Positions 1 to 64,000 of a DNA stretch of 64,000 bases are shown piece by piece. The notes beneath the pieces were generated by a model. It worked only from the letters and a program-made list of their open reading frames with translations, was not told the origin of the DNA and did no database searches. The DNA is taken from assembly GCF_014897705.1 (NCBI RefSeq), contig NZ_JABUXV010000014.1, positions 1-64,000 on the forward strand, written 5' to 3'. The translations under genes were made by a program, and so were the position numbers. The stretch's first letter is position 1. Each line of letters begins with the position of its first letter. This DNA comes from Brachybacterium sp. FME24 (lineage in GTDB: Bacteria; Actinomycetota; Actinomycetes; Actinomycetales; Dermabacteraceae).

Positions 1-55
1 AAGGATCCAGCGCCCCGTAGTCGTAGTCGAGATCCGGAAGCGTGTAGTCAGCCAT
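1..55 (-). CDS. sodA: Superoxide dismutase (Fe/Mn type), N-terminal 18 codons only
   Basis: The gene runs off the left edge. The readable N-terminus MADYTLPDLDYDYGALDP is the typical start of Fe/Mn superoxide dismutases, cytoplasmic enzymes that convert superoxide to oxygen and peroxide. A purine-rich ribosome site (GAAAGGG) precedes the ATG. It lies downstream of soxR on the same strand and has its own MerR-type promoter carrying a SoxR-like dyad, which supports the call. The metal-binding residues are outside the window, so Fe versus Mn cannot be decided. Confidence 0.8.
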   Translation of the reverse strand, partial: MADYTLPDLDYDYGALDP

Positions 56-85
56 GATCAGCCCTTTCGTCGAGTAGTTGCCACG

Positions 86-116
86 ACCCTAGAACCTCAA
101 GCGCACTTGAAGGCAA
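86..116 (-). promoter_or_regulatory. SoxR-type promoter of sodA
   Basis: On the minus strand TTGCCT (111-116) and TAGGGT (86-91) are separated by exactly 19 bp, the stretched spacing used by MerR-family activators. The spacer holds the near-palindrome CCTTCAAGTGCGCTTGAGG, close to the known SoxR box CCTCAAGTTAACTTGAGG (comparison from memory). The -10 ends about 30 bp before the sodA start. SoxR control of sodA is inferred. Confidence 0.7.
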
Positions 117-125
117 ATGCGTCCG

Positions 126-626
126 TCATAGTTCGTCGCGGGCGGAACCCTCGCGACCGGAGTCGCTGCCGGCGATGTCCTCCAGACGGCGGGCACCGGC
201 GCCGGTCGCAGCCAGAGCATCGTCGGGGTTGAGCAGCGCGCACGCCTTCAGCGACAGGCAGCCGCAGCCGATGCAGCCGGTGAGCTCGTGCTCGAGGCGC
301 TCGATCCCGCGACGGCGATCCTCGAGCTGCCGCTTCCATCGTCGCGACGCCTTCTGCCAGTCCCCATGGGAGGGCGTGCGGTCCATCGGCACCTCACCGA
401 AGGCGTCGTGCACGTCGGACAGCGGCATGGCCAGGCGCTTGGCCACCGAGATCAGCGAGACCCGGCGCAGCATGTGGCGGGCGTAGCGGCGCTGATTGCC
501 GCTGGTGCGCACGGTGGCGATGAGGCCGATGTCCTCGTAGTACCGCAGGGCGGAGGCGGCCACGCCGGTGCGGCGGCTCATCTCGCCGATCGTCAGAAGC
601 TCATCGGGCTCGTGCGGCGCGTTCAT
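126..626 (-). CDS. soxR: Redox-sensitive transcriptional regulator SoxR
   Basis: A 166-residue MerR-family regulator. Residues 10-50 form the winged helix (LLTIGEMSRRTGV...ALRYYEDIGL), followed by the dimerisation helix, and CIGCGCLSLKAC supplies the C-x2-C-x-C-x5-C ligands (Cys118, 121, 123, 129) of the SoxR 2Fe-2S cluster. Oxidation of the cluster by redox-cycling compounds activates transcription by remodelling promoters with long spacers. Two such promoters flank the gene, one reading into sodA and one into the ferredoxin gene, so the local regulon can be read from the DNA. The ATG at 626 is the only start that keeps the complete HTH. Confidence 0.95.
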   Translation of the reverse strand: MNAPHEPDELLTIGEMSRRTGVAASALRYYEDIGLIATVRTSGNQRRYARHMLRRVSLISVAKRLAMPLSDVHDAFGEVPMDRTPSHGDWQKASRRWKRQLEDRRRGIERLEHELTGCIGCGCLSLKACALLNPDDALAATGAGARRLEDIAGSDSGREGSARDEL

Positions 627-641
627 ACTTGCTCTCCCGGC

Positions 642-672
642 TTGACTTAAAGGGCACTTGAGATCCTACTGT
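642..672 (+). promoter_or_regulatory. SoxR-type promoter of the ferredoxin gene
   Basis: TTGACT (642-647) and TACTGT (667-672) are 19 bp apart, with the imperfect dyad CTTAAAGGGCACTTGAG over the -35/spacer region. It resembles the sodA promoter and lies in the soxR-ferredoxin divergent gap, 34 bp before the GTG start. Control by SoxR is inferred from spacing, dyad and position. Confidence 0.65.
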
Positions 673-705
673 CCTTGCAGGACCAAACGGGAAAGGGAGG
701 CCTCC

Positions 706-1035
706 GTGACGTATGTGATCGCGCTGCCCTGCGTAGACGTGAAGGATCGCGGCTGCGTGGACGAATGTCCGGTGGACTGCATCTATGAAGGCGACCGGAT
801 GCTCTACATCCAACCGGACGAATGCGTGGACTGTGGCGCCTGCGAGCCGGTCTGCCCGGTCGAGGCGATCTTCTATGAGGACGACACCCCGGATGCCTGG
901 GCGGACTTCTACGCGGCCAACGTCGAGTTCTTCGACGATCTCGGCGCCCCGGGCGGCGCGGCGAAGACCGGCGTGATCCCCAAGGACCATCCGCTCGTCG
1001 CAGCACTTCCCCCGCAGGAGAACCCGCTGGAGTGA
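706..1035 (+). CDS. fdxA: Seven-iron ferredoxin FdxA
   Basis: A 109-residue soluble ferredoxin. Cys9, Cys17 and Cys50 are expected ligands of a 3Fe-4S cluster; Cys21 (with Cys40, 43 and 46) belongs to the 4Fe-4S cluster; C-x2-C-x2-C-x3-CP is seen at 40-51. It has the C-terminal extension of the 7Fe FdxA type and would carry low-potential electrons for reductases. The GTG at 706 is chosen because GGGAAAGGGAGG sits just upstream and the product starts MTYVIALPC as in the family. It is divergent from soxR and has a SoxR-type promoter, suggesting it may supply electrons for SoxR reduction or stress repair. Confidence 0.95.
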   Translation: MTYVIALPCVDVKDRGCVDECPVDCIYEGDRMLYIQPDECVDCGACEPVCPVEAIFYEDDTPDAWADFYAANVEFFDDLGAPGGAAKTGVIPKDHPLVAALPPQENPLE

Positions 1036-1045
1036 CCTGCAGCCC

Positions 1046-2551
1046 TCAGGCCGGCGGAATGTTGTGCGTCAGGCGGAACATGTTCCGTCCGTCGACGTGC
1101 GACTTGACCGAGGCCAGGCGCTCGTAGGTCTCGGGGATGTATGCCCGCCGCACGGCCTCCGGGCCCGCCTCGTCGCTCGACAGGAAGTTGACGTAGCTGC
1201 CTCCCGTGCTCCATGCCTCCATCGCGCCGATCAGCCGCGTCCCGTAGGCGCGGACGTCCTCGACCTGCTCGGGTGGGGCGACGCCGATGGTGAAGAAGGT
1301 GAACGCCGCCTCGCGATGCCCGACGGCGTTGCCACCGTCGGGTTCCCTCGCCAGCGCCCCTCCGAGCTGCCGCACCTCGACCAGACTCATCGGCGACTCG
1401 GACTCGGCGCCGGCGAGGTTGATGATCGCCGACAGCGCCTCGTCGGGCAGTTCGGCCAGCAGCGTGGTCCGCTCGTACGCCGGGATCGGCCCTTCCGGAT
1501 CACTGTGGATCCGGTCCCACTCGGTGAAAGGGATCTCGGCGACGGAGTCCGACAGCACGGGGGCGACCTCGCGCAGCGGAGCGACGAGCCGCTCGCCCTC
1601 GTGAGCCTCCCCGTCATAGGAGACCCGCAGACTCACCACCAGCTTCCCGCGCACCGGCTCGGGCAGGGGGGCGTCCGGCGGCACCTGGACGAAGGCAGCC
1701 GACGTGGTGATCTTCTCGGGGGCCTCCGCGGCCCAGTCCCGCCACACCGGCAGCACGTCCTGCGCGGTCTCGGCGGCGAACAGGAGCGCCCCGGCGTACA
1801 GCGTCGGCACGGGGAACAGCCCGAAGTCCATCGACGTCACGATGCCGAAGTTCCCCTTTCCGCCGCGGGCGGCCCAGAAGAGGTCCTCCTCGCACTCGGG
1901 GGTCGCCTGTCGCAGCTCCCCGTCGGCGGTGACGATCTCGAACCGGTCGACGTGGTCGGCCGCGTAGCCGTGACGACGGCCGATGGCGGGGCTCAGGCCG
2001 CCGCCCAGGGTGTACCCGACGACGCCGACGCTCGGGGAGGACCCCGCCAGTCCGGCCAGACCGTGATGGGCGGCCCTCTCGGCCACCTCGCCCCAGCGCA
2101 CGCCGGGCCCGACCCGCGCCGCCGAGCGGTGACGGTCGATCCGCACGCGATCCATCCCGGCGGTGTTGACGACGATGCCGCCGTCGAAAGGGACCGAGGC
2201 CTGGTGGCCCGTCGCCATCACGGCGACCGGCAGGTCCTGCCGGCCGGCGTAGCGCACGGCGTCCTGGACGTGATGGGAGTGATGGGCGAGGACCACGGCC
2301 TCGGGCCGGTGCGTGATCGATACGTTGAACCGCGCCAGCGACTCCTCGTATCCCGGATCACCGGGACGGAGCCAGTGCGCGGGCGGGCCCTCGGCGCCGG
2401 CGGGCGGGGCCTGCAGCGCAGCGGCGGCGCTGACCGAGCCGGCGACACCGAGGATCCCGCCGGCTCGCAGCAGGTTCCGTCGTCCCAGGGTCGGGGTGGT
2501 GGGGGCGGTGGGGGCAGTGGGGGCGGTGGCGTTCTGGTGCGACGTCATCAT
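1046..2551 (-). CDS. Tat-exported FAD-linked oxidase (BBE-like)
   Basis: A 501-residue berberine-bridge-enzyme-like flavoprotein. A Thr/Pro/Ala-rich N-terminus leads to a twin-arginine signal (Arg24-Arg25 in LGRRNLLRAGG, then a hydrophobic stretch ending AAALQA), so export already folded is expected. The FAD_binding_4 domain covers about residues 80-240, with ATGH placing His116 where this family links FAD covalently; GGGLSPAIGRRHG is the second flavin loop. The C-terminal BBE motif reads MFRLTHNIPPA. The substrate is unknown; relatives oxidise sugars, alkaloids or aromatic alcohols. It is divergent from a MerR regulator that is its likely controller. The second of two adjacent ATGs is equally possible. 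Confidence 0.85.
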   Translation of the reverse strand: MMTSHQNATAPTAPTAPTTPTLGRRNLLRAGGILGVAGSVSAAAALQAPPAGAEGPPAHWLRPGDPGYEESLARFNVSITHRPEAVVLAHHSHHVQDAVRYAGRQDLPVAVMATGHQASVPFDGGIVVNTAGMDRVRIDRHRSAARVGPGVRWGEVAERAAHHGLAGLAGSSPSVGVVGYTLGGGLSPAIGRRHGYAADHVDRFEIVTADGELRQATPECEEDLFWAARGGKGNFGIVTSMDFGLFPVPTLYAGALLFAAETAQDVLPVWRDWAAEAPEKITTSAAFVQVPPDAPLPEPVRGKLVVSLRVSYDGEAHEGERLVAPLREVAPVLSDSVAEIPFTEWDRIHSDPEGPIPAYERTTLLAELPDEALSAIINLAGAESESPMSLVEVRQLGGALAREPDGGNAVGHREAAFTFFTIGVAPPEQVEDVRAYGTRLIGAMEAWSTGGSYVNFLSSDEAGPEAVRRAYIPETYERLASVKSHVDGRNMFRLTHNIPPA

Positions 2552-2763
2552 GCGGTACCTCTTCCTCGACGCGAGCGGCGATGCTCACCTGCGTGCGTCT
2601 CGGGGTCGGCCTGCACGCGGAGCCGGTGCGCTCCTACCGAGCGCAATTCGGGCGACGCTACAAGCTCTCAGCGCGGCTACCCAAGGGTCATCTGGATTCG
2701 ATCCGGAGCTGACACACGTGTGAGGTTCCCACGATTCGAGGCGCAGGCTCATACACTGCGGAT

Positions 2764-3174
2764 ATGTCCATACCTGACATCGTAGTGAAGGCCGCCTCCG
2801 GGCTCCTCAGCATCGGCGGTCTCTCCGAGGTGACAGGGGCGAGCCCCCGTTCGCTGCGCTACTACGAGGAGCAGGGACTGATCACCCCGCAGCGCACAGC
2901 GGCCGGTCATCGGCGCTACGACTCCGACGCGGTGGACCAGGTGATCCTGGTCCAGCGCATGTTCTCCGCAGGCCTCTCGAGCGCCGAGATCCAACCCATC
3001 CTGCCCGGGATGATCGACGAGGAGCATCGCACCGGCCTGCTGGTCGCGGAGCTGCGCGGCTTCCGGCACCGCCTGCACCAGGACATCGCGCGTCAGCTCG
3101 ACGCCATCGACATCCTCGACGAGGTGATCGAGGAATACGACGGGGGCCTGGCGGGGCCTGACGGGCAGGCATGA
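2764..3174 (+). CDS. MerR-family transcriptional regulator
   Basis: A 136-residue protein with a MerR winged helix at about residues 14-60 (LLSIGGLSEVTG...SLRYYEEQGLITPQR) and a long C-terminal helix (100-128). There are no cysteine clusters, so it is unlike SoxR or metal sensors. It is divergent from the FAD oxidase; the shared 212-bp gap holds the perfect palindrome CACACGTGTG (2713-2722), but no clear 19-20 bp-spacer promoter could be fixed. Control of the oxidase is inferred from position. The ligand is unknown. Confidence 0.85.
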   Translation: MSIPDIVVKAASGLLSIGGLSEVTGASPRSLRYYEEQGLITPQRTAAGHRRYDSDAVDQVILVQRMFSAGLSSAEIQPILPGMIDEEHRTGLLVAELRGFRHRLHQDIARQLDAIDILDEVIEEYDGGLAGPDGQA

Positions 3175-3181
3175 TGGGGCG

Positions 3182-3463
3182 ATGCGCGACAGACCGCCCT
3201 CGGGCCGCAGGCGGTACACCGCCGGGGACTACGCCCTGACCTTCGGTCTCGCCGCCGTGGCGTGCGCCCTGATCCCCGTGATCGGCGACCTGATCGCAGC
3301 CCCGGTGGCGGTGCTCGCCGTCGTGCTCGGTCTGATCGGGATCAGCCACCATGACAGCGGCCGCACTCACCGCGTGCTGCCTGCCGCGGTCGGAGCGGCC
3401 CTGGGCGCGGTCGCGCTCTTCGTCGTCCTCGTGATGTTCCTGGCCACGAGCTCGTCGGCCTGA
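3182..3463 (+). CDS. Small membrane protein, unknown function
   Basis: A 93-residue protein with a basic N-terminus (MRDRPPSGRRRY) and hydrophobic segments at about 18-52 and 66-88, giving two or three membrane helices joined by a polar loop (SHHDSGRTHR). It starts 7 bp after the MerR gene stop, so it is probably co-transcribed. No family is recognised; the layout resembles small DUF4190-like proteins. The reading frame is supported by its hydrophobic pattern and position rather than by homology. Confidence 0.6.
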   Translation: MRDRPPSGRRRYTAGDYALTFGLAAVACALIPVIGDLIAAPVAVLAVVLGLIGISHHDSGRTHRVLPAAVGAALGAVALFVVLVMFLATSSSA

Positions 3464-3577
3464 GACGCCCGGCCAGTGCCCGACCCGCGCCACACCAGGG
3501 TTCTGGGCGCCGCGCACAAGACGTCGATGTCGTGAACGGGGGCGCCACGGATTCTCCGTCGTGCCAGACTTCCCCTC

Positions 3578-4468
3578 ATGAGCGACAGCGTCCCCTGGCG
3601 AACCCTGCAGCCCGGCCAGCGTGCCCGGATCCGGATCTGGGACCGCGCGAGCGGGGAGGTGCGCACGGTCCACGAGTCCCGGGAGCGCCTCTACGAGGCT
3701 CCGAACTGGACGCGTGAGGGGCGCCTGCTGGTCAACGGCGAGGGCAAGCTGTGGTTCCTCCCGGCCGACGGGTCCGCCGGGCCTCAACTGTTCGACGTGC
3801 CGGGCCTGCCGCCGGTGAACAATGATCACGTGCTCACCCCGGACGGCACCGGCGTGCTCGCCTCCGCGAGCGACCGGCACATCTGGCACGTCCCCTTCGA
3901 CGGCCGCCGGATTCGACGCGTCACCAGCGAGGACGGCATCATGCACTTCCTGCATGGCGTCAGTCCGGACGGCACGCAGCTGGCGTACGTGCGCCTGGAC
4001 GCGCGAGGCGAGCACCCCTGGGGCAGCGCCCGTATCCACACCCTCGGCGTCGACGGCCACGGCGATCGGGCGATCACCACCGATCCCGGCCCGGCCGACG
4101 GCCCGGCATGGACCCCGGACGGGCGGTGGATCCTGCTGAACACCGAGCAGTTCTCCACCGCCCCCGGGCACGCGCAGCTGGCCCGGATCCGCCCTGACGG
4201 CACCCAGCTCGAGCAGCTGACGTTCGACGAGCGCGTGAACTGGTTCCCGCACGTCGCGCCCACCGGCGACGTGGTGGTCTACGTGAGCTTCCCGCCCGGC
4301 ACCATCGGCCATCCCGAGAACAGGCCGGTCCAGCTGCGGCTCGTGGACGTGGGTGCCTGGCAGGAGCCGACCACGCTGGTCGAGCTGCACGGCGGGCAGG
4401 GCACGATGAACGTGCCCAGCTGGGCGCCGGACGGCTCGGCCTTCGCCTTCGTCGACTACCCGGAGTAG
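3578..4468 (+). CDS. TolB/WD40-like beta-propeller protein
   Basis: A 296-residue protein made of repeated WD40-like (PD40) blades, each with a variant of the TPDGT / SPDGTQLAYV / TPDGRWILLN / APTGDVVVYV / APDGSAFAFV signature. No signal peptide is visible, so it is probably cytoplasmic, unlike periplasmic TolB. The family occurs as stand-alone proteins annotated as biopolymer transporter TolB-like; the biochemical role is unknown. The ATG at 3578 follows a short purine stretch. Its stop is 1 bp from the convergent SDR gene stop. Confidence 0.8.
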   Translation: MSDSVPWRTLQPGQRARIRIWDRASGEVRTVHESRERLYEAPNWTREGRLLVNGEGKLWFLPADGSAGPQLFDVPGLPPVNNDHVLTPDGTGVLASASDRHIWHVPFDGRRIRRVTSEDGIMHFLHGVSPDGTQLAYVRLDARGEHPWGSARIHTLGVDGHGDRAITTDPGPADGPAWTPDGRWILLNTEQFSTAPGHAQLARIRPDGTQLEQLTFDERVNWFPHVAPTGDVVVYVSFPPGTIGHPENRPVQLRLVDVGAWQEPTTLVELHGGQGTMNVPSWAPDGSAFAFVDYPE

Positions 4469-4469
4469 G

Positions 4470-5168
4470 TCACCCCAGGCCGTAGAACTCGTGCGGATCC
4501 TTGGCCAGGGATGCCTTCACGTGGCGGCTCCAGTCGTCCACGAGCACTTCGATCTGCCCGGCCTCGACGCCGTCCAGCACGGCGTCGGCGACGTCGTGCG
4601 GGGCGGCCTTCTCCCCGGGTACGGCGCGACCCATGTCCGTGTCGGCCAGCCCCAGATGGACCGAGGTCACCAGAGTGCTCTGACTCGCGAGCTCGAGTCG
4701 CAGCCCGTTGCTCGCGGCCCAGTTGGCCGCCTTGGAGACGTGGTACCCGTTGCCGCTGGTGTGGGCGAACCAGGACATCGCGGAGGCGACGTTCACGATC
4801 GCTCCCCCGCCGTGGGCGGCGAGTCCCGGGGCGAAGGCGCGGGCCATGCGCAGGGTGCCGAACAGGTTGGTGTCGAGTTCCCGCTGCAGCCCTTCGAGGT
4901 CGCCGGTGAGGAGATCGGTCCAGGACTGGATCCCGGCATTGTTGATCAGGAGGTCGACGCCGGAGGCCTGCTCGGCGACCGCAGCGATCTGGGCGGGATC
5001 CGTGATGTCGAGGCGCAGCGGCTCGACTCCCGGGAGGTCGATGGCTTCGGGATCGCGGGCGGTGGCGTAGACGGTCGTGGCACCGCGCTCGAGCAGGCGC
5101 TGGGCGAGGGCGCGGCCGAGTCCGCGGTTGGCTCCGGTGATGAGGGCTGTGGCTCCGGTGATGTGCAT
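4470..5168 (-). CDS. Short-chain dehydrogenase/reductase
   Basis: A 232-residue classical SDR. The N-terminal Rossmann loop TGANRGLG binds the cofactor, NNAG is at about residue 80, and the catalytic triad is Ser (VASAMS) with Y-x3-K in GYHVSKAAN. The acid-rich position after beta-2 (ATARDPEAI) leans to NADP. The ATG at 5168 is chosen over the longer open frame because the product then begins directly with the Rossmann strand and the divergent operator lies immediately upstream. It is paired with a divergent MerR regulator. Substrate unknown. Confidence 0.85.
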   Translation of the reverse strand: MHITGATALITGANRGLGRALAQRLLERGATTVYATARDPEAIDLPGVEPLRLDITDPAQIAAVAEQASGVDLLINNAGIQSWTDLLTGDLEGLQRELDTNLFGTLRMARAFAPGLAAHGGGAIVNVASAMSWFAHTSGNGYHVSKAANWAASNGLRLELASQSTLVTSVHLGLADTDMGRAVPGEKAAPHDVADAVLDGVEAGQIEVLVDDWSRHVKASLAKDPHEFYGLG

Positions 5169-5175
5169 GTCGACA

Positions 5176-5207
5176 ACGCTAGGACTTGACGTTAACGTCA
5201 GAGGCAA
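5176..5207 (-). promoter_or_regulatory. MerR-type promoter/operator between SDR and MerR genes
   Basis: A perfect 14-bp palindrome TGACGTTAACGTCA lies at 5187-5200. On the minus strand it falls between TTGCCT (5202-5207) and CTAGCG or TAGCGT (5176-5182), 19-20 bp apart, which is the MerR activator geometry reading into the SDR gene. The adjacent MerR gene is the obvious binder. Confidence 0.65.
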
Positions 5208-5230
5208 GTCGTCGTCGGAAGGGATCTCGA

Positions 5231-5578
5231 ATGCTCCGGATCGGACAGCTCGCCGCGCAGGCGGGCGTGAGCCCGCGGGCACTGCGCTACTACGAGCAGC
5301 AGGGGCTGCTGGAGGCAGAGCGCACCGCGAGCGGACAGCGGGTCTATCCCGCGGCCGCGGTGGAGAAGGTGCGCTTCTTCCAGTTGATGTACGCCGCCGG
5401 CCTGACCAGCGACAACATCGCGACCTTGTTGCCGTGCGTCGAGTCCGGCCACACGGACGCCGCTCAGCGGGAGATGCTGCATGCCCAGCGCGACCGGGTC
5501 CGAGCGCGCCGCGACAAGCTGCAGGCGGCTCTGGATCGGCTGGAGGGTGTCATCGAGGTCACCGCCTCGCATCCCTGA
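5231..5578 (+). CDS. MerR-family transcriptional regulator
   Basis: A 115-residue regulator. The winged helix occupies residues 1-45 (MLRIGQLAAQAGVSPRALRYY...) and is followed by a coiled dimerisation helix (residues 80-112). The ATG at 5231 is preferred to the upstream open frame because GGAAGGGA sits 6-7 bp before it and MLRIG is the usual family start. The single cysteine (LLPCVES) does not make a metal site. It is divergent from the SDR gene with one shared palindrome, a common arrangement in which the regulator activates the reductase. Confidence 0.88.
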   Translation: MLRIGQLAAQAGVSPRALRYYEQQGLLEAERTASGQRVYPAAAVEKVRFFQLMYAAGLTSDNIATLLPCVESGHTDAAQREMLHAQRDRVRARRDKLQAALDRLEGVIEVTASHP

Positions 5579-5736
5579 GCGAGAAGGGCGGTCCGTGCCT
5601 CTCGCCAGTTCGCCGGCATCGTGCCATCCTGACTCCGACGACGGGTGGCGTGCAGCGTGGTTCCCCGATACCGCGGGCGTCGCCACCGGCCGGCATCTTT
5701 CCCGCAGGAACCGCCCGAGCATCCAGGAGTCACCTC

Positions 5737-6075
5737 ATGGCACAACCCCACGTTCCCGAGCCCGTCGCCTCCTTCATCGAGGCCGTCAACCGACACGATG
5801 AGCAGGCCTTCCTCGATGCCTTCGGCACCGAGGGAACGGAGGGGTCCGTCGATGACTGGGGCCGGGACTTCCCCGATCGCGAGTCCATCAAGCAATGGAG
5901 CGACAAGGAGTTCATCGGCGCCCGCGGGGTCCTGACCCCGGAGGAGGTCACGGTGGACGGCACCCGCGTGACCGTCATCGGCGACTGGCGCAGCAATCAC
6001 GCCAATGGCCGCAGCTCCTTCACCTTCGACGTCGACGGTGATCGGATCGCGAAGATGACCATCCGCGAAGGATGA
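5737..6075 (+). CDS. SnoaL-like / nuclear transport factor 2 fold protein
   Basis: A 112-residue protein of the NTF2-like superfamily: an N-terminal helix pair (VASFIEAVNRHDEQAFLDAFG) followed by curved beta strands ending FTFDVDGDRIAKMTIREG. Members act as small isomerases, cyclases or ligand carriers; which applies here is unknown. AGGAG (5725-5729) supports the ATG at 5737. It stands alone between the MerR gene and the DGPF/ECF pair on the same strand. Confidence 0.75.
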   Translation: MAQPHVPEPVASFIEAVNRHDEQAFLDAFGTEGTEGSVDDWGRDFPDRESIKQWSDKEFIGARGVLTPEEVTVDGTRVTVIGDWRSNHANGRSSFTFDVDGDRIAKMTIREG

Positions 6076-6133
6076 TCTGAGCAGGGGCGACGCCGGTCAG
6101 CGCGGACGGTTCGTCAGTTCGTCGTCGGCCGAT

Positions 6134-6160
6134 GTCGAGAACCGCCCTCCGGCTCCGTCC
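6134..6160 (+). promoter_or_regulatory. ECF42-type promoter of the DGPF gene
   Basis: TGTCGA (6134-6139) is followed after 17 bp by CGTC (6157-6160), matching the TGTCGA / CGA-or-T-C motif that I recall being reported for ECF42 sigma factors. It lies 50 bp upstream of the DGPF gene, which is the usual ECF42 target, so the sigma factor probably drives its own operon. Confidence 0.6.
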
Positions 6161-6210
6161 CCTGGGTACACGCGACCCAACGGGTCGCAGACATACGAAG
6201 GAGACTCGTC

Positions 6211-6618
6211 ATGGCCAAGTACCTGCTTCTGAAGCACTACCGAGGCGCACCCGCCGGAGTCAACGACGTCCCGATGGACCGGTGGACGCCCGCAGAGGTC
6301 GATGCGCACATGCAGTACATGAACGACTTCGCGGACCGCCTTCGCGACTCCGGGGAGTTCGTCGACGCCCAGGCGCTCTCCCCGGAAGGGATGTTCGTGC
6401 AGTACGGCGGAGAAGGGAAGCCGCCGGTCACCGACGGGCCCTTCGCCGAGACCAAGGATCTCATCGCCGGGTGGATGATCATCGACGTCGAGAGCCATCA
6501 GCGGGCCATCGACCTCGCCGGCGAGCTGTCGGCGGCACCCGGCAAGGACGGGAACCCCATCCATGAGTGGCTCGAACTGCGCCCATTCCTGGGGGAGCAG
6601 CCGCCGGCCACCGAGTGA
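6211..6618 (+). CDS. YCII-related (DGPF) domain protein
   Basis: A 135-residue protein of the YCII/DGPF family with the diagnostic TDGPF motif (residues 70-74) followed by AETKDLIAGWMIIDVES. Single DGPF proteins are cytoplasmic, of unknown enzymatic role, and are the standard genomic partner of ECF42 sigma factors. Its TGA overlaps the GTG of the sigma gene by four bases, indicating translational coupling. An ECF42-type promoter lies upstream. Confidence 0.9.
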   Translation: MAKYLLLKHYRGAPAGVNDVPMDRWTPAEVDAHMQYMNDFADRLRDSGEFVDAQALSPEGMFVQYGGEGKPPVTDGPFAETKDLIAGWMIIDVESHQRAIDLAGELSAAPGKDGNPIHEWLELRPFLGEQPPATE

Positions 6619-7757
6619 ACGAGACCCGACTGCGGGAGCACGTGCCGGCAGTCATCAGCATCCTCCGCCGCCGCGGAGCCGACTTCGCGGCAGCGGAGGA
6701 TGCCGTGCAGGACGCCCTGCTCGCAGCGCTCACCACCTGGCCGCACGACCCTCCCCGGGACCCGCAGGCCTGGTTGGTCACGGTCGCCTGGCGCAAGTTC
6801 CTCGACCACGCGCGGTCCGAGGCCTCCCGGCGTCGCCGGGAGGAGTTCGACGCCCTGGACCCTGATCCCGGCCCCGTCCGGGCGGTCGACGACTCCCTGC
6901 AGCTCTACTTCCTGTGCGCGCACCCGGCGCTGACCTCGGCATCCGCGGTAGCACTGACGCTGCGGGCGGTCGGCGGGCTCACCACGCGCCAGATCGCGCA
7001 GGCGTACCTGGTGCCCGAGGCGACCATGGCCCAGCGGATCTCCCGCGCCAAGCGCACGATCGCCGGCACGCGGCTGGACGCCCCCGGGGACCTCGCCACC
7101 GTGCTGCGCGTGCTCTACCTGATCTTCAACGAGGGCTACTCCGGGGATGTGGACCTCGCGGCGGAGTCGATCCGTCTCACCCGGCAGCTGCACGCCGGGG
7201 TCGACCATCCCGAGATCGAGGGGCTGCTCTCGCTCCTGCTGCTGCACCATGCGCGACGGTCAGCGCGATTCACCACCGGCGGCGCCCTCGTGCCCCTTCC
7301 GGAGCAGGATCGCTCCCGATGGGACACGGCGCTGATCGCCGAGGGCATCGGGATCCTGCAGCACGCCCTCGCCCGGGACCGCCTCGGGCAGTTCCAGGCG
7401 CAGGCCGCGATCGCCGCCCTGCACGCCGATGCCCGACAGGCGCAGGAGACGGACTGGCCCCAGATCCTCCAGTGGTACGACGAGCTGCTCGCACTCACCG
7501 ACACGCCGGTCATCCGCCTGAACCGGGCGGTCGCGCTGGGGGAGGCCGATGGGCCGCGCGCCGCACTCGCGGCTCTGGAGGACCTCGATCCTGCGCTCCC
7601 CCGGTTCGCGGCCGTCTCCGCCTACCTGCACGAGAGGGACGGGGACCAGGCCACGGCCGCACGGCTCTACGCCGAGGCCTCCGCTGCCGCCGCGACCACC
7701 GCGGAGCGGGACCATCTGATCAGGCAGGCTGCTCGACTGAACACCGAGCAGCGCTGA
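6615..7757 (+). CDS. ECF42-group RNA polymerase sigma factor with TPR-like C-terminus
   Basis: A 380-residue sigma factor. Region 2 is at about residues 15-75 (AAEDAVQDALLAAL...DPQAWLVTVAWRKFLDHARSE), region 4 at 115-165 (LTTRQIAQAYLVPEATMAQRISRAKR), and then a long helical extension (DUF6596, RVLYLIFNEGYSG) with TPR-like repeats (TPVIRLNRAVALGEADG...). This is the ECF42 layout, where the C-terminal extension replaces an anti-sigma factor as the control element. The start is the GTG at 6615 in the GTGA overlap with the DGPF stop; the longer frame would run through the partner gene. Confidence 0.93.
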   Translation: MNETRLREHVPAVISILRRRGADFAAAEDAVQDALLAALTTWPHDPPRDPQAWLVTVAWRKFLDHARSEASRRRREEFDALDPDPGPVRAVDDSLQLYFLCAHPALTSASAVALTLRAVGGLTTRQIAQAYLVPEATMAQRISRAKRTIAGTRLDAPGDLATVLRVLYLIFNEGYSGDVDLAAESIRLTRQLHAGVDHPEIEGLLSLLLLHHARRSARFTTGGALVPLPEQDRSRWDTALIAEGIGILQHALARDRLGQFQAQAAIAALHADARQAQETDWPQILQWYDELLALTDTPVIRLNRAVALGEADGPRAALAALEDLDPALPRFAAVSAYLHERDGDQATAARLYAEASAAAATTAERDHLIRQAARLNTEQR

Positions 7758-7814
7758 CAGCGCCGGCTGTGCGGGACGGCAGCGCACACGAGAAGGAGAC
7801 AGCACCCCCTTGCC

Positions 7815-7836
7815 ATGACACCATGCGTGGTGTCAT
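7815..7836. promoter_or_regulatory. Perfect inverted repeat upstream of the RHH regulator
   Basis: ATGACACCA and TGGTGTCAT are perfect 9-bp arms around a 4-bp centre. The repeat lies 10 bp before the ATG of a ribbon-helix-helix protein, and a further half-like sequence (GGCGTCAT) overlaps the start codon. This is the expected position for an autorepressor operator. Confidence 0.6.
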
Positions 7837-7845
7837 AGTGGCGTC

Positions 7846-8349
7846 ATGGATTTGACCCGATACGTCGACGAGCTGCAGCGCCAGCTGTCCACCGCAGCGG
7901 CGGCGGGCGGCGAGGACGCCCGCGATCTCGCTGCCCGCCTCACCGCCCCCCTCGACGCCGCTGTCCGGCTGGTGCTGCTGGACGCACTCTCCGATGCCAC
8001 CGGAGAGATCTCCGCCGAGCTCGCCCCGGGGTCCGTCGACCTGCGCCTCCGAGGCGGAAGCCCCGAGTTCGTGGTCGCCCCGGCCCAGCAGCCTGACCCC
8101 CCCTCTCCCTCGGAAAGTGCTTCTGAACTGCGCCATCAGCGGCCGGAGAGTGAAGGAGGGGCCACCTCACGCACCACCCTGCGTCTCCCCGATCACCTCA
8201 AGAACCAGGTCGAGCTCGCTGCCGCCCGCGATGGCGTCTCGGTGAACTCCTGGCTGGTGCGGGCCGTCGCGGGATCGCTCGAACAGCAGTCCAGCACCTC
8301 GGCCACCCGCTCCGGGTCGGGTCGGCGCGTCACCGGATGGGCGCGCTGA
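7846..8349 (+). CDS. Ribbon-helix-helix (HicB/CopG-like) regulator
   Basis: A 167-residue protein. The C-terminal part (about residues 107-150, TTLRLPDHLKNQVELAAARDGVSVNSWLVRAVAGSL) is a typical ribbon-helix-helix DNA-binding fold as in HicB C-terminal domains. The N-terminal half is helical and acidic and has no recognised domain. No HicA toxin is adjacent, so it is read as a regulator rather than an antitoxin. It heads an operon-like series with DUF4097 and an ABC exporter, and a perfect inverted repeat precedes its start. Confidence 0.75.
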   Translation: MDLTRYVDELQRQLSTAAAAGGEDARDLAARLTAPLDAAVRLVLLDALSDATGEISAELAPGSVDLRLRGGSPEFVVAPAQQPDPPSPSESASELRHQRPESEGGATSRTTLRLPDHLKNQVELAAARDGVSVNSWLVRAVAGSLEQQSSTSATRSGSGRRVTGWAR

Positions 8350-8420
8350 CCGTACCGCGACCGGCACCCCGGACCTGCACCACATAGACACCACGACGAC
8401 ACCACTTGAGGAGCTCCGTC

Positions 8421-9200
8421 ATGCCCACATTTCCTGCCGCCACCCCGATCGCCCTCGCCGTCGACGTCCCCTTCGCCTCCCTCCACGTCGTCGCCTCCGA
8501 CCGGGAGGACGCGGTCGTCACCGTGCTGCCGACCGACCCGGCACGCTCCGGAAGCCGGCGCGCCGCCGAGGAGGTGCAGGTCGAGCAGCGCGGTGACTCG
8601 ATCACCGTGACCTACCCCGGGTCGTGGAAGCAGTTCGTGCTCCCCTTCGCGGCCGGCACCGCGAACATCACCGTCGAGCTCCCTTCCGGCTCCGCCGTGC
8701 GCGGCAAGACCGGCTCGCTCCTGGTCGAGGGCGCGCTCGGCGCCGTCGACATGACGCTGTCCGGCGGTGATGCCCGCCTCGATGCTGTCGAGCGACTGGA
8801 CCTCAAGGTCTCCGCCGGTTCCGCGGTCGTCGGCCGCATCGACGGCACCACGACGGTCGCGGTCAGCGCCGGATCCGTGCGCATCGGAGAGATCGCCGGG
8901 GACGGGACCATCCGGGCCTCCAACGGGACGACCACCGTCGAGCATCTCCGGGGAACGCTCGAGATCCTCGGGGCCCATGGCGACATCGCGGTGGGAAGCC
9001 TGCAGGGCGACCTCGTGGCGAAGTCCGCCCATGCCGGCCTCCGCGTCGGCCGTCTCGAGAGCGGCCGCGCCACCCTCACGACCTCCTTCGGCTCCGTGCG
9101 CAACCTGCTCACCCCCACCGACGGTCCCGTCCAGGACGAGGCCACCGCCCAGATCCAGGCGAGCACGCGCTATGGCGACATCGTCGTCCAACGTCCGTGA
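8421..9200 (+). CDS. DUF4097 beta-strand repeat protein
   Basis: A 259-residue protein with repeated short beta strands and Gly/Ser turns (GALGAVDMTLSGGDARLDAV, VSAGSVRIGEIAGDGTIRAS) typical of the DUF4097/adhesin-like solenoid. There is no signal peptide or membrane segment. GAGGAG (8408-8413) precedes the ATG at 8421. DUF4097 genes commonly sit between a small regulator and an ABC exporter, as here; their biochemical role is unknown. Confidence 0.8.
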   Translation: MPTFPAATPIALAVDVPFASLHVVASDREDAVVTVLPTDPARSGSRRAAEEVQVEQRGDSITVTYPGSWKQFVLPFAAGTANITVELPSGSAVRGKTGSLLVEGALGAVDMTLSGGDARLDAVERLDLKVSAGSAVVGRIDGTTTVAVSAGSVRIGEIAGDGTIRASNGTTTVEHLRGTLEILGAHGDIAVGSLQGDLVAKSAHAGLRVGRLESGRATLTTSFGSVRNLLTPTDGPVQDEATAQIQASTRYGDIVVQRP

Positions 9201-9228
9201 CCCCCACCATCCCTCGAGGAGAAGAGCC

Positions 9229-10026
9229 ATGACCACCGAGCAGATATCCCCGCCGGCCCTGCGGGTGCGCGGGATCGAGAAGTCCTTCCAGGACCTGCAC
9301 GTCCTCCGCGGCGTCGACCTCGACGTGGCACCGGGCGCCGTCGTCGCTCTGCTCGGGTCGAACGGAGCGGGCAAGACCACCCTGGTGCGCATCCTGTCGA
9401 CACTGCTCCAGGCCGATGCGGGCAGCGCGAGCGTCAACGGCTACGACGTCGCCGCGCAGTCCGGAAAGGTCCGGGAATCTCTCAGCCTCACCGGCCAGTT
9501 CGCCGCGGTCGACGGCGTCCTCACCGGCCGGGAGAACCTCCTCCTCGTCGCGCGGCTGCGACACCTCAAGAACCCCGGCTCCATCGCCGACGACCTGCTG
9601 GACCGGTTCTCGCTCGCCGCGGCGGGGAATCGACCTGCCTCGACCTACTCGGGCGGCATGCGCCGCCGGCTCGACATCGCCATGAGCCTGATCGGCGAGC
9701 CGCCGATCATCGTCCTCGACGAGCCGACCACGGGTCTGGACCCGCAGGCCCGGCTCGAGGTGTGGAGGACCATCACCTCGCTCGCCACTGGCGGCGCCAC
9801 CGTGCTGCTGACCACTCAGCACCTCGAGGAGGCCGAGCAGCTCGCCGACCGCATCGCGATCCTGCACGAAGGTCGGATCATCCAGCACGGCACGCTCGCC
9901 GACCTCAAGCGGCTGCTCCCTCCCGCGGAGGTCGAGTACGTCGAGAAGCAGCCCTCGCTCGAAGAGGTGTTCCTCTCCGTCGTCGGAGCGCCCACCACCC
10001 CCACGACCTCACAGGACCTCCGATGA
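9229..10026 (+). CDS. ABC exporter ATP-binding protein (DrrA-like)
   Basis: A 265-residue ATPase. It has the Walker A sequence GSNGAGKTT (about residues 43-51), a Q-loop, the signature as SGGMRRR, the Walker B sequence IIVLDEPTTGLDP and the switch His in TTQHLEEAEQLADRI. It belongs to the daunorubicin-resistance (DrrA) group of multidrug or lipid exporters. The stop overlaps the permease start by four bases (ATGA). It has a short C-terminal tail instead of a full DUF4162 domain. Confidence 0.93.
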   Translation: MTTEQISPPALRVRGIEKSFQDLHVLRGVDLDVAPGAVVALLGSNGAGKTTLVRILSTLLQADAGSASVNGYDVAAQSGKVRESLSLTGQFAAVDGVLTGRENLLLVARLRHLKNPGSIADDLLDRFSLAAAGNRPASTYSGGMRRRLDIAMSLIGEPPIIVLDEPTTGLDPQARLEVWRTITSLATGGATVLLTTQHLEEAEQLADRIAILHEGRIIQHGTLADLKRLLPPAEVEYVEKQPSLEEVFLSVVGAPTTPTTSQDLR

Positions 10027-10790
10027 CCACCACGCAGTTCCTGTCCGACACCCGGGTCCTCACCGGGCGCTCCCTCCGACACATCCTGCGCAGCCCCGAC
10101 ACCATCATCACCACCGCCGTCACGCCGATCGCGCTGCTGCTGCTGTTCGTCTACGTCATCGGCGGGGCCATCGAGACCGGTTCCGAGGGGTCCTACGTCG
10201 ACTACCTCCTGCCCGGCATCCTGCTCATCACGATCGCCTCCGGCGTGGCCTACACCGCGTACCGCCTGTTCCTGGACATGCAGGGCGGCATCGTCGAACG
10301 CTTCCAGTCGATGCCCATCGCGCGGTCGAGCGTCCTGTGGGCGCACGTGCTCACGTCCGTCACCGCGAACGCGGCGTCCGTCGCGCTCGTGGTCGTCGTC
10401 GCGCTGATCATGGGCTTCCGCACCGGCGCGTCGATACTGGCCTGGCTCGCGGTCATCGGCCTTCTGACCCTCTTCATCCTCGCCCTGACCTGGATCGCCG
10501 TGATCGCCGGGCTCTCGGCGAAGACGGTCGACGGGGCGAGCGCGTTCAGCTATCCCCTGATCTTCCTGCCGTTCATCAGCTCGGCGTTCGTGCCCACCGA
10601 ATCGATGCCCGCCCCGGTGGCGTGGTTCGCGCAGAACCAGCCGGTGACCTCGATCGTGAACACCCTGCGCGCGCTGTTCGCCCAGGAGAGCGTCGGCAAC
10701 GACCTCTGGATCTCCCTGGCCTGGCTGCTCGGGATCCTGGTGGTGGCCTGCGCAGCGGCGACGGCGATCTACCGGCGTCGGATCCGCTGA
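10023..10790 (+). CDS. ABC-2 type permease (DrrB-like)
   Basis: A 255-residue membrane protein with six hydrophobic segments and the ABC-2 coupling region (GGIVERFQSMPIARSSVLWAHVL). The conserved NQPVTSIVNTLRAL loop precedes the last helix, as in DrrB proteins. It is translationally coupled to the ATPase. The pair would form a homodimeric half-exporter; substrate unknown. The gene order regulator, DUF4097, ATPase, permease suggests one transcription unit of about 3 kb. Confidence 0.92.
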   Translation: MTTTQFLSDTRVLTGRSLRHILRSPDTIITTAVTPIALLLLFVYVIGGAIETGSEGSYVDYLLPGILLITIASGVAYTAYRLFLDMQGGIVERFQSMPIARSSVLWAHVLTSVTANAASVALVVVVALIMGFRTGASILAWLAVIGLLTLFILALTWIAVIAGLSAKTVDGASAFSYPLIFLPFISSAFVPTESMPAPVAWFAQNQPVTSIVNTLRALFAQESVGNDLWISLAWLLGILVVACAAATAIYRRRIR

Positions 10791-10843
10791 GCCCGGCTCA
10801 TCCTTCGACGGCAGCGGCATCGACTCTCACCGGATCCCGGCGC

Positions 10844-12292
10844 TCAGGCTGCGTCGGCCGTCCTCCGAAGTCGGCCGACCACGGTGTCGACCACCACGAA
10901 CGCGGCCAGGCTCACTCCCATCAGCGGCAGCATGAGGCCGACACCCGCCGCGGCGAGCAGCACCAGGGCCACGCCCCACCACGGAGCGCGGTGCAGTGCG
11001 CCGCGGCGCGGCGGTCTCGCCGGCCCGCGCCCGCCGCCGGTGGGGCGGCGCTGCCACCACATCAGATAGCCCCACACGATCATCGCGACCAGCGTCGAGG
11101 CGATCACGAACAGCACGAGCTGGTTCACCAGGCCGAACATCGATCCCATGTGCAGATCGATGCCCCAGCGGGTGAGCTTCGCAGCGAAGTCCTGGTCGGC
11201 GAAGTCGGTACGGTCGACGACCTCGAGCGAGGCGCCGTCGATGGCCACGGCATCCACCTTCGTCGGGTAACTGCGCTGGATCTCCTCCACCACCCACGCG
11301 GTGTCGGCGTCGGCCGGAGGGCGGATCTCGATCAGGCCGGTATCGATGTTCACGGCCTGCCCCGCTGCGAGGACGTCGTCGATCGCGGACGGGCCCGGCG
11401 CAGTGGCCACCAGGGCGCCGCCCGTCTCCATCTCGTGCGCCGCGTGCTCACCATCCTCGCCTCCACCGTGCCCGGCGTGCTCGTCTCCGCCGTCTACGGC
11501 GCTCCCCGCAGCCGGCTCGGTGTTCGAGGGCACCTGCGTGCTCACGGCCTGGGTGGTGAAGCCGAAGGCTCCGCGGATCGTCCCGATATTCGCGCCGCCG
11601 TACTGCGACCACGTGATCCCGGTGGCCGAGAGGAACAGGGCACCGAGCAGCACCCACGCTCCCATGGAGGAGTGCAGGGAAAGGGTCCGACGGTAGCCGC
11701 GCGCCCGGAGGTCCGGTCGCAGCATGTCCCTCGTCCGGCGAGCACGGCGCGCCCGACGGACCCACAGCCCGAGGCCCGCCACCGCGATCACTCCGAGCCA
11801 GGAGGCGGACAGCTCGCTGTAGAGCCGACCGACCTCACCGAGGTGCAGGTTGCGGTGGAGCTGGTCGATCCAGGTGCGCACGGGGAGAGATCCGCTGGTG
11901 CCGTAGACGGTGAGGTCGCCGCGGATCTCGGCGGTCGCGGGGTCCACGAAGACCGCCCGCGTCTCGCCCTCCCCGAGGGAGTCATCGGCGTACATCACGC
12001 GGGTCGTGTCGCCCACCTCGGGCGCGGGCCGGACCGCGGCGATCGTCCCGTCCTCGCCGTGGTGGGCATCCGCTGCCGCGACCTGCTCGGCGAGCGCCAG
12101 CGGCACCCCGTCCGACGGGGTCGTCAGTTCGTCGGCGTAGATCATCTGCTCCAGGTGCGGAGTCAGCGCGTAGAGCGCACCGCTGGCCGCGGAGATCAGG
12201 ATGAAGGGGGCGACGAAGATCGCGGCGTAGAAATGCAGGCGCAGCAGCAGTTGGCCGAGCCATCGCTCACGGGGACGGGTGGTGGCGGCCAT
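10844..12292 (-). CDS. PepSY-associated membrane protein with His-rich loop
   Basis: A 482-residue PepSY-TM (DUF2534/PiuB-like) protein. Transmembrane helices lie near residues 12-38 (the LRLHFYAAIFVAPFILISAASG signature), about 155-175, 205-225, 345-370 and 390-430, with two extracytoplasmic PepSY-like regions. A His/Asp/Glu-rich loop (DEHAGHGGGEDGEHAAHE) suggests metal binding. Relatives act in iron or copper handling at the membrane, sometimes as ferric-siderophore reductases. The ATG at 12292 is preferred to a longer frame because the family starts just before the first helix. It is the last gene of the CHRD-sortase series. Confidence 0.82.
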   Translation of the reverse strand: MAATTRPRERWLGQLLLRLHFYAAIFVAPFILISAASGALYALTPHLEQMIYADELTTPSDGVPLALAEQVAAADAHHGEDGTIAAVRPAPEVGDTTRVMYADDSLGEGETRAVFVDPATAEIRGDLTVYGTSGSLPVRTWIDQLHRNLHLGEVGRLYSELSASWLGVIAVAGLGLWVRRARRARRTRDMLRPDLRARGYRRTLSLHSSMGAWVLLGALFLSATGITWSQYGGANIGTIRGAFGFTTQAVSTQVPSNTEPAAGSAVDGGDEHAGHGGGEDGEHAAHEMETGGALVATAPGPSAIDDVLAAGQAVNIDTGLIEIRPPADADTAWVVEEIQRSYPTKVDAVAIDGASLEVVDRTDFADQDFAAKLTRWGIDLHMGSMFGLVNQLVLFVIASTLVAMIVWGYLMWWQRRPTGGGRGPARPPRRGALHRAPWWGVALVLLAAAGVGLMLPLMGVSLAAFVVVDTVVGRLRRTADAA

Positions 12293-12368
12293 GGCGAGAT
12301 CCTGTCGGTGGGCGCGGCGGAGCGCGCGGCATGTGTCGCGGAGCAGTCGGCTGAGGGGCGTGCGGGGC

Positions 12369-13100
12369 TCAGTTCTCGACGAGCCGGGCGAAGACCACGG
12401 TGTTGTCCAGGTGATGACCGTCCGCGTCGAGGTCGCCACCGCAGGTGATCAGCCGCAGCTCCGGGCCCTCAGTGCGGCCGTAGACAGCGAGCGTGGGGAA
12501 CTCGTCCTTGGGGTAGCGGGCCGAGTCGTAGACCTCGAACGTCGCCGTCGTCCCGTCCTCGCGATCGACGTCGACCCGGTCGCCGGGCTCGAGACCGCCG
12601 AGTTCGAAGAACACGGACGGGTCGCCGCCCCAGGTCACATGACCCTCGATGACCGAGGGGCCGAGCTCGCCGGGGGTCGGTGATCCCTCGAACCACGCTG
12701 CCAGGTTCGCGCGGTCGCCGCGCGGGGCGAGCAGCTCCCCGCTCTCTCCGAGACCGATCGGGAAGACCTTCTCTTCGACACCGATCGAGGAGATGGTGAT
12801 CGCCGTCGGCTCCGACTCCGCGAGCGGTGACGCGGCGGGCGGCGTCTGCGCCGAGGCGTCGGGCTGTTCGGTGGGTTCGCTCGCGTCCGTGCTGGGAGCG
12901 GGAGACGGTTCGGCAGGTGTCGCGCCGTCGGCGGCGCCTCCGCCGTCCGAGGCGGAGCGCACGTCGGGCTGTGGTGGAGCGCCGACCTGGTTGGTCAGCG
13001 CGAAGATCAGGAGCGCCGCCCCGATCAGGGCGACGACGCCGAAGGCGACGGCCGTCATGCGACGACCGCCGCCCCGGCGGGGAGGTCCCTGTGGGGTCAT
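12369..13100 (-). CDS. Class F-like sortase
   Basis: A 243-residue sortase. A membrane anchor at residues 15-36 is followed by a Pro/Ser/Asp-rich linker (40-100) and a sortase barrel with catalytic His154 (VIEGHVTW) and Cys220 (LRLITCGG). Class F is preferred from the short domain and the position of the TC motif; class E is the alternative. The ATG lies 1 bp after the CHRD gene stop, so translation is coupled. The neighbouring CHRD protein is the natural substrate candidate, yet it shows no clear LPxTG/LAxTG motif. A SigK-type promoter drives the series. Confidence 0.88.
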   Translation of the reverse strand: MTPQGPPRRGGGRRMTAVAFGVVALIGAALLIFALTNQVGAPPQPDVRSASDGGGAADGATPAEPSPAPSTDASEPTEQPDASAQTPPAASPLAESEPTAITISSIGVEEKVFPIGLGESGELLAPRGDRANLAAWFEGSPTPGELGPSVIEGHVTWGGDPSVFFELGGLEPGDRVDVDREDGTTATFEVYDSARYPKDEFPTLAVYGRTEGPELRLITCGGDLDADGHHLDNTVVFARLVEN

Positions 13101-13101
13101 G

Positions 13102-13881
13102 TCACTTCTGGAGCTGACGCGTGCGCAGCGCGATCGCACCGGCAGCCGCCGCGGCGATCAGGCCACCGCCGGCGATCATGGCGCCGGCGTTCTCGATGCC
13201 GGCAGTGGTGCCGTCACCGGTCTCGGCGCCGCCCTCGGGCATGTGCTCCATCTGGCTCACCTCGAGCTCGCCACAGGCGGCGGGATCAGTGGCCTCGGAG
13301 GGCAGATTCGGGTCGAGGTCGGACATGACGTCGCCGTCGTACTCCCCGCTGCCGTTGTGGTCGACGCCGTGGACGACGATCACGCCCTTGCCGTCGGTGA
13401 TGTCGGAGGCGACCTGGTCGCTGACCTCGAAGGTGCGCTCATAGGCGTCGTCACCCACGGGGAAGCGGTCCACGGCCAGTCCGCTGTCCGGGCTGGTGTC
13501 ACCCTCGGTGGTCAGCGACGACACGATCATGCCGTAGTCGTCGTGGGCATCGGAGACCTGGATGGCTCCGTTCTCGCCGCTGCCCTCCATGGTCGGGTCG
13601 GGGCACTGGTTCTTGCCGCCGACGTGGATGTGCTGGGCGTGGGGGGAACCGGACAGCAGGCCGGTGTTCTCCATCTTCACCGTCACCTCGTTGCCCTCGA
13701 CGGTGACCCACGCCGTGCCGGAGGCGCCGGAGTCGTTCAGTTCGGTCAGGTGTGCCTCGAGCGTGGTGGCGCCGTGCTCTCCGCCATGCCCTTCGGCCAG
13801 AGCGGCACCGGAGGCTCCGAACATGCCGAGCATGGCCGTGGCGGCGAACAAGGGGAGGATTCGCTTCGTCGTCGTGCGCAT
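13102..13881 (-). CDS. Secreted CHRD-domain protein with C-terminal membrane helix
   Basis: A 259-residue protein. A Sec signal peptide (residues 1-29, cleavage after ALA) precedes a CHRD domain (about 38-190) with HAQHIHVG, and an acidic Cys-containing stretch (ATDPAACGELEVSQMEHMPE). The last 35 residues (AGAMIAGGGLIAAAAAGAIALRTRQLQK) are a membrane helix with a basic tail, the shape of a cell-wall sorting signal but lacking a recognisable LPxTG; GAETG at about 220 is the nearest match. His/Met-rich patches suggest metal interaction. First gene of an operon with the sortase and PepSY protein. Confidence 0.8.
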   Translation of the reverse strand: MRTTTKRILPLFAATAMLGMFGASGAALAEGHGGEHGATTLEAHLTELNDSGASGTAWVTVEGNEVTVKMENTGLLSGSPHAQHIHVGGKNQCPDPTMEGSGENGAIQVSDAHDDYGMIVSSLTTEGDTSPDSGLAVDRFPVGDDAYERTFEVSDQVASDITDGKGVIVVHGVDHNGSGEYDGDVMSDLDPNLPSEATDPAACGELEVSQMEHMPEGGAETGDGTTAGIENAGAMIAGGGLIAAAAAGAIALRTRQLQK

Positions 13882-13943
13882 CGTGACTCCTTCGTCGGAC
13901 GCCGGACGGCTCTGCAGTCGTCGGGGGCGGCGATCCAGGTGTG

Positions 13944-13971
13944 GTTCGGAGCACCAGGACGATCGGATTGG
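13944..13971 (-). promoter_or_regulatory. SigK-type promoter of the CHRD-sortase operon
   Basis: On the minus strand CCAATCC (13965-13971) and CCGAAC (13944-13949) are 15 bp apart. Exactly the same two elements and spacing occur before the fasciclin gene next to sigK (18384-18411). They resemble the mycobacterial SigK consensus (CCATCC ... CCGAAT, from memory). Confidence 0.65.
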
Positions 13972-14001
13972 ACGGATCTGGAACTTTTTCTGCCGAGCTG
14001 G

Positions 14002-14679
14002 TCAGCAGCAGTCGCCGGGGTCGTCGTTCTCGCTGGTCAAGGAGGACAAGGGCTGTGCGCAGGCCTCGCCCCGCCAGGCTTCGAGCCCCTCCCGCACCGC
14101 GAAGACCGCGATCACCAGCGCTGCGAGCGGGTCCGCCCACGCCCAGCCCAGAAGGCTGTTGAGCACGAGGCCGACGAGGACGGCGGCGGACAGGTAGGAG
14201 CAGATCAGGGTCTGGTGGGAATCGGCGACCGCACTGGCCGAGCCGAGCTCGCGACCGGTGCGACGCTCGAACCAGGACAGGACGGGCATGATCACCACGC
14301 TCACAGCGGCCAGCGCGATACCGACCGAGGAGTGCTCCGCCGGGGAGGCCCCGAGGAGCGACCGGAGCGCATCGATGGTGACGACGGCGGCGAGCGCGAA
14401 GAACGCCACCGCGATCACCCGCAGGGCCGCTTTCTCCCGCCGGTGCGGGTCCGGCGCCGCGAACTGCCAGGCGACCGCAGCCGCGGACAGCACCTCGACG
14501 AGCGAGTCGAGACCGAAACCGATCAGGGCGGACGACGACGCAGCCCGGCCCGCCGCCAGGGCGATCACTCCTTCGAGCAGGTTGTACGTGATCGTGGCGG
14601 CCACCACCCAGCGGATCCGGCGCTGCAGGACCAGTCGCCGTGCGGGAGCCACCGTCGGTCGGGGGTCCGAGGGAGTCAT
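14002..14679 (-). CDS. Cation diffusion facilitator family metal exporter (short form)
   Basis: A 225-residue integral membrane protein with about six helices. The CDF metal sites appear as GFGLDSLVE (TM2) and AVADSHQT (TM5). It lacks the C-terminal cytoplasmic domain of full-length CDF proteins (usually near 300 residues) and ends in a Cys pair (DDPGDCC). Zn, Cd or a similar divalent metal is the likely substrate. The ATG at 14679 overlaps the sensor stop (ATGA), so sensor and pump are one translationally coupled operon. Confidence 0.85.
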   Translation of the reverse strand: MTPSDPRPTVAPARRLVLQRRIRWVVAATITYNLLEGVIALAAGRAASSSALIGFGLDSLVEVLSAAAVAWQFAAPDPHRREKAALRVIAVAFFALAAVVTIDALRSLLGASPAEHSSVGIALAAVSVVIMPVLSWFERRTGRELGSASAVADSHQTLICSYLSAAVLVGLVLNSLLGWAWADPLAALVIAVFAVREGLEAWRGEACAQPLSSLTSENDDPGDCC

Positions 14680-15011
14680 GCGCACGTGCACCCGTCCCCC
14701 GTGCAGCAGTCCGGGTCGACGACGAGCGCCAGCTTCACCAGATCGCTCAGGGCCGAGGCGATGTGCGGATCGGAGAGGCGGTACCAGGTGTGGCGACCGT
14801 CCTTGACGCCCTCGACCAGCCCGCAGCCCCGAAGGCACGTCATGTGATTCGACAGCTTCTGGCGGGAGACGCCGAGCGCATCGGCCAGATCGGAGGGGAA
14901 CGCCGGGGCCTCCCGCAATGTCAGCAGGATGCGGGCCCGGGTGTCATCGGACAGGGCATATCCCAGGCGGGCGAGGGATGCGGTGTGGCTGAGGGTGACG
15001 GTCTCGGGCAT
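14676..15011 (-). CDS. ArsR/SmtB metal sensor, CmtR-like
   Basis: A 111-residue winged-helix repressor. The recognition helix carries Cys59 and Cys63 in CLRGC, and the C-terminal tail carries Cys102, 103, 108 and 110. This is the pattern of Mycobacterium tuberculosis CmtR, which uses Cys57, Cys61 and Cys102 to bind Cd or Pb (known for that protein). It should repress its operon with the CDF pump and release on metal binding. A perfect inverted repeat lies just upstream of the start. Confidence 0.88.
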   Translation of the reverse strand: MPETVTLSHTASLARLGYALSDDTRARILLTLREAPAFPSDLADALGVSRQKLSNHMTCLRGCGLVEGVKDGRHTWYRLSDPHIASALSDLVKLALVVDPDCCTGDGCTCA

Positions 15012-15019
15012 GGACCGAT

Positions 15020-15039
15020 AGTACAGCTTTTTCTGTACT
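15020..15039. promoter_or_regulatory. ArsR-type operator of the metal-sensor operon
   Basis: AGTACAG and CTGTACT are perfect 7-bp arms around CTTTTT, ending 8 bp from the CmtR-like start codon. Size and position match ArsR-family operators; binding by the adjacent sensor is inferred. Confidence 0.65.
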
Positions 15040-15101
15040 GACTCGAGCAGACCACCCCGCTCCGGATGCTCGCCGACCGGCCGGCGACACCGCAGGACGG
15101 C

Positions 15102-15491
15102 TCACTCCAGTGCGAGATCGATGCCCCGATGCGAGCGGAACACCTCGAGCACGGTGTCGAAGTAGGTCGGAGCGCCGTCGGCGTCGAGCTTCTCGAGCCG
15201 GCTGCGGAAGACCGCGACCGTGAACCGCTCCGGCTGCGCGAGCTTGTCGAGCAGGTACTCCCTGGTGGCTGCGACACCGAGGGCCCGCGCCGCCTGCGCG
15301 TGGTCGGCCCAGACGATCGTCGCCTCCGTGTGCCGACGCAGCGCCCCGTATCCGCCGTAGAGCATGTCGTCGAGCGCATCGAGGCTCGGGCCCAGCTGCC
15401 AGTCGACGTCGGCCATGAAGACGCGATTGATCTCGTCATAGAACGAGGCGATCCCGTCGATCCGCGTGCCGTCGATCCTGAGGGTCAGCAT
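15102..15491 (-). CDS. Barstar-family ribonuclease inhibitor
   Basis: A 129-residue protein. Residues 1-50 (LTLRIDGTRIDGIASFYDEINRVFM...DWQLGPSLDALDDMLYGGYGAL) carry the barstar signature, whose acidic helix inserts into the active site of barnase-type RNases. The family is normally about 90 residues; here there is a C-terminal extension. CAGGAG precedes the ATG at 15491, the longer open frame having no family similarity. No barnase-like nuclease is adjacent, so it is an orphan immunity or regulatory protein. Confidence 0.85.
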   Translation of the reverse strand: MLTLRIDGTRIDGIASFYDEINRVFMADVDWQLGPSLDALDDMLYGGYGALRRHTEATIVWADHAQAARALGVAATREYLLDKLAQPERFTVAVFRSRLEKLDADGAPTYFDTVLEVFRSHRGIDLALE

Positions 15492-15659
15492 GGGCCACTC
15501 CTGATGACGATCGGGGACGTGCACTCGGGTGCCCACGATAATCACCACTGGGCCCGGGCCGGAGCACCGCGACTTCTCGAGGCCCGAGAGGCGCCGTTGG
15601 CCGCTCTCGCCGGACCCGCCGCCCCGTCCAGGCGACGGGTGCTCCGAGACGTCCTCCAT

Positions 15660-15707
15660 GTAGTTGACACGTGAACCATTGCGCCATATGGTTCACACGT
15701 CAACTAC
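15660..15707 (+). promoter_or_regulatory. Strong sigma-A promoter with paired palindromic operator
   Basis: TTGACA (15664-15669) and TATGGT (15687-15692) are exactly 17 bp apart and read toward the NmrA gene. They sit inside a large inverted repeat: arms 15660-15679 and 15688-15707 match at 18 of 20 positions. Each arm contains a self-complementary-like core (GTTGACACGTGAAC and GTTCACACGTCAAC), covering the -35 and the -10 flank. This predicts tight repression by a dimer pair; no regulator gene lies next to it. Confidence 0.75.
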
Positions 15708-15781
15708 TTCATCGGGGGCGGCTGGAGAACTCCCCCCACGAACACCCCTGATTCATCCCACTCTTCGAGAGGAAGAACGCC

Positions 15782-16738
15782 ATGACCAGCAAGCCCATCA
15801 TCCTTGTCGCCGGTGCCACCGGAGCCCAGGGCGGCGGTGCCGCCACCGCACTGCTGGCGGACCCGCAGCAGCGGTTCGCCGTCCGCGCCCTCACCCGCGA
15901 CCCTCAGTCCCCGGCAGCTCAGGATCTCGCCGCCCGCGGCGCGGAGGTCGTTCGCGCTGACTTCACCGAACCGGCCACCCTCGGTCCGGCGTTCGCCGGC
16001 GCCTACGGGGCCTTCCTGGTCACCAACTTCTGGGCACACGGCTCCGCCGCCCAGGAGGCGCAGGAGATCGCGAACCTCGCCACGGCCGCCGCGAACGCGA
16101 AGCTGAAGCACGTGGTGTGGTCGACCCTCGAGGACACCCGAGACCTGCTGCCCATCACGGACCCGCGCATGCCCGTCCTGCAGGACGAGTTCAACGTGCC
16201 CCACTTCGACGCGAAGGGCGAGGGGAACAGGCTCTTCACCGATGCCGGGGTGCCCACCACGTTCCTGAACACCACCTTCTTCTACCAGGGGTTCATCGAC
16301 GGGGTGCAGCCACGCCGCGGTGAGGACGGCACACTCGCCCTCACCCTCCCCTTCGAGGACGGCAAGCTCCTCGCCGGGGTGGACGCGAACGACATCGGCC
16401 GCACCGCTCTGGCGATCCTTGCCGGCGGTGACAAGTTCCTCGGACAGACGGTCAGCCTCGCCGGCGACCACCTCTCCGGTGAACAGTTCGCCGAGGTCCT
16501 GGGTGAGGTCATCGGCGAACCAGTCCGGTTCGACCCCGTTCCGTACAGCCTGTTCCGCACCTTCCCGATCCCCGCGGCCGAAGAGATCGCGAACATGTTC
16601 CAGTACTACGCCGATTTCGAGACCCAGTTCGTCGGCGCCCGCAACCTCGACGAGCTGCGCCGACTCAACCCGGCGCTGCAGGACTTCCGCACCTGGGCCG
16701 CCGTCAACCAGGACGCACTGAGGGCCGCGGTCGCCTGA
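15782..16738 (+). CDS. NmrA-like NAD(P)-binding protein
   Basis: A 318-residue NmrA/HSCARG-type SDR relative. The Rossmann loop is GATGAQGG (residues 11-18), and VTNFWAHGSAAQEAQEIANLATAAANAKLKHVVWSTLED matches the family core, where the Tyr-x3-Lys dyad is typically not conserved. Members sense NADPH or reduce quinone-like substrates. It is preceded by a purine-rich site and by the repressible promoter, and followed by a quinone reductase gene on the same strand 65 bp downstream, presumably co-transcribed. Confidence 0.88.
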   Translation: MTSKPIILVAGATGAQGGGAATALLADPQQRFAVRALTRDPQSPAAQDLAARGAEVVRADFTEPATLGPAFAGAYGAFLVTNFWAHGSAAQEAQEIANLATAAANAKLKHVVWSTLEDTRDLLPITDPRMPVLQDEFNVPHFDAKGEGNRLFTDAGVPTTFLNTTFFYQGFIDGVQPRRGEDGTLALTLPFEDGKLLAGVDANDIGRTALAILAGGDKFLGQTVSLAGDHLSGEQFAEVLGEVIGEPVRFDPVPYSLFRTFPIPAAEEIANMFQYYADFETQFVGARNLDELRRLNPALQDFRTWAAVNQDALRAAVA

Positions 16739-16803
16739 CAGCGCTCCCGAGACGGCCGGGCCACCCCGGTGCCGGCCGCCCATCACCGAAGAGAGGACAC
16801 CTC

Positions 16804-17796
16804 ATGAAGGCCATGCAGTTCAGTGAAGTCGGGGAGCCGGAGGTCCTGAGACCGGTGGAGGTCCCGGACCCGGTTCCCGGGGCGGGACAGGTGCTCGTGC
16901 GCGTCGAATCCGCGAGCGTGAACTTCTCCGACACGGCGCGCCGCCGCGGCGGGTGGTTTCCCGAACCGACCCCCCTTCCCTTCATCCCTGGCGGTGAGGT
17001 GGCCGGAACGGTCGTCGCACTCGGTGAGGGGGTCACCACGCCCGCGGCAGGGACACAGGTATTCGGCCTGACCAGTGCCGGGTACGCCGAGCTGGCGCTG
17101 CTGGATGCCGCGAGTACGGTTCCGGTGCCGTCGTCCCTCGGCTCCGACGCGGCGGCGGGCCTGCTGCTGGTCGGCGTGACCGCGTCGATCATGCTGCAGG
17201 GCGCCGCGCGCATCGAATCCGGTGAGACGGTCTTCGTGCCGGCTGCCAGCGGCGGGCTGGCGAACTACGCCATCCAGATCGCGAAGCTCGCCGGCGCCAC
17301 CGTCATCGGAGGCGCCAGCACGCCGGCCAAACGAGACGTCGCGCTCGGGTACGGCGCCGACCACGTGGTGGACTACACCGCCGAGGGATGGATCGACGAG
17401 GTCCTGGCCCTGACCGGTGGCCACGGGGTGGACGTCGCGCTGGAGATGACAGGCCCGGCCCATGTCACCGAAACGCTGAGGATCCTGGGACCGTTCGGTC
17501 GCCTGGTGGTCTACGGCGCGGCCGCCGGACGCGACACGCACCTGGACGGGACTGCCCTCGAGTCCCTCGTCTATGACCCGGCGCCAGGTCAGGCGCTGAT
17601 CGGGTTCAACGTCGGCGCCTGGTTCCAGCACCGCCTCCCGCAGACCATCGCCCTCATGGAAGAGCTGATCGGTCGAGCAGTGAGCGGGCAGATCACGCCG
17701 CCGCTGCTCACCACGTACCCGCTCGCAGAAGCTGCCGAAGCGCACCGGCTGCTGGAATCAGGTCAGTCGCGGGGGAAACTCATCCTCAACCCCTGA
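16804..17796 (+). CDS. Zinc-type alcohol dehydrogenase-like quinone oxidoreductase
   Basis: A 330-residue MDR-superfamily protein. A GroES-like domain (residues 25-120, NFSDTARRRGGWFPEPTPLPFIPGGEVAG) precedes a Rossmann domain with AASGGLANYAIQIAKLAGATVIGGAS and a family-typical C-terminus (LAEAAEAHRLLESGQSRGKLIL). The zinc-ligand cysteines are absent, as in NADPH:quinone reductases (QOR). With the NmrA protein it probably forms an electrophile/quinone detoxification operon. A strong hairpin terminator follows. Confidence 0.9.
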   Translation: MKAMQFSEVGEPEVLRPVEVPDPVPGAGQVLVRVESASVNFSDTARRRGGWFPEPTPLPFIPGGEVAGTVVALGEGVTTPAAGTQVFGLTSAGYAELALLDAASTVPVPSSLGSDAAAGLLLVGVTASIMLQGAARIESGETVFVPAASGGLANYAIQIAKLAGATVIGGASTPAKRDVALGYGADHVVDYTAEGWIDEVLALTGGHGVDVALEMTGPAHVTETLRILGPFGRLVVYGAAAGRDTHLDGTALESLVYDPAPGQALIGFNVGAWFQHRLPQTIALMEELIGRAVSGQITPPLLTTYPLAEAAEAHRLLESGQSRGKLILNP

Positions 17797-17822
17797 CTGC
17801 CCGCACCGGGGACAGCACGAAT

Positions 17823-17849
17823 CCCCGCCCCTCAAAGAGGGGGCGGGGG
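17823..17849. terminator. Hairpin terminator between the reductase gene and tRNA-Ala
   Basis: CCCCGCCCCTC pairs with GAGGGGGCGGGG around an AAA loop. It lies between two converging units, so it can end the reductase transcript and the tRNA transcript. Only a short T run follows. Confidence 0.7.
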
Positions 17850-17869
17850 TTCGCGCATGCAGCACTGGG

Positions 17870-17942
17870 TGGAGGCTAGGAGAATCGAACTCCTGACATC
17901 TTGCTTGCAAAGCAAGTGCTCTACCAACTGAGCTAAGCCCCC
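17870..17942 (-). tRNA. tRNA-Ala (anticodon TGC)
   Basis: The minus strand folds as a 73-nt tRNA: acceptor GGGGGCT/AGCCTCC with one G-U pair, D arm AGCTCAGTTGGTAGAGC, anticodon stem-loop with TGC, and a TTCGATTC T-loop. The discriminator base is A and the next bases are CCC, so CCA is not cleanly encoded, consistent with the CCA-adding enzyme gene in this window. Confidence 0.95.
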
Positions 17943-17974
17943 TGAGCGCCGTGGCGCCGGGAAAATACTACGTG

Positions 17975-18160
17975 TCAGACACGAGGCGCCGGAGCGGACT
18001 CGTTCTGCTGCGACACAGGAACATCCTGATCTGCGGAGAGACGCTCGGCCTCGGTCCACAGATCATTGCGCGTCCGGTCGGACTCGACCTTCCGCCAGGT
18101 GAGGATACCGGCGACGGACGTACCGAGCAGGACGGCGGCGACCTTGATGAACTTCTTCAT
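17975..18160 (-). CDS. DLW-39 family small membrane protein
   Basis: A 61-residue protein with one N-terminal membrane helix (residues 1-21, MKKFIKVAAVLLGTSVAGIL), then a charged stretch with RTRNDLWTEAE, the DLW motif that names the family. Such proteins are conserved in actinobacteria close to gyrA and tRNA-Ile/Ala; no function is known. A GGAGGA site precedes the ATG. Here it sits between the two tRNA genes on the same strand. Confidence 0.85.
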   Translation of the reverse strand: MKKFIKVAAVLLGTSVAGILTWRKVESDRTRNDLWTEAERLSADQDVPVSQQNESAPAPRV

Positions 18161-18180
18161 GAGTCCTCCGATCCTCGAAG

Positions 18181-18254
18181 TGGGCCTAACTGGACTTGAA
18201 CCAGTGACCTCTGTCTTATCAGGACAGCGCTCTAACCGACTGAGCTATAGGCCC
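18181..18254 (-). tRNA. tRNA-Ile (anticodon GAT)
   Basis: The minus strand folds as a 74-nt tRNA: acceptor GGGCCTA/TAGGCCC, D arm AGCTCAGTCGGTTAGAGC, anticodon loop CTGATAA with GAT, and T-loop TTCAAGT. The discriminator is A. tRNA-Ile and tRNA-Ala are a conserved pair near gyrA in actinobacteria. Confidence 0.95.
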
Positions 18255-18383
18255 ATGATGCCTGACTTCCGGTTCACACCGGGTGCCAACCACCGACGTG
18301 CCACGCTACCGCGTCGCCTGCCGCTCCGTCCAACCGACCCGGGCGGTTGTACGGGAGGTCACAGGATTACCCGTGGGTCCGCG

Positions 18384-18411
18384 CCAATCCGCTTCCCCCG
18401 TGGCTCCGAAC
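18384..18411 (+). promoter_or_regulatory. SigK-type promoter of the fasciclin lipoprotein gene
   Basis: CCAATCC (18384-18390) and CCGAAC (18406-18411) are 15 bp apart, 83 bp upstream of the ATG. The elements and spacing are identical to those before the CHRD-sortase operon and similar to mycobacterial SigK promoters, whose known targets include fasciclin proteins MPT70 and MPT83. Confidence 0.68.
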
Positions 18412-18493
18412 TGATGACGTGACGACCCTTCGGGGGACGTTCGGCGTTCGACCTCTCGAACGCGATCCCGGCAGATTCACGAAGGAGATTGTC

Positions 18494-19201
18494 ATGAAGA
18501 CTCGCACACTGATTCCCAAGCTCGGAGCCCTCGCCGCATCCGTTGCCCTGATGAGTGCCTGCTCAGGCGGTATGAGCGACGACGCCTCGACCGACGAGGG
18601 CGGCAACCATCCCGCGGCCGAACAGGCCGAAGCCTCCGACGGCGGTGGCTCGATGGCGTCCGACGGCGGCGGCATGGCCATGGACGACCCGGCCGCGAAT
18701 CTCGTCGGTGCGGGCTGCGCGGACTACGCGTCCATGGTTCCCGATGGCGACGGCTCCGTGGAGGGCATGGCTCAGGATCCGCTGAGCGTCGCGGCCTCCA
18801 ACAATCCGCTGCTGACCACCCTCACCTCGGCCGTGTCGGGCGAACTGAACCCAGACGTGAACCTCGTCGACACCCTCGACGGCGACGAGTTCACGGTGTT
18901 CGCCCCGGTCGACGACGCCTTCGGGGCCATCCCCGAGGACGACCTGTCCGCGCTGGCCAGCGACGCCGACAGCCTCACGAACGTGCTCACGTACCACGTG
19001 GTTCCCGGCCAGATCAGCCCCGACGAGATCGCCGGCACCCACACCACGGTGCAGGGCGAGGACCTCGAGGTCACCGGCAGCGGCGACGACCTCATGGTGG
19101 GCGACTCGACCGTGATCTGCGGTGGCGTGCAGACGCAGAACGCTACTGTCTACCTGGTCGACACCGTTCTGATGCCGCCGGCGATGGCGGATGCCAGCTG
19201 A
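18494..19201 (+). CDS. Fasciclin-domain lipoprotein (MPT70/MPT83-like)
   Basis: A 235-residue lipoprotein. The lipobox LMSAC places the lipidated Cys at residue 23; a low-complexity Ser/Asp/Met linker (24-68) leads to a fasciclin domain (about 90-232) with [24 protein letters not shown] and [10 protein letters not shown]. Fasciclin proteins mediate surface adhesion. It resembles mycobacterial MPT83, which is under SigK, and here it lies directly upstream of sigK with a SigK-type promoter. GAAGGAG precedes the ATG at 18494. Confidence 0.9.
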
Positions 19202-19292
19202 ACAGCGCACACTGAAGCAACGCGATGAGCGGGCGGACGGTGAAGGCCATGGTCACCGCCGTCCGCTCACCCCGTCTTCGAAGGAGCTGCGC

Positions 19293-19925
19293 ATGTCTCC
19301 CGACCCCACCGAGCTGGATCGGGCGCGGCCGCGGCCGCGTGAGCCCGACCTGGAAGCGACCGGCACCGAAGACAGTGCCGGGGCAGCTCTCGCGGAGCTG
19401 CTGGGTCGCGTCGCGCTCGGGGACGAGGAAGCTTTCTCCCACCTCTACGACGAGACCTCGCCCCTCTTGTTCGCGTTGATCAAGCGCGTGGTCCGAGATG
19501 TGTCGATGAGTGAGGAAGTGCTGCAGGAGGCGTTCGTGGAGATCTGGAAACAGGCCACACGGTTCGACCCCCACCGCGGCTCCCCCCACGGGTGGATCTG
19601 CACCATCGCCCACCGCCGCGCCATCGACGTCGTGCGCTCCAGTGACGCCTCTCGGCGACGCGACTCCGACGAGGGACTGCGGAACATCGAGGAGAAGGTC
19701 GTCGACGTGCAGGAAGAGGGCATCATGCGAGTCGAGTCCCAGCGCGTCCAGGTGGCGATGCGCTCTCTGACACCGCTGCAGGCCGATGCGATCCGCCTCG
19801 CGTACTTCGGCGGCTACAGCCACCGCGAGGTAGCAGGCCTTCTCGACATTCCCGTCGGGACGGCGAAGACTCGAATACGTGACGGAATGATCGTCCTGCG
19901 GGACAGGATGGGGGTGACCTCGTGA
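19293..19925 (+). CDS. sigK: ECF sigma factor SigK
   Basis: A 210-residue ECF sigma factor. Region 2 spans about residues 40-110 (EEAFSHLYDETSPLLFALIKRVVRD...GWICTIAHRRAIDVVRS) and region 4 about 150-205 (LTPLQADAIRLAYFGGYSHREVAGLLDIPVGTAKTRIRDGM), which is characteristic of the SigK/SigL branch. It is followed with a GTGA overlap by its anti-sigma factor. The ATG at 19293 has AAGGAG upstream. The two matching promoters elsewhere in the window give a visible regulon. Confidence 0.9.
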   Translation: MSPDPTELDRARPRPREPDLEATGTEDSAGAALAELLGRVALGDEEAFSHLYDETSPLLFALIKRVVRDVSMSEEVLQEAFVEIWKQATRFDPHRGSPHGWICTIAHRRAIDVVRSSDASRRRDSDEGLRNIEEKVVDVQEEGIMRVESQRVQVAMRSLTPLQADAIRLAYFGGYSHREVAGLLDIPVGTAKTRIRDGMIVLRDRMGVTS

Positions 19926-20848
19926 ACGAGCAGGATCACACCATGACCGGCGCCTGGGCGCTCAACGCCCTGGACGCCGAGGAACGCGCCCGGATCGAGG
20001 ACTACCTCGCCCAGGACGCCGACGCCGCCGCCGAGGCCCGCTCTTTCGAGGAGACAGCCGGCGAACTGGCCCGCGACCTCGAGCCGGTCGCTCCGCGCCC
20101 AGAGCTCAAGAACTCGCTGATGGCGCGAATCTCCCAGACCAGCCAGCTGCCCCCGCATCCCGCGGAGAACACCGACGACGCCGCGGCCGGCTCTCGCGAC
20201 GAGGTCGCCGCCCGAGGCGAATCCTCCCCCAGGACACATCGTGCCGACTATCCGGTCGCTGATGACTCCGCGGCGGACCGCCCGACAGGTGATCCGGACA
20301 CCACCGAGCACGACGCCACGGTGGTCCCTCTGGACCGGTACCGCTCGAGCGTGCAGCGCACCCGCTGGCTCGCCATCGCCGCCGCCGCCCTGATGGTCAC
20401 GACGGTCACGGGGATCGGACTGTGGGGCACGGAGCGTGCCGCGCAGGAGGACTCCCAGGCGACCATCGAGGCCCTGGAGTCCCAGCAGGCAGTGTCCGAC
20501 CAGGAGCGGGAGCTGATCGCGACGATCATGGCGTCCGGCGACGCCACCCAACTCACCCTCCCGTCCGAAGACGGAGGCAGTCTGAACCTCATGTACTCGA
20601 ATGAGGAGGAGGCAATGATCATCCAGGCTGCCGGCCTTCCAGAGCTCCCCAGCGATAGCACTTACCAGCTATGGCTCATCGACCCGGGCGCTGACCCCGC
20701 GAGCGCGGGCCTTCTGACGGACCCGGACAAGTCCGCGTTGGTCGAGGAGTCGATGACCCCCGAGACGACTCTCGCCCTCTCGGTCGAGCCTGCGGGTGGC
20801 TCCGAGCAGCCCACCACAACTCCGATAGTGCAGGGACTGCTGTCATGA
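19922..20848 (+). CDS. rskA: Anti-sigma-K factor RskA
   Basis: A 308-residue single-pass membrane protein. The N-terminal anti-sigma helical domain (residues 1-70, AWALNALDAEERARIEDYLA) is followed by a long acidic linker, a membrane helix (about 149-169) and an extracytoplasmic RskA domain with YQLWLIDPGADPASAGLL. It should hold SigK at the membrane until regulated proteolysis. The GTG start overlaps the sigK stop, and its own TGA overlaps the next ATG, so the three genes are translationally coupled. Confidence 0.92.
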   Translation: MNEQDHTMTGAWALNALDAEERARIEDYLAQDADAAAEARSFEETAGELARDLEPVAPRPELKNSLMARISQTSQLPPHPAENTDDAAAGSRDEVAARGESSPRTHRADYPVADDSAADRPTGDPDTTEHDATVVPLDRYRSSVQRTRWLAIAAAALMVTTVTGIGLWGTERAAQEDSQATIEALESQQAVSDQERELIATIMASGDATQLTLPSEDGGSLNLMYSNEEEAMIIQAAGLPELPSDSTYQLWLIDPGADPASAGLLTDPDKSALVEESMTPETTLALSVEPAGGSEQPTTTPIVQGLLS

Positions 20849-22470
20849 CCGCATCCGCCGATCGCCCCCGGGATGCGCAGGAACCCGAGCACGGCGCCGA
20901 GCCCCGTCGTCCCGGAACGGTCGCGGGCCCGCCCCGTCCCGGCATCCCGTGGTGGTCCGTGCTCGTCGGGGTGATCGGCGGCGTCGTGCTGCTCGCGGTC
21001 GCGGAGCTCCTCTCGCTCGCCTTCAGCTCCTCCTCGGCGCCGTTCGTGGCCGTCGGCGGCGGTTTCATCGACATCATCCCGCCGTGGGTGAAGGACCTGG
21101 CCATCGGCCTGTTCGGCACCTGGGACAAGATCGTCCTGTTCGCCTCCATGGTCGCGGTCTACATCGTGCTGACGGCCCTGAACGGCGCCCTCGGTGCCCG
21201 CCGTCCCCGCACGGCCGCCGTGGTGCTCGCCGGGCTCGGGGTGTTCGCCACGATCATCGTGCTGACCCGAGCGCAGAACACCGTGCTCGACGCGGTCCCG
21301 ACCCTGCTGGGAACCCTCGTCGCCGTCCCGACACTGATCGTCCTGCTGCGCGCCGTACGCGCCCCGTCGGCGCCCCTGGATGCCGACGAGGGGTGGTCCC
21401 GCCGACGCTCCCTGGTCGGTGTCGGAGCAGTCGGGGTGCTCGCCGTCATCATCGCGGCCGGCGCCCGCGGAGTGAACGCGACCCGAGAGGTGGCGCGACG
21501 GGCGGCCGAGTTCACCCTGCCCACGCCCCGCACCCGCGCCGAAGAGATCCCCGGGGACGCACAGGTGGAGGTCGAGGGCATGCCCCCGTACGTCACCCCG
21601 AACGAGGACTTCTATCGGATCGACACCGCTCTCGCGGTACCGAGGGTGGACCCCACGACCTGGGAGCTGCGGATCCACGGGCTGGTCGATCGCGAACTCA
21701 CGATGACCTTCGAGGAGCTGCTCGCAGAGCCGATGATCGAGAAGCACGTGACGCTGACCTGCGTGTCCAACTCTGTCGGCGGCGACCTCGCCGGCAATGC
21801 GACCTGGCTCGGCGTACCCGTGCGCACCCTCCTCGAGCGGGTCGGCGTGAAGGGCGGCGCCGACATGGTGCTCTCCCGCTCGACCGACGGGTTCACCGCT
21901 TCCACCCCGCTCGAGGCCCTCACCGACGACCGCGACTCCCTGATCGCCGTGGGCATGAACGGGGAGCCGCTCCCGCAGGAGCACGGCTACCCGGTGCGGA
22001 TGGTCGTGCCCGGCCTGTACGGGTACGTCTCGGCGACGAAGTGGCTCACCGAACTCACGGTCACCCGCTTCGCGGACGACACGGCCTACTGGACCACCCG
22101 CGGATGGTCCGAGCGCGGCCCCATCAAGATCGCCTCACGCGTGGACGTGCCCCGGTCCTTCGACGAGCTCGCACCCGACGAGAACGGCACCGTCATGCTC
22201 GGCGGCACCGCCTGGGCACAGCAGCGCGGCATCGCGACGGTCGAGGTGCGGATCGACGACGGCGACTGGCGGGAGGCCGCCCTCGGCGCCGCGGTCACCG
22301 ATGACACCTGGGTCCAGTGGTCCCTGGCCTGGCAGGACGCCACCCCGGGCGACCACACCGTCTCGGTGCGAGCCACCGATGGTGAGGGCGAGCAGCAGAC
22401 CGAGGAGCGGGCGAAACCGGTCCCCAACGGCGCGAGCGGGTGGCACACCATCGACTTCAGCGTGGAATGA
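20845..22470 (+). CDS. Membrane-anchored molybdopterin-dependent oxidoreductase
   Basis: A 541-residue protein. Four to five membrane helices (about 36-60, 92-115, 122-141, 150-168, 190-208) precede a sulfite-oxidase-type Moco domain (240-440) with the molybdenum ligand Cys306 in LTCVSNSVGG, and a C-terminal immunoglobulin-like dimer domain. The catalytic part would face outward. Substrate is unknown; related proteins reduce protein methionine sulfoxide (MsrP type). Coupling to sigK-rskA suggests a role in envelope redox repair. Confidence 0.9.
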   Translation: MTASADRPRDAQEPEHGAEPRRPGTVAGPPRPGIPWWSVLVGVIGGVVLLAVAELLSLAFSSSSAPFVAVGGGFIDIIPPWVKDLAIGLFGTWDKIVLFASMVAVYIVLTALNGALGARRPRTAAVVLAGLGVFATIIVLTRAQNTVLDAVPTLLGTLVAVPTLIVLLRAVRAPSAPLDADEGWSRRRSLVGVGAVGVLAVIIAAGARGVNATREVARRAAEFTLPTPRTRAEEIPGDAQVEVEGMPPYVTPNEDFYRIDTALAVPRVDPTTWELRIHGLVDRELTMTFEELLAEPMIEKHVTLTCVSNSVGGDLAGNATWLGVPVRTLLERVGVKGGADMVLSRSTDGFTASTPLEALTDDRDSLIAVGMNGEPLPQEHGYPVRMVVPGLYGYVSATKWLTELTVTRFADDTAYWTTRGWSERGPIKIASRVDVPRSFDELAPDENGTVMLGGTAWAQQRGIATVEVRIDDGDWREAALGAAVTDDTWVQWSLAWQDATPGDHTVSVRATDGEGEQQTEERAKPVPNGASGWHTIDFSVE

Positions 22471-23272
22471 GGCCCGGCCCCGTCGGCGATGAGCGGGCAA
22501 GGCCATCCTCGACCACCAGGCCGTGACCCCGCACCAGGGTGTTCAGGGCGTCCGGTGCTGCAGCCAGGCGCGCACAGATCTCGGCCGCATCGCCGATCAG
22601 CAGCTCGGCGCCGGTCAGACCCACCAGCTCGTCGAACATCTCCTGCTGGCGGTGGCGCAGCGGGATCGCCTGCTCCCGGGCGACGACGCCCCAGCTCGAG
22701 GCATACACATCGAAGTGCGCGGGATGCTCCCCGGTCCCCAGGGCAAGCGGGAACTCCCCGGCATCCAGGCGCACGCGCTCGTAGTTGGGCTCGGTCTCGT
22801 CGACCACGGCGAGCTGCGCGTCATCGAACCAGGTCGCCACGAGCTCCATGCGCTCCCCGTCGGCACGGTACGGGGCCGCAGGGATGTAGCCGCGCGCGGA
22901 GGTGTGCGCGCAATGACCGACGGCGAGGTTGCGCACAGTGCAGCGCACGAACGGAGTGGTGATCTGCAGGTCACGGCCGGAGCGGGTGTACTTCCTGGCA
23001 ATGGTCTCCGGAGTCTGATTGGAGCCGACCGCGATCACGAGGGTGCGCTCGGCCAAGGGTGCGGCGCCCTCGGCCGCCAGGGCCTGGTCGATCGCCGCGA
23101 CATCCACGACGGTGCCGCTCCGGTCCTGCGTCGGGGCCTCCACCCCACCGGGCGGATCCAGGTCCACGATCCCCTCGGCCAGCAGCAGCGCGGAGCGCAC
23201 GGCCTGCCCTGTCCAGGGGTAGTCCTCCGGAGCGTCGGCGCGGGAGGAGGCGGAGATCGTCGAGGAGGACAT
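22457..23272 (-). CDS. Conserved hypothetical protein
   Basis: A 271-residue soluble protein I cannot place in a family. It contains LVIAVGSNQTPETIARKY, FVRCTVRNLAVGHCAHTSARGYIPAAPYR and LVRGHGLVVEDG, without signal or membrane segments. Its 3' end overlaps the convergent oxidoreductase gene by 14 bp. The start is uncertain: the ATG at 23272 has GAAGG directly adjoining it, too close for a normal ribosome site, so the transcript may be leaderless or start elsewhere. The open frame continues upstream, in frame, through the heptanucleotide repeat tract. Confidence 0.7.
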   Translation of the reverse strand: MSSSTISASSRADAPEDYPWTGQAVRSALLLAEGIVDLDPPGGVEAPTQDRSGTVVDVAAIDQALAAEGAAPLAERTLVIAVGSNQTPETIARKYTRSGRDLQITTPFVRCTVRNLAVGHCAHTSARGYIPAAPYRADGERMELVATWFDDAQLAVVDETEPNYERVRLDAGEFPLALGTGEHPAHFDVYASSWGVVAREQAIPLRHRQQEMFDELVGLTGAELLIGDAAEICARLAAAPDALNTLVRGHGLVVEDGLARSSPTGPGLIPR

Positions 23273-23382
23273 CCTTCGACCATAGCGAGATCCACCCGGC
23301 AGCCCCAGCTCCTGGTGGCCACCACCACGCCGGACGTCGGTGCACGCCGCGCGGGGCTGCTCCGCCCGCGCCGCCGGTGCGC

Positions 23383-23471
23383 CCCAGCACCCAGCACCCA
23401 GCACCCAGCACCCAGCACCCAGCACCCAGCACCCAGCACCCAGCACCCAGCACCCAGCACCCAGCACCCAG
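23383..23471. repeat. Heptanucleotide tandem repeat, (CCCAGCA)12 plus partial copy
   Basis: Twelve perfect consecutive copies of CCCAGCA (23383-23466) are followed by CCCAG. The tract ends 16 bp before the ybaK-like ATG and lies upstream of the divergent hypothetical gene. Because 7 is not a multiple of 3, a change in copy number would shift any frame translated through it; on the minus strand it encodes a repeating VLGAGCW heptapeptide. Confidence 0.97.
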
Positions 23472-23487
23472 TCACTATCGTGGAGCC

Positions 23488-23967
23488 ATGAGTGAGCAAC
23501 GCGCGGTCGATGCCCTGAACGCCTCGGGGCTGGAGTACGAGATCACCCGGCACGGGCGGGTCGGATCTCTGGCGGAAGCGGCCTCCGCCCGCGGTGTCGA
23601 GCCGCGGGACATCATCAAGACCCTGGTGGTGCGGCGCTCCGAGGGCGCCTACCTGTTCGTCCTGGTGCCGGGCGATCGCGAGATCTCGTGGCCGAAGCTG
23701 CGGTCGCTGCTCGGAGTGAACCGCCTGTCGATGCCGGACAAGGACGTCGCGAAGGAAGCCACCGGCTACGAGCGCGGCACCATCACCCCGTTCGGCTCCA
23801 CCACTGCCTGGCCCGTCATCGCCGACCTGGACCTCGCCGGCGACCCGGCCCGGACGATCTCCCTGGGTGCCGGCGCCCACGGAGTCGCCTCGACCGTGAA
23901 CGCCGAAGCGGCCCTCGCGCACCTGCGGGCCCAGGTCGCCGACATCACGGACCTGCAGAATCCCTGA
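23488..23967 (+). CDS. ybaK: YbaK/EbsC-family Cys-tRNA(Pro) deacylase-like protein
   Basis: A 159-residue protein of the aminoacyl-tRNA-editing superfamily. DIIKTLVVRRSEGAYLFVLVPGDREI carries the conserved Lys (about residue 48) of YbaK, and GTITPFGSTTAWPVIADLDL and ISLGAGAHGVA match the family. YbaK removes Cys from mischarged tRNA-Pro. TGGAG lies just before the ATG. The heptanucleotide tract replaces normal promoter sequence immediately upstream; TATCGT at its edge is a possible -10. Confidence 0.88.
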   Translation: MSEQRAVDALNASGLEYEITRHGRVGSLAEAASARGVEPRDIIKTLVVRRSEGAYLFVLVPGDREISWPKLRSLLGVNRLSMPDKDVAKEATGYERGTITPFGSTTAWPVIADLDLAGDPARTISLGAGAHGVASTVNAEAALAHLRAQVADITDLQNP

Positions 23968-24022
23968 CCTGCCCCTCAGTCGCCGACGCTCATGGCGCAC
24001 GGCGCGTTTCCGGACGCAGAAC

Positions 24023-24048
24023 GGGCGGGCACCATGTGGTGCCCGCCC
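24023..24048. terminator. Hairpin terminator between ybaK-like gene and DUF3566 gene
   Basis: GGGCGGGCACCA and TGGTGCCCGCCC are perfect 12-bp arms separated by TG. The two genes converge on it, so it can act in both directions. No T run follows. Confidence 0.65.
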
Positions 24049-24099
24049 GGTCGATGTTCGGTGGCGCCGGGGCTCGAGGAACCGGCGACGCCCGCGAGG

Positions 24100-24657
24100 T
24101 CACTCGTCGGTGAAGGTCATCTTCAATCCGCCCAACAGCGCCGCCACCAGGTTGTAGAGGAAGGCCAGGAGCGTCCCCAGCGCGGTGATGATCACGACGT
24201 TCACCACGGCGACGATGGTGCCGTAGCTGACCATCTTGGAGAAGCCGAAGAACTCCATGAACGGCAGCGGCGTGCCCCCGTTGAGGTCGCGTCCCAACTG
24301 ATCGATCTGGCTCCACAGGCCGATCGCGTCGACCAGGTTCCACATCAGGACCACAGCGACCACGGTCGCGATGCCCACCGCGATGGCCACCAGGAACGAC
24401 AGCTTCATCACCGAGAACGGGTCCAGTCGGGCCAGCGTCAGACGCACCCGACGTGGGCCGCGCTTCTCGGCGTCAGCGGGGTTCGCGGAGGTCGTCATCT
24501 TCTTCGGGCTGCGGCTCGCACCCCTGGCCGCGGACCCCTTGCCGGCGCCGATGGTCTGCTCCGAGGACGACGTGTCCTCCTCGAAGGAGGGGAGCTTGCT
24601 GGTCGCCTCCGGAGACGGGGAGGTGCTGGCGGCAGTCCTCGCGTCACTCGTGCTCAC
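24100..24657 (-). CDS. DUF3566 transmembrane protein
   Basis: A 185-residue protein with a polar, Ser/Thr-rich N-terminus (1-70), the DUF3566 signature RRVRLTLARLDPFSVMKLSFL, then two membrane helices (about 83-108 and 145-175). It is conserved directly after gyrA in actinobacteria; function unknown. The GTG at 24657 lies 3 bp after the gyrA stop, so it is the last gene of the gyrase transcript. Confidence 0.9.
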   Translation of the reverse strand: MSTSDARTAASTSPSPEATSKLPSFEEDTSSSEQTIGAGKGSAARGASRSPKKMTTSANPADAEKRGPRRVRLTLARLDPFSVMKLSFLVAIAVGIATVVAVVLMWNLVDAIGLWSQIDQLGRDLNGGTPLPFMEFFGFSKMVSYGTIVAVVNVVIITALGTLLAFLYNLVAALLGGLKMTFTDE

Positions 24658-24660
24658 GGA

Positions 24661-27498
24661 TCACTCCTCGGTCTGGTCGTCATCGCCGGTCGGCAACTGC
24701 TCGGATGATTCAGAGCCTAGATCATCGGAGACCGGCGAACCCTGCTCAGACTCCCCGTCGGCGTCGATCTCCACAGCATCCGCGCCTTCGGTCGTGCCCT
24801 CGCCCGTCTCGGGATCGGCCAGAGCCGGTGCCTCGACGCTGTTCGCGCCGTCCACACCGTTCTCCTCCTCGTCGTCCACGTCGAGCTCGGACTCAGGGCT
24901 GGTGGTGACCAGCAGGATGCGATCGCCCTTGTCGGGCTTGGCGAACACGACACCCATCGTGGTGCGGCCCTTCGACGGCACCTCGGCGACGCGGGAGCGG
25001 ACCACACGGCCCTTCTCCATGACCACGAGCAGCTCGTCGGTCTCCTCCACGGCGGCGGCGCCGACGAGGTGCCCGCGATCATCGGGCAGCTTCGCGACCC
25101 GGATGCCCAGGCCGCCGCGACCCTGCACGCGGTACTCCTCGATGCCGGTGCGCTTGGCGTAGCCGCCGTCGGTCACGGTGACCACGAACTGCTCGGGGTT
25201 GACCACGTCCATGGCCAGCAGCTCGTCGTCGTGACGGAACTTCATCCCGGTCACACCACTGGTCGCACGGCCCGTCGGCCGCAGCACGTCGTCAGCCGCC
25301 GGGAACCGCACGGACTGGCCGTTGCGGGAGACCAGCAGCAGGTTGTCGTCGGCGTCCACGGAGCGCGCTGCGATCACCCGATCCGGCTCGGGGCCGTCGG
25401 GGCCGTCGATGTCGCGCAGATTGATCGCGATGATGCCGCCGGTGCGGTTGGAGTCGAAGGCCGTCATCGGGGTCTTCTTCACCAGCCCGGACCGGGTGGC
25501 GAGAACGAGGTACTGGGCGTCCTCGTAGGTGTTGATCGCCAGCACCGAGGCGATGTGCTCGTCCGGCTGGAACGCCATCAGGTTCGCGACGTGCTGACCC
25601 TTGGCGTCCCGCGGTGCCTCCGGCAGCTCATAGCCCTTGGCGCGATAGACGCGGCCCTGGTTGGTGAAGAACAACAGCCACCGATGCGTGGTGGTGGTGA
25701 AGAAGTGCTGCACCACGTCGTCCGCGCGCAGCGAGGCTCCGCGCACACCCTTTCCGCCGCGCTTCTGGGCGCGGTACTGGTCGGCGCGGGTGCGCTTGAC
25801 GTAACCACCACGGGTGATGGTGACGACCACGTCCTCCTCCGGGATGAGGTCCTCCATCGACATGTCGCCGCCGAAGGGAAGGATCTGCGTGCGGCGGTCG
25901 TCGCCGTACTTGTCGACGATCTCCTGCAGCTCCTCGGAGACGATCTCGCGCTGACGCACCGGGGAGGCCAGGATCGCCGTGTACTCCTCGATGAGTGTCT
26001 GCAGGCGGTCGTGCTCCTCGGTGATCTTCTGCCGTTCCAGGGCGGCCAGGCGACGCAGCTGCATCGCCAGGATCGCATTGGCCTGGACCTCGTCGATCTC
26101 CAGCAGCTCCATCAGGCCGGTGCGTGCACGGTCGGCGTCCGGGGAGCGGCGGATCAGCGCGATGACCTCGTCGAGCGCGTCCAGCGCCTTGAGGTAGCCG
26201 CGGTAGATGTGGATCTGCTCCTCGGCCTTGCGCAGGCGGAACGTCGTGCGGCGCACGATGACGTCGATCTGGTGCTTCGTCCACTCGCGCACGAAGGAGT
26301 CGATCGACAGGGTGCGGGGCACCCCGTTGGCGAGCGCCAGCATGTTCGCGGAGAAGTTCTCCTGCAGCTGGGTGTGCTTGTAGAGGTTGTTCAGCACCAC
26401 CTTGGCCACGGCGTCACGCTTGAGCGTGATGACCAGTCGCTGCCCGGTGCGGCCCGAGGTCTCGTCGGTGATGTCGGCGATGCCCTGGATCTTGCCGAGC
26501 TTGACCATATCGGCGATCTTGCGTGCCAGGTTGTCAGGGTTGACCTGGTACGGGAGCTCGGTGACCACGAGGGACATGCGCCCGTTGATCTCCTCGGTGG
26601 AGACCACGGCGCGCTGGGAGATGGACCCGCGGCCGGTGCGGTACGCCTCTTCGATGCCCGTGGTGCCGGCGATGGTGGCACCGCTGGGGAAGTCGGGGCC
26701 CTTGATGAATCGCAGGCAGGCCTCGAGCAGCTCGGGCTTGGTGGCCTCGTGATTCGTCAGGAGCCACTGGACGGCGTCGGCGACCTCGCGCAGGTTGTGC
26801 GGAGGAATATTGGTGGCCATACCGACCGCGATGCCGGAGGAGCCGTTGACCAGCAGGTTCGGGAAGCGCGCGGGAAGAACCACGGGCTCATCAGCGGTGT
26901 TGTCGTAGTTGCCCTGCATATCGACCGTCTCCTGGTCGATATCGCGCACGAGCTCGAGCGCCAACGGAGCCATCTTGCACTCGGTGTATCGAGGAGCGGC
27001 CGCACCATCGTCGCCGGCGGAGCCGAAGTTTCCTTGGCCCAGGATCAGCGGATAGCGCATCGACCACGGCTGCACGAGACGCACCATGGCGTCGTAGATG
27101 GCGCTGTCTCCGTGGGGGTGATAGTTGCCCATCACCTCGCCGACGACCTTGGCGCACTTCGAGAACGCACGGTCGGGGCGGTAGCCGCCGTCGAACATCG
27201 CGTAGACGATGCGGCGGTGGACCGGCTTGAGGCCGTCGCGCACGTCCGGCAGGGCTCGGGAGACGATCACGCTCATCGCGTAGTCGAGGTAGGAGCGCTG
27301 CATCTCATGGTTCAGGTCCACCTGGGTGATGCGGTCGATCTCGTGCTCGTCGAGCGGGTCGACGAGGGTCACGGTGCGGTCCGCTGCCTCGGTGGTGGAG
27401 ACCTCATGGGCGCCTTCGGGGGTGGCCTGACCGGCCATCCCGGCGGGCAGCTCCGGGGTCTCGTCGGGGTTCGTGGGGTCCTGCGGGGTGTCGCTCAT
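24661..27498 (-). CDS. gyrA: DNA gyrase subunit A
   Basis: A 945-residue type II topoisomerase subunit that breaks and rejoins DNA. It has the catalytic Tyr171 in APRYTE. The quinolone-determining region reads [12 protein letters not shown] with Ser132 and Asp136, the sensitive-type residues. Six C-terminal beta-pinwheel blades follow. Unusual parts are a 50-residue N-terminal extension and an acidic C-terminal tail of about 80 residues ([13 protein letters not shown]...). It lies downstream of gyrB with a 90-bp gap. Confidence 0.98.
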
Positions 27499-27588
27499 GG
27501 CGTCGAAGGCCTTTCGGGTGGGGCCGATGGTCGTGGGCGCTCCCGGGGGCGCTCGGGCTCTGGCCCTGCGTCGCCCCGGGGGCCGGTC

Positions 27589-30146
<2,558 letters not shown>

Positions 30147-30647
30147 TCAACGACGGGGAGGCCCGGATTCGTCCACCGCGCCGAGGCCTGCCAACACCTC
30201 GACGGTGGCCAGCGCTGCCGAGGCGGCCTCGTACCCCTTGTCCTCCCGGGAGCCGGGAAGGCCCGCGCGGTCGAGCGCCTGCTCATCATCATCGCAGGTG
30301 AGGAGACCGAATCCTACCGGCACGCCGTGGTCCAGGGAGACTCGTCCGAGGCCGTCGGTCGCGGCTGCGCACACGTACTCGAAGTGGGGAGTGCCCCCGC
30401 GGATCACGACCCCGAGGGCGACGACCGCGTCGTGGTCGCGGGCAAGACGGTCGGCGAGGACCGGCAGTTCGAAGGATCCGGGCGCTCTCACCACGGTGGG
30501 CTCGAGGATCCCGGCCTCGGTGCAGGCGCGCCGGGCACCCGCGAGCAGGCCGTCCATCACCTGCTCGTGCCAGGAGGCGGCGACGATCGCGATCCGGGTG
30601 TCCGGCTGCGGGGTGATCTGCGAGGTGGGGCTTCCGTGTCCGCTCAT
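30147..30647 (-). CDS. ribH: 6,7-dimethyl-8-ribityllumazine synthase
   Basis: A 166-residue lumazine synthase that condenses ribitylaminouracil with dihydroxybutanone phosphate. Conserved parts are [22 protein letters not shown] (substrate loop and His) and PVGFGLLT. The ATG overlaps the ribBA stop (ATGA). Last gene of the ribD-ribE-ribBA-ribH operon; family members assemble as pentamers or icosahedral shells. Confidence 0.96.
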
Positions 30648-31930
30648 GAGGGATCTCCATTCGGTGCGGGGGTCAGGGTTGCGGGCAGGCCGACGAGGTG
30701 GTGGCCCAGTCGGTCGCGCTTGGTGGTGAGGTAGGAGAGGTTCTCCGGGGTGACGTGCGTGCTGAGCTGCACGACCCCGGAGACCTCGACCCCTCCGGCG
30801 CGCAGGGCGTCGGCCTTCGTGGGGTTGTGGGTCAGCAACGAGATGGCCCCGACGCCGAGGTGGTCCAGGATGGGCGGGACGATCGCGAAGGAACGGTCGT
30901 CCACGGGCAGCCCGAGGTCGAGGTTGGCGTCGACGGTGTCGCGGCCCTGCTCCTGGAGGGCGTAGGCCCGCAGCTTCTCCATCAGGCCGATACCGCGCCC
31001 TTCGTGACCTCGCAGGAGGATCAGCAGGCCCCGCTCGGCCGCGTCGATCCTGACCAGGGACTCCTCGAGCTGGGGTCCGCAGTCGCACCGCCGCGAGCCG
31101 AAGACGTCCCCGGTCACGCATTCGGAGTGCACGCGGGTGAGCACGGGCTCAGGCGTGCTGAGGTCCCCGCGCATCAGGACCAGGTGCTCCGCATTCCCCT
31201 CTCGGACGGCGAACGCGCGGAAGATGCCGTGCGTCGTGGGCAGGGAGACCGGGTCGGTGACCTCGAGGCCCCTGTGTCCCGTTCGTCCTGCCTCGTCCTG
31301 CGGGGGCGCCTCCTCCGTGGCCCGACGGTGCTCGGCGAGGTCCTCGATGGAGACCATCACCAGGCCGTGCTCGTCGGCGAAATCGCGCAGGGCCGGGCCG
31401 CGCATCATGGTGCCGTCGTCGTGGATCAGCTCGACGATCATCCCCACCTCGGGCAGGCCTGCGAGGCGGGTGAGGTCCACGGCGGCCTCGGTGTGGCCGC
31501 GGCGTTCGAGCACACCCCCGGGGCGGGCGCGCAGGGGAAGCACGTGCCCGGGGCGGATCAGGTCGCGCGGGCCGGTCTGCGCGGAGGCGAGGACCTGCAG
31601 GGTGCGGGCACGGTCAGCGGCGCTGATTCCCGTGGTCACGCCGTCGCTCGCGTCGACGCTGACCGTGTACGCGGTGCGCAGCGGGTCTGCGTTGTCTCGC
31701 ACCATGAGCGGCAGCTGGAGGGCGTCGGCCCGGGCCGGGCCCAGGGGTGCGCAGAGCAGTCCGCTGGAGTACCGCACCGCGAAGGCGAGCAGCTCGGGGG
31801 TCGCGGCGGAGGCGGCGAGGATCAGGTCCCCCTCGTTCTCACGGTCCTCGTCGTCCACGACCACGACCGGGCGGCCGGCGGCGATCGCGGTGATCGCCTC
31901 CGGGATGCTCTCCAGGCGCAGCGCGCTCAT
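30644..31930 (-). CDS. ribBA: Bifunctional DHBP synthase / GTP cyclohydrolase II
   Basis: A 428-residue fusion. The N-terminal RibB domain (residues 1-205) has [12 protein letters not shown] and the RPGHVLPL-type loop and makes dihydroxybutanone phosphate from ribulose phosphate. The C-terminal RibA domain (about 215-410) has the Zn ligands in [16 protein letters not shown] and the catalytic [10 protein letters not shown], opening GTP. Both domains look complete. The start overlaps the ribE stop by four bases. The residues linking the domains ([14 protein letters not shown]) are longer than usual. Confidence 0.96.
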
Positions 31931-32559
31931 CGCCGGGCCTCCGTCCCGGGCACGAGGCCAGCAGTCAGCTTCTCCACGTATTTGGCCAGCACGTCCACTT
32001 CGAGGTTCACACGGTCACCGACGCCGCGCCGGCCCAGCGTGGTGCGGGCGAGGGTCTCGGGGATGAGGCCGATGGTGGCGACGTCGCCGTCGAGGGCCGC
32101 GACGGTCAGGCTCACGCCGTCCACGGCGAGTGAACCCTTGTCGACGACATAGCGTGCCAATCCTCGTGGGTCGTCGCCGCTGGCGGGAAGGGCGATGCTC
32201 AGCAGGGTCGCTCCCTCGCTCTCCTCCCGGCCGACGATCTCGCCGACGCCGTCGACGTGGCCCTGCACGATGTGCCCGTCCAGGCGGCCGTCAACCCGCA
32301 CGCAGCGTTCGAGGTTCACGCGGTCGCCGGCGGCCAGATCGCCGAGGCTGGTGGCGGCGAGGGTGGTGGTGATGACGTCGGCGCTCCAGATCTCGCCCTC
32401 ATGGGTGGTGACGGTGAGGCAGCAGCCGTTGACGGCGATGGAGTCGCCGAGGGCGATGCCGTCCAGGACGTGCGGGGAGCGGATGTGCACGTGGGCGCGG
32501 TCGCCCGAGAGGTCTATCGTCTCGACGGTGCCGAGCTCTTCGATGATGCCGGTGAACAT
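31927..32559 (-). CDS. ribE: Riboflavin synthase alpha subunit
   Basis: A 210-residue protein with two lumazine-binding barrels. The N-terminus MFTGIIEELGTV is diagnostic, GDSIAVNGCCLTV and DKGSLAVDGVSLTV are the paired repeat motifs. It dismutates two lumazines into riboflavin. Positioned between ribD and ribBA, with overlapping or near-overlapping ends. Confidence 0.97.
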   Translation of the reverse strand: MFTGIIEELGTVETIDLSGDRAHVHIRSPHVLDGIALGDSIAVNGCCLTVTTHEGEIWSADVITTTLAATSLGDLAAGDRVNLERCVRVDGRLDGHIVQGHVDGVGEIVGREESEGATLLSIALPASGDDPRGLARYVVDKGSLAVDGVSLTVAALDGDVATIGLIPETLARTTLGRRGVGDRVNLEVDVLAKYVEKLTAGLVPGTEARR

Positions 32560-32574
32560 GGTGGTCCTTCCAGG

Positions 32575-33609
32575 TCAGGTGGTGCGGGGTCGCAGGGTGA
32601 GGCGGAGGTCGGTACGGCCATCCGGGGAGGTCAGCGGGGTGACGTCGGTCAGGTCGAGGTCGAGGCGGTCGGCGATCGTGGTGATGCCGAGGTCCCCGAT
32701 CCCGCCGCGGCCGCCGCCGAGCAGGGTGGGGGCCAGGTGGACGATGAGCTCGTCGACGAGCTCAGCGCGCAGGAAGACGGCGGCCAGGGTCGGCCCTCCT
32801 TCGAGCAGCACGTGTCGCAGGCCGCGGTCGAACAGCTCTGCCAGGGCGGCCGACGGGTCATGCGTGCGCAGGGGGATCGCCTCGCCGGCGCCCCCCGGCA
32901 GCGGAGGGAAGTGGCCGGTACCCATGACGGCCCGCACCGGCTGGCGGTGGTGGAGGGTGCCGTCGCCGCGGCGGGCGGTGAGCGAGGGGTGATCGGCGCG
33001 GGCGGTGCCGGCGCCGACCAGGACGGTGTCGCAGGTGGTGCGCAGCTGATGGACCTCCTCGCGGGCGGCCTGCCCGGTGATCCACTGGCTGGTGCCGTCG
33101 GCCGCGGCGGCGCGTCCGTCGAGGGTGAGGGCGATCTTGGCGGTGACCAGGGGGCGACCGTGCTGCAGCCCGTGCTCCCAGCCGCGGTTGAGTGCGGCGG
33201 CAGCGGCTGCGAGGTCGACCGGGATGTCGAGCTCGACGTCGATCCCGGCGGCGCGCAGCCGTTCGATGCCACCGGTGGCGATCGGATTCGGGTCGCGGCG
33301 GGCGATGATCACGCGGCCGACGCCGGCGGCGATCAGGGCGTCCGCGCACGGTCCGGTGCGTCCGACGTGGGTGCACGGTTCGAGGGTGACCACGGCGGTC
33401 GCCCCGATCAACGGCGGCGCCGCGCGGTTCAGGGCGTCGGCCTCGGCGTGCGCGGTGCCCGCGCCGCGGTGATGGCCTTCGGCCAGGACGCGACCGTGCG
33501 CGTCCAGGAGCACGCAGCCGACGCGGGGGTTCGGCCCCAGTGGCACGGCGGGATCCGCCGCGATCTCCAGGGCGCGGCGCAGCGCTCTGCGCTCGGCGTC
33601 GTTCAGCAT
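32575..33609 (-). CDS. ribD: Bifunctional pyrimidine deaminase/reductase RibD
   Basis: A 344-residue protein. The N-terminal deaminase (1-140) has the zinc site GTAHAEADAL and PCTHVGRTGPC; the C-terminal reductase (150-340) has KIALTLDGRAAAADGTSQWITG and EGGPTLAAVFL. It carries out the second and third steps of riboflavin synthesis. GAGGAG precedes the ATG at 33609. The FMN riboswitch lies in its 5' leader. Confidence 0.96.
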   Translation of the reverse strand: MLNDAERRALRRALEIAADPAVPLGPNPRVGCVLLDAHGRVLAEGHHRGAGTAHAEADALNRAAPPLIGATAVVTLEPCTHVGRTGPCADALIAAGVGRVIIARRDPNPIATGGIERLRAAGIDVELDIPVDLAAAAAALNRGWEHGLQHGRPLVTAKIALTLDGRAAAADGTSQWITGQAAREEVHQLRTTCDTVLVGAGTARADHPSLTARRGDGTLHHRQPVRAVMGTGHFPPLPGGAGEAIPLRTHDPSAALAELFDRGLRHVLLEGGPTLAAVFLRAELVDELIVHLAPTLLGGGRGGIGDLGITTIADRLDLDLTDVTPLTSPDGRTDLRLTLRPRTT

Positions 33610-33734
33610 GGGCTCTCCTCCGGTCCGCGATGCTCGCGGTCCGGAGAGAGGGAGGGTCACGGAGACGGCGTCACCCGGGATGCCACATAGCGGCGCACGA
33701 AGTGCGCGGCCGAGGGCTGTCCGAGGACGTCGTC

Positions 33735-33860
33735 GCGTGCGCTTCCCATCCGGACTTTAACCGTCGGCCCAGGAGTTCCACCTGGTCAGCCGATGGCCAG
33801 AGGCCATCGGGTCGCGGACTATCACCGCCGGCTCGGAATTTCACCGACCCCAGTGCACGC
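33735..33860 (-). promoter_or_regulatory. FMN riboswitch (RFN element)
   Basis: The minus strand shows the RFN core in order: GGTGAAATTCCGAGCCGGCGG, the GATAGTCCGCGA segment, a variable hairpin (GATGGCC-TCT-GGCCATC), ACCAGGTGGAACTCCTGG and the closing GACGGTTAAAGTCCGGATGGGAAG. It lies about 125 nt before ribD. Binding of FMN would shut off the rib operon. Confidence 0.95.
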
Positions 33861-33970
33861 GAGCTTTCCAGCTCGTCACCGGTCACGCTAGCAGGTGGGG
33901 CGGGCAGTGGGGCGTTCATGACGGCTGATGACATCCACCTCACGATGCGGCGCACCGCTTCGGGATCGAC

Positions 33971-34000
33971 GGGGCCGGGCCGGAGAGCGCGCCCGGCCCC
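33971..34000. terminator. Hairpin downstream of the DUF721 gene
   Basis: GGGGCCGGGC and GCCCGGCCCC are perfect 10-bp arms with a 10-nt loop, 14 bp past the DUF721 stop and before the rib promoter region. It would end the dnaN-recF-DUF721 transcript. No T run is present. Confidence 0.6.
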
Positions 34001-34013
34001 GCAGCACGCCTCG

Positions 34014-34808
34014 CTATCCGTAGGTGTCGCGGGGGCCTCGCCAGGTGACGGTGCGGCGACCCTTCTTCCAGGTGCGCTCAGCCGCGGCGGGACCGGTCAC
34101 GCGCAGTTCCGCGATCACGTGGGACCCGACGTGCTCCTCGATCGCGGTGATGAGCTGCGGGGTGAGCATCCGCAGCTGGGATGCCCAGGCGGAGGAGGAG
34201 GCGCTGACCACGAGCACCCCCTCCTCGAGGGAGACGGGGTGGCAATGGCTGCTGATCCGCTCGCCGACGATGTCCTCCCATTCCTCCAGGACCCGACCGG
34301 CGTTCATGCCGGCGTTCCATCCGAGGTTGCCGAGGACCTTGCGCAGCACGCTCTCGATGCCCTGCGGGTCACGGGGGTCGGGGCGAGATCCGGAGTACCC
34401 GGGGGCGCTCCCGGAGCGGTCTCGCACGTCTCTGGCCTGCGTCTTCGCGGAGATCGGGAACAGTCCGCGATCACGGGCGGCGGCGCGGGAGCGGTTCACG
34501 GTGCGGCGGGCGAGTTCGAAGGGGTCCTTCGGGGTGGGCAGCTCGAGAGGATCGTACTGCTGCTGGGGCTGCTCCGGTCGAACCTGGCGGGGGGCCGGCT
34601 CCCGCTCTCCGGATCGGGCCACGGGTCCGGGCGCAGGCGCGGAGGCGGGGACGCCGTCTCCGCCGGCGGCGCCCTCCGGCGGGGAGCCGTCGGCCCGACC
34701 GTTCCAGGTCGAGAGGCCGTAGGGGTTCGCGAGCTGTCCGCCGCCCGGGCCTCTCCCCGGCCCCTGCCCCTCGGGACGGGGGTCCCTTCCGGAGCGCGGC
34801 GTCCTCAC
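34014..34808 (-). CDS. DUF721 (DciA-like) protein
   Basis: A 264-residue protein. The first 130 residues are Pro/Gly/Arg-rich and probably disordered; the DUF721 domain is at about 147-240 (SVLRKVLGNLGWNAG...WEDIVGERISSHCHPVSLEEGVLVVSA). DUF721 is the DciA family, a helicase loader or operator in bacteria lacking DnaC; in actinobacteria this gene follows recF. The GTG start overlaps the recF stop (GTGA). Confidence 0.88.
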   Translation of the reverse strand: MRTPRSGRDPRPEGQGPGRGPGGGQLANPYGLSTWNGRADGSPPEGAAGGDGVPASAPAPGPVARSGEREPAPRQVRPEQPQQQYDPLELPTPKDPFELARRTVNRSRAAARDRGLFPISAKTQARDVRDRSGSAPGYSGSRPDPRDPQGIESVLRKVLGNLGWNAGMNAGRVLEEWEDIVGERISSHCHPVSLEEGVLVVSASSSAWASQLRMLTPQLITAIEEHVGSHVIAELRVTGPAAAERTWKKGRRTVTWRGPRDTYG

Positions 34809-36061
34809 CAGCTACTGCTCTCACGAGGGACCGCGTTGCCGAGACTCACATCGACCACGTGCATCTCTCCGTCGAGGGAGTCGGGGATGTCGGTGTCGTT
34901 GGCGGTGGTGATGAGCACCTGCGAGGCATTGGTGACGATGCGTCCCAGTCGCTCGCGGCGGTGCACATCCAGTTCGCTGAACACGTCGTCGAGCAGAAGG
35001 ATCGGCTCGCCATCGCCGAGGTCCCCCTCCTCCAGTCGCAGCAGGTCGTAGGACGCCAGGCGCAGGGCGAGCGCGAGGGACCAGGACTCCCCGTGGCTCG
35101 CATACCCCTTGGCCGGGAAGTCGTGCAAGCGGATCTCGAGGTCATCGCGGTGCGGACCGGTGAGGGTCACGCCGCGATCGATCTCCTCGTCGTGCCGGTC
35201 CGCCAGCATCGCCAGCAGCACGTCATGGATCTCGCGGGTGGTGGGCAGGTCTCCAGGAGTCGCGCCGAGTTCGTCGAGCACTCCCGATCGATAGGCGACG
35301 TCGGCCGGAGAGTCGAGGTTCCCGCGCTGGTCAGGGGGGAGATCCAGGGATTCCTCGGCGCCCTCGTCGGTCGCGACCCGCAGGTACGAATAGCCCAGAT
35401 GCGGGCGCAGCCGGTTGACCAGGTGCAGGCGGGCGCGCAGCAGCTCGGCGCCGAATCGGGCGAGCTGCTGGTCCCACACGCCGAGGGTGGAGGCGGCTGA
35501 GTCCGCCGGATCCAGTCCGCCGACGCTGCGTCCGCTGCCCCCACGGCGCATGGATCGCATCTGCTTGAGGAGGTTGCTGCGCTGCTTGAGCACGCGATCG
35601 TAGTCAGCTTTGACGGCGGCGTAGCGGGGGGCGATCTCGAACAGCAGCTCGTCCAGGAAGCGGCGTCGTCCCTCGGGATCCGCCTTCACCAGGCCCAGGT
35701 CCTCAGGGGCGAAGAGGACGGCCCGCACCTCTCCGAGCAGATCACGCAGGCGGGCGACGTTCTGCCCCTGCACCCGGGCACGGTTGGACTTGCCCGGCGT
35801 GATCTCGAGGTCGACCTGCAGGGGGCGGCCAGCGCGCAGGAAGCTCGCGCGGATGATCGCGGTCGGCTCGCCGCGCAGCACGAGGGCGGCGTCGTGGGGC
35901 ACACGATGGCTGGACAGGGTCGCGAGATACCAGATGGCCTCGACGATGTTGGTCTTGCCCTGTCCGTTCTTGCCGACCATCACCGTGATGCCCGGCTGCA
36001 CCGGCAGGGTGAGTCGCGAGTACGAGCGGTAGTCGGTGAGATCGAGGGCGGTCAGCTGCAC
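34805..36061 (-). CDS. recF: DNA replication and repair protein RecF
   Basis: A 418-residue SMC-like ATPase that acts at gaps during recombination repair. Walker A is GKNGQGKT at about residues 30-37, the signature is ASHGESWSLALALRLA, and Walker B is PILLLDDVFSELD. Its start lies 19 bp after the dnaN stop. Confidence 0.97.
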   Translation of the reverse strand: MQLTALDLTDYRSYSRLTLPVQPGITVMVGKNGQGKTNIVEAIWYLATLSSHRVPHDAALVLRGEPTAIIRASFLRAGRPLQVDLEITPGKSNRARVQGQNVARLRDLLGEVRAVLFAPEDLGLVKADPEGRRRFLDELLFEIAPRYAAVKADYDRVLKQRSNLLKQMRSMRRGGSGRSVGGLDPADSAASTLGVWDQQLARFGAELLRARLHLVNRLRPHLGYSYLRVATDEGAEESLDLPPDQRGNLDSPADVAYRSGVLDELGATPGDLPTTREIHDVLLAMLADRHDEEIDRGVTLTGPHRDDLEIRLHDFPAKGYASHGESWSLALALRLASYDLLRLEEGDLGDGEPILLLDDVFSELDVHRRERLGRIVTNASQVLITTANDTDIPDSLDGEMHVVDVSLGNAVPRESSSW

Positions 36062-36080
36062 GGAGGGAGCACTCCCTCCC

Positions 36081-37205
36081 TCAGATCCGCATCGGCATGA
36101 TCAGGTACCTGTAGGAGGTGTCCGGGGCTCCTTCGAGGGAGTCCTGGCCACTCATGACCGACGGCTTGATGGAGTCGGTGAAGGTCAGTCGCGCGAACTC
36201 TGCGCCGAGGGCCCCGAGGCCGTCGAGCAGGAATCCGGAGTTGAATCCGACGACCAGGTCCTCACCGGTCAGATGAGCCTCGAGGACCTCGCTGGCCTGG
36301 GCGTCATCTCCAGCGCCGGCCTCGAGGGCGACCTGGCCCTCGGTGAAGGACAGCCGCACCGGAGTGTTGCGCTCGGCGACCAGGGAGACGCGCTTGACGG
36401 CGTCTATGAGGGCGCCGGTGGAGACGACCGCGGTGATCGCGACGGACTCGGGGAAGAGCCGACGCACGGGCGGGTACTCGCCGTCGACCAGGGTCGAGGT
36501 GGTGCGGCGACCGCCGGCCTCGAAGCCGATGAGATTCGCGGAGGAGTCCTCGGCCAGGGCGATGTCGACGCTGCCTCCGGTCGACAGGGAGCGCGCCACC
36601 TCATGGAGGGTGCGACCACGCACCAGGGCGGTCTGCTCGGTGCCGGGGGTCGACGGGTTCCAGGTCAGCTCGCGCAGCGCCAGGCGGTAGCGGTCGGTGG
36701 CCATGAGGGTCATGGTCTCGCCGGAGATCTCGACCTTCACACCGGTCAGCAGCGGGAGTGTGTCGTCCTTGGAGGCGGCGACGGTGACCTGGCCGATGGC
36801 CTCGGCGAACACGTCGGCCGCGACCGAACCGGCGACCGGGGGCATGCTCGGCAGCTGCGGGTACTCCTCGACGGGGAGGGTGGCCAGGGCGAAGCGGGCG
36901 GATCCGCACCGGACCTGGAGCTTGGTGCCCTCCAGGGCGATGGAGACGTCCTTGTTGGGCAGGGCTCGGACGATGTCGGAGAGCATGCGGCCCTGAACGA
37001 GGACCTCGCCCGGCTGCTCGATCTCGGCGTCGAGCCGGATCTGGGCGCTGACCTCGTAGTCGAATGTCGACAGCTGCAGTTCGCCGCTGGCGTCGGCCAC
37101 GATCCGAACGCCCTGCAGGATCGGCATCGCCGGTCGCACGGGGAGGGTTCGGGTGGCCCAGGAGACGGCGTCGCCGAGGACGCCGCGGTCGAGGTGGAAC
37201 TTCAC
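36081..37205 (-). CDS. dnaN: DNA polymerase III sliding clamp (beta subunit)
   Basis: A 374-residue clamp. The N-terminus MKFHLDRGVLGDAVSWATRTLPVRP is typical; three repeated clamp domains follow and it ends YLIMPMRI. The GTG at 37205 is selected because AAGGAG lies eight bases upstream and matches the family start; the longer frame runs through the dnaA-dnaN gap. Forms a dimeric ring that tethers polymerase. Confidence 0.97.
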   Translation of the reverse strand: MKFHLDRGVLGDAVSWATRTLPVRPAMPILQGVRIVADASGELQLSTFDYEVSAQIRLDAEIEQPGEVLVQGRMLSDIVRALPNKDVSIALEGTKLQVRCGSARFALATLPVEEYPQLPSMPPVAGSVAADVFAEAIGQVTVAASKDDTLPLLTGVKVEISGETMTLMATDRYRLALRELTWNPSTPGTEQTALVRGRTLHEVARSLSTGGSVDIALAEDSSANLIGFEAGGRRTTSTLVDGEYPPVRRLFPESVAITAVVSTGALIDAVKRVSLVAERNTPVRLSFTEGQVALEAGAGDDAQASEVLEAHLTGEDLVVGFNSGFLLDGLGALGAEFARLTFTDSIKPSVMSGQDSLEGAPDTSYRYLIMPMRI

Positions 37206-37813
37206 CGTTGCCACTCCTTCGCAGTGGTCGATTACCAGAACAGGCACGGACGGAGCACAGCGTAGCGGTTTCCTCGGGGTCTCGCCGACACACCGGAGAT
37301 GATCCTTGACAGCAGCTCGTCCTCGCGCCCGTTTCTTCCCCCGGATTCCGCCGCCGATCCGGGGAATCTCCCTCCTCGTCCTCAGCTCCTCGACGTCCCC
37401 CCGCACCCAGGAATCACAGGTTCTCGCCGTCCTTCCCCGGCAGTCCGCCCTCCACATCCCCGACGAGCCAAGAACTACAGTCCTCTTCTTCACGGTTGTG
37501 GATCTCGTGGATAACCACGATCCATGCAGGTCACCACGTATGACCCTCACGTGGACGGATCGTTGATCCGTCTGGAGCAGACGTGCGTCGACTGTGCACG
37601 GCTCCCCGTCACGGGCAGGTTCTTGTGATTCCTCGGTACACATCCGTCCCTGCGTGGAGTCGTGTCATTCCACATTGTCCACAGGGTTATCCACAATTGG
37701 GGAGAACTGCGTGCTGACCAGGCTTGTTCTTCTCACGAGTCGATCAGGGGCCTGGATCCCACTACCCACCGGCCTCACACCGGCCTCACAGACAGCCGCG
37801 GTCGCGGCTGCGG
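37206..37813. other. dnaN-dnaA intergenic region with DnaA boxes, candidate oriC
   Basis: A 608-bp gene-free gap in the standard actinobacterial oriC position. Exact DnaA boxes are TTGTCCACA (37675-37683) and TTATCCACA (37687-37695), 12 bp apart on the plus strand. TTATCCACG (minus strand, 37506-37514) and AGATCCACA (near 37498-37506) are weaker matches. Box density is low for a high-G+C origin and no obvious A+T-rich unwinding element is seen. Confidence 0.7.
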
Positions 37814-39511
37814 TCATGCCCGCGGCGCCGAGTTCGAACTCTTGATCCGAGCGGTCAGCTCTGTGACCTGGTTGAAGATCGCTCGACGCTCCTTCATGAG
37901 CTCACTGATCTTCTTGTTCGCGTGCATCACCGTGGTGTGGTCGCGGCCACCGAACTCCTCACCGATCCGGATCAGCGGCATATCGGTGAGCTCACGGCAG
38001 AGGTACATGCCGATCTGCCGGGCCGAGACCAGCCGACGGGAACGACCGGAGCCGACGATCTCCTCGACCGACAGTCCGAAGTACGTCGCGGTCTGCGCGA
38101 TGATCGTCGACGCCGTGATCTGGGCGCCGTCGTCGTGGGACAGGAGATCCTTCAACACGCTCTCGGCGAGAGTGACATCCATGGGCTGGCGGGACAGGGA
38201 GTGCAGCGCCTGGACCCGGATCAGGGCACCCTCGAGCTCGCGGATGTTGGTCGCGATGTGCGAGGCGATGTACTCGAGCACGTCGTGCGGGACCTCGCCG
38301 GTGTTCTCCTGGGCGACCTTCTTGCGCAGGATCGCGATACGGGTCTCCAGGTCGGGCGGCTGAACGTCGGTCATCAGGCCCATCTCGAAGCGCGACCGCA
38401 TGCGATCCTCGAAGCCGCCCAGCTCCTTCGGGGGCAGATCCGAGGTGATGACGATCTGCTTGTCGGTGTTGTACAGCGTGTTGAACGTGTGGAAGAAGGC
38501 TTCCATCGTCTCCGGTGCCCGCTGCAGGAACTGAATGTCGTCGATGAGCAGGATGTCGATGTCTCGGTAGCGGCGCTGGAACTCCTGGGCCTTGCCGAAC
38601 TGACCGGACTGCACGGAGTTGATGAAGTCGTTGGTGAACTCCTCGGAGTTCACGTAGCGCACCACGACGTCCGGGTAGAGGCTCTGCGCGTAGTGCCCCA
38701 CCGCGTGCAGCAGGTGCGTCTTGCCCAGCCCCGAGCCGCCGTAGATGAACAGGGGGTTGTACGCCTTCGCAGGCGTCTCCGAGACGGCCGACGCCGCAGC
38801 CTGCGCGAAGCGGTTCGAGGAGCCGATCACGAAGGTCTCGAAGGTGTATTTGCCGTTCAGGCGGGAGTCCTCGCCCAGGGTGGAGCGGTCGGTCCGAGCC
38901 GGTCGGCGTGGGGCCGGGCCAGGAGAGGGAGCTGAGGAGCCGGTGAGCGCGGAGAATCCCGCGTAGGCGCTGGGATCGTCGGCTGCGGTGCCGGTGTAGT
39001 CGCTTCCGAGGGAGAAACGATCACTGCTCGAGCTGGTCCCCGCGGAACTCGCGGACGTGTCGCGAGGCAGGACGGCACGACCGGGCTGGTCGTCCGCGGG
39101 CAGCACCGACCCCTTGTCACGACGGAACGAGGTGGTGTGGACGGCCTGCCCGGGAGTTTCCACATCTCTGTCCACACGACGTGCACCGGGGGCATCGAAC
39201 TGCGAGGCCGAGGAGGGGGCTGGCGCCGGATCGTCGGCGTCCTCCCCGAAGAGGGACTCATCGACGGTCACCGCGAACCGCATCTCCTGACCGGTGGCCT
39301 CGCTGAGCGCGGCCTTCAGAGACCCTGCGATCCGGTGCTCGAACAGCTCTTTCGCCGAGGTGGACGGGGCTGCGAGCAGGGCGGTGTCCGCCACCACAGC
39401 CAACGGCTGGGACAGGGTCAGCAGAGCGATCACGCGTTGGGACACGGTGTCGTCACGGCGCAGGGTGTCCAGGGTTCGCTCCCAGATCGCGGCGACGTTC
39501 GCGTCAGACAT
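37814..39511 (-). CDS. dnaA: Chromosomal replication initiator DnaA
   Basis: A 565-residue initiator. Domain I is at 1-85, then a long low-complexity domain II (about 95-220), the AAA+ domain with GGSGLGKTH (Walker A, near 258) and ILLIDDIQF (Walker B), and domain IV with the DnaA signature [11 protein letters not shown]. It recognises DnaA boxes and opens oriC. The ATG at 39511 gives the usual [14 protein letters not shown] start; domain II is longer than in many relatives. Confidence 0.98.
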
Positions 39512-39549
39512 CAGGTTTCTCCGTACGGGATGATCGGCGGTCCAGATAG

Positions 39550-39593
39550 TTTTCCACAATAGCCGGTGCCCTGTGGATCGACGCTGTGGACAA
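39550..39593 (-). promoter_or_regulatory. DnaA boxes upstream of dnaA
   Basis: TTTTCCACA (39550-39558, plus strand), CGATCCACA (minus, 39572-39580) and the exact box TTGTCCACA (minus, 39585-39593) sit 40-80 bp before dnaA, where they would allow autoregulation. The full dnaA-rpmH gap (39512-39974) is 463 bp and otherwise holds the rpmH promoter and leader; no gene is visible in it. Confidence 0.7.
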
Positions 39594-39752
39594 CCGACCA
39601 TGCGGTCTCTGTCTCCGTGATGCGTGACTCCTCGCGGCGGCGACCTCGGGGAAGCAGGGCGGCGGAGGCGGTTCCGCAGGCGCCTGCTGGTGACGAAACG
39701 CCGGTCCGGAGTGAGAATCGGGCCACAACCGGCCCTCCGGAGGCCTCAGCCG

Positions 39753-39781
39753 TTGACCCTTCGCGGCCCCGCTCCTAAGAT
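39753..39781 (+). promoter_or_regulatory. rpmH promoter
   Basis: TTGACC (39753-39758) and TAAGAT (39776-39781) are separated by exactly 17 bp, a near-consensus housekeeping promoter. It leaves a leader of roughly 185 nt before the rpmH ATG. Confidence 0.8.
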
Positions 39782-39974
39782 CGTGCAGTCAGCGCTGCGC
39801 GCCGTCCCGACAGGGTTTCCGGGTCCACTACGGTCCCATCTCCGGTCTCGAAGGTGTCGGTCGGGTACTTCGGCAGCCGCCCCGCGTCAGCGGGTGCGCC
39901 CGAACAGTCCGTTCGTGCAGCAGACCACAGACCACCGCGAGGGGTACGTCCGTGCCCACGATCGAGGAGAACCG

Positions 39975-40112
39975 ATGAGCAAGCGCACGTTCCAGCCGAA
40001 CATCCGTCGTCGCGCCAAGAAGCACGGCTTCCGCGCCCGCATGCGCACCCGTGCGGGCCGCGCCATTCTGAACGCCCGCCGCGCCAAGGGCCGCTCCGAG
40101 CTCTCCGCCTGA
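39975..40112 (+). CDS. rpmH: 50S ribosomal protein L34
   Basis: A 45-residue basic ribosomal protein with the canonical [23 protein letters not shown] start and [21 protein letters not shown] precedes the ATG. It heads the conserved rpmH-rnpA-yidD-yidC-jag-rsmG-parA-parB run. Confidence 0.99.
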
Positions 40113-40154
40113 GCCGGATCACCTACGTGACCAGGGGCATCACACCGTGACGTC

Positions 40155-40538
40155 GTGAACTGGTCCAGTCACCGGTTGCACACCGGCGGCGAGTTCCGTG
40201 CCGTCACTCGCGGTGGCGCGCGCAGCGCCCGATCCCACGTGGTCGTGCACCTCATCCTGCTGCCGCAGGAGGGGGAGGCACCCCGCGTGGGATTCGTCGT
40301 GTCCAAGAAGATCGGCAACGCCGTGGTGCGCAACCGTGTGACCCGTCGGCTGCGCGAGATCGTGCGGCCGCAGTTCGATGCGCTGCCTCCTGGAGCCACG
40401 ATCGTGATGCGTGCCCTGCCAGGTATCGACGAGCAGCCGTTCGCCGAGCTCGAGGCCGACGTCGTCGCCGCCCTCGACTCCGCGACCCGGAAGTTCGAGC
40501 GCCGTCGCGATGCGGCACGATCAGACTCGGCATCGTGA
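40155..40538 (+). CDS. rnpA: Ribonuclease P protein component
   Basis: A 127-residue basic protein that supports the RNase P ribozyme in pre-tRNA 5' processing. The RNR motif region reads [24 protein letters not shown] (about residues 46-69), and a C-terminal helix follows. The GTG at 40155 gives a slightly short N-terminus ([17 protein letters not shown]) relative to most homologues. Its stop overlaps the yidD start. Confidence 0.95.
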
Positions 40539-40846
40539 GTCGCGGCGCGATGAGACGCGAAGGGATCCTGCGGTCGGTGCTGCGGCTCCCTGGTCGGGCT
40601 CTGGCTCTGCTGGTGCGCGGCTATCAGGTGGGAATCTCCCCGTACACCCCGCCGGCCTGCCGGTACGACCCGGTGTGCTCGCAGTACGGCATGGATGCGC
40701 TGCGAGTGCACGGCGCACTGAAGGGAGCGCTCCTCACGAGCGGACGGATCATCCGGTGCAATCCGTTCACCCATGGGGGCCTCGACCCGGTCCCTGCACC
40801 GGGCATGTGGAGGAATCCACGCCGACTGCGGCACCCAGCCCACTAG
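40535..40846 (+). CDS. yidD: Membrane protein insertion efficiency factor YidD
   Basis: A 103-residue protein with the YidD core [36 protein letters not shown] and [17 protein letters not shown]. It is a small membrane-associated helper of YidC. The GTG at 40535 overlaps the rnpA stop (GTGA); an ATG at 40550 is an alternative. Confidence 0.93.
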
Positions 40847-40931
40847 GGCCTACCCTTGTCCAAGATTCCCGACCACAGCCGACACCTCGCATGAACGTCA
40901 TGCGCATTCGTGCGGCAGGAAGACCAGGCCG

Positions 40932-42041
40932 ATGAACCCCCTGTACCCCATTGAGTGGGCCGTTGCATGGCTCATGGTGAAGTTCCACGCGGTGCTGTCC
41001 GTGTTCATGGAGCCGGACTCAGGCTTCACCTGGGTGCTCTCGATCGTGGGTCTCACCGTGGTGGTGCGAACCCTGATCATTCCGCTGTTCGTGCGTCAGA
41101 TCCGGGCATCGCGCGCGATGCAGATGGTCTCGCCCGAGCTGCAGGCCGTGCAGAAGAAGTACAAGGGCAAGACCGACCAGGCCTCGAAGCAGAAGATGGC
41201 TGAAGAGACCATGGCGGTCTACAAGGAGGCCGGCGCCAGCCCGTTCTCCTCCTGCCTCCCGATGCTGCTGCAGATGCCGATCTTCTTCGGCCTGTTCCAG
41301 GTGCTGTACAACAAGCTTCCCGAGGCTGCCGAGGGCACCCGCTTCGGCCCGCTCACCCCGGAGCTCGCCCAGAGCGCCAGCCACTCGACCTTCTTCGGTG
41401 ACATCACCATCGCCGACAGCTTCCTGAACGTCGGCGACGGCGGGATCACGACCCGGATCGTCGCGGGCCTCATCATCGCCTGCATGTGTGCCGTCACCTT
41501 CTTCACCCAGAAGTCGCTGACCATGAAGAACATGCCCAAGGCGGCCCTCGAGGGCCCCATGGCCAGCACCCAGAAGATGATGCTGTACATGCTCCCGTTC
41601 ATCTACGTGATCACGGGCCCGGCCATGCCGATCGGTGTTCTCATCTACTGGCTGACCACGAACGTGTGGACCTTCGGGCAGCAGTACATCGTCATCCAGG
41701 CCGCCCCCACCCCGGGGTCGGACGCCGCGAAGGAGCGCCACGAGCGCATCAACGCGAAGCGGGAGAAGAAGGGCCTCGAGCCCCTCGACTTCACCCCGCC
41801 GAAGAAGATCAGCACCGAGCCGGAGCCCGAGCAGCCCCTGCGTGTGCAACCCACGAGCAAGAACCGCGGCGGCAAGAAGCTGTCTGATGAGGAGAAGCTC
41901 GAACGTGCCCGCGCCGCCCGTGAGAAGGCGGCCGAAGAACGGCGCAAGGCTCAGGAGGAGGCGGGCGAGACTCCGACCCCGCCGCCGGGCCCTTCCCCGC
42001 TGAACAAGAGCGCGAAGAAGAAGCCCAAGCGCAAGAAGTGA
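40932..42041 (+). CDS. yidC: Membrane protein insertase YidC
   Basis: A 369-residue YidC/Oxa1 protein with five membrane segments (about 5-30, 38-60, 105-128, 180-200, 226-255). TLIIPLFVRQIRASRAMQ shows the conserved Arg in the membrane groove. The lysine-rich C-terminal tail (290-369, KKNRGGKKLSDEEK...KKKPKRKK) probably contacts ribosomes. The ATG at 40932 begins MNPLYPIEWAVAWLMV, as in actinobacterial relatives. Confidence 0.96.
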   Translation: MNPLYPIEWAVAWLMVKFHAVLSVFMEPDSGFTWVLSIVGLTVVVRTLIIPLFVRQIRASRAMQMVSPELQAVQKKYKGKTDQASKQKMAEETMAVYKEAGASPFSSCLPMLLQMPIFFGLFQVLYNKLPEAAEGTRFGPLTPELAQSASHSTFFGDITIADSFLNVGDGGITTRIVAGLIIACMCAVTFFTQKSLTMKNMPKAALEGPMASTQKMMLYMLPFIYVITGPAMPIGVLIYWLTTNVWTFGQQYIVIQAAPTPGSDAAKERHERINAKREKKGLEPLDFTPPKKISTEPEPEQPLRVQPTSKNRGGKKLSDEEKLERARAAREKAAEERRKAQEEAGETPTPPPGPSPLNKSAKKKPKRKK

Positions 42042-42114
42042 CCTCGCACCCCGGGAGCGCCGATGCTCCCGGGGCGCACCTCTCTCATCCCGAGCATGTC
42101 CCCGGAGGATCCGA

Positions 42115-42909
42115 ATGAACGACACCACACCTGATGCCCGTACGGCTGACGAGTCCGATGAGCAGCTGAGCGCCGTTCCCGAGCCCGGCGGCGGCGAACA
42201 GGGCCTCGCCGCATCGGATGCTCCCGCACCGACCTCCGACGAAGTCGTCGAGGCCAGCGAGGCCGACACGACGCTCGAGGGCGCTGAGACCGTCGAGACC
42301 GTCGCGCCCGACGGTGGAGACATCGCGCAGGTACCCGGCTCCGACACCGGGGCGGAGGACGCGCAGGTCACACATGCTGGTGCGGTGGAGGTCCCCGCCG
42401 AGGACAGCGCCGAGAGCGACGATCCGGCAGAGTCCACGGAAGAGCGCATGCGCCGCCTCGAGGAGGAGGGCGACATCGCCGCCGACTATCTCGAGGAACT
42501 GCTGGACATCACGGATCTCGACGGGGACATCGACATCGACGTGGACGGCGACCGCGCCTCCGTGGAGATCGCTGGCGCAGACCGGCTCGCGAAGCTCAAT
42601 CGCCCCAAGGGAGAGCTGCTGGATGCGCTGCAGGAGCTCACGCGCCTCGCCGTGCAGACCCGCACCGGTAACCGCTCCCGTCTCATGCTCGACATCGGCG
42701 GCTTCCGGGCCGAGCACAAGGACAGCCTCGAGGATCTCGCCGAGAAGGCCGTCGCCGAGGCGAAGTCCGGCGACTCCCCGGTGCCGCTGCGCGCGATGAA
42801 CCCCTTCGAGCGCAAGGTCGTCCACGATGTCGCCAAGCGTGAGGGCCTGCGCTCCGAGTCCGACGGTGACGGCAAGAACCGTCACGTCGTCATCTACCCG
42901 GAATCCTGA
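42115..42909 (+). CDS. jag: Jag/KhpB-like RNA-binding protein
   Basis: A 264-residue protein. An acidic, probably disordered N-terminal part (1-105) precedes a KH domain (about 118-190, DYLEELLDITDLDGDIDIDVDGDRASVEIAG...GELLDALQEL) and an R3H domain (195-264) with AMNPFERKVVHDVAKREGLRSES. It binds RNA and is conserved between yidC and rsmG. GGAGGAT precedes the ATG. The acidic extension is longer than in many homologues. Confidence 0.93.
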   Translation: MNDTTPDARTADESDEQLSAVPEPGGGEQGLAASDAPAPTSDEVVEASEADTTLEGAETVETVAPDGGDIAQVPGSDTGAEDAQVTHAGAVEVPAEDSAESDDPAESTEERMRRLEEEGDIAADYLEELLDITDLDGDIDIDVDGDRASVEIAGADRLAKLNRPKGELLDALQELTRLAVQTRTGNRSRLMLDIGGFRAEHKDSLEDLAEKAVAEAKSGDSPVPLRAMNPFERKVVHDVAKREGLRSESDGDGKNRHVVIYPES

Positions 42910-42917
42910 GGCGCGGC

Positions 42918-43583
42918 GTGCTGCCCCTGCCCGAATCCCTGCGCCCGTCGGCCGAGCGTCTGTTCGCAGACCGCCTCGACCTGGCGGAGCGCTTCGCGAG
43001 CATGCTCGCGGAGCAGGGCCCCGAGCGCGGCCTCATCGGCCCGCATGAGGTGGAGCGGCTGTGGGAGCGCCATCTGCTGAACTGCGCCCTGATGGTCGAC
43101 GCGATCGACCCATCCACCGGCACCCTGGCCGATGTCGGCTCCGGCGCCGGCCTGCCGGGAGTGGTCATCGCCATCGCCCGGCCGGAGGTGAAGGTGACGC
43201 TGATCGAGACGATGCAGCGCCGCGTCACCTGGCTCGAAGAGGTCGATTCCGAGCTCGGCCTGGGACTGGAGGTGGTGCGTGCGCGCGCCGAGGATCTGCA
43301 CGGACAGCGGTCCTTCGACGTGGTGACCGCCCGTGCGGTCGCGGCGCTGGACAAGCTGGCCCGTTGGACGCTGCCCCTGGTGGCCGACGGCGGAGAGCTG
43401 CTGGCCATGAAGGGCAGCTCGGCCGCTGAAGAAGTGGACAAGGCGGGCAAGGCCCTGCAGAAGCTGGGCGGGGACGATCCTCGCATTGCGCAGTACGGGG
43501 TGGGCGAGGTCGAGGTTCCCACTACAGTGGTCCAAGTGCGTCGCCGAGCACAGGCGACCAGGAAGGGAGAGACACGTGGCTGA
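42918..43583 (+). CDS. rsmG: 16S rRNA (guanine527-N7)-methyltransferase
   Basis: A 221-residue SAM-dependent enzyme that modifies 16S rRNA; loss of such enzymes gives low-level streptomycin resistance. The SAM motif is LADVGSGAGLPGVVIAIARP and the VVRARAEDLHG and TARAVAALDKL motifs follow. The GTG at 42918 lies 8 bp after the jag stop. It ends overlapping the parA start by 8 bp. Confidence 0.95.
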   Translation: MLPLPESLRPSAERLFADRLDLAERFASMLAEQGPERGLIGPHEVERLWERHLLNCALMVDAIDPSTGTLADVGSGAGLPGVVIAIARPEVKVTLIETMQRRVTWLEEVDSELGLGLEVVRARAEDLHGQRSFDVVTARAVAALDKLARWTLPLVADGGELLAMKGSSAAEEVDKAGKALQKLGGDDPRIAQYGVGEVEVPTTVVQVRRRAQATRKGETRG

Positions 43584-44499
43584 CCAGCGCGAAGATTCCT
43601 CCCGGGGGCATGGTGCGATGGAAGATACTCCGCTGATGCGTCAGCTCACCCGGGATCATGCCCGTCGCAAGCAGCTCGAGGGTGTTGATTTCGGGGCACC
43701 GGAGACGACCCGCGTGATCACGATCGCCAACCAGAAGGGCGGAGTCGGCAAGACGTCCACGACCGTGAACCTGGCGGCAGCCCTCTCGATGGGTGGGCTG
43801 CACGTGCTGGTGATCGACGCGGACCCGCAGGGGAACACCTCGACCGCGCTGAGCATCGAGCATCACGCCGAGGTCCCCAGCATGTACGAGGTGCTGGTGG
43901 AATCCGCTCCGCTGGCCGACGTCGTGCAGGACGTGCCCGACATGGAGCGGCTCTCCTGCGCTCCCGCCACGATCCACCTCTCCGGGGCCGAGATCGAGCT
44001 GGTCTCCCTGGTGGCGCGCGAGAACCGGTTGCGCAACGCGATCCGTGACTACCTCGGTCACCGTGAGGACCAGGGCCTGCCGCGCCTGGACTATGTGCTG
44101 ATCGACTGCCCGCCCTCGCTGGGCCTGCTGACCGTGAATGCCCTGGTCGCGGCGCGCGAGGTCCTGATCCCGATCCAGGCCGAGTACTACGCGCTGGAGG
44201 GTCTGTCCCTGCTGCTGAACAACATCGATCTGATCCGCCAGCACCTGAACCCGGAACTGGTGGTCTCCTCGATCATGCTGACCATGTACGACGCCCGAAC
44301 CCGGCTCGCCGCACAGGTCGCCCAGGACGTCCGGGACCATTTCCCGGAACAGACCCTCGCGACGACGATCCCGCGCTCGGTGCGGATCTCGGAGGCGCCG
44401 AGCTACGGCCAGACGGTGCTCACGTACGACCCGGGCTCGAGTGGTGCGCTGGCGTACCGCTCAGCTGCTCATGAACTCACCATTCGCCCCGCCCCATGA
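43576..44499 (+). CDS. parA: Chromosome partitioning ATPase ParA
   Basis: A 307-residue deviant-Walker ATPase. ITIANQKGGVGKTSTT (signature Lys54, Walker Lys59), VIDADPQGN and YVLIDCPPSLG are present. It moves ParB-parS complexes along the nucleoid. The GTG at 43576 has GGAAGGGAGA upstream and overlaps the rsmG end; longer frames run inside rsmG. Its N-terminal 44 residues are longer than in plasmid ParA proteins. Confidence 0.96.
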   Translation: MADQREDSSRGHGAMEDTPLMRQLTRDHARRKQLEGVDFGAPETTRVITIANQKGGVGKTSTTVNLAAALSMGGLHVLVIDADPQGNTSTALSIEHHAEVPSMYEVLVESAPLADVVQDVPDMERLSCAPATIHLSGAEIELVSLVARENRLRNAIRDYLGHREDQGLPRLDYVLIDCPPSLGLLTVNALVAAREVLIPIQAEYYALEGLSLLLNNIDLIRQHLNPELVVSSIMLTMYDARTRLAAQVAQDVRDHFPEQTLATTIPRSVRISEAPSYGQTVLTYDPGSSGALAYRSAAHELTIRPAP

Positions 44500-44587
44500 C
44501 ACCGACCACGGCACGCGTTCGCGATGACGCCGCGCGTGATTCAGGTTTTCCCCTCGGTGGACGACACTTTCCGGAAGGACAACGGCC

Positions 44588-46489
44588 ATGACGCAGAAGC
44601 GAGGACTCGGTCGAGGACTCGGCGCCCTGATCCCGGGTGCAGGGTCGACCCCTGCCCCCGAGCAGGAGCTGCGCACTCGGACGCGCCCGGCGTCCGAGGA
44701 CGAGGAGCCGGCGGCGAGTAACCGGCCGGTCGACATGTTCTTCTCGGGTGAGCAGGCCTCCGCCGACGATGATCGCCCCCAGCGGGAGCGCGCGCGCCGC
44801 CAGGATCTCGCCAGTGCCATGGCCCGCGATGCCGCCCAGCGGCGTGGTCGCGGAGCCCCCGCCCGCAGTACCCCGCGGGGATCGACGTCCACCTCCTCCG
44901 AGGACGCTGAGACCGCGTCGGCGAAGGACGTCGCTGCGGTCAGCACGGAGGCCCCCGAGGAACCCGTGAAGAAGACCTCGACCCGGACTCGTTCGAACCG
45001 TTCGACGACGGGGACGTCGAGCACCACGCGGAAGTCCGGGCCGGCCAAGACTTCCTCGGCCGCATCCGCTGCGGCAGCAGCCGTACCCACCGAGACTGCG
45101 TCGACGCCTGCCGATGAGGTCTCCGCCGAGAAGACCCCATCGACGAAGACCGTGAAGGCCCCGAAAGCTCCGAAGGCGGTGAATGCCTCGAAGTCCCCGT
45201 CGACGACCACACCAGCGCCCAAGGCCTCGGCCTCCAAGCCCACGGCGAGCACCGGCACCAACAGCACCTCCGCAGCGAAGCCCGAAGCGGCCCCGTCGAA
45301 GGATTCCACGTCCGTTTCCCCCGAGGCCTCGAAGAGCGCCGCCGTGACGGCTCTCGAGGATAGCCCCGTGGTCGACGTCGAGGCCGTAGAGCCGGCCCCC
45401 GCACAGTCCGATTCCGGTGAGCAGGAGAGCGCATCGGCCGAGCCGGACATCGCTATCGACTCGCAGAGCGAGGCTGCGACGGCGGCTGAGGTCGACACCG
45501 AAGCTGCGGCAGGCGCCCGGTCCGGTACTGCCGCTGACAGCGGCACGAAGAGTGATGCTGACGCGGTCGTCGCGAGCACGGAGCGCACGGAACCCTCCCT
45601 CGAGGCGGAGAGCCCCAGTGGCTACGCACGACAGGACCTGGTCAGTGTCCCCGGCGCTGAGTTCGCAGAGATCCCGATCCATGAGATTCGGGAGAACCCG
45701 CGCAACCCCCGCATGATGTTCGATGACGACGAGCTCGACGAGCTGGCGTACTCACTGCGTGAAGTGGGGGTGCTGCAGCCGGTCGTGGTCCGTCCGATTC
45801 CGGTCACGGAGGAGGGCGAGTCCTTCGAGCTCGTCATGGGCGAGCGCCGTTGGCGTGCAGCTCGCCGTGCCGAACTCACGTCGATCCCTGCGATCATCCG
45901 GGAGACCAGCGATGACGATCTCCTGCGAGATGCACTGCTGGAGAACCTTCACCGTACGCAGCTGAATCCACTGGAAGAGGCGAACGCGTACCAGCAGCTC
46001 CTGGAGGACTTCGGCTGCACGCAGGACGAGCTGGGCGAGCGCATCGGTCGCTCGCGCCCGCAGATCACCAACACACTGCGCCTGCTGCGCCTGCCTGCTC
46101 TCGTGCAACGTCGATTGGCGAGCGGGGCCCTCAGCGCCGGGCATTCGCGCGCACTCCTCTCCCTCGACGACCCCACGCTGATGGAAGAGCTTGCCCAGCG
46201 CATCGTCTCCGAGGGGCTCTCGGTCCGCGCTGTGGAACGACTCGTCGCCAGTGGTGGCCAGCAGCAGACCAACACCCGTCCGGCCCGTCGGACCACCTAC
46301 GATCCCCATGTCGTGGATCTGACCAGCCGACTGTCGAATCGCTTGGAGACTCCGGTGCGCATCGACGTCGGCAAGCGAAAGGGCCGGATCACGCTCGAGT
46401 TCACGAACCTCGAGGATCTCGACCGTCTGATCGAGGGCATGGGGCTGGATGCCCCACCGGCCGAGAGCGACGGACCGTCGGAGGAGTGA
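44588..46489 (+). CDS. parB: Chromosome partitioning protein ParB with very long linker
   Basis: A 633-residue ParB. The N-terminal KRGLGRGLGALIP box (residues 4-16) is the usual ParA-contact region. Then come about 330 residues of Ala/Ser/Thr/Lys/Pro-rich low-complexity sequence (20-350) before the CTPase domain (353-430, with GERRWRAAR at 418-426), the parS-binding HTH (about 462-505, EERIGRSRPQITNTLRLL-like) and a C-terminal dimer domain (575-620). Typical chromosomal ParB proteins are 300-400 residues. A terminator follows, then the parS-like array. Confidence 0.96.
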   Translation: MTQKRGLGRGLGALIPGAGSTPAPEQELRTRTRPASEDEEPAASNRPVDMFFSGEQASADDDRPQRERARRQDLASAMARDAAQRRGRGAPARSTPRGSTSTSSEDAETASAKDVAAVSTEAPEEPVKKTSTRTRSNRSTTGTSSTTRKSGPAKTSSAASAAAAAVPTETASTPADEVSAEKTPSTKTVKAPKAPKAVNASKSPSTTTPAPKASASKPTASTGTNSTSAAKPEAAPSKDSTSVSPEASKSAAVTALEDSPVVDVEAVEPAPAQSDSGEQESASAEPDIAIDSQSEAATAAEVDTEAAAGARSGTAADSGTKSDADAVVASTERTEPSLEAESPSGYARQDLVSVPGAEFAEIPIHEIRENPRNPRMMFDDDELDELAYSLREVGVLQPVVVRPIPVTEEGESFELVMGERRWRAARRAELTSIPAIIRETSDDDLLRDALLENLHRTQLNPLEEANAYQQLLEDFGCTQDELGERIGRSRPQITNTLRLLRLPALVQRRLASGALSAGHSRALLSLDDPTLMEELAQRIVSEGLSVRAVERLVASGGQQQTNTRPARRTTYDPHVVDLTSRLSNRLETPVRIDVGKRKGRITLEFTNLEDLDRLIEGMGLDAPPAESDGPSEE

Positions 46490-46504
46490 CTCCACGTCAG
46501 TGGT

Positions 46505-46535
46505 GAAGGGCCGGCGTGAGCGCTGGCCCTTCTTT
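46505..46535 (+). terminator. parB transcription terminator
   Basis: GAAGGGCCGGCG and CGCTGGCCCTTC form a 12-bp stem with one mismatch and a TGAG loop, followed by TTT. It begins 16 bp after the parB stop and marks the end of the rpmH-parB run. Confidence 0.85.
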
Positions 46536-46801
46536 GTGCTCGTCTCTCGTCGCCCACCTGTGCCCTCGTCCATGCGCCCGGGTCCGGCCGCGATGCTCCC
46601 TGGACGTCCCGCAACCCATGAGCGCGCGGTGTCTCGTAACTGGCCGCGCGTGACGGTGCGCCGTTGCGAAGCTGTCCATCGTCGATGGTGCTTGCTGGGA
46701 TTCGTGCTTCTCAGGATTCAGTCCCGTGCTGTGCTTTCCGCGAGCCCGACCGATGAGGAGTTGGATCACTTCTCCCCGGCGCAGCCGGCCTAACCTCTAG
46801 A

Positions 46802-46819
46802 GTGTGAGGTGGCTCACAC
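46802..46819. promoter_or_regulatory. Perfect CRP/GlxR-type palindrome
   Basis: GTGTGAGGTGGCTCACAC matches TGTGA-N6-TCACA exactly, with perfect 7-bp arms. This is the consensus known for cAMP-receptor-type regulators (CRP, GlxR). No gene starts downstream on either strand within 2.8 kb, so what it controls is unclear. Confidence 0.6.
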
Positions 46820-47150
46820 CCGACGGAAGGGATCCTGACACCTGCTCGAGGTAAGTCAGGATCTGTTCGCGGAGTCCTGCCGCGCCGCTCCCCGATGACG
46901 GGATGCTCGCCCGCAGCTCCCGACGGCGCGGTCCTCCCCACGGCAGTGGTTGCGGAGGAGGACGCCCCAGGTCACTGGGGAACTTCCGAGTTATCCACCA
47001 ATGTGCACAGTGCTGTGGACAGGACAGCTAAGCGGTCACGGGGAACTAGTGATGAGTTGACGCGGGCATAGGGACCGTAGACGCCACGTCGAAGCGAAGT
47101 GGCGCGGTGGCTGACTACTCGGCGGTGTTGTGCGCTCCACGCGGTTGCTA

Positions 47151-49221
47151 GTTTCACGAGGAACAGGTGATGCAGCAGTTCCGTTTGCCGTGAAACATCC
47201 CGGGTTCGTGTCAGCACCCCGTCACGTCGCCGGGTGACAGGACCACCCGAGCTCAGTATTCGGTCGTCCGGATCTGATGAGCAGCCTCTTCCTGTCGAGG
47301 GACCCGGCTTGAAACAGGCCAGTTTCCACCTGGTTCCACGTGAAGCGCTGCTGATCTTACTGTCCGGTCATCGTCATGAATCTTCTTTCCGACTGCTGAA
47401 TCCCGTGATCCGTACACCTTCTGAGGCCGGCCTGAGGGAGATCCCATCCGTTGCCTGCATGGTTTCCCGTGAAACGGCCCTGCCTGCTGTGCCCGGTAGT
47501 CCCTAGGCATGACGTGACGCGGGCACTTTGCTGCAGTGAACGTGTGAGTTTCACGTGGCACTGACGCTCTTGCACACGGCATTGCACGACGGTACGGAGC
47601 ATCGAAGCGCAGGAAGTTCGTGATCGGAATGCCCGATCGCAGATTCGGCACATGGTTTCCCGTGAAACGTGTGAACTGTCGGGATCGGTGGATTCGCGGG
47701 GTGACTGCTACTGCGGTCAGTGCCGCTGCGTAGTCAGTGGAAGCACCTGGGGCCAGCTCCCCGCGGCGACTACGTCGACTCGGGAAGGTCGATTGCTGCG
47801 TTCCACGTGAAACGACCTTCGCGAATACCGAGCGCGGCGCTCACAGATGCGTCCGGACGCTGGTGAGATGACGTACCGGACGAGCGATCGGACCCCACGA
47901 ACGGGCGACAGACCATCTCACAGGCGCGACGGTAGTCGACGGACTTGAGAATTGGGGCCGCCGCGCGTGGCGGGAGTTGTTCGTGGACCCACCTGAGTTT
48001 CACGGGAAACGCGTGCCTTTGATACTGGAGACTCAGGCCGTGCCCCGCACGGAGAGAAGGGAGTGGCGCACTTCGATGGACAGGATGCGACGTGTTGAGT
48101 CGCTGGTCGCGGTGTGCCGTGGTCGATCCGGTCCACGGGTAGAGGAAGCGGCCGGGAGACCTGACTCGATTCGCGTACAGCAGATGGGCCGGCTCGCCGG
48201 AAGAGTCTGCGTAGTACTTCAATCCTTGGAGCAGATGGTGCGAACGCTCGGAGCCCGAGAGACTTGGGAGACCGTGCTCCCTGAATGTTTCACGGGGAAC
48301 ATGCCTTCTAGTCGCAGTTGACGTCAGGTGACTTGCCGAGCGGCCCGACGTCGGCTGCCGTGGACGGCCGGTGAGAGGGACCGACACGACCGACGCTCTC
48401 TGCGTTGCCTCCGCCCCCTGCGCGATCTACGGCGATGACTCTTTGCGTTGGTGCCACGTGAAACTGCATGAGGCGTCATGGGCGTCGTTCCACGTGAAAC
48501 AGATTCCCGTATCGACGAACCGTCGTCGTTCCCCCTGCCACGGAGTAGGCAGAGTGAGGGCGAATCATCAGCTCATGCGTGTACGACCCGATACGACGCG
48601 ACGTCGACGCGGTACTCCACCGGGTTTCACGTGCAACGAGCTCGGTTCCGAACAACTGGTCGAGACACCGGTGAGGGGGTAGCTCAACACGGAAGAACCG
48701 CCAGCACAGAGGAGTTCTGCCGGTCCGATCGGTCAGGGGCTCCCGAGCTGCCTTCGCTCCCGCCCAAGCTCCCGCATAGAATCGAGAAGCAGTGTTTCAC
48801 GCGAAACAAGAGCATCCTGTGAGCTCCGGGCCGGGCCCGCTGCCTAGTCCGGTGCAGCCCTGATCTGGCACGTCCGGCCTGCCTGGATCCATCCCTGGTG
48901 TCGCCTGGGTCAGCTGTGATCTGCTCATCGAGGCATTCCGCTTGGACACCGAGACGGACGCAAGCGCAGGTTTCACGAGAAACCTCGCGGAGTGACCCGA
49001 GTTGCGAGACCAGGGGATGGTGAACAGAAGGTGCACAGCCGGTGGCCTGTTAGGTGTGGCGCTGCACCTCGGCTCGCCAAGCATGCTGAACGCAGAGTCA
49101 CTGAGCGAGGCTCGTTGCGGTCAGCATGGAGGCCGGCTGTTCCGACACGACAACAGACGACGGTCGAGCTGTGCACGCGAGCACGTCGTTGGCCCGCCTC
49201 AGCCTGAGGTCCACGTGGAAC
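47151..49221. repeat. parS: Array of 15 parS-like sites
   Basis: Copies of the ParB site GTTTCACGTGAAAC. Thirteen of 14 matches: 47462, 47655, 47800, 47997, 48487, 48624, 48794, 48970 (start positions). Twelve of 14: 47151, 47183, 47333, 47548, 48287, 48451. Eleven of 14: 49208. Gaps are 32-290 bp, mean about 147. None is an exact copy; mismatches fall at different places. None of comparable quality was noticed elsewhere in the window. The universal parS sequence is established knowledge; that these sites bind ParB is inferred. Confidence 0.88.
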
Positions 49222-49279
49222 GCACTCGACGCAACACGCTTCGAGCGCACGGACTGGCTATGCACAGTGTGCGTAACCG

Positions 49280-49512
49280 TGTGGAAAACTCCGAAAGCAC
49301 GGCGTGACGCGCATCACACCTTGTGTCACTCGTACAGTAACCCCCTCCGCGGGCAACGACCCCAGTATCGGACATCGATGCAGGTCAACCCGAGGGAGAT
49401 GGTCCACGGTGAGACTGTTCCGGCATTCAGTGGTCCACACTCGGTTGTGGATAACTGTGTGGATAGAGCCGTGCACCCTTGTGGGTAAGACTGTGGATAA
49501 CTCTGTGGACAC
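49280..49512. other. DnaA-box cluster at the end of the parS-like array
   Basis: Within 233 bp: TTTTCCACA (minus, 49280-49288), TGGTCCACA (plus, 49431-49439), exact TTATCCACA (minus, 49446-49454), CTATCCACA (minus, 49458-49466), TTACCCACA (minus, 49480-49488), exact TTATCCACA (minus, 49492-49500) and GTGTCCACA (minus, 49504-49512). Five of them lie in the same orientation within 67 bp, denser than in the dnaA-dnaN gap. Confidence 0.75.
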
Positions 49513-49649
49513 AGTGTCCCTGCACGTCAGCATGCGGGGACCTACACAACTTGACAGGCCATCCCGTCGACCCGTGGATCCGTCGTCGAGGGAGTCAGCC
49601 GCGTTCCGTCAGATGCTTTCGGAGAGCGCGAGGAGAGCCGCTGGAGTGA

Positions 49650-50048
49650 TCATCCGTCGGAGGGGCCGAACTCCGCCGCCACGACATGTTTGGGCAGTGC
49701 CCCGCTGCGTCGATGGGTGAGCGCCCACGGCCCCGGAAGGACGACCGCCTCTCCGGACACCGTGGCCCCTCTCAGATCCGGGACCCAGAGCCCGGAGGCC
49801 TCTCCCGGCACCTGGTCGGAGCGCCCTACGAAGCGCAGCCAGGTCGGGACGACCTCGACATCCAGCAGGTCGAGAAGGGCGTCGTCAGCATCCTGGAGGA
49901 GAACTGCGTGCACGGCCTCCCCCCAGCGCCTGCTCAGTTCCCGCAGGATGGTGGCGGCCGGTTTCGCCGGGCCAGCCCAATCAGCCGTCACCAGGACGAC
50001 CGCGACCGGCCCGAGGCTCCGTGCCCCGGGGCTCGCGGACGTGTTCAC
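49650..50048 (-). CDS. Thioredoxin-like protein lacking the CxxC cysteines
   Basis: A 132-residue protein directly after trxB. Residues 13-75 follow the thioredoxin fold (VAVVLVTADWAGPAKPAATIL...VEVVPTWLRFVGR), with the cis-Pro at 68, but the active site WCGPC reads WAGPA (Trp24-Ala28), so both redox cysteines are replaced by Ala. It cannot act as a classical thioredoxin. The GTG at 50048 has GAGGAGG upstream, so the gene appears intact. It may be a binding or scaffold protein; another trxA must serve TrxB. Confidence 0.75.
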   Translation of the reverse strand: MNTSASPGARSLGPVAVVLVTADWAGPAKPAATILRELSRRWGEAVHAVLLQDADDALLDLLDVEVVPTWLRFVGRSDQVPGEASGLWVPDLRGATVSGEAVVLPGPWALTHRRSGALPKHVVAAEFGPSDG

Positions 50049-50078
50049 CGGACGCCTCCTCGACGTGGAAGGCGTCGG

Positions 50079-51176
50079 TCAGTTCGCTGCCGGCTGCGCC
50101 GCGGCGGGCAGGTCGACCATCCCCGTTGCCTTGGCCTTCTCGTCGGCCAGCGCCGCCTGGTCGGTCAGCCAGCGCTCGGCATCCAGCGCCGCCTGGCAGC
50201 CGGTCCCCGCGGCGGTGATGGCCTGGCGATAGGTGTGGTCCACGACGTCCCCTGCGGCGAACACGCCGGGGACAGAGGTGTAGGTGGAACGTCCCTGGCA
50301 CACGATGTAGCCCTGCTCATCGAGCTCGAGCTTGCCCCGCACCAGATCGGTGCGCGGGAGATGCCCGATCGCTTCGAAGACGGCGGTGGTCGGCATCACG
50401 CGCTCCTGTCCGGTGACGGTGTCGCGCAGGGTCACGGACTCGACCTGGTCGCTCCCGTTGATGCTCACGACCTCGCTGTTCCACGCGAACTGCAGCTTCG
50501 GATCCGCCTCGGCCCGTCGAGCCATGATCTTCGAGGCGCGCAGCGCGTCGCGGCGGTGCACGAGCGTGACGGTCTTCCCGAAGCGGGTCAGGAACGTCGC
50601 CTCTTCGACGGCGCTGTCCCCGCCCCCGACCACCACGATGTCCTGGTCCTTGAAGAAGAATCCGTCGCACGTCGCGCACCAGCTGACGCCCTTGCCCGAG
50701 AGCTGCTTCTCCCCATCGATCCCGAGTTCCCGATAGGCGGACCCGGTCGAGAGGATGAGTGTCTTCGCGCGGTACACGGTGCCGTCATCCAGGACGACGG
50801 TCTTGATCTCGCCCTCGAGCTGGAGGTCCACGGCGTCGTCGTACACGATCTCGGCGCCGAATCGCTCGGCCTGCTCCTGCATCGTGGTCATCAGCTCGGG
50901 ACCCTGGATGCCCTGGGCGAAGCCCGGGAAGTTCTCCACGTCCGTGGTGGTCATCAGAGCGCCGCCGGCGTCGAGCGCCCCGGCGATCACGATCGGCTTC
51001 ATCTCTGCGCGCGCGGTATAGATCGCAGCGGTGTACCCGGCCGGTCCGGAACCGACGATGACGACCTCGTGGATCGTCTCGTCCTTCGTCGCCTCGGTGG
51101 CGACGGCCGGTGCGGTGCGAGCCGCCGGAGCAGCGGTGCCGCCGAGGATGTTGAGGGCCTGGATGGGCTGCGACAT
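50079..51176 (-). CDS. trxB: Thioredoxin reductase
   Basis: A 365-residue flavoenzyme that passes electrons from NADPH to thioredoxin. FAD motif GSGPAGYTAAIYTARA (about 42-57), redox CATC (Cys167, Cys170), NADPH motif GGGDSAVEEA and the C-terminal GVFAAGDVVDHTYRQAITAAGTGCQAALDAE are complete. It carries an N-terminal Ala/Thr-rich extension of about 33 residues compared with typical TrxB. A degenerate thioredoxin-like gene follows 30 bp downstream. Confidence 0.96.
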   Translation of the reverse strand: MSQPIQALNILGGTAAPAARTAPAVATEATKDETIHEVVIVGSGPAGYTAAIYTARAEMKPIVIAGALDAGGALMTTTDVENFPGFAQGIQGPELMTTMQEQAERFGAEIVYDDAVDLQLEGEIKTVVLDDGTVYRAKTLILSTGSAYRELGIDGEKQLSGKGVSWCATCDGFFFKDQDIVVVGGGDSAVEEATFLTRFGKTVTLVHRRDALRASKIMARRAEADPKLQFAWNSEVVSINGSDQVESVTLRDTVTGQERVMPTTAVFEAIGHLPRTDLVRGKLELDEQGYIVCQGRSTYTSVPGVFAAGDVVDHTYRQAITAAGTGCQAALDAERWLTDQAALADEKAKATGMVDLPAAAQPAAN

Positions 51177-51334
51177 GTCAGTGATGTCCTTCCGTGGATA
51201 TCGTCAGGGGGTGGTAGGCAGTCAGCGGGAGGACTGCGATCAAGTATGGAGTACGCCGGAAGGCGCAGGCTGGGCGTGCAAGGGTGAGATCCGTCGAGGA
51301 GTGACGCAGGAGGCCCCACGGGCGTGAGGCCCAC

Positions 51335-51979
51335 TCAGATGGAGCCGATCATCACCTCGCCGGACCACAGCCTGTCCCGGGCCGGGTCCGAGCTGTTCGC
51401 GCTGCCGGTCCCGCATTCGGGCGGGACCACCGTGGCCGAGACCGTGCCGCCGTTCGCGCGCAGCGTCTCGCGATCCATCGGACCGTGCACGAGCAGCCAG
51501 CCGGGCGTTTCGTCTGCGCTCCATGCAACCTCCTCCATGATCAGGATCGAATTGTCGATCCCCTGTTCCCGCAGGCACGCGTTGGCGTCGAAGCTCGTCG
51601 GCGGCTGGATCATCCCGGAGTCCACGAGCCGTTGCACCTCGGTGCCCAAGGTGGCTTCTGTGACAACGGGGAGACCGGAGGAATTCTTCCCGGCGCCCGT
51701 CGCGGAGTCGACGGACGCGGACACGGTACGGGCGCGGCTCGCGGTCGACTGCTCCAGAGCCACGGAGAGCAGCAGTCCCAGCACGGCGGCCAGGGCGAAG
51801 GTGAACAGCACCAGGGGAACCGGGATGCCCAGCACCGAGGCCACCCGGGAAGGCCCCTCACTGCGCCGACGAGACGTCCTGGCAGCGCCTGGTCGCCCAC
51901 GAAGACGCGCTCGGAGTCGCTGGGGGGCTCCGCCGAGGCGGCGGAGCGCCAGCGAACGGCGAGGCACCTTGGGCGTCAT
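51335..51979 (-). CDS. Membrane protein of unknown function
   Basis: A 214-residue protein. An Arg-rich cytoplasmic N-terminus (1-45) and one membrane helix (about 52-74, PVPLVLFTFALAAVLGLLLSVAL) precede an extracytoplasmic domain with two cysteines (ANACLREQG and VPPECGTG) that may form a disulfide. No family is recognised. The ATG overlaps the stop of the pseudokinase gene (ATGA), so it belongs to the murJ operon and likely works in the same envelope pathway. Confidence 0.75.
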   Translation of the reverse strand: MTPKVPRRSLALRRLGGAPQRLRARLRGRPGAARTSRRRSEGPSRVASVLGIPVPLVLFTFALAAVLGLLLSVALEQSTASRARTVSASVDSATGAGKNSSGLPVVTEATLGTEVQRLVDSGMIQPPTSFDANACLREQGIDNSILIMEEVAWSADETPGWLLVHGPMDRETLRANGGTVSATVVPPECGTGSANSSDPARDRLWSGEVMIGSI

Positions 51980-54780
51980 TCGAGGGTGATCTCCGCGATC
52001 CGGGCCCGGAACCGGCCGGACTCATTGCTGTCCGGGGGCAGCTCAGGGATGAACAGCGCGACCTTGTCGGCATCGAGAGGCTCGTCAGGCTCCAGACGCA
52101 CTTCGCCGTCACCGGCGAACTGCCCGGTCGCGAGCACGTCGCCGGGGGAACCGTCGTCGTTCACGGCACGCAGCTCGAGAGTGCCGCCGTTGTTGCGGGC
52201 CGTGGTGACCGTGACGGCCGTGACCTTCGAGGGCTCCGCGAAGTTCACGCGGATGCCGACACCGTCCTGCAGTCCGCCGTAGTCAGGGCTCGCATAGTGC
52301 CGCGTGGACCAGAAGGTCCCGGGATCACCATCGGTCAGACGATCCTGCTGATCGGTGTGGTCCGGTTCCTCGCCGCCCTGGGAGAACAGTTCGACGCCGG
52401 TCATCTCGGGCACCGGCAGCTCAGGCTCCTCCGTGGGTTCGGCAGTGGGCTCCACCGGGGCCTCCCCGGTATCGGCCTCGGTCGGCGACGGTTCCGCGGT
52501 GGCGGTATCGAGCGGATCAGCCATCCGGTCGCGCAGTCCGGAGGTCGCAGTCGTCACCGCGAACACGGCGGCGATGATCGTCAGCAGCACGGCCCCGGCG
52601 ATGATCCACTGCGACTGACGGGACCGCTCCTCGGGCTGCCGGGGACCCATGGCGTACGTGCCCGGGTCGTCGGAATCCACGGCGACGCTGACCACGTCGC
52701 GCAGCAGCGAGCTGCGCGAGGAGGCGCTGGTGGTCTCCTCCGGCTGATCGCCGTAGGCGGGACGCGCCCGACCACGCACCACGATCGGACCGTCGGTCGC
52801 GATCGGAGCCACGGACTCGGTGCGGCCCGGGACGGCCACTGGGATCGGGGACGACGCAGTGGCCTCGCCCTCGGGTGGAGAGTCGGGGGTGGGAGCGGAC
52901 GCCTGCGTATCGTCCGGTGCCTGCTGCGGAGTCTGCGTGCCCGGGAACTGCGCGGTGGCCGACGAGCTCTGCTGCGGTTGCTGCGGCGAGGCCCCGTGCC
53001 CTCCCGGGGCCTGGGTCGGCGCGAGCGGCCAGTGGGAGCCCGAGGTGCGTGCGGGCACCTCGGAACCTGTTGCTGGGACCGCAGGTGAGCGATCCTCGGT
53101 CCGTGCGGCACCCGTGGCTGCGGCCCCGGCGACCACGCCGCCGGCGAGGGCCCCCGCCCCGGCAACCGGGAGGACCGCGGTGCGCTCGGCGTCCTGAGCG
53201 GGCTCCTGGGCAGGAGCCCGCACCTCGACGGGCTCGTGGTGCGCGTCGACCGGGGCCTGCTCCGCGGTGTCCGGGCGGGGCGGTGGATCGATGTCGAGAC
53301 GGCCGGGAAACGGGCTGGTCGCGCGCTTCTCGTCCAGGTGGAGCTCGTCCACGATCGCGCGGGCTTCGGAGGACTGCCGCGCGGATTCCTCCGAGGCGGC
53401 CGCAGCGGTCGCCTCAGCAGCAGCCTGTTCCTGGGTGGTCCCCGGGTCCGCCGTCGCAGATGCTCCCTCGGGTCCGCCGCTCGGACGGGCGTCGTGGTCC
53501 TCCTGCGGGGCCGACGTCGTCTGGGCACTGACAGCGCCGACGACGCCGACGGCACCTGCGGCACCCGCGGCACCGGTGGCCGACGGGCCCTCGGGAAGGG
53601 AGGGAGCTGGACGCGCGATCGTGTCGTCCTCCGCGCTGTGGTCCTGGCCCGAGTGATGCGCGGCATGCTGGTTCGCGGGCCGGGCGATCGTGTCCTCATC
53701 GGGGTGATCCCAGGACCCGGCGTCGACGGTCTGCTCCGGGCGCGCTGGAGGGTCGACGTTCTCCGAGGAAGCAGGGGCTGCCGGATCTGCGTCCGGACTG
53801 CTGACCGCCTCCATCATGGCCGTGCTCTCGAGCCCGTCCGAATTGGTGTCGGCGTTCGGGGGCCCTGAGCTCGGCGTGGGCTCGGCAGAGGCGGGAGATC
53901 CTGCACCTGCACCTGCAGCACCGACGACGGGCGCGGGCTCCCCGGCGGAGTGGGCGGCGCGGCGGTGGCTCGCCTGGGGGTACGCCTCGAGGGTGACCGG
54001 GATCGACTGCCAGGGCTCGAGCGCGGCGATCAGCTCACGGGTGGTCTCGGGGATGTCGTCGGCCGACTCGTTCAGGACCAGGTCGCACAGCAGATCCAGA
54101 TCTTCCGGGATCTCCGTGTCGGCGATCGTCGAGGGCCGTGGGACGGTGCCCGAGGCATCATGCTGCGGGCTCTGCCCGGTGAGCGTGCGGTAGAGCAGGG
54201 CGACCAGAGCTGCCGTGTCCTGGAAGGAGGCGACCTCGCGCGAGCGGTCCAACCCCACGTGCGCGGCCGCTTCGACCCCGACGCCGAGCACGACGACCTG
54301 CCCGGAACGGGTGTCGACGAAGAGGCGGTTGGAGTCGATGAGCTGATGGCGCACGCCACGTCGACGAGCCACTTCGAGCCCGGTCGCGGCCTCGCCGATG
54401 ATCGAACGAGCCGTCTCGGGGTGCAGTGGCGCCTTGCTCAACAGGGCTGCAAGGGGCGGTGCGGGCGGCAGCGGGTACTCCACCACCGTGGTCGGTCCTG
54501 GGCTCGGGGAGTCACCGGCCTCGGCGTCCCGCGGATCGTCGAGCACGACGATATCGCGCACGGGCAGCAGATGCGGGTCCTCGACCAGATAGGCGCGACG
54601 GACGGCGTCGGCGGCTTCGAGAGCGGCCTCACCTCGCACGATGAAGAGCGTGACGCTCTCACCGGTGGCCACCGTGCGGGCACGGTGCCAGACTGCGCCG
54701 TCGGCGACGCCTGCCAGGGGAATCTTCCCCTCCAGGGTCCACCGGGAACGCAGTACGTCCTGTAGTGGGATCGTGTTCAC
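51976..54780 (-). CDS. MurJ-associated pseudokinase with C-terminal discoidin-like domain
   Basis: A 934-residue protein. Residues 1-260 form a kinase-like domain without the catalytic HRD and DFG residues (RHQLIDSNRLFVDTRSGQVVVLGVG). A long Pro/Ala/Glu-rich region (270-715) and a membrane helix near 735-755 lead to an outside galactose-binding-like domain (800-934). In M. tuberculosis the same modules are fused to MurJ (MviN), where the pseudokinase binds FhaA. Here they are a separate gene 55 bp downstream of murJ. The GTG at 54780 is supported by GGAGAAGG. Confidence 0.82.
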   Translation of the reverse strand: MNTIPLQDVLRSRWTLEGKIPLAGVADGAVWHRARTVATGESVTLFIVRGEAALEAADAVRRAYLVEDPHLLPVRDIVVLDDPRDAEAGDSPSPGPTTVVEYPLPPAPPLAALLSKAPLHPETARSIIGEAATGLEVARRRGVRHQLIDSNRLFVDTRSGQVVVLGVGVEAAAHVGLDRSREVASFQDTAALVALLYRTLTGQSPQHDASGTVPRPSTIADTEIPEDLDLLCDLVLNESADDIPETTRELIAALEPWQSIPVTLEAYPQASHRRAAHSAGEPAPVVGAAGAGAGSPASAEPTPSSGPPNADTNSDGLESTAMMEAVSSPDADPAAPASSENVDPPARPEQTVDAGSWDHPDEDTIARPANQHAAHHSGQDHSAEDDTIARPAPSLPEGPSATGAAGAAGAVGVVGAVSAQTTSAPQEDHDARPSGGPEGASATADPGTTQEQAAAEATAAAASEESARQSSEARAIVDELHLDEKRATSPFPGRLDIDPPPRPDTAEQAPVDAHHEPVEVRAPAQEPAQDAERTAVLPVAGAGALAGGVVAGAAATGAARTEDRSPAVPATGSEVPARTSGSHWPLAPTQAPGGHGASPQQPQQSSSATAQFPGTQTPQQAPDDTQASAPTPDSPPEGEATASSPIPVAVPGRTESVAPIATDGPIVVRGRARPAYGDQPEETTSASSRSSLLRDVVSVAVDSDDPGTYAMGPRQPEERSRQSQWIIAGAVLLTIIAAVFAVTTATSGLRDRMADPLDTATAEPSPTEADTGEAPVEPTAEPTEEPELPVPEMTGVELFSQGGEEPDHTDQQDRLTDGDPGTFWSTRHYASPDYGGLQDGVGIRVNFAEPSKVTAVTVTTARNNGGTLELRAVNDDGSPGDVLATGQFAGDGEVRLEPDEPLDADKVALFIPELPPDSNESGRFRARIAEITLE

Positions 54781-54835
54781 GGACCGTCCTTCTCCTCGTC
54801 CTGCGGGCGTGCGCCCGTCACGAGCGCCTTCCATG

Positions 54836-56575
54836 CTACGAGGTCACCGGCCGACCACGACGGGTCAGCCTAGTCACGACTCGCTGGGCGTATCCGATCA
54901 GTGTGCGCACCTCGGGGACCTTGAGCAGCCAGCCGACGATCGCGAACACCGCTGCCATGACCACCCCGATGATGCCTCCCAGCGCCACCGCCGCGGGGCG
55001 ATTCGACCAGATCAGGTCTCCGGCCAGGGCGACCAGACCCGTGCCGACCGCCCAGCTCACGACCGTCGCCGCGAGCAGCTTGCCCATCGCGACCGCTCCC
55101 ACGGCGATGCTCGGTGGAGTGGTGCCCAGCCTCGCCGCGTGGCGGCGCAGCTGCCACATGCCGACCGTCCAGGCCACCAGATTGCCGAGGCTCGTGGACC
55201 CGGCCGCGGCCATCGTCGCCCACCTCGGATCCACCGCGAGCAGGATGACCGGCACCGCGGCGAGGCTGATCACGGCGATCGGGATCTGGGAGATGAACGG
55301 GGTGCGGGCGTCCTCGTAGGCGTAGAAGACGCGCTTGATCAGGTACAGCGAGGCGAACGGCACCAGGCCCAGCATGTAGGCGGCCAGCACGGTGCCGTTG
55401 GCGCGGGCGCCGATCTCTCCGGTGCCGCCGCCGATGACCCACATGATCGGTCCCGCCAGGGCGATGAACACCGCAGTGCTCAGCATCATCGGCACGGCCA
55501 GCATGCGATTGGTCTCCGCGTAGCGGGCCAGGGCTCCGGCGTGGTCGCCGTCGACCGCCCGGCGCGAGAGCGCGGGGAAGACGGCCGTGACCACGGCGAC
55601 GGCGATGATCCCCTGCGGGATCATGAAGACCATGTAGGCCCAGTCCATGGTGAGCAGCGCCGGGTACTGGGCCGCGAGCTCGGGTTGGTCGCGCAGCTGT
55701 TCGGTCATCCGCACTGCGCCGCCGGTGGCCCAGCGCGACGCCCAGATGCCGATCTGGCCCAGACCCAGCATTCCCAGGGTCCACAGGCCGATCTTGCTGA
55801 GCTTGCCCAGTCCCAGGCCGCGGAAGCCCCACCGCGGACGCAGCCGCAAATCGAGCTTCTTCACGTACCAGAACAGGAAGAGCACCTGTGCGGCCGAGCC
55901 GCCGACGTTGATCGCGGCCATCGCGATGATCATCGGCAGCGTCCAGTTCGCGGGTGTGCCGACGCCTCCCCAGAGGCCGAGGAACAGGCCGGCGCCGATG
56001 ATGCCGACGAGGTTGTTGAGCACCGGCGCCCACTGGTACGGGCCGAAGGAGTCGTGCGCGTTCAGCAGTTGGCCGCACATGACATAGAGCGCCGAGAAGA
56101 AGACCTGCGGCATCATCCAGTAGCCCAGCTGCACCGCGAGCGCGTACGTCTCCGGGGGCAGCAGACCGCTGGTGAGCGTGAGCAGCACCGGCACTGCGAT
56201 CATGCAGATGACCGTGATGGCCAGGGCCACCGTCGCGACCAGCGTCATGAGTCGGGAGATGTAGTCGCTGCCACGGTCCGGGCGTTTCACGGCCCGCACG
56301 ATCGCGGGCACCAGGATGGCGTTCAGGGTGCCGCCGCCCACGAGCAGCCAGATCGTGTTGGGCAGGGTGTTCGCGGCGCTGAACGCGCTGGCCGCGGAGG
56401 ACATCGAGCCGGCCAGGATGAACCCGAACATGAAGTTGCGGACGAAGCCGAGCAGGCGGGAGATCGTCGATCCCGCGGCCATCAGCACGCTGGCGCGCAT
56501 CAACGTCGAGCGGCTCGAGGGGACGCCCTGGCGGCGATGGCGCGGGACGTGCTGGACCCGGAGGGTGGAGGTCAT
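54836..56575 (-). CDS. murJ: Lipid II flippase MurJ
   Basis: A 579-residue MOP-superfamily membrane protein with about 14 helices. The N-terminal helix pair ASVLMAAGSTISRLLGFVRNFMF and the later ALSRRAVDGDHAGALARYAETNRML region match MurJ/MviN. It moves the peptidoglycan precursor across the membrane. The start overlaps the upstream DUF6049 stop (ATGA). It ends near residue 579 without the pseudokinase part, which is encoded by the next gene. Confidence 0.95.
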   Translation of the reverse strand: MTSTLRVQHVPRHRRQGVPSSRSTLMRASVLMAAGSTISRLLGFVRNFMFGFILAGSMSSAASAFSAANTLPNTIWLLVGGGTLNAILVPAIVRAVKRPDRGSDYISRLMTLVATVALAITVICMIAVPVLLTLTSGLLPPETYALAVQLGYWMMPQVFFSALYVMCGQLLNAHDSFGPYQWAPVLNNLVGIIGAGLFLGLWGGVGTPANWTLPMIIAMAAINVGGSAAQVLFLFWYVKKLDLRLRPRWGFRGLGLGKLSKIGLWTLGMLGLGQIGIWASRWATGGAVRMTEQLRDQPELAAQYPALLTMDWAYMVFMIPQGIIAVAVVTAVFPALSRRAVDGDHAGALARYAETNRMLAVPMMLSTAVFIALAGPIMWVIGGGTGEIGARANGTVLAAYMLGLVPFASLYLIKRVFYAYEDARTPFISQIPIAVISLAAVPVILLAVDPRWATMAAAGSTSLGNLVAWTVGMWQLRRHAARLGTTPPSIAVGAVAMGKLLAATVVSWAVGTGLVALAGDLIWSNRPAAVALGGIIGVVMAAVFAIVGWLLKVPEVRTLIGYAQRVVTRLTRRGRPVTS

Positions 56576-59013
56576 CGGGGATCCTCCTCGGGGTGGTCGT
56601 GGTCTGTGTGGTGCGGGGCGGTGGATGGGTCGTTCTGCGCGGGTGGGTCCGGCGGTGCGTCGTCAGCGCGGGCGGGTGGGTGATGATCCTCGGTCCCCGT
56701 TCCGGCCCTCACCCCTGCTCCCGTATCGGTGGTGGAGCGTCCCGTGCGGGACAGCTCCACCGGGTCCTCGGGGCCGTGCACGGCAGGTGCTCGGGTCGCC
56801 GCACCGGTTCGTCGGGCGCGGGCCACCCCCACCACCACCAGCACGCCCATGGCGATCACCACGAGCAGCGTGGTCCAGTTCTCCCAGGCCGGGTTCACGG
56901 TCAGCGGCACGTCGACCGGTTCCGTGAGCGGGCGGCCGTCCTGCGTGGTGAGCACCGTGGTCAGGGTGACGGTGCCATTGGCGATCGCCTCGACCGGGAC
57001 GGTGACATCGACCTGGCCCTGGGCGGGGACCTCCACGGCCTTCGTCTCGCCGACCCGCACCAGGGGACGGTCCGAGGAGACGTGCGTGTGCACGGTGATC
57101 GGGGTGTCCAGGCCGTTGGTGACGGTGATCGGCACGCCCACGGAATCGGAGATCAGGTTGTAGCCCGAGGCCGGGACCACCTCGATCCGTCCCTTCAGCT
57201 CCTGCGTGTGCGCCGCCGCGTCCCGGGCACGGGAGGCCGGCACGTCGGGGTGACCGCGCCAGCGCACCGAGGTGGCGGCCAGCACCTCGAGTCGCGGCGC
57301 GTCCAGCAAGGAATCGTCCTCCATCACCGAGGCGAGGGTGTCCATCTGGTCCCAGGTGTCCCCGAGCCCGGCGAGCACATCGGGCTTCAGCAGCTGAGGA
57401 TCCGCGGATTCGTCCAGGTGCTCCCAGCGGCCCTTCTCCCCGGGGGCCGAGGGCTGCACCTCCGCGTCCCCGATCCCTCCCAGGGCGTACAGCTCGTCGC
57501 CGTCGTTCTGGGCATCCGTGGTCCAGGTGCGCTCGGCGGCGGCATCCAGCAGCGCGCTGGTACGCCCCGAACGGATCCAGGGTGCCTCCGCGAGCGCGTC
57601 GAGGGTGGCTCCGGCGGCGCCGGGGTCGAGCTCGGCGTCCGGATCCGGGGAGATGAGGAGATGGCGCGGGGCGGTCGCGTACTCCGAGGCGATCGTCGCG
57701 GTCTCGGCGAGGAGACGCTGCCGGGTCTGCTCCGTGTCGGAATCCGCGGTGAGCAGGGAGAACTCGTCGGAGAGCACCGGATCCGGGGCAAGCAGCGGAA
57801 GCTCGGAGCCGGAGCCGTCCGCGGACTCGTAGACGCTCACGGAGCTCGGAGTCACGCTCGCTGCCAGATCCGGGCGCAGAGAGGCGGACGGCACGATCGC
57901 GGCGGTGGCCTCGGCATCGACCAGGCCCTGCAGGGTGTCGGCGTCGGCCGTGGGGCCCTGGACCCGCATCGCCGAGGCGAGCGGCGCGATCCCCGTCTCG
58001 TCCCAGGTCGTCTGCGCCCGCTGGCCGGCGGCGCTCAGCATCTCGGAGGAGTCGCTGTCCTGGAGGCTGACCAGATCCGCCTGTGCGTAGGGCATGGCGA
58101 GCACGGTGCGGTCCCCGACGCCCTCGACGAGCGCGGTCGCGATCTCGGCGGACGGCACCGAGGGCTGGTACTCGCGCGGCGGCTGCACCGTCGGTTCGGC
58201 CTCGTCCTCCGGATCGGGGGTCTCGGGGTCCTCCGTCTGGACGGGCAGCAGCGGCGGATCCACCAGGGCCGGGTCCAGCCACCAGTCCACATCGTCGCGC
58301 AGGGCGAGCTGGCGCAGCGAGGCGAGCCGGCCGGACTCGACGGACTGGCGGTGGGCGTCGGGATCGGTGACCGGTGCGGAGGCGTCCTGGGCGGCGACCG
58401 GCAGCAGCACGGACTGGGTGATCGTGTCGTCGGCGCCTTCCGGCCGCCACACGACGAAGGAGCGGATCGCGGAGAGCGGATCCTCGTCGGAGACGACGGT
58501 CAGCGAAAGGCGGCGGGTCCCCCAGTAATAGGGCTCGGTGGAGTAGTCGAGTTCTTCGGTCGTGGCCTCGACCGTGAGAGTCGTGGACTCCCCGGGATCG
58601 AGCTGCGAGGACTCCGTCGAGGTGGCCAGGGCGGCACCGGAGGTGTCCGGGGTGGAATCCGCCTGCCAGTCGGCCAGCACCGCACGATCCGTGACCCGGG
58701 AGGTGCGGGTGCGCAGCTCCAGGGAGACGGCGGGCACGGGCTGGGAGGAGGTGTTCGTCACCTCGACCTGGGCCTCGACCGTGCCGTCAGGGTCCAGGGA
58801 GGTGGGGGTGAGGGAGACGAGATCCATGCTCACCGGCGTGTCCGCCGCGGGCTGGGGCGGGGCCGCCGGAGCTGCGGACACGGCCTCGCCACCAGCGGCG
58901 CGGGCGGCAGGGAGCAGAGTCGCCGGGCCGCCCACCAGCACCGATGAGGCCATGAGCAGTGCCGTCAGCAGTGCCGCGAGCACCGGGCGCACGGGCAGTG
59001 GGGACGACGGCAT
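56572..59013 (-). CDS. DUF6049 secreted/membrane glycoprotein-like protein
   Basis: An 813-residue protein with a signal peptide (1-39, ending ARA), a large extracytoplasmic region with FN3-like start (VEAQVEVTNTSSQPVPAVSLELRT) and a C-terminal membrane helix (about 735-757, NWTTLLVVIAMGVLVVVGVA) plus an acidic/His/Pro tail. It matches the DUF6049 family found upstream of murJ in actinobacteria; function unknown. The TACAGT on the minus strand ends 9 bp before the ATG with no ribosome site between, so the message may be leaderless. Confidence 0.82.
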   Translation of the reverse strand: MPSSPLPVRPVLAALLTALLMASSVLVGGPATLLPAARAAGGEAVSAAPAAPPQPAADTPVSMDLVSLTPTSLDPDGTVEAQVEVTNTSSQPVPAVSLELRTRTSRVTDRAVLADWQADSTPDTSGAALATSTESSQLDPGESTTLTVEATTEELDYSTEPYYWGTRRLSLTVVSDEDPLSAIRSFVVWRPEGADDTITQSVLLPVAAQDASAPVTDPDAHRQSVESGRLASLRQLALRDDVDWWLDPALVDPPLLPVQTEDPETPDPEDEAEPTVQPPREYQPSVPSAEIATALVEGVGDRTVLAMPYAQADLVSLQDSDSSEMLSAAGQRAQTTWDETGIAPLASAMRVQGPTADADTLQGLVDAEATAAIVPSASLRPDLAASVTPSSVSVYESADGSGSELPLLAPDPVLSDEFSLLTADSDTEQTRQRLLAETATIASEYATAPRHLLISPDPDAELDPGAAGATLDALAEAPWIRSGRTSALLDAAAERTWTTDAQNDGDELYALGGIGDAEVQPSAPGEKGRWEHLDESADPQLLKPDVLAGLGDTWDQMDTLASVMEDDSLLDAPRLEVLAATSVRWRGHPDVPASRARDAAAHTQELKGRIEVVPASGYNLISDSVGVPITVTNGLDTPITVHTHVSSDRPLVRVGETKAVEVPAQGQVDVTVPVEAIANGTVTLTTVLTTQDGRPLTEPVDVPLTVNPAWENWTTLLVVIAMGVLVVVGVARARRTGAATRAPAVHGPEDPVELSRTGRSTTDTGAGVRAGTGTEDHHPPARADDAPPDPPAQNDPSTAPHHTDHDHPEEDPR

Positions 59014-59145
59014 GGTGACACTGTAAGCGGCCGCTACCGTAGAGGGGTTGCGGGCGCACGAGACCCTTACATCGCGTCCAGAGAGATCGCGTATATCGCG
59101 TCGTGACCACGCCGCCCCGCCCTCCGATCCACGACAGGACCTTTC

Positions 59146-60651
59146 GTGACCGACACCGCCGGCACCACCGACTCCGCCGACGAGACCGCAGCGACCGCTG
59201 CGCGTCTCGACATCGCTCGCACCCGGGCCGCGTCCATGTTCCAGTCGCTTCCCGAGGAGATCCACGATCTGGGCCGTCGCTTCGCGGCCGCAGGCTTCGA
59301 CCTCGCCCTGGTGGGCGGTCCCGTGCGCGATGCGGTGCTGGGTCGTTCGAGCGCCGACCTCGACTTCACGACCTCCGCCCGCCCCGACGACACCGAGGCG
59401 ATCCTGCGCGAGTGGACGCACGACGGCGCCATCTGGGACATGGGACGTGAGTTCGGAACCCTGGGCGGCATCCGCGACGGCGTGAAGGTCGAGATCACCA
59501 CCTATCGCACCGAGTCCTACGACCCTGCCAGCCGCAAGCCCCAGGTCGCCTTCGGAGACACCCTGGCCGGGGACCTCTCCCGCCGAGACTTCACCGTCAA
59601 CGCGATGGCGGTGCGGATCCCCTCCCTCGAGCTGGTCGACCCCTTCAACGGGCTCGCGGACCTCTCCCGGACGATCCTGCGCACTCCCGTCGGCCCCGAG
59701 CAGTCCTTCACCGACGACCCGCTGCGCATGATGCGCGCGGTCCGCTTCGTCTCCCAGCTCGGCTTCCGCCTCGAGGACTCCACGGCCGACGCGATCGAAG
59801 CGTTCGCCGAGCGCATCACGATCGTCTCCGCCGAGCGGGTGCGGGAGGAGCTCGTCAAGCTGATGCTCGGCGCAGATCCCCGCGGCGGGCTCGAGCTCAT
59901 GGTCGAACTGGGGCTGGCCGCGCACGTTCTGCCGGAGCTGCCCGCGATGAGCCTGGAGATCGACGAGCACCACCATCACAAGGACGTCTACCAGCACTCC
60001 CTCACCGTGCTGGACCAGGCGATCGATCTGGAGAGCGCCCCCGGCTCGGGCGGGCCCTGCGAGGCTCCCGACCTGGTGCTGCGGCTGTCTGCGCTGTTCC
60101 ATGACATCGGCAAGCCCGCCACCCGCCGCTATGAGGAGGGCGGGGTGGTCACGTTCCGCTTCCACGAGACCGTGGGCGCGAAGATGACCTCGAAGCGGAT
60201 GAAGGCGCTGACCTTCGACAAGGACACCACCAAGAAGGTGGCGCGCCTGGTCGAAATGCACCTGCGCTTCCACGGATACGCCGACGCCCCGTGGACCGAC
60301 TCGGCCGTGCGGCGGTACGTCGCCGACGCCGGGGACCTCCTGCAGCATCTGCACCGGCTCACCCGCGCCGACGTCACCACTCGCAATCGTCGCAAGGCGC
60401 GCCACCTGGCCCGCGCCTACGACGAGCTCGAGGCGAGGATCGACCATCTCGCGGAGCAGGAGGAGATCGGGCGGATCCGTCCCGACCTCGATGGGAACCA
60501 GATCATGGAGATCCTCCAGGTCGCGCCGGGCCGGGAGGTCGGCGATGCGTACAAGCACCTGCTCGAACTGCGTATGGAGCACGGTCCCCTCGGCGAGGAG
60601 CGCGCCACCGCGGAGCTGCGGTCATGGTGGGAAGCCCGCAGCCAGGGCTGA
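59146..60651 (+). CDS. pcnA: CCA tRNA nucleotidyltransferase
   Basis: A 501-residue class II nucleotidyltransferase. Head motifs are LVGGPVRDAVLG and SADLDFTTSA (metal-binding DxD), the GDLSRRDFTVNAMAV loop and the EERV-type flexible region SAERVREELVKLM. A C-terminal HD domain (ALFHDIGKP) is present, as in actinobacterial enzymes. It adds CCA to tRNA 3' ends, needed here since the tRNA-Ala gene does not cleanly encode CCA. GTG start with AGGAC upstream; divergent from the DUF6049 gene. Confidence 0.95.
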   Translation: MTDTAGTTDSADETAATAARLDIARTRAASMFQSLPEEIHDLGRRFAAAGFDLALVGGPVRDAVLGRSSADLDFTTSARPDDTEAILREWTHDGAIWDMGREFGTLGGIRDGVKVEITTYRTESYDPASRKPQVAFGDTLAGDLSRRDFTVNAMAVRIPSLELVDPFNGLADLSRTILRTPVGPEQSFTDDPLRMMRAVRFVSQLGFRLEDSTADAIEAFAERITIVSAERVREELVKLMLGADPRGGLELMVELGLAAHVLPELPAMSLEIDEHHHHKDVYQHSLTVLDQAIDLESAPGSGGPCEAPDLVLRLSALFHDIGKPATRRYEEGGVVTFRFHETVGAKMTSKRMKALTFDKDTTKKVARLVEMHLRFHGYADAPWTDSAVRRYVADAGDLLQHLHRLTRADVTTRNRRKARHLARAYDELEARIDHLAEQEEIGRIRPDLDGNQIMEILQVAPGREVGDAYKHLLELRMEHGPLGEERATAELRSWWEARSQG

Positions 60652-60787
60652 TCTCCGCTGTGGGCATGTCGCGCGGGCGGACGACGCCGGGTGAAGGTCG
60701 TGTGTCCGTCTGCGTGGCCGACCCTGTGGTCCGTGTGAGCGGCGCCGCACGAGACGTGCACACCCTGTGTGCTTCACCGCCGGGCCG

Positions 60788-60815
60788 TTCCGTCGAGCAG
60801 GAGGGCATGTACATA
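60788..60815 (+). promoter_or_regulatory. Possible promoter of the penicillin-binding protein gene
   Basis: TTCCGT (60788-60793) and TACATA (60810-60815) are 16 bp apart, 65 bp before the ATG. The -35 is weak, so the call is tentative. Confidence 0.4.
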
Positions 60816-60880
60816 CTGGGAAGTCGTGCGCCCTCAGCATGTGCGCACCCGTTCGTCCCCTCGAAGGACCAGGAGCAGTC

Positions 60881-63496
60881 ATGAGCGATTCTCGACGCTC
60901 GTCCCGCGGCTCGTCAGACCGATCGAACCGATCGAAGAAGCCGACGAGCGGTGGCGCACGCCGTGCCGCAGGAGTGCGCCGTGCGCCCTCCGGCAAGCCC
61001 GCGGGCGCGCCCCCGGAGCCCAAGGGCACCAGCCGCACCGGCCGCACTGCCGGGTCGAGCGCGAGCGGCGGCGCCGCCACCGCGTCCTCCGCAGGGAAGA
61101 GCTCTGCTCCCAGGAAGCCCCCGGCGAAGTCGCCCTCCGCGAAGACCTCCGCGTCGAGGACCTCTGCCACGGGACCTGCCGCGGGCGGAACTGCCGCAGG
61201 CGGGGCGAAATCGTCCGGCCGCGCCTCCGTCAACGCACGCCATGCCCGCTCTGGTGCCCACGGCGCCGCCTCGACGACCGCGGCCGCCGGGGCGAAGCGC
61301 GCCCAGGGCGGCACGGGCAGCAGGAGGAAGGCGGCTGCGACCAACTTCCTGAACTACCCGCGCGCCGGCAGGAAGAACCCCTGGCGCTGGGTTCCCTCGC
61401 TGCGCATGATCGTCGGAGCGATGGCGCTGATGGTGCTCGCAGGCCTCGGCTTCGCGGTCTGGCTGTACAACGACACCAACGTGCCCGAGCCCTCCGACTT
61501 CGCTCTGGCCCAGACCAGCCGCGTCTATTTCGCGGACGGCGAGACCGAGATGGGGACGTTCAGCGAGATCAACCGCACCGAGCTCGAAGCCGACGAGATC
61601 CCGCAGAACGTCAAGGACGCGGTGGTCGCGAGCGAGGACGACACCTTCTACGAGAACCGCGGCGTCTCGCCGCGCGGCATCGTCCGTGCCCTGGTCAACA
61701 ACCTCTCCGGCGGCGCCCGCCAGGGAGGTTCCACGATCACCATGCAGTACGTGGAGCGCTACTACACGGGCAGCGAGACCTCCTACGTGGGCAAGGCCAA
61801 GGAAGCGATCATGGCGCTGAAGATCGACCAGGAGCTCAGCAAGGACGAGATCCTGTCGCGCTACCTCAACACCATCTACTTCGGCCGCGGCGCCTACGGC
61901 GTGCAGGAGGCCTCGCAGGCCTACTTCGGCAAGGACGCCGCGGACATGACCGAGGCGGAGGCGGCGCTGCTGGTCGCGGTGATTCCCGGACCCTCCTCCT
62001 ACGACCCTGCCGCGAACCAGGAGAAGTCCGTCGAGCTGTGGGATCGCGTGATCTCGCGTCAGGTCAACGTCGGGGAGATGTCCCCGGAGGACGCCGAGGC
62101 GCTCGAGTTCCCCGAGACCGTCGAGCCCAAGAGCGAGAACAGCCTGGGCGGGACCAACGGGTACCTCCTGGACCAGGTCCGCAACGAGCTGGTCGAGGAA
62201 GGGTTCACCGAGGACGAGATCAACACGGGCGGTTACACGATCGTCTCGACGATCGATCCGGGGATCCAGAACAACACTGTGGAGGCGGTCAAGAACCTCC
62301 CCGAGGACCGCCCCGCGCAGAACCGCGTCGGCACCGTGACGATCGACCCCTCCACCGGGGCGATCCGCGGCATGTACGGCGGTGAGGATTTCGTGACCCA
62401 GTCGCGCAACGACGCCACCCAGTCGCGGATGCAGGCCGGCTCGATCTTCAAGACCTTCACCCTGATCGCGGCGCTCGAGGACGGCTATCCCCTGGACTCC
62501 CGCTGGGACGGCAACTCCCCGAAGAACTTCCCCGGCTGGGAGGTCAACAACTTCGGCGACACCGACTACGGGCGGGTGACCCTGGAGAAGGCGACCGCCA
62601 ACTCGATCAACACGGCGTACGCAGAGGCGAACATCGAGGTGGGTCCGGAGCGCACGAGGGACACCGCCGTATCACTCGGCCTTCCGGACAAGACCCCGGG
62701 GCTGTCGGCCGATGCGTCCAACGTGCTCGGATCGGCGTCCCCGACGGTCACCGAGATGGGCGAGGTCTATGCGACGATCGCCGCCGGCGGCGTGCACCGC
62801 GACTCCTACATCGTGAAGTCGGTGACTCGTCCCGACGGGTCCACCCGCCACGAGCACGAGGCCGAGGAGAATCAGGTCCTCGACGAGGATGTCGCGATCA
62901 ACGCGACGGTGGCGCTGCAGGGCCCGCCGACGACGGGCTCCGCGCGCGATCTGCAGAACGTCATGAACGGCCGGGAGGTCGCCGGCAAGACGGGCACCTC
63001 CGAGAAGTTCCGCTCGGCCTGGTTCGTGGGCTTCACCCCGCAGCTGGTGACGGCGGTGGGGATGTTCCAGCCCTCCGAGGACGGCACCACCGAGGAGCAG
63101 CTGACCCCCTTCGGCGGCGAGCAGAACATCACCGGCGGCACGTTCCCGACCGCCGTCTGGGGCGACATCATGTCGCCCTCCCTGGAGGGGCAGGAGATGC
63201 TGCGGTTCTCCGAGGAGGTCGAGCTGGACAACGAGACCCGGGAGCGCAGCACTCCGGATCCGCAGCCCACGCAGGCGCCGCAGCCCACCCGAGAGCCCGA
63301 CGAGGAGCCGTCGGAGGAGCCGAGCGACGAGCCGTCGGAGGAGCCCAGCGACGAGCCGTCCGAGGAGCCCAGCGACGAGCCGTCGGAGGAGACCGACGAG
63401 GAGCCGGAGGAGGAGCCCAGCGACGAGCCCAGCGATGAACCCTCGCCCGAGGACGCCGAGGAAGAGGAGCCCGCCCCGAGCGACGGCGGCCAGTAG
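60881..63496 (+). CDS. Class A penicillin-binding protein (transglycosylase/transpeptidase)
   Basis: An 871-residue bifunctional peptidoglycan synthase. A long basic Ala/Ser/Lys-rich cytoplasmic tail (1-165) precedes a membrane helix (174-196). The GT51 domain has catalytic Glu252 (VASEDDTFYENRGV). The transpeptidase has SIFK (Ser521), SIN (575-577) and KTGT (from Lys703). The C-terminus (about 800-871) is a Pro/Ser/Glu/Asp repeat encoded by 24-bp DNA repeats. AGGAGC precedes the ATG. Confidence 0.95.
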   Translation: MSDSRRSSRGSSDRSNRSKKPTSGGARRAAGVRRAPSGKPAGAPPEPKGTSRTGRTAGSSASGGAATASSAGKSSAPRKPPAKSPSAKTSASRTSATGPAAGGTAAGGAKSSGRASVNARHARSGAHGAASTTAAAGAKRAQGGTGSRRKAAATNFLNYPRAGRKNPWRWVPSLRMIVGAMALMVLAGLGFAVWLYNDTNVPEPSDFALAQTSRVYFADGETEMGTFSEINRTELEADEIPQNVKDAVVASEDDTFYENRGVSPRGIVRALVNNLSGGARQGGSTITMQYVERYYTGSETSYVGKAKEAIMALKIDQELSKDEILSRYLNTIYFGRGAYGVQEASQAYFGKDAADMTEAEAALLVAVIPGPSSYDPAANQEKSVELWDRVISRQVNVGEMSPEDAEALEFPETVEPKSENSLGGTNGYLLDQVRNELVEEGFTEDEINTGGYTIVSTIDPGIQNNTVEAVKNLPEDRPAQNRVGTVTIDPSTGAIRGMYGGEDFVTQSRNDATQSRMQAGSIFKTFTLIAALEDGYPLDSRWDGNSPKNFPGWEVNNFGDTDYGRVTLEKATANSINTAYAEANIEVGPERTRDTAVSLGLPDKTPGLSADASNVLGSASPTVTEMGEVYATIAAGGVHRDSYIVKSVTRPDGSTRHEHEAEENQVLDEDVAINATVALQGPPTTGSARDLQNVMNGREVAGKTGTSEKFRSAWFVGFTPQLVTAVGMFQPSEDGTTEEQLTPFGGEQNITGGTFPTAVWGDIMSPSLEGQEMLRFSEEVELDNETRERSTPDPQPTQAPQPTREPDEEPSEEPSDEPSEEPSDEPSEEPSDEPSEETDEEPEEEPSDEPSDEPSPEDAEEEEPAPSDGGQ
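63297..63450 (+). repeat. 24-bp in-frame repeats at the 3' end of the PBP gene
   Basis: Near-identical 24-bp units encode the octapeptide PSEEPSDE and variants, about three full units followed by degenerate ones. They extend an acidic tail outside the membrane; length may vary between strains. Confidence 0.8.
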
Positions 63497-63716
63497 CCGG
63501 GACAGCGCCCCCGGCGACCGGAGGGAGCGCGCCGTGGCTTCCACGAAGAAGACCACCATCCCGGCCCCGGTCGCCCGCCCCCACGGCGAGGTTCGGCAGC
63601 CCCAACGCCCTCACCGCGGCCTCGACCTGCGTCTTCAGCAGTAGGCAGGCGGCCAGGCCCGCGGTCGGGAGCGCCTGCGGCACCTGGACGTGCCGCTGTT
63701 GGACCAGGTCGCGTCG

Positions 63717-63746
63717 CAGCACCAGCACCAGCACCAGCACCAGCCC
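63717..63746. repeat. Hexanucleotide tandem repeat (CAGCAC)4
   Basis: Four perfect copies of CAGCAC followed by CAGCCC in noncoding DNA. The unit is related to, but not the same as, the CCCAGCA tract at 23.4 kb. Confidence 0.9.
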
Positions 63747-63875
63747 CCGGCCCGTGCGCAGCGCTCGTGCCCGGATCGTGCGGTTGCCGGGAAGGACACG
63801 GGCGCGGGCCCTCGACGGACGATGTCGCGAGGATCACGGGCTTGTGTGCCCCGACACCTGTCGCCGCGAATTACG

Positions 63876-63894
63876 TAAGGTTACCCTTGCCTAA
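63876..63894. promoter_or_regulatory. DtxR/IdeR-like iron box
   Basis: TAAGGTTACCCTTGCCTAA matches 14 of 19 positions of the DtxR/IdeR consensus TTAGGTTAGGCTAACCTAA (from memory). It lies 51 bp before the next gene start, the usual place for iron-dependent repression. Confidence 0.6.
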
Positions 63895-63945
63895 GTCGTA
63901 TCGGATGTCCCAGTTGTCCGCACCTCGCCGTCCCCCAGGAGTGCC

Positions 63946-64000
63946 ATGAGTCCCGCCGCCCCTCGTCTCACCCGTCGTTCCTGGCTCGCCGGAGCGCTCG
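63946..64000 (+). CDS. Tat-exported protein, 5' end only
   Basis: The ATG at 63946 has AGGAG upstream and opens MSPAAPRLTRRSWLAGAL, a twin-arginine signal with the RRSWLAG core. The rest is outside the window. With the iron-box-like site upstream, a siderophore-binding lipoprotein or an iron-uptake enzyme is likely, but this is inference. Confidence 0.65.
   Translation, partial: MSPAAPRLTRRSWLAGAL

Follow-up and report, generated by a model that had tools for sequence, protein, structure and literature searches.

We found a compact array of parS-like sites between parB and trxB in Brachybacterium, and the reading that best explains the observations as a whole, with a probability of about two in three, is a centromere array of moderate loading sites held under a ceiling on their strength. 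A pattern scan of the 64-kb window (the whole stretch of DNA analysed) with up to three mismatches to GTTTCACGTGAAAC located 15 sites at 47151-49221, eight with one mismatch, six with two, one with three and none perfect, exactly as listed in the first-pass annotation. The mean for such sites in 100 dinucleotide shuffles was 0.88 per window and the largest number was 6, so that the earlier proposal of a compact centromere array was borne out as far as a compact parS array is concerned. The mean spacing of 146.9 bp reproduced the earlier estimate of about 147 bp, and the spacing was irregular because single gaps ranged from 32 to 290 bp. A search of the whole 4.8-Mb genome (67 contigs, 99.99% complete) placed all 14 sites with up to two mismatches inside the array and found no 0-2-mismatch site outside it, the three-mismatch search being confined to the 64-kb window; equally good sites at this density elsewhere, which the first-pass annotation had named as a refutation, were thus not found. 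These 15 sites in 2.1 kb of the parB-trxB spacer are the sole cluster found genome-wide at up to two mismatches.

For description of the sites, the halves were classed as S (perfect, GTTTCAC), M (mild, GTTCCAC), W (any other single change) and D (two or more changes). Exactly one half was perfect in 13 of the 15 sites, all read on the plus strand. The left half was perfect in the two-mismatch sites 1 (GTTTCACGAGGAAC, 47151..47164), 5 (GTTTCACGTGGCAC, 47548..47561) and 9 (GTTTCACGGGGAAC, 48287..48300) and in the one-mismatch sites 8 (GTTTCACGGGAAAC, 47997..48010), 12 (GTTTCACGTGCAAC, 48624..48637), 13 (GTTTCACGCGAAAC, 48794..48807) and 14 (GTTTCACGAGAAAC, 48970..48983). The right half was perfect in the two-mismatch sites 2 (GTTTGCCGTGAAAC, 47183..47196) and 10 (GTGCCACGTGAAAC, 48451..48464) and in four one-mismatch sites, namely 4 and 6 (both GTTTCCCGTGAAAC, 47462..47475 and 47655..47668) and 7 and 11 (both GTTCCACGTGAAAC, 47800..47813 and 48487..48500), the last two with a mild left half. 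Neither half was perfect in site 3 (GTTCCACGTGAAGC, 47333..47346, two mismatches) and site 15 (GGTCCACGTGGAAC, 49208..49221, three mismatches). Across this array and those of relatives, the perfect half tended slightly to be the right one in the left part and the left one at the right end (permutation P 0.016), a weak trend that was not used as evidence.

The array lies in the chromosomal par region

Profile matches identified dnaA, yidC, jag, rsmG, parA and parB to the left of the array and trxB to the right, the scores of jag and parA being below the respective NCBIfam cut-offs. The dnaA gene (37814..39601, minus strand; TIGR00362, 486 bits, over cut-off) lies some 7.5 kb to the left of the array and marks the origin region of the chromosome. 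The parA gene (43486..44499, plus strand; start codon uncertain; ParA-type NCBIfam matches) stands directly before parB (44588..46489, plus strand; 633 aa from the predicted start; TIGR00180, 182 bits, over cut-off), and trxB (50079..51176, minus strand; TIGR01292, 391 bits, over cut-off) is the conserved right boundary of the spacer. As in a chromosomal centromere, parA and parB are near the sites, and the 14-bp sites are far over chance in the dnaA region. The parS cluster between parB and trxB is therefore the probable centromere of the Brachybacterium chromosome, and judging from the sequence this putative ParB centromere is very probably functional.

The likeness to a plasmid partition locus suggested by the first-pass annotation had to be abandoned, since the array sits in a chromosomal dnaA-yidC-jag-rsmG-parA-parB-trxB region that was the same in all 43 family genomes analysed, with the same chromosomal arrangement in single-contig genomes such as G002. 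A plasmid origin was rejected by the synteny with dnaA, yidC, rsmG and trxB, a setting that is not that of a plasmid partition locus. The accompanying view that chromosomal parS sites are usually widely spread needed correction, since clustering within 5-40 kb is described as common to most bacteria (PMC8357415) and arrays of this family normally sit between parB and trxB.

The next ORF considered after the parB stop (46489) starts at 49650 and encodes 132 aa with no match in NCBIfam or Pfam, and the ~3.2 kb between them were gene-free, as previously noted, as far as the Pfam, NCBIfam and Rfam tests reach. Hidden genes or RNAs were rejected on these tests: none of ten ORFs in or beside the spacer matched Pfam at 0.01, the parB-trxB spacer gave no Rfam match, and spacer identity was only about 0.5 (0.48-0.55) in 13 of 14 aligned genome pairs, the exception being the near pair G034/G013 (spacer identity 0.80, site identity 0.98). 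At the cut used, 445 of 469 Brachybacterium sites had no ungapped flank match in another genome. A longer motif was also rejected, as the flanks showed weak preferences at positions -2 and -1 alone.

Five DnaA-box-like 9-mers with up to one mismatch (49280..49500, minus strand) lie 3' of the array, and at least two follow it in 43 of 43 loci examined; this cluster may represent oriC, or else a site that titrates DnaA and is coupled to the centromere. The spacer from dnaA to the next ORF, presumed to be dnaN by its position, is only ~170 bp long and holds two boxes. Cumulative GC skew, followed in G002 and G037 for 200 kb on either side of parB, climbed to the par region and then dropped, giving a maximum where a minimum is usual; it was sharp near parB in G002, whereas in G037 it was a broad plateau that reached from roughly -15 to +100 kb.

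Arrays largely devoid of perfect sites are conserved in Brachybacterium

ParB was found in 44 of the 47 family genomes, with a weak match in G030. From 38 Brachybacterium genomes we analysed 34, dropping G027, G029 and G032 (no ParB match) and G030 (weak match; nine sites). Nine arrays from five other genera (G038-G046, here called the sister genera) brought the set to 43, the window included; the array of G028 was counted although its ParB frame is broken, and L066 was omitted as a second contig of G043 with the same locus. The parB-trxB spacer carries an array in 43 of 43 genomes analysed, so compactness is ordinary in this family; the most distant genome, G044, has one additional site 1007 bp before the parB stop. 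Family arrays hold 10-18 sites at up to three mismatches (10 to 17 in Brachybacterium, 11-18 in the other genera), and 9-18 sites with 0-2 mismatches were counted in 35 of the 38 Brachybacterium genomes. The widest of the 34 Brachybacterium arrays (L055, from G017) spans 4.3 kb, with ~8.5 kb from parB to the trxB match.

Only 5 of 469 sites were perfect in the 34 Brachybacterium arrays, versus 55 of 126 in the nine sister-genus arrays. G007, which lies inside the genus on the tree yet keeps perfect sites, accounts for four and G020 for one, leaving 32 of 34 arrays without any. In an exact genome-wide search across the order, 317 of 396 genomes had a perfect site; those without one included 26 of the 28 Brachybacterium genomes drawn and 53 of 361 genomes outside the family. 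Among these 53, 23 were examined at one mismatch, of which 19 had such sites, and 13 at two; g28 and most g39 genomes had mainly copies of one sequence among the matches listed. The lack of perfect sites is therefore not unique to Brachybacterium. The pairwise-balanced make-up described below was seen only in Brachybacterium, pairing having been tested within the family alone.

Two further observations concern other families of the order. All three genomes tested from family f8 (G053, G070, G111) had no parS site with 0-1 mismatch anywhere, which may mean either that ParB recognises another sequence or that the system has been lost. G145 (family f4, no ScpA match) had nine one-mismatch parS-like sites scattered, unclustered, over six contigs.

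Half-sites are paired non-randomly in Brachybacterium

Halves were re-paired within each genome 4000 times. Five combinations fell short of expectation in Brachybacterium, namely SS (5 observed, 56.1 expected), SM (16 and 44.6), MD (14 and 17.8), WW (27 and 62.1) and WD (14 and 50.6), and four exceeded it, namely SW (213 and 122.8), SD (99 and 58.5), MM (18 and 10.1) and MW (63 and 46.4); the three-mismatch cut affects the D classes and to a lesser degree WW, a limit that the permutation keeps approximately. In the sister genera, by contrast, no class was clearly off chance (SS 55 vs 58.8, SM 27 vs 22.6; lowest one-sided P 0.08). A second test without G007, G028 and G034 gave the same picture (SS 1 vs 48.3, SM 11 vs 38.4). 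When the tree was divided into seven groups, of which B and E are not monophyletic, every group showed depletion of SS and excess of SW, but G007 did not; SM depletion failed in group B (3 vs 2.3), and most of the MM excess traced to group C (11 of the 18 sites, with 7 vs ~5.4 outside it). Since M avoids an S partner but is favoured beside W, one fixed preference does not explain the pairing. The commonest combination was GTTTCCCGTGAAAC together with its reverse complement (86 of 469), and two GTTTCCC halves occurred together once against 10.7 expected.

After correction for local base composition, the log10 enrichments in Brachybacterium without G007 were 5.53 for S+GTTTCCC, 4.98 for S+GTTTCGC, 4.83 for M+GTTTCCC, 4.54 for MM, 4.36 for SM, 3.94 for SS (one site) and 3.86 for GTTTCCC+GTTTCCC (one site). 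The order was reversed in the sister genera (SS 5.55, SM 4.91, S+GTTTCCC 4.14). By genome, S+GTTTCCC exceeded SM in 26 Brachybacterium genomes, with the reverse in 2 and a tie in 6; in the sister genera the corresponding numbers were 1, 6 and 2.

ParB keeps its specificity residues and carries a long N-terminal extension

R173 and G201 (Caulobacter numbering) were present in ParB, both in the alignment with Caulobacter and in that of the 43 genomes (G201 being unreadable in the broken frame of G028); residues were numbered from the distances between the four that PMC7383237 names. Residue 184 was R or K in Brachybacterium as well as in sister genera with perfect sites, and Brachybacterium has T at residue 179, where the other genera have T, S or M; PMC7383237 calls Lys or Arg at either of these two positions permissive for Noc-type recognition. 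A switch in ParB specificity was rejected because R173 and G201 are unchanged. Noc and Noc sites (A at position 1, C at position 6; Q173, R201) were rejected as well, with G at position 1 in 465 of 469 sites.

The first 350 aa of ParB form an extension rich in Ala, Ser, Thr and Pro (44588-45637), and the conserved core begins at 45638. By predicted start codons, the extension measures 247 aa in G007 and 293-480 aa in the remaining 33 Brachybacterium genomes; it is 177-238 aa long in eight of the nine sister-genus genomes, the exception being G042 with 401 aa and seven perfect sites. We regard a contribution of the long extension to the strength ceiling as doubtful.

An intermediate site strength probably accounts for the pairing

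It is rather likely that sites in Brachybacterium are held near an optimum of intermediate total strength; neither avoidance of the palindrome nor a simple switch of specificity fits the half pairing as well. The number of perfect sites on its own leaves the matter of a ceiling undecided, because 7.4 would be expected if zero and one tolerated mismatch were equally fit and 5 were seen in the 34 arrays; the count without G007 is more telling, with 7.2 and 1 (P 0.006, phylogeny not corrected). Accordingly, the idea of selection for many moderate sites, raised in the first-pass annotation, gained from the non-random pairing of halves in 34 genomes, while its argument from missing perfect sites is no proof when taken alone. 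The ceiling is favoured because perfect halves are less often paired with GTTCCAC, the mildest change in the sister genera, than with changes that are costlier there, and neither a floor alone nor a plateau yields this scarcity. The ranking of S over M was taken from the sister genera only. The reference palindrome for Pseudomonas ParB is given as GTTCCACGTGGAAC inside 16 bp, i.e. M+M (PMC4368675), so M may not be weaker than S for every ParB; if M equalled S for the Brachybacterium ParB, the missing depletion of MM would argue against the ceiling. We therefore lowered our confidence in an intermediate optimum slightly, from likely to rather likely, since the Pseudomonas affinity scale does not rank mild below strong. 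For the same ParB, one intact arm is described as binding better than two changed arms, with the CACGTG core mattering most (PMC4368675); GTTTCCC disrupts this core. Taken together, the pattern suggests that evolution is able to keep centromere sites under full strength.

Three other explanations were weighed against this optimum. On a relaxed plateau, one mismatch would be neutral and perfect sites would be rare through high G+C and through the much larger number of possible one-mismatch sequences, with no selection against strong sites. The spacer G+C of 0.61-0.69 and the similar enrichment of perfect and tolerated one-mismatch sites over 34 genomes (ratio 0.65; 0-1.9 when genomes were bootstrapped) agree with this, but G+C alone is insufficient because G040, at a locus G+C of 0.671, has 9 of 18 sites perfect, and the single perfect site left without G007 falls short of the number expected. 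The plateau further predicts that, after base-composition correction, perfect+mild should be at least as enriched as perfect+weak, whereas it was ~15 times less enriched than perfect+GTTTCCC, and 26 of the 28 genomes that differ (six tie) place S+GTTTCCC above SM; we consider the plateau unlikely. ParB could also have shifted to an asymmetric specificity, preferring a hybrid of a parS half and a half with a Noc-like C at position 6, with GTTTCCCGTGAAAC as the true optimum. This would suit the frequency of GTTTCCCGTGAAAC and its reverse complement noted above, the permissive Arg/Lys at 184 (PMC7383237) and the near-uniform one-mismatch arrays of some other genera. It is nevertheless quite improbable, as positions 173 and 201 carry the R and G of ParB proteins, R/K at 184 is shared with the sister genera that have perfect sites, changes at positions 2 and 4 also beat the perfect site in enrichment (one perfect site), and paired GTTTCCC halves are nearly absent.

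Avoidance of the palindrome as DNA, through cruciform formation, a restriction enzyme for CACGTG or another DNA-binding protein, would explain why perfect palindromes are rare in Brachybacterium. We judge it highly improbable, given that GTTCCACGTGGAAC, with the same CACGTG core, was not depleted (18 vs 8.9 or 10.1 in the two tests, though outside group C 7 vs ~5.4) and that perfect palindromes are tolerated in the sister genera and G007.

SMC-ScpAB is not detected in most of the family

A profile search of the window genome gave no ScpA match and a best SMC score of 26.3 bits against a cut-off of 567, so the genome lacks the detectable SMC and ScpA that would mark a loading platform for SMC-ScpAB, and the array sites would not serve the usual SMC-loading task. 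Neither SMC over cut-off nor ScpA was found in 46 of 47 family genomes, five of the 47 being <90% complete or >5% contaminated; G044 alone has both. A review places Smc, ScpA and ScpB in nearly all actinobacteria (PMC4255298), and the open-access literature searched contained no report of condensin loss in this family. Most of one Actinobacteria family thus seems to segregate its chromosomes without SMC-ScpAB.

Condensin loss as the sole cause of the missing perfect sites is contradicted by the sister genera, and it is at most permissive because sister genera without condensin keep perfect sites; we consider even this permissive role rather unlikely. In the order outside the family, 10 of the 20 genomes that lacked ScpA (those absent from the ScpA matches) had no perfect parS, versus 43 of 341 with ScpA (Fisher 1.2e-4, not corrected for phylogeny). 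All ten belong to family f4, three of them being <1 Mb, and the Fisher value was 0.004 when those three were removed. In B. subtilis with several parS sites, raised Smc levels are described as disturbing folding (PMC8357415). With the SMC client apparently absent in Brachybacterium, strong sites would be without one benefit.

A proposed mechanism

From these features we infer binding, clamp loading and the cause of the ceiling as follows. Each site would bind one ParB dimer; at most sites the perfect half would anchor one subunit and the weakened half would engage the second part-time, so that ParB-CTP clamps would close and be released at each site at no more than a moderate rate. A row of many adjacent loaders would then build a ParB zone, and ParA would pull such zones apart. 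Selection in Brachybacterium may impose both a ceiling and a floor on total strength, and in the sister genera it may favour full-strength sites. In the model proposed for B. subtilis ParB, clamp closure requires engagement of both half-sites, after which the clamp is freed by a steric clash (PMC8494293). When DNA was held under force in magnetic tweezers, B. subtilis ParB condensed molecules with 7 to 26 sites but failed on those with 1, 2 or 4, a failure that the authors ascribed to the assay (PMC8299390).

Comparison with known systems

The strength of parS is difficult to study apart from the two tasks of the site, which are ParA-driven segregation and the loading of SMC. In the Brachybacterium clade the SMC-loading job is apparently gone, and G007 and the sister genera are built-in controls, so the determinants of optimal ParB loading-site strength become testable, as do separate roles of the half-sites, which the steric-clash clamp model would allow (PMC8494293). 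No report of the Brachybacterium array or of half-site pairing was present in the open-access literature searched.

Corynebacterium glutamicum has a comparable actinobacterial ParABS system whose ten sites form a single cluster, nine being intergenic (PMC7083940). That cluster, however, spans 35 kb at a distance of 73 kb from oriC, its sites are all identical, the C. glutamicum ParB recruits SMC, and sites with at least three mismatches recruited no ParB (PMC7083940), whereas Brachybacterium has mixed site sequences within 2.1 kb and no SMC or ScpA match. The sister genera share the parB-trxB spacer, R173 and G201, and eight of nine are without condensin, but close to half of their sites are perfect and their halves are paired as by chance. 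In g28 and most g39 genomes examined, perfect sites are likewise missing and the sites clustered within a few kb; unlike in Brachybacterium, most are identical GTTCCACGTGAAAC among the matches listed, G241 (g39) having GTTTCCCGTGAAAC instead, and the eight examined genomes with GTTCCACGTGAAAC have ScpA. In Bacillus subtilis, the commonly used optimal site TGTTCCACGTGAAACA also joins a perfect half to a mild half (PMC8299390), the very combination depleted in Brachybacterium, and the sites are spread over hundreds of kb (PMC8357415). The array is thus ordinary in its place and probable function, and what sets it apart is a set of largely asymmetric sites of apparently intermediate strength in a condensin-free genus.
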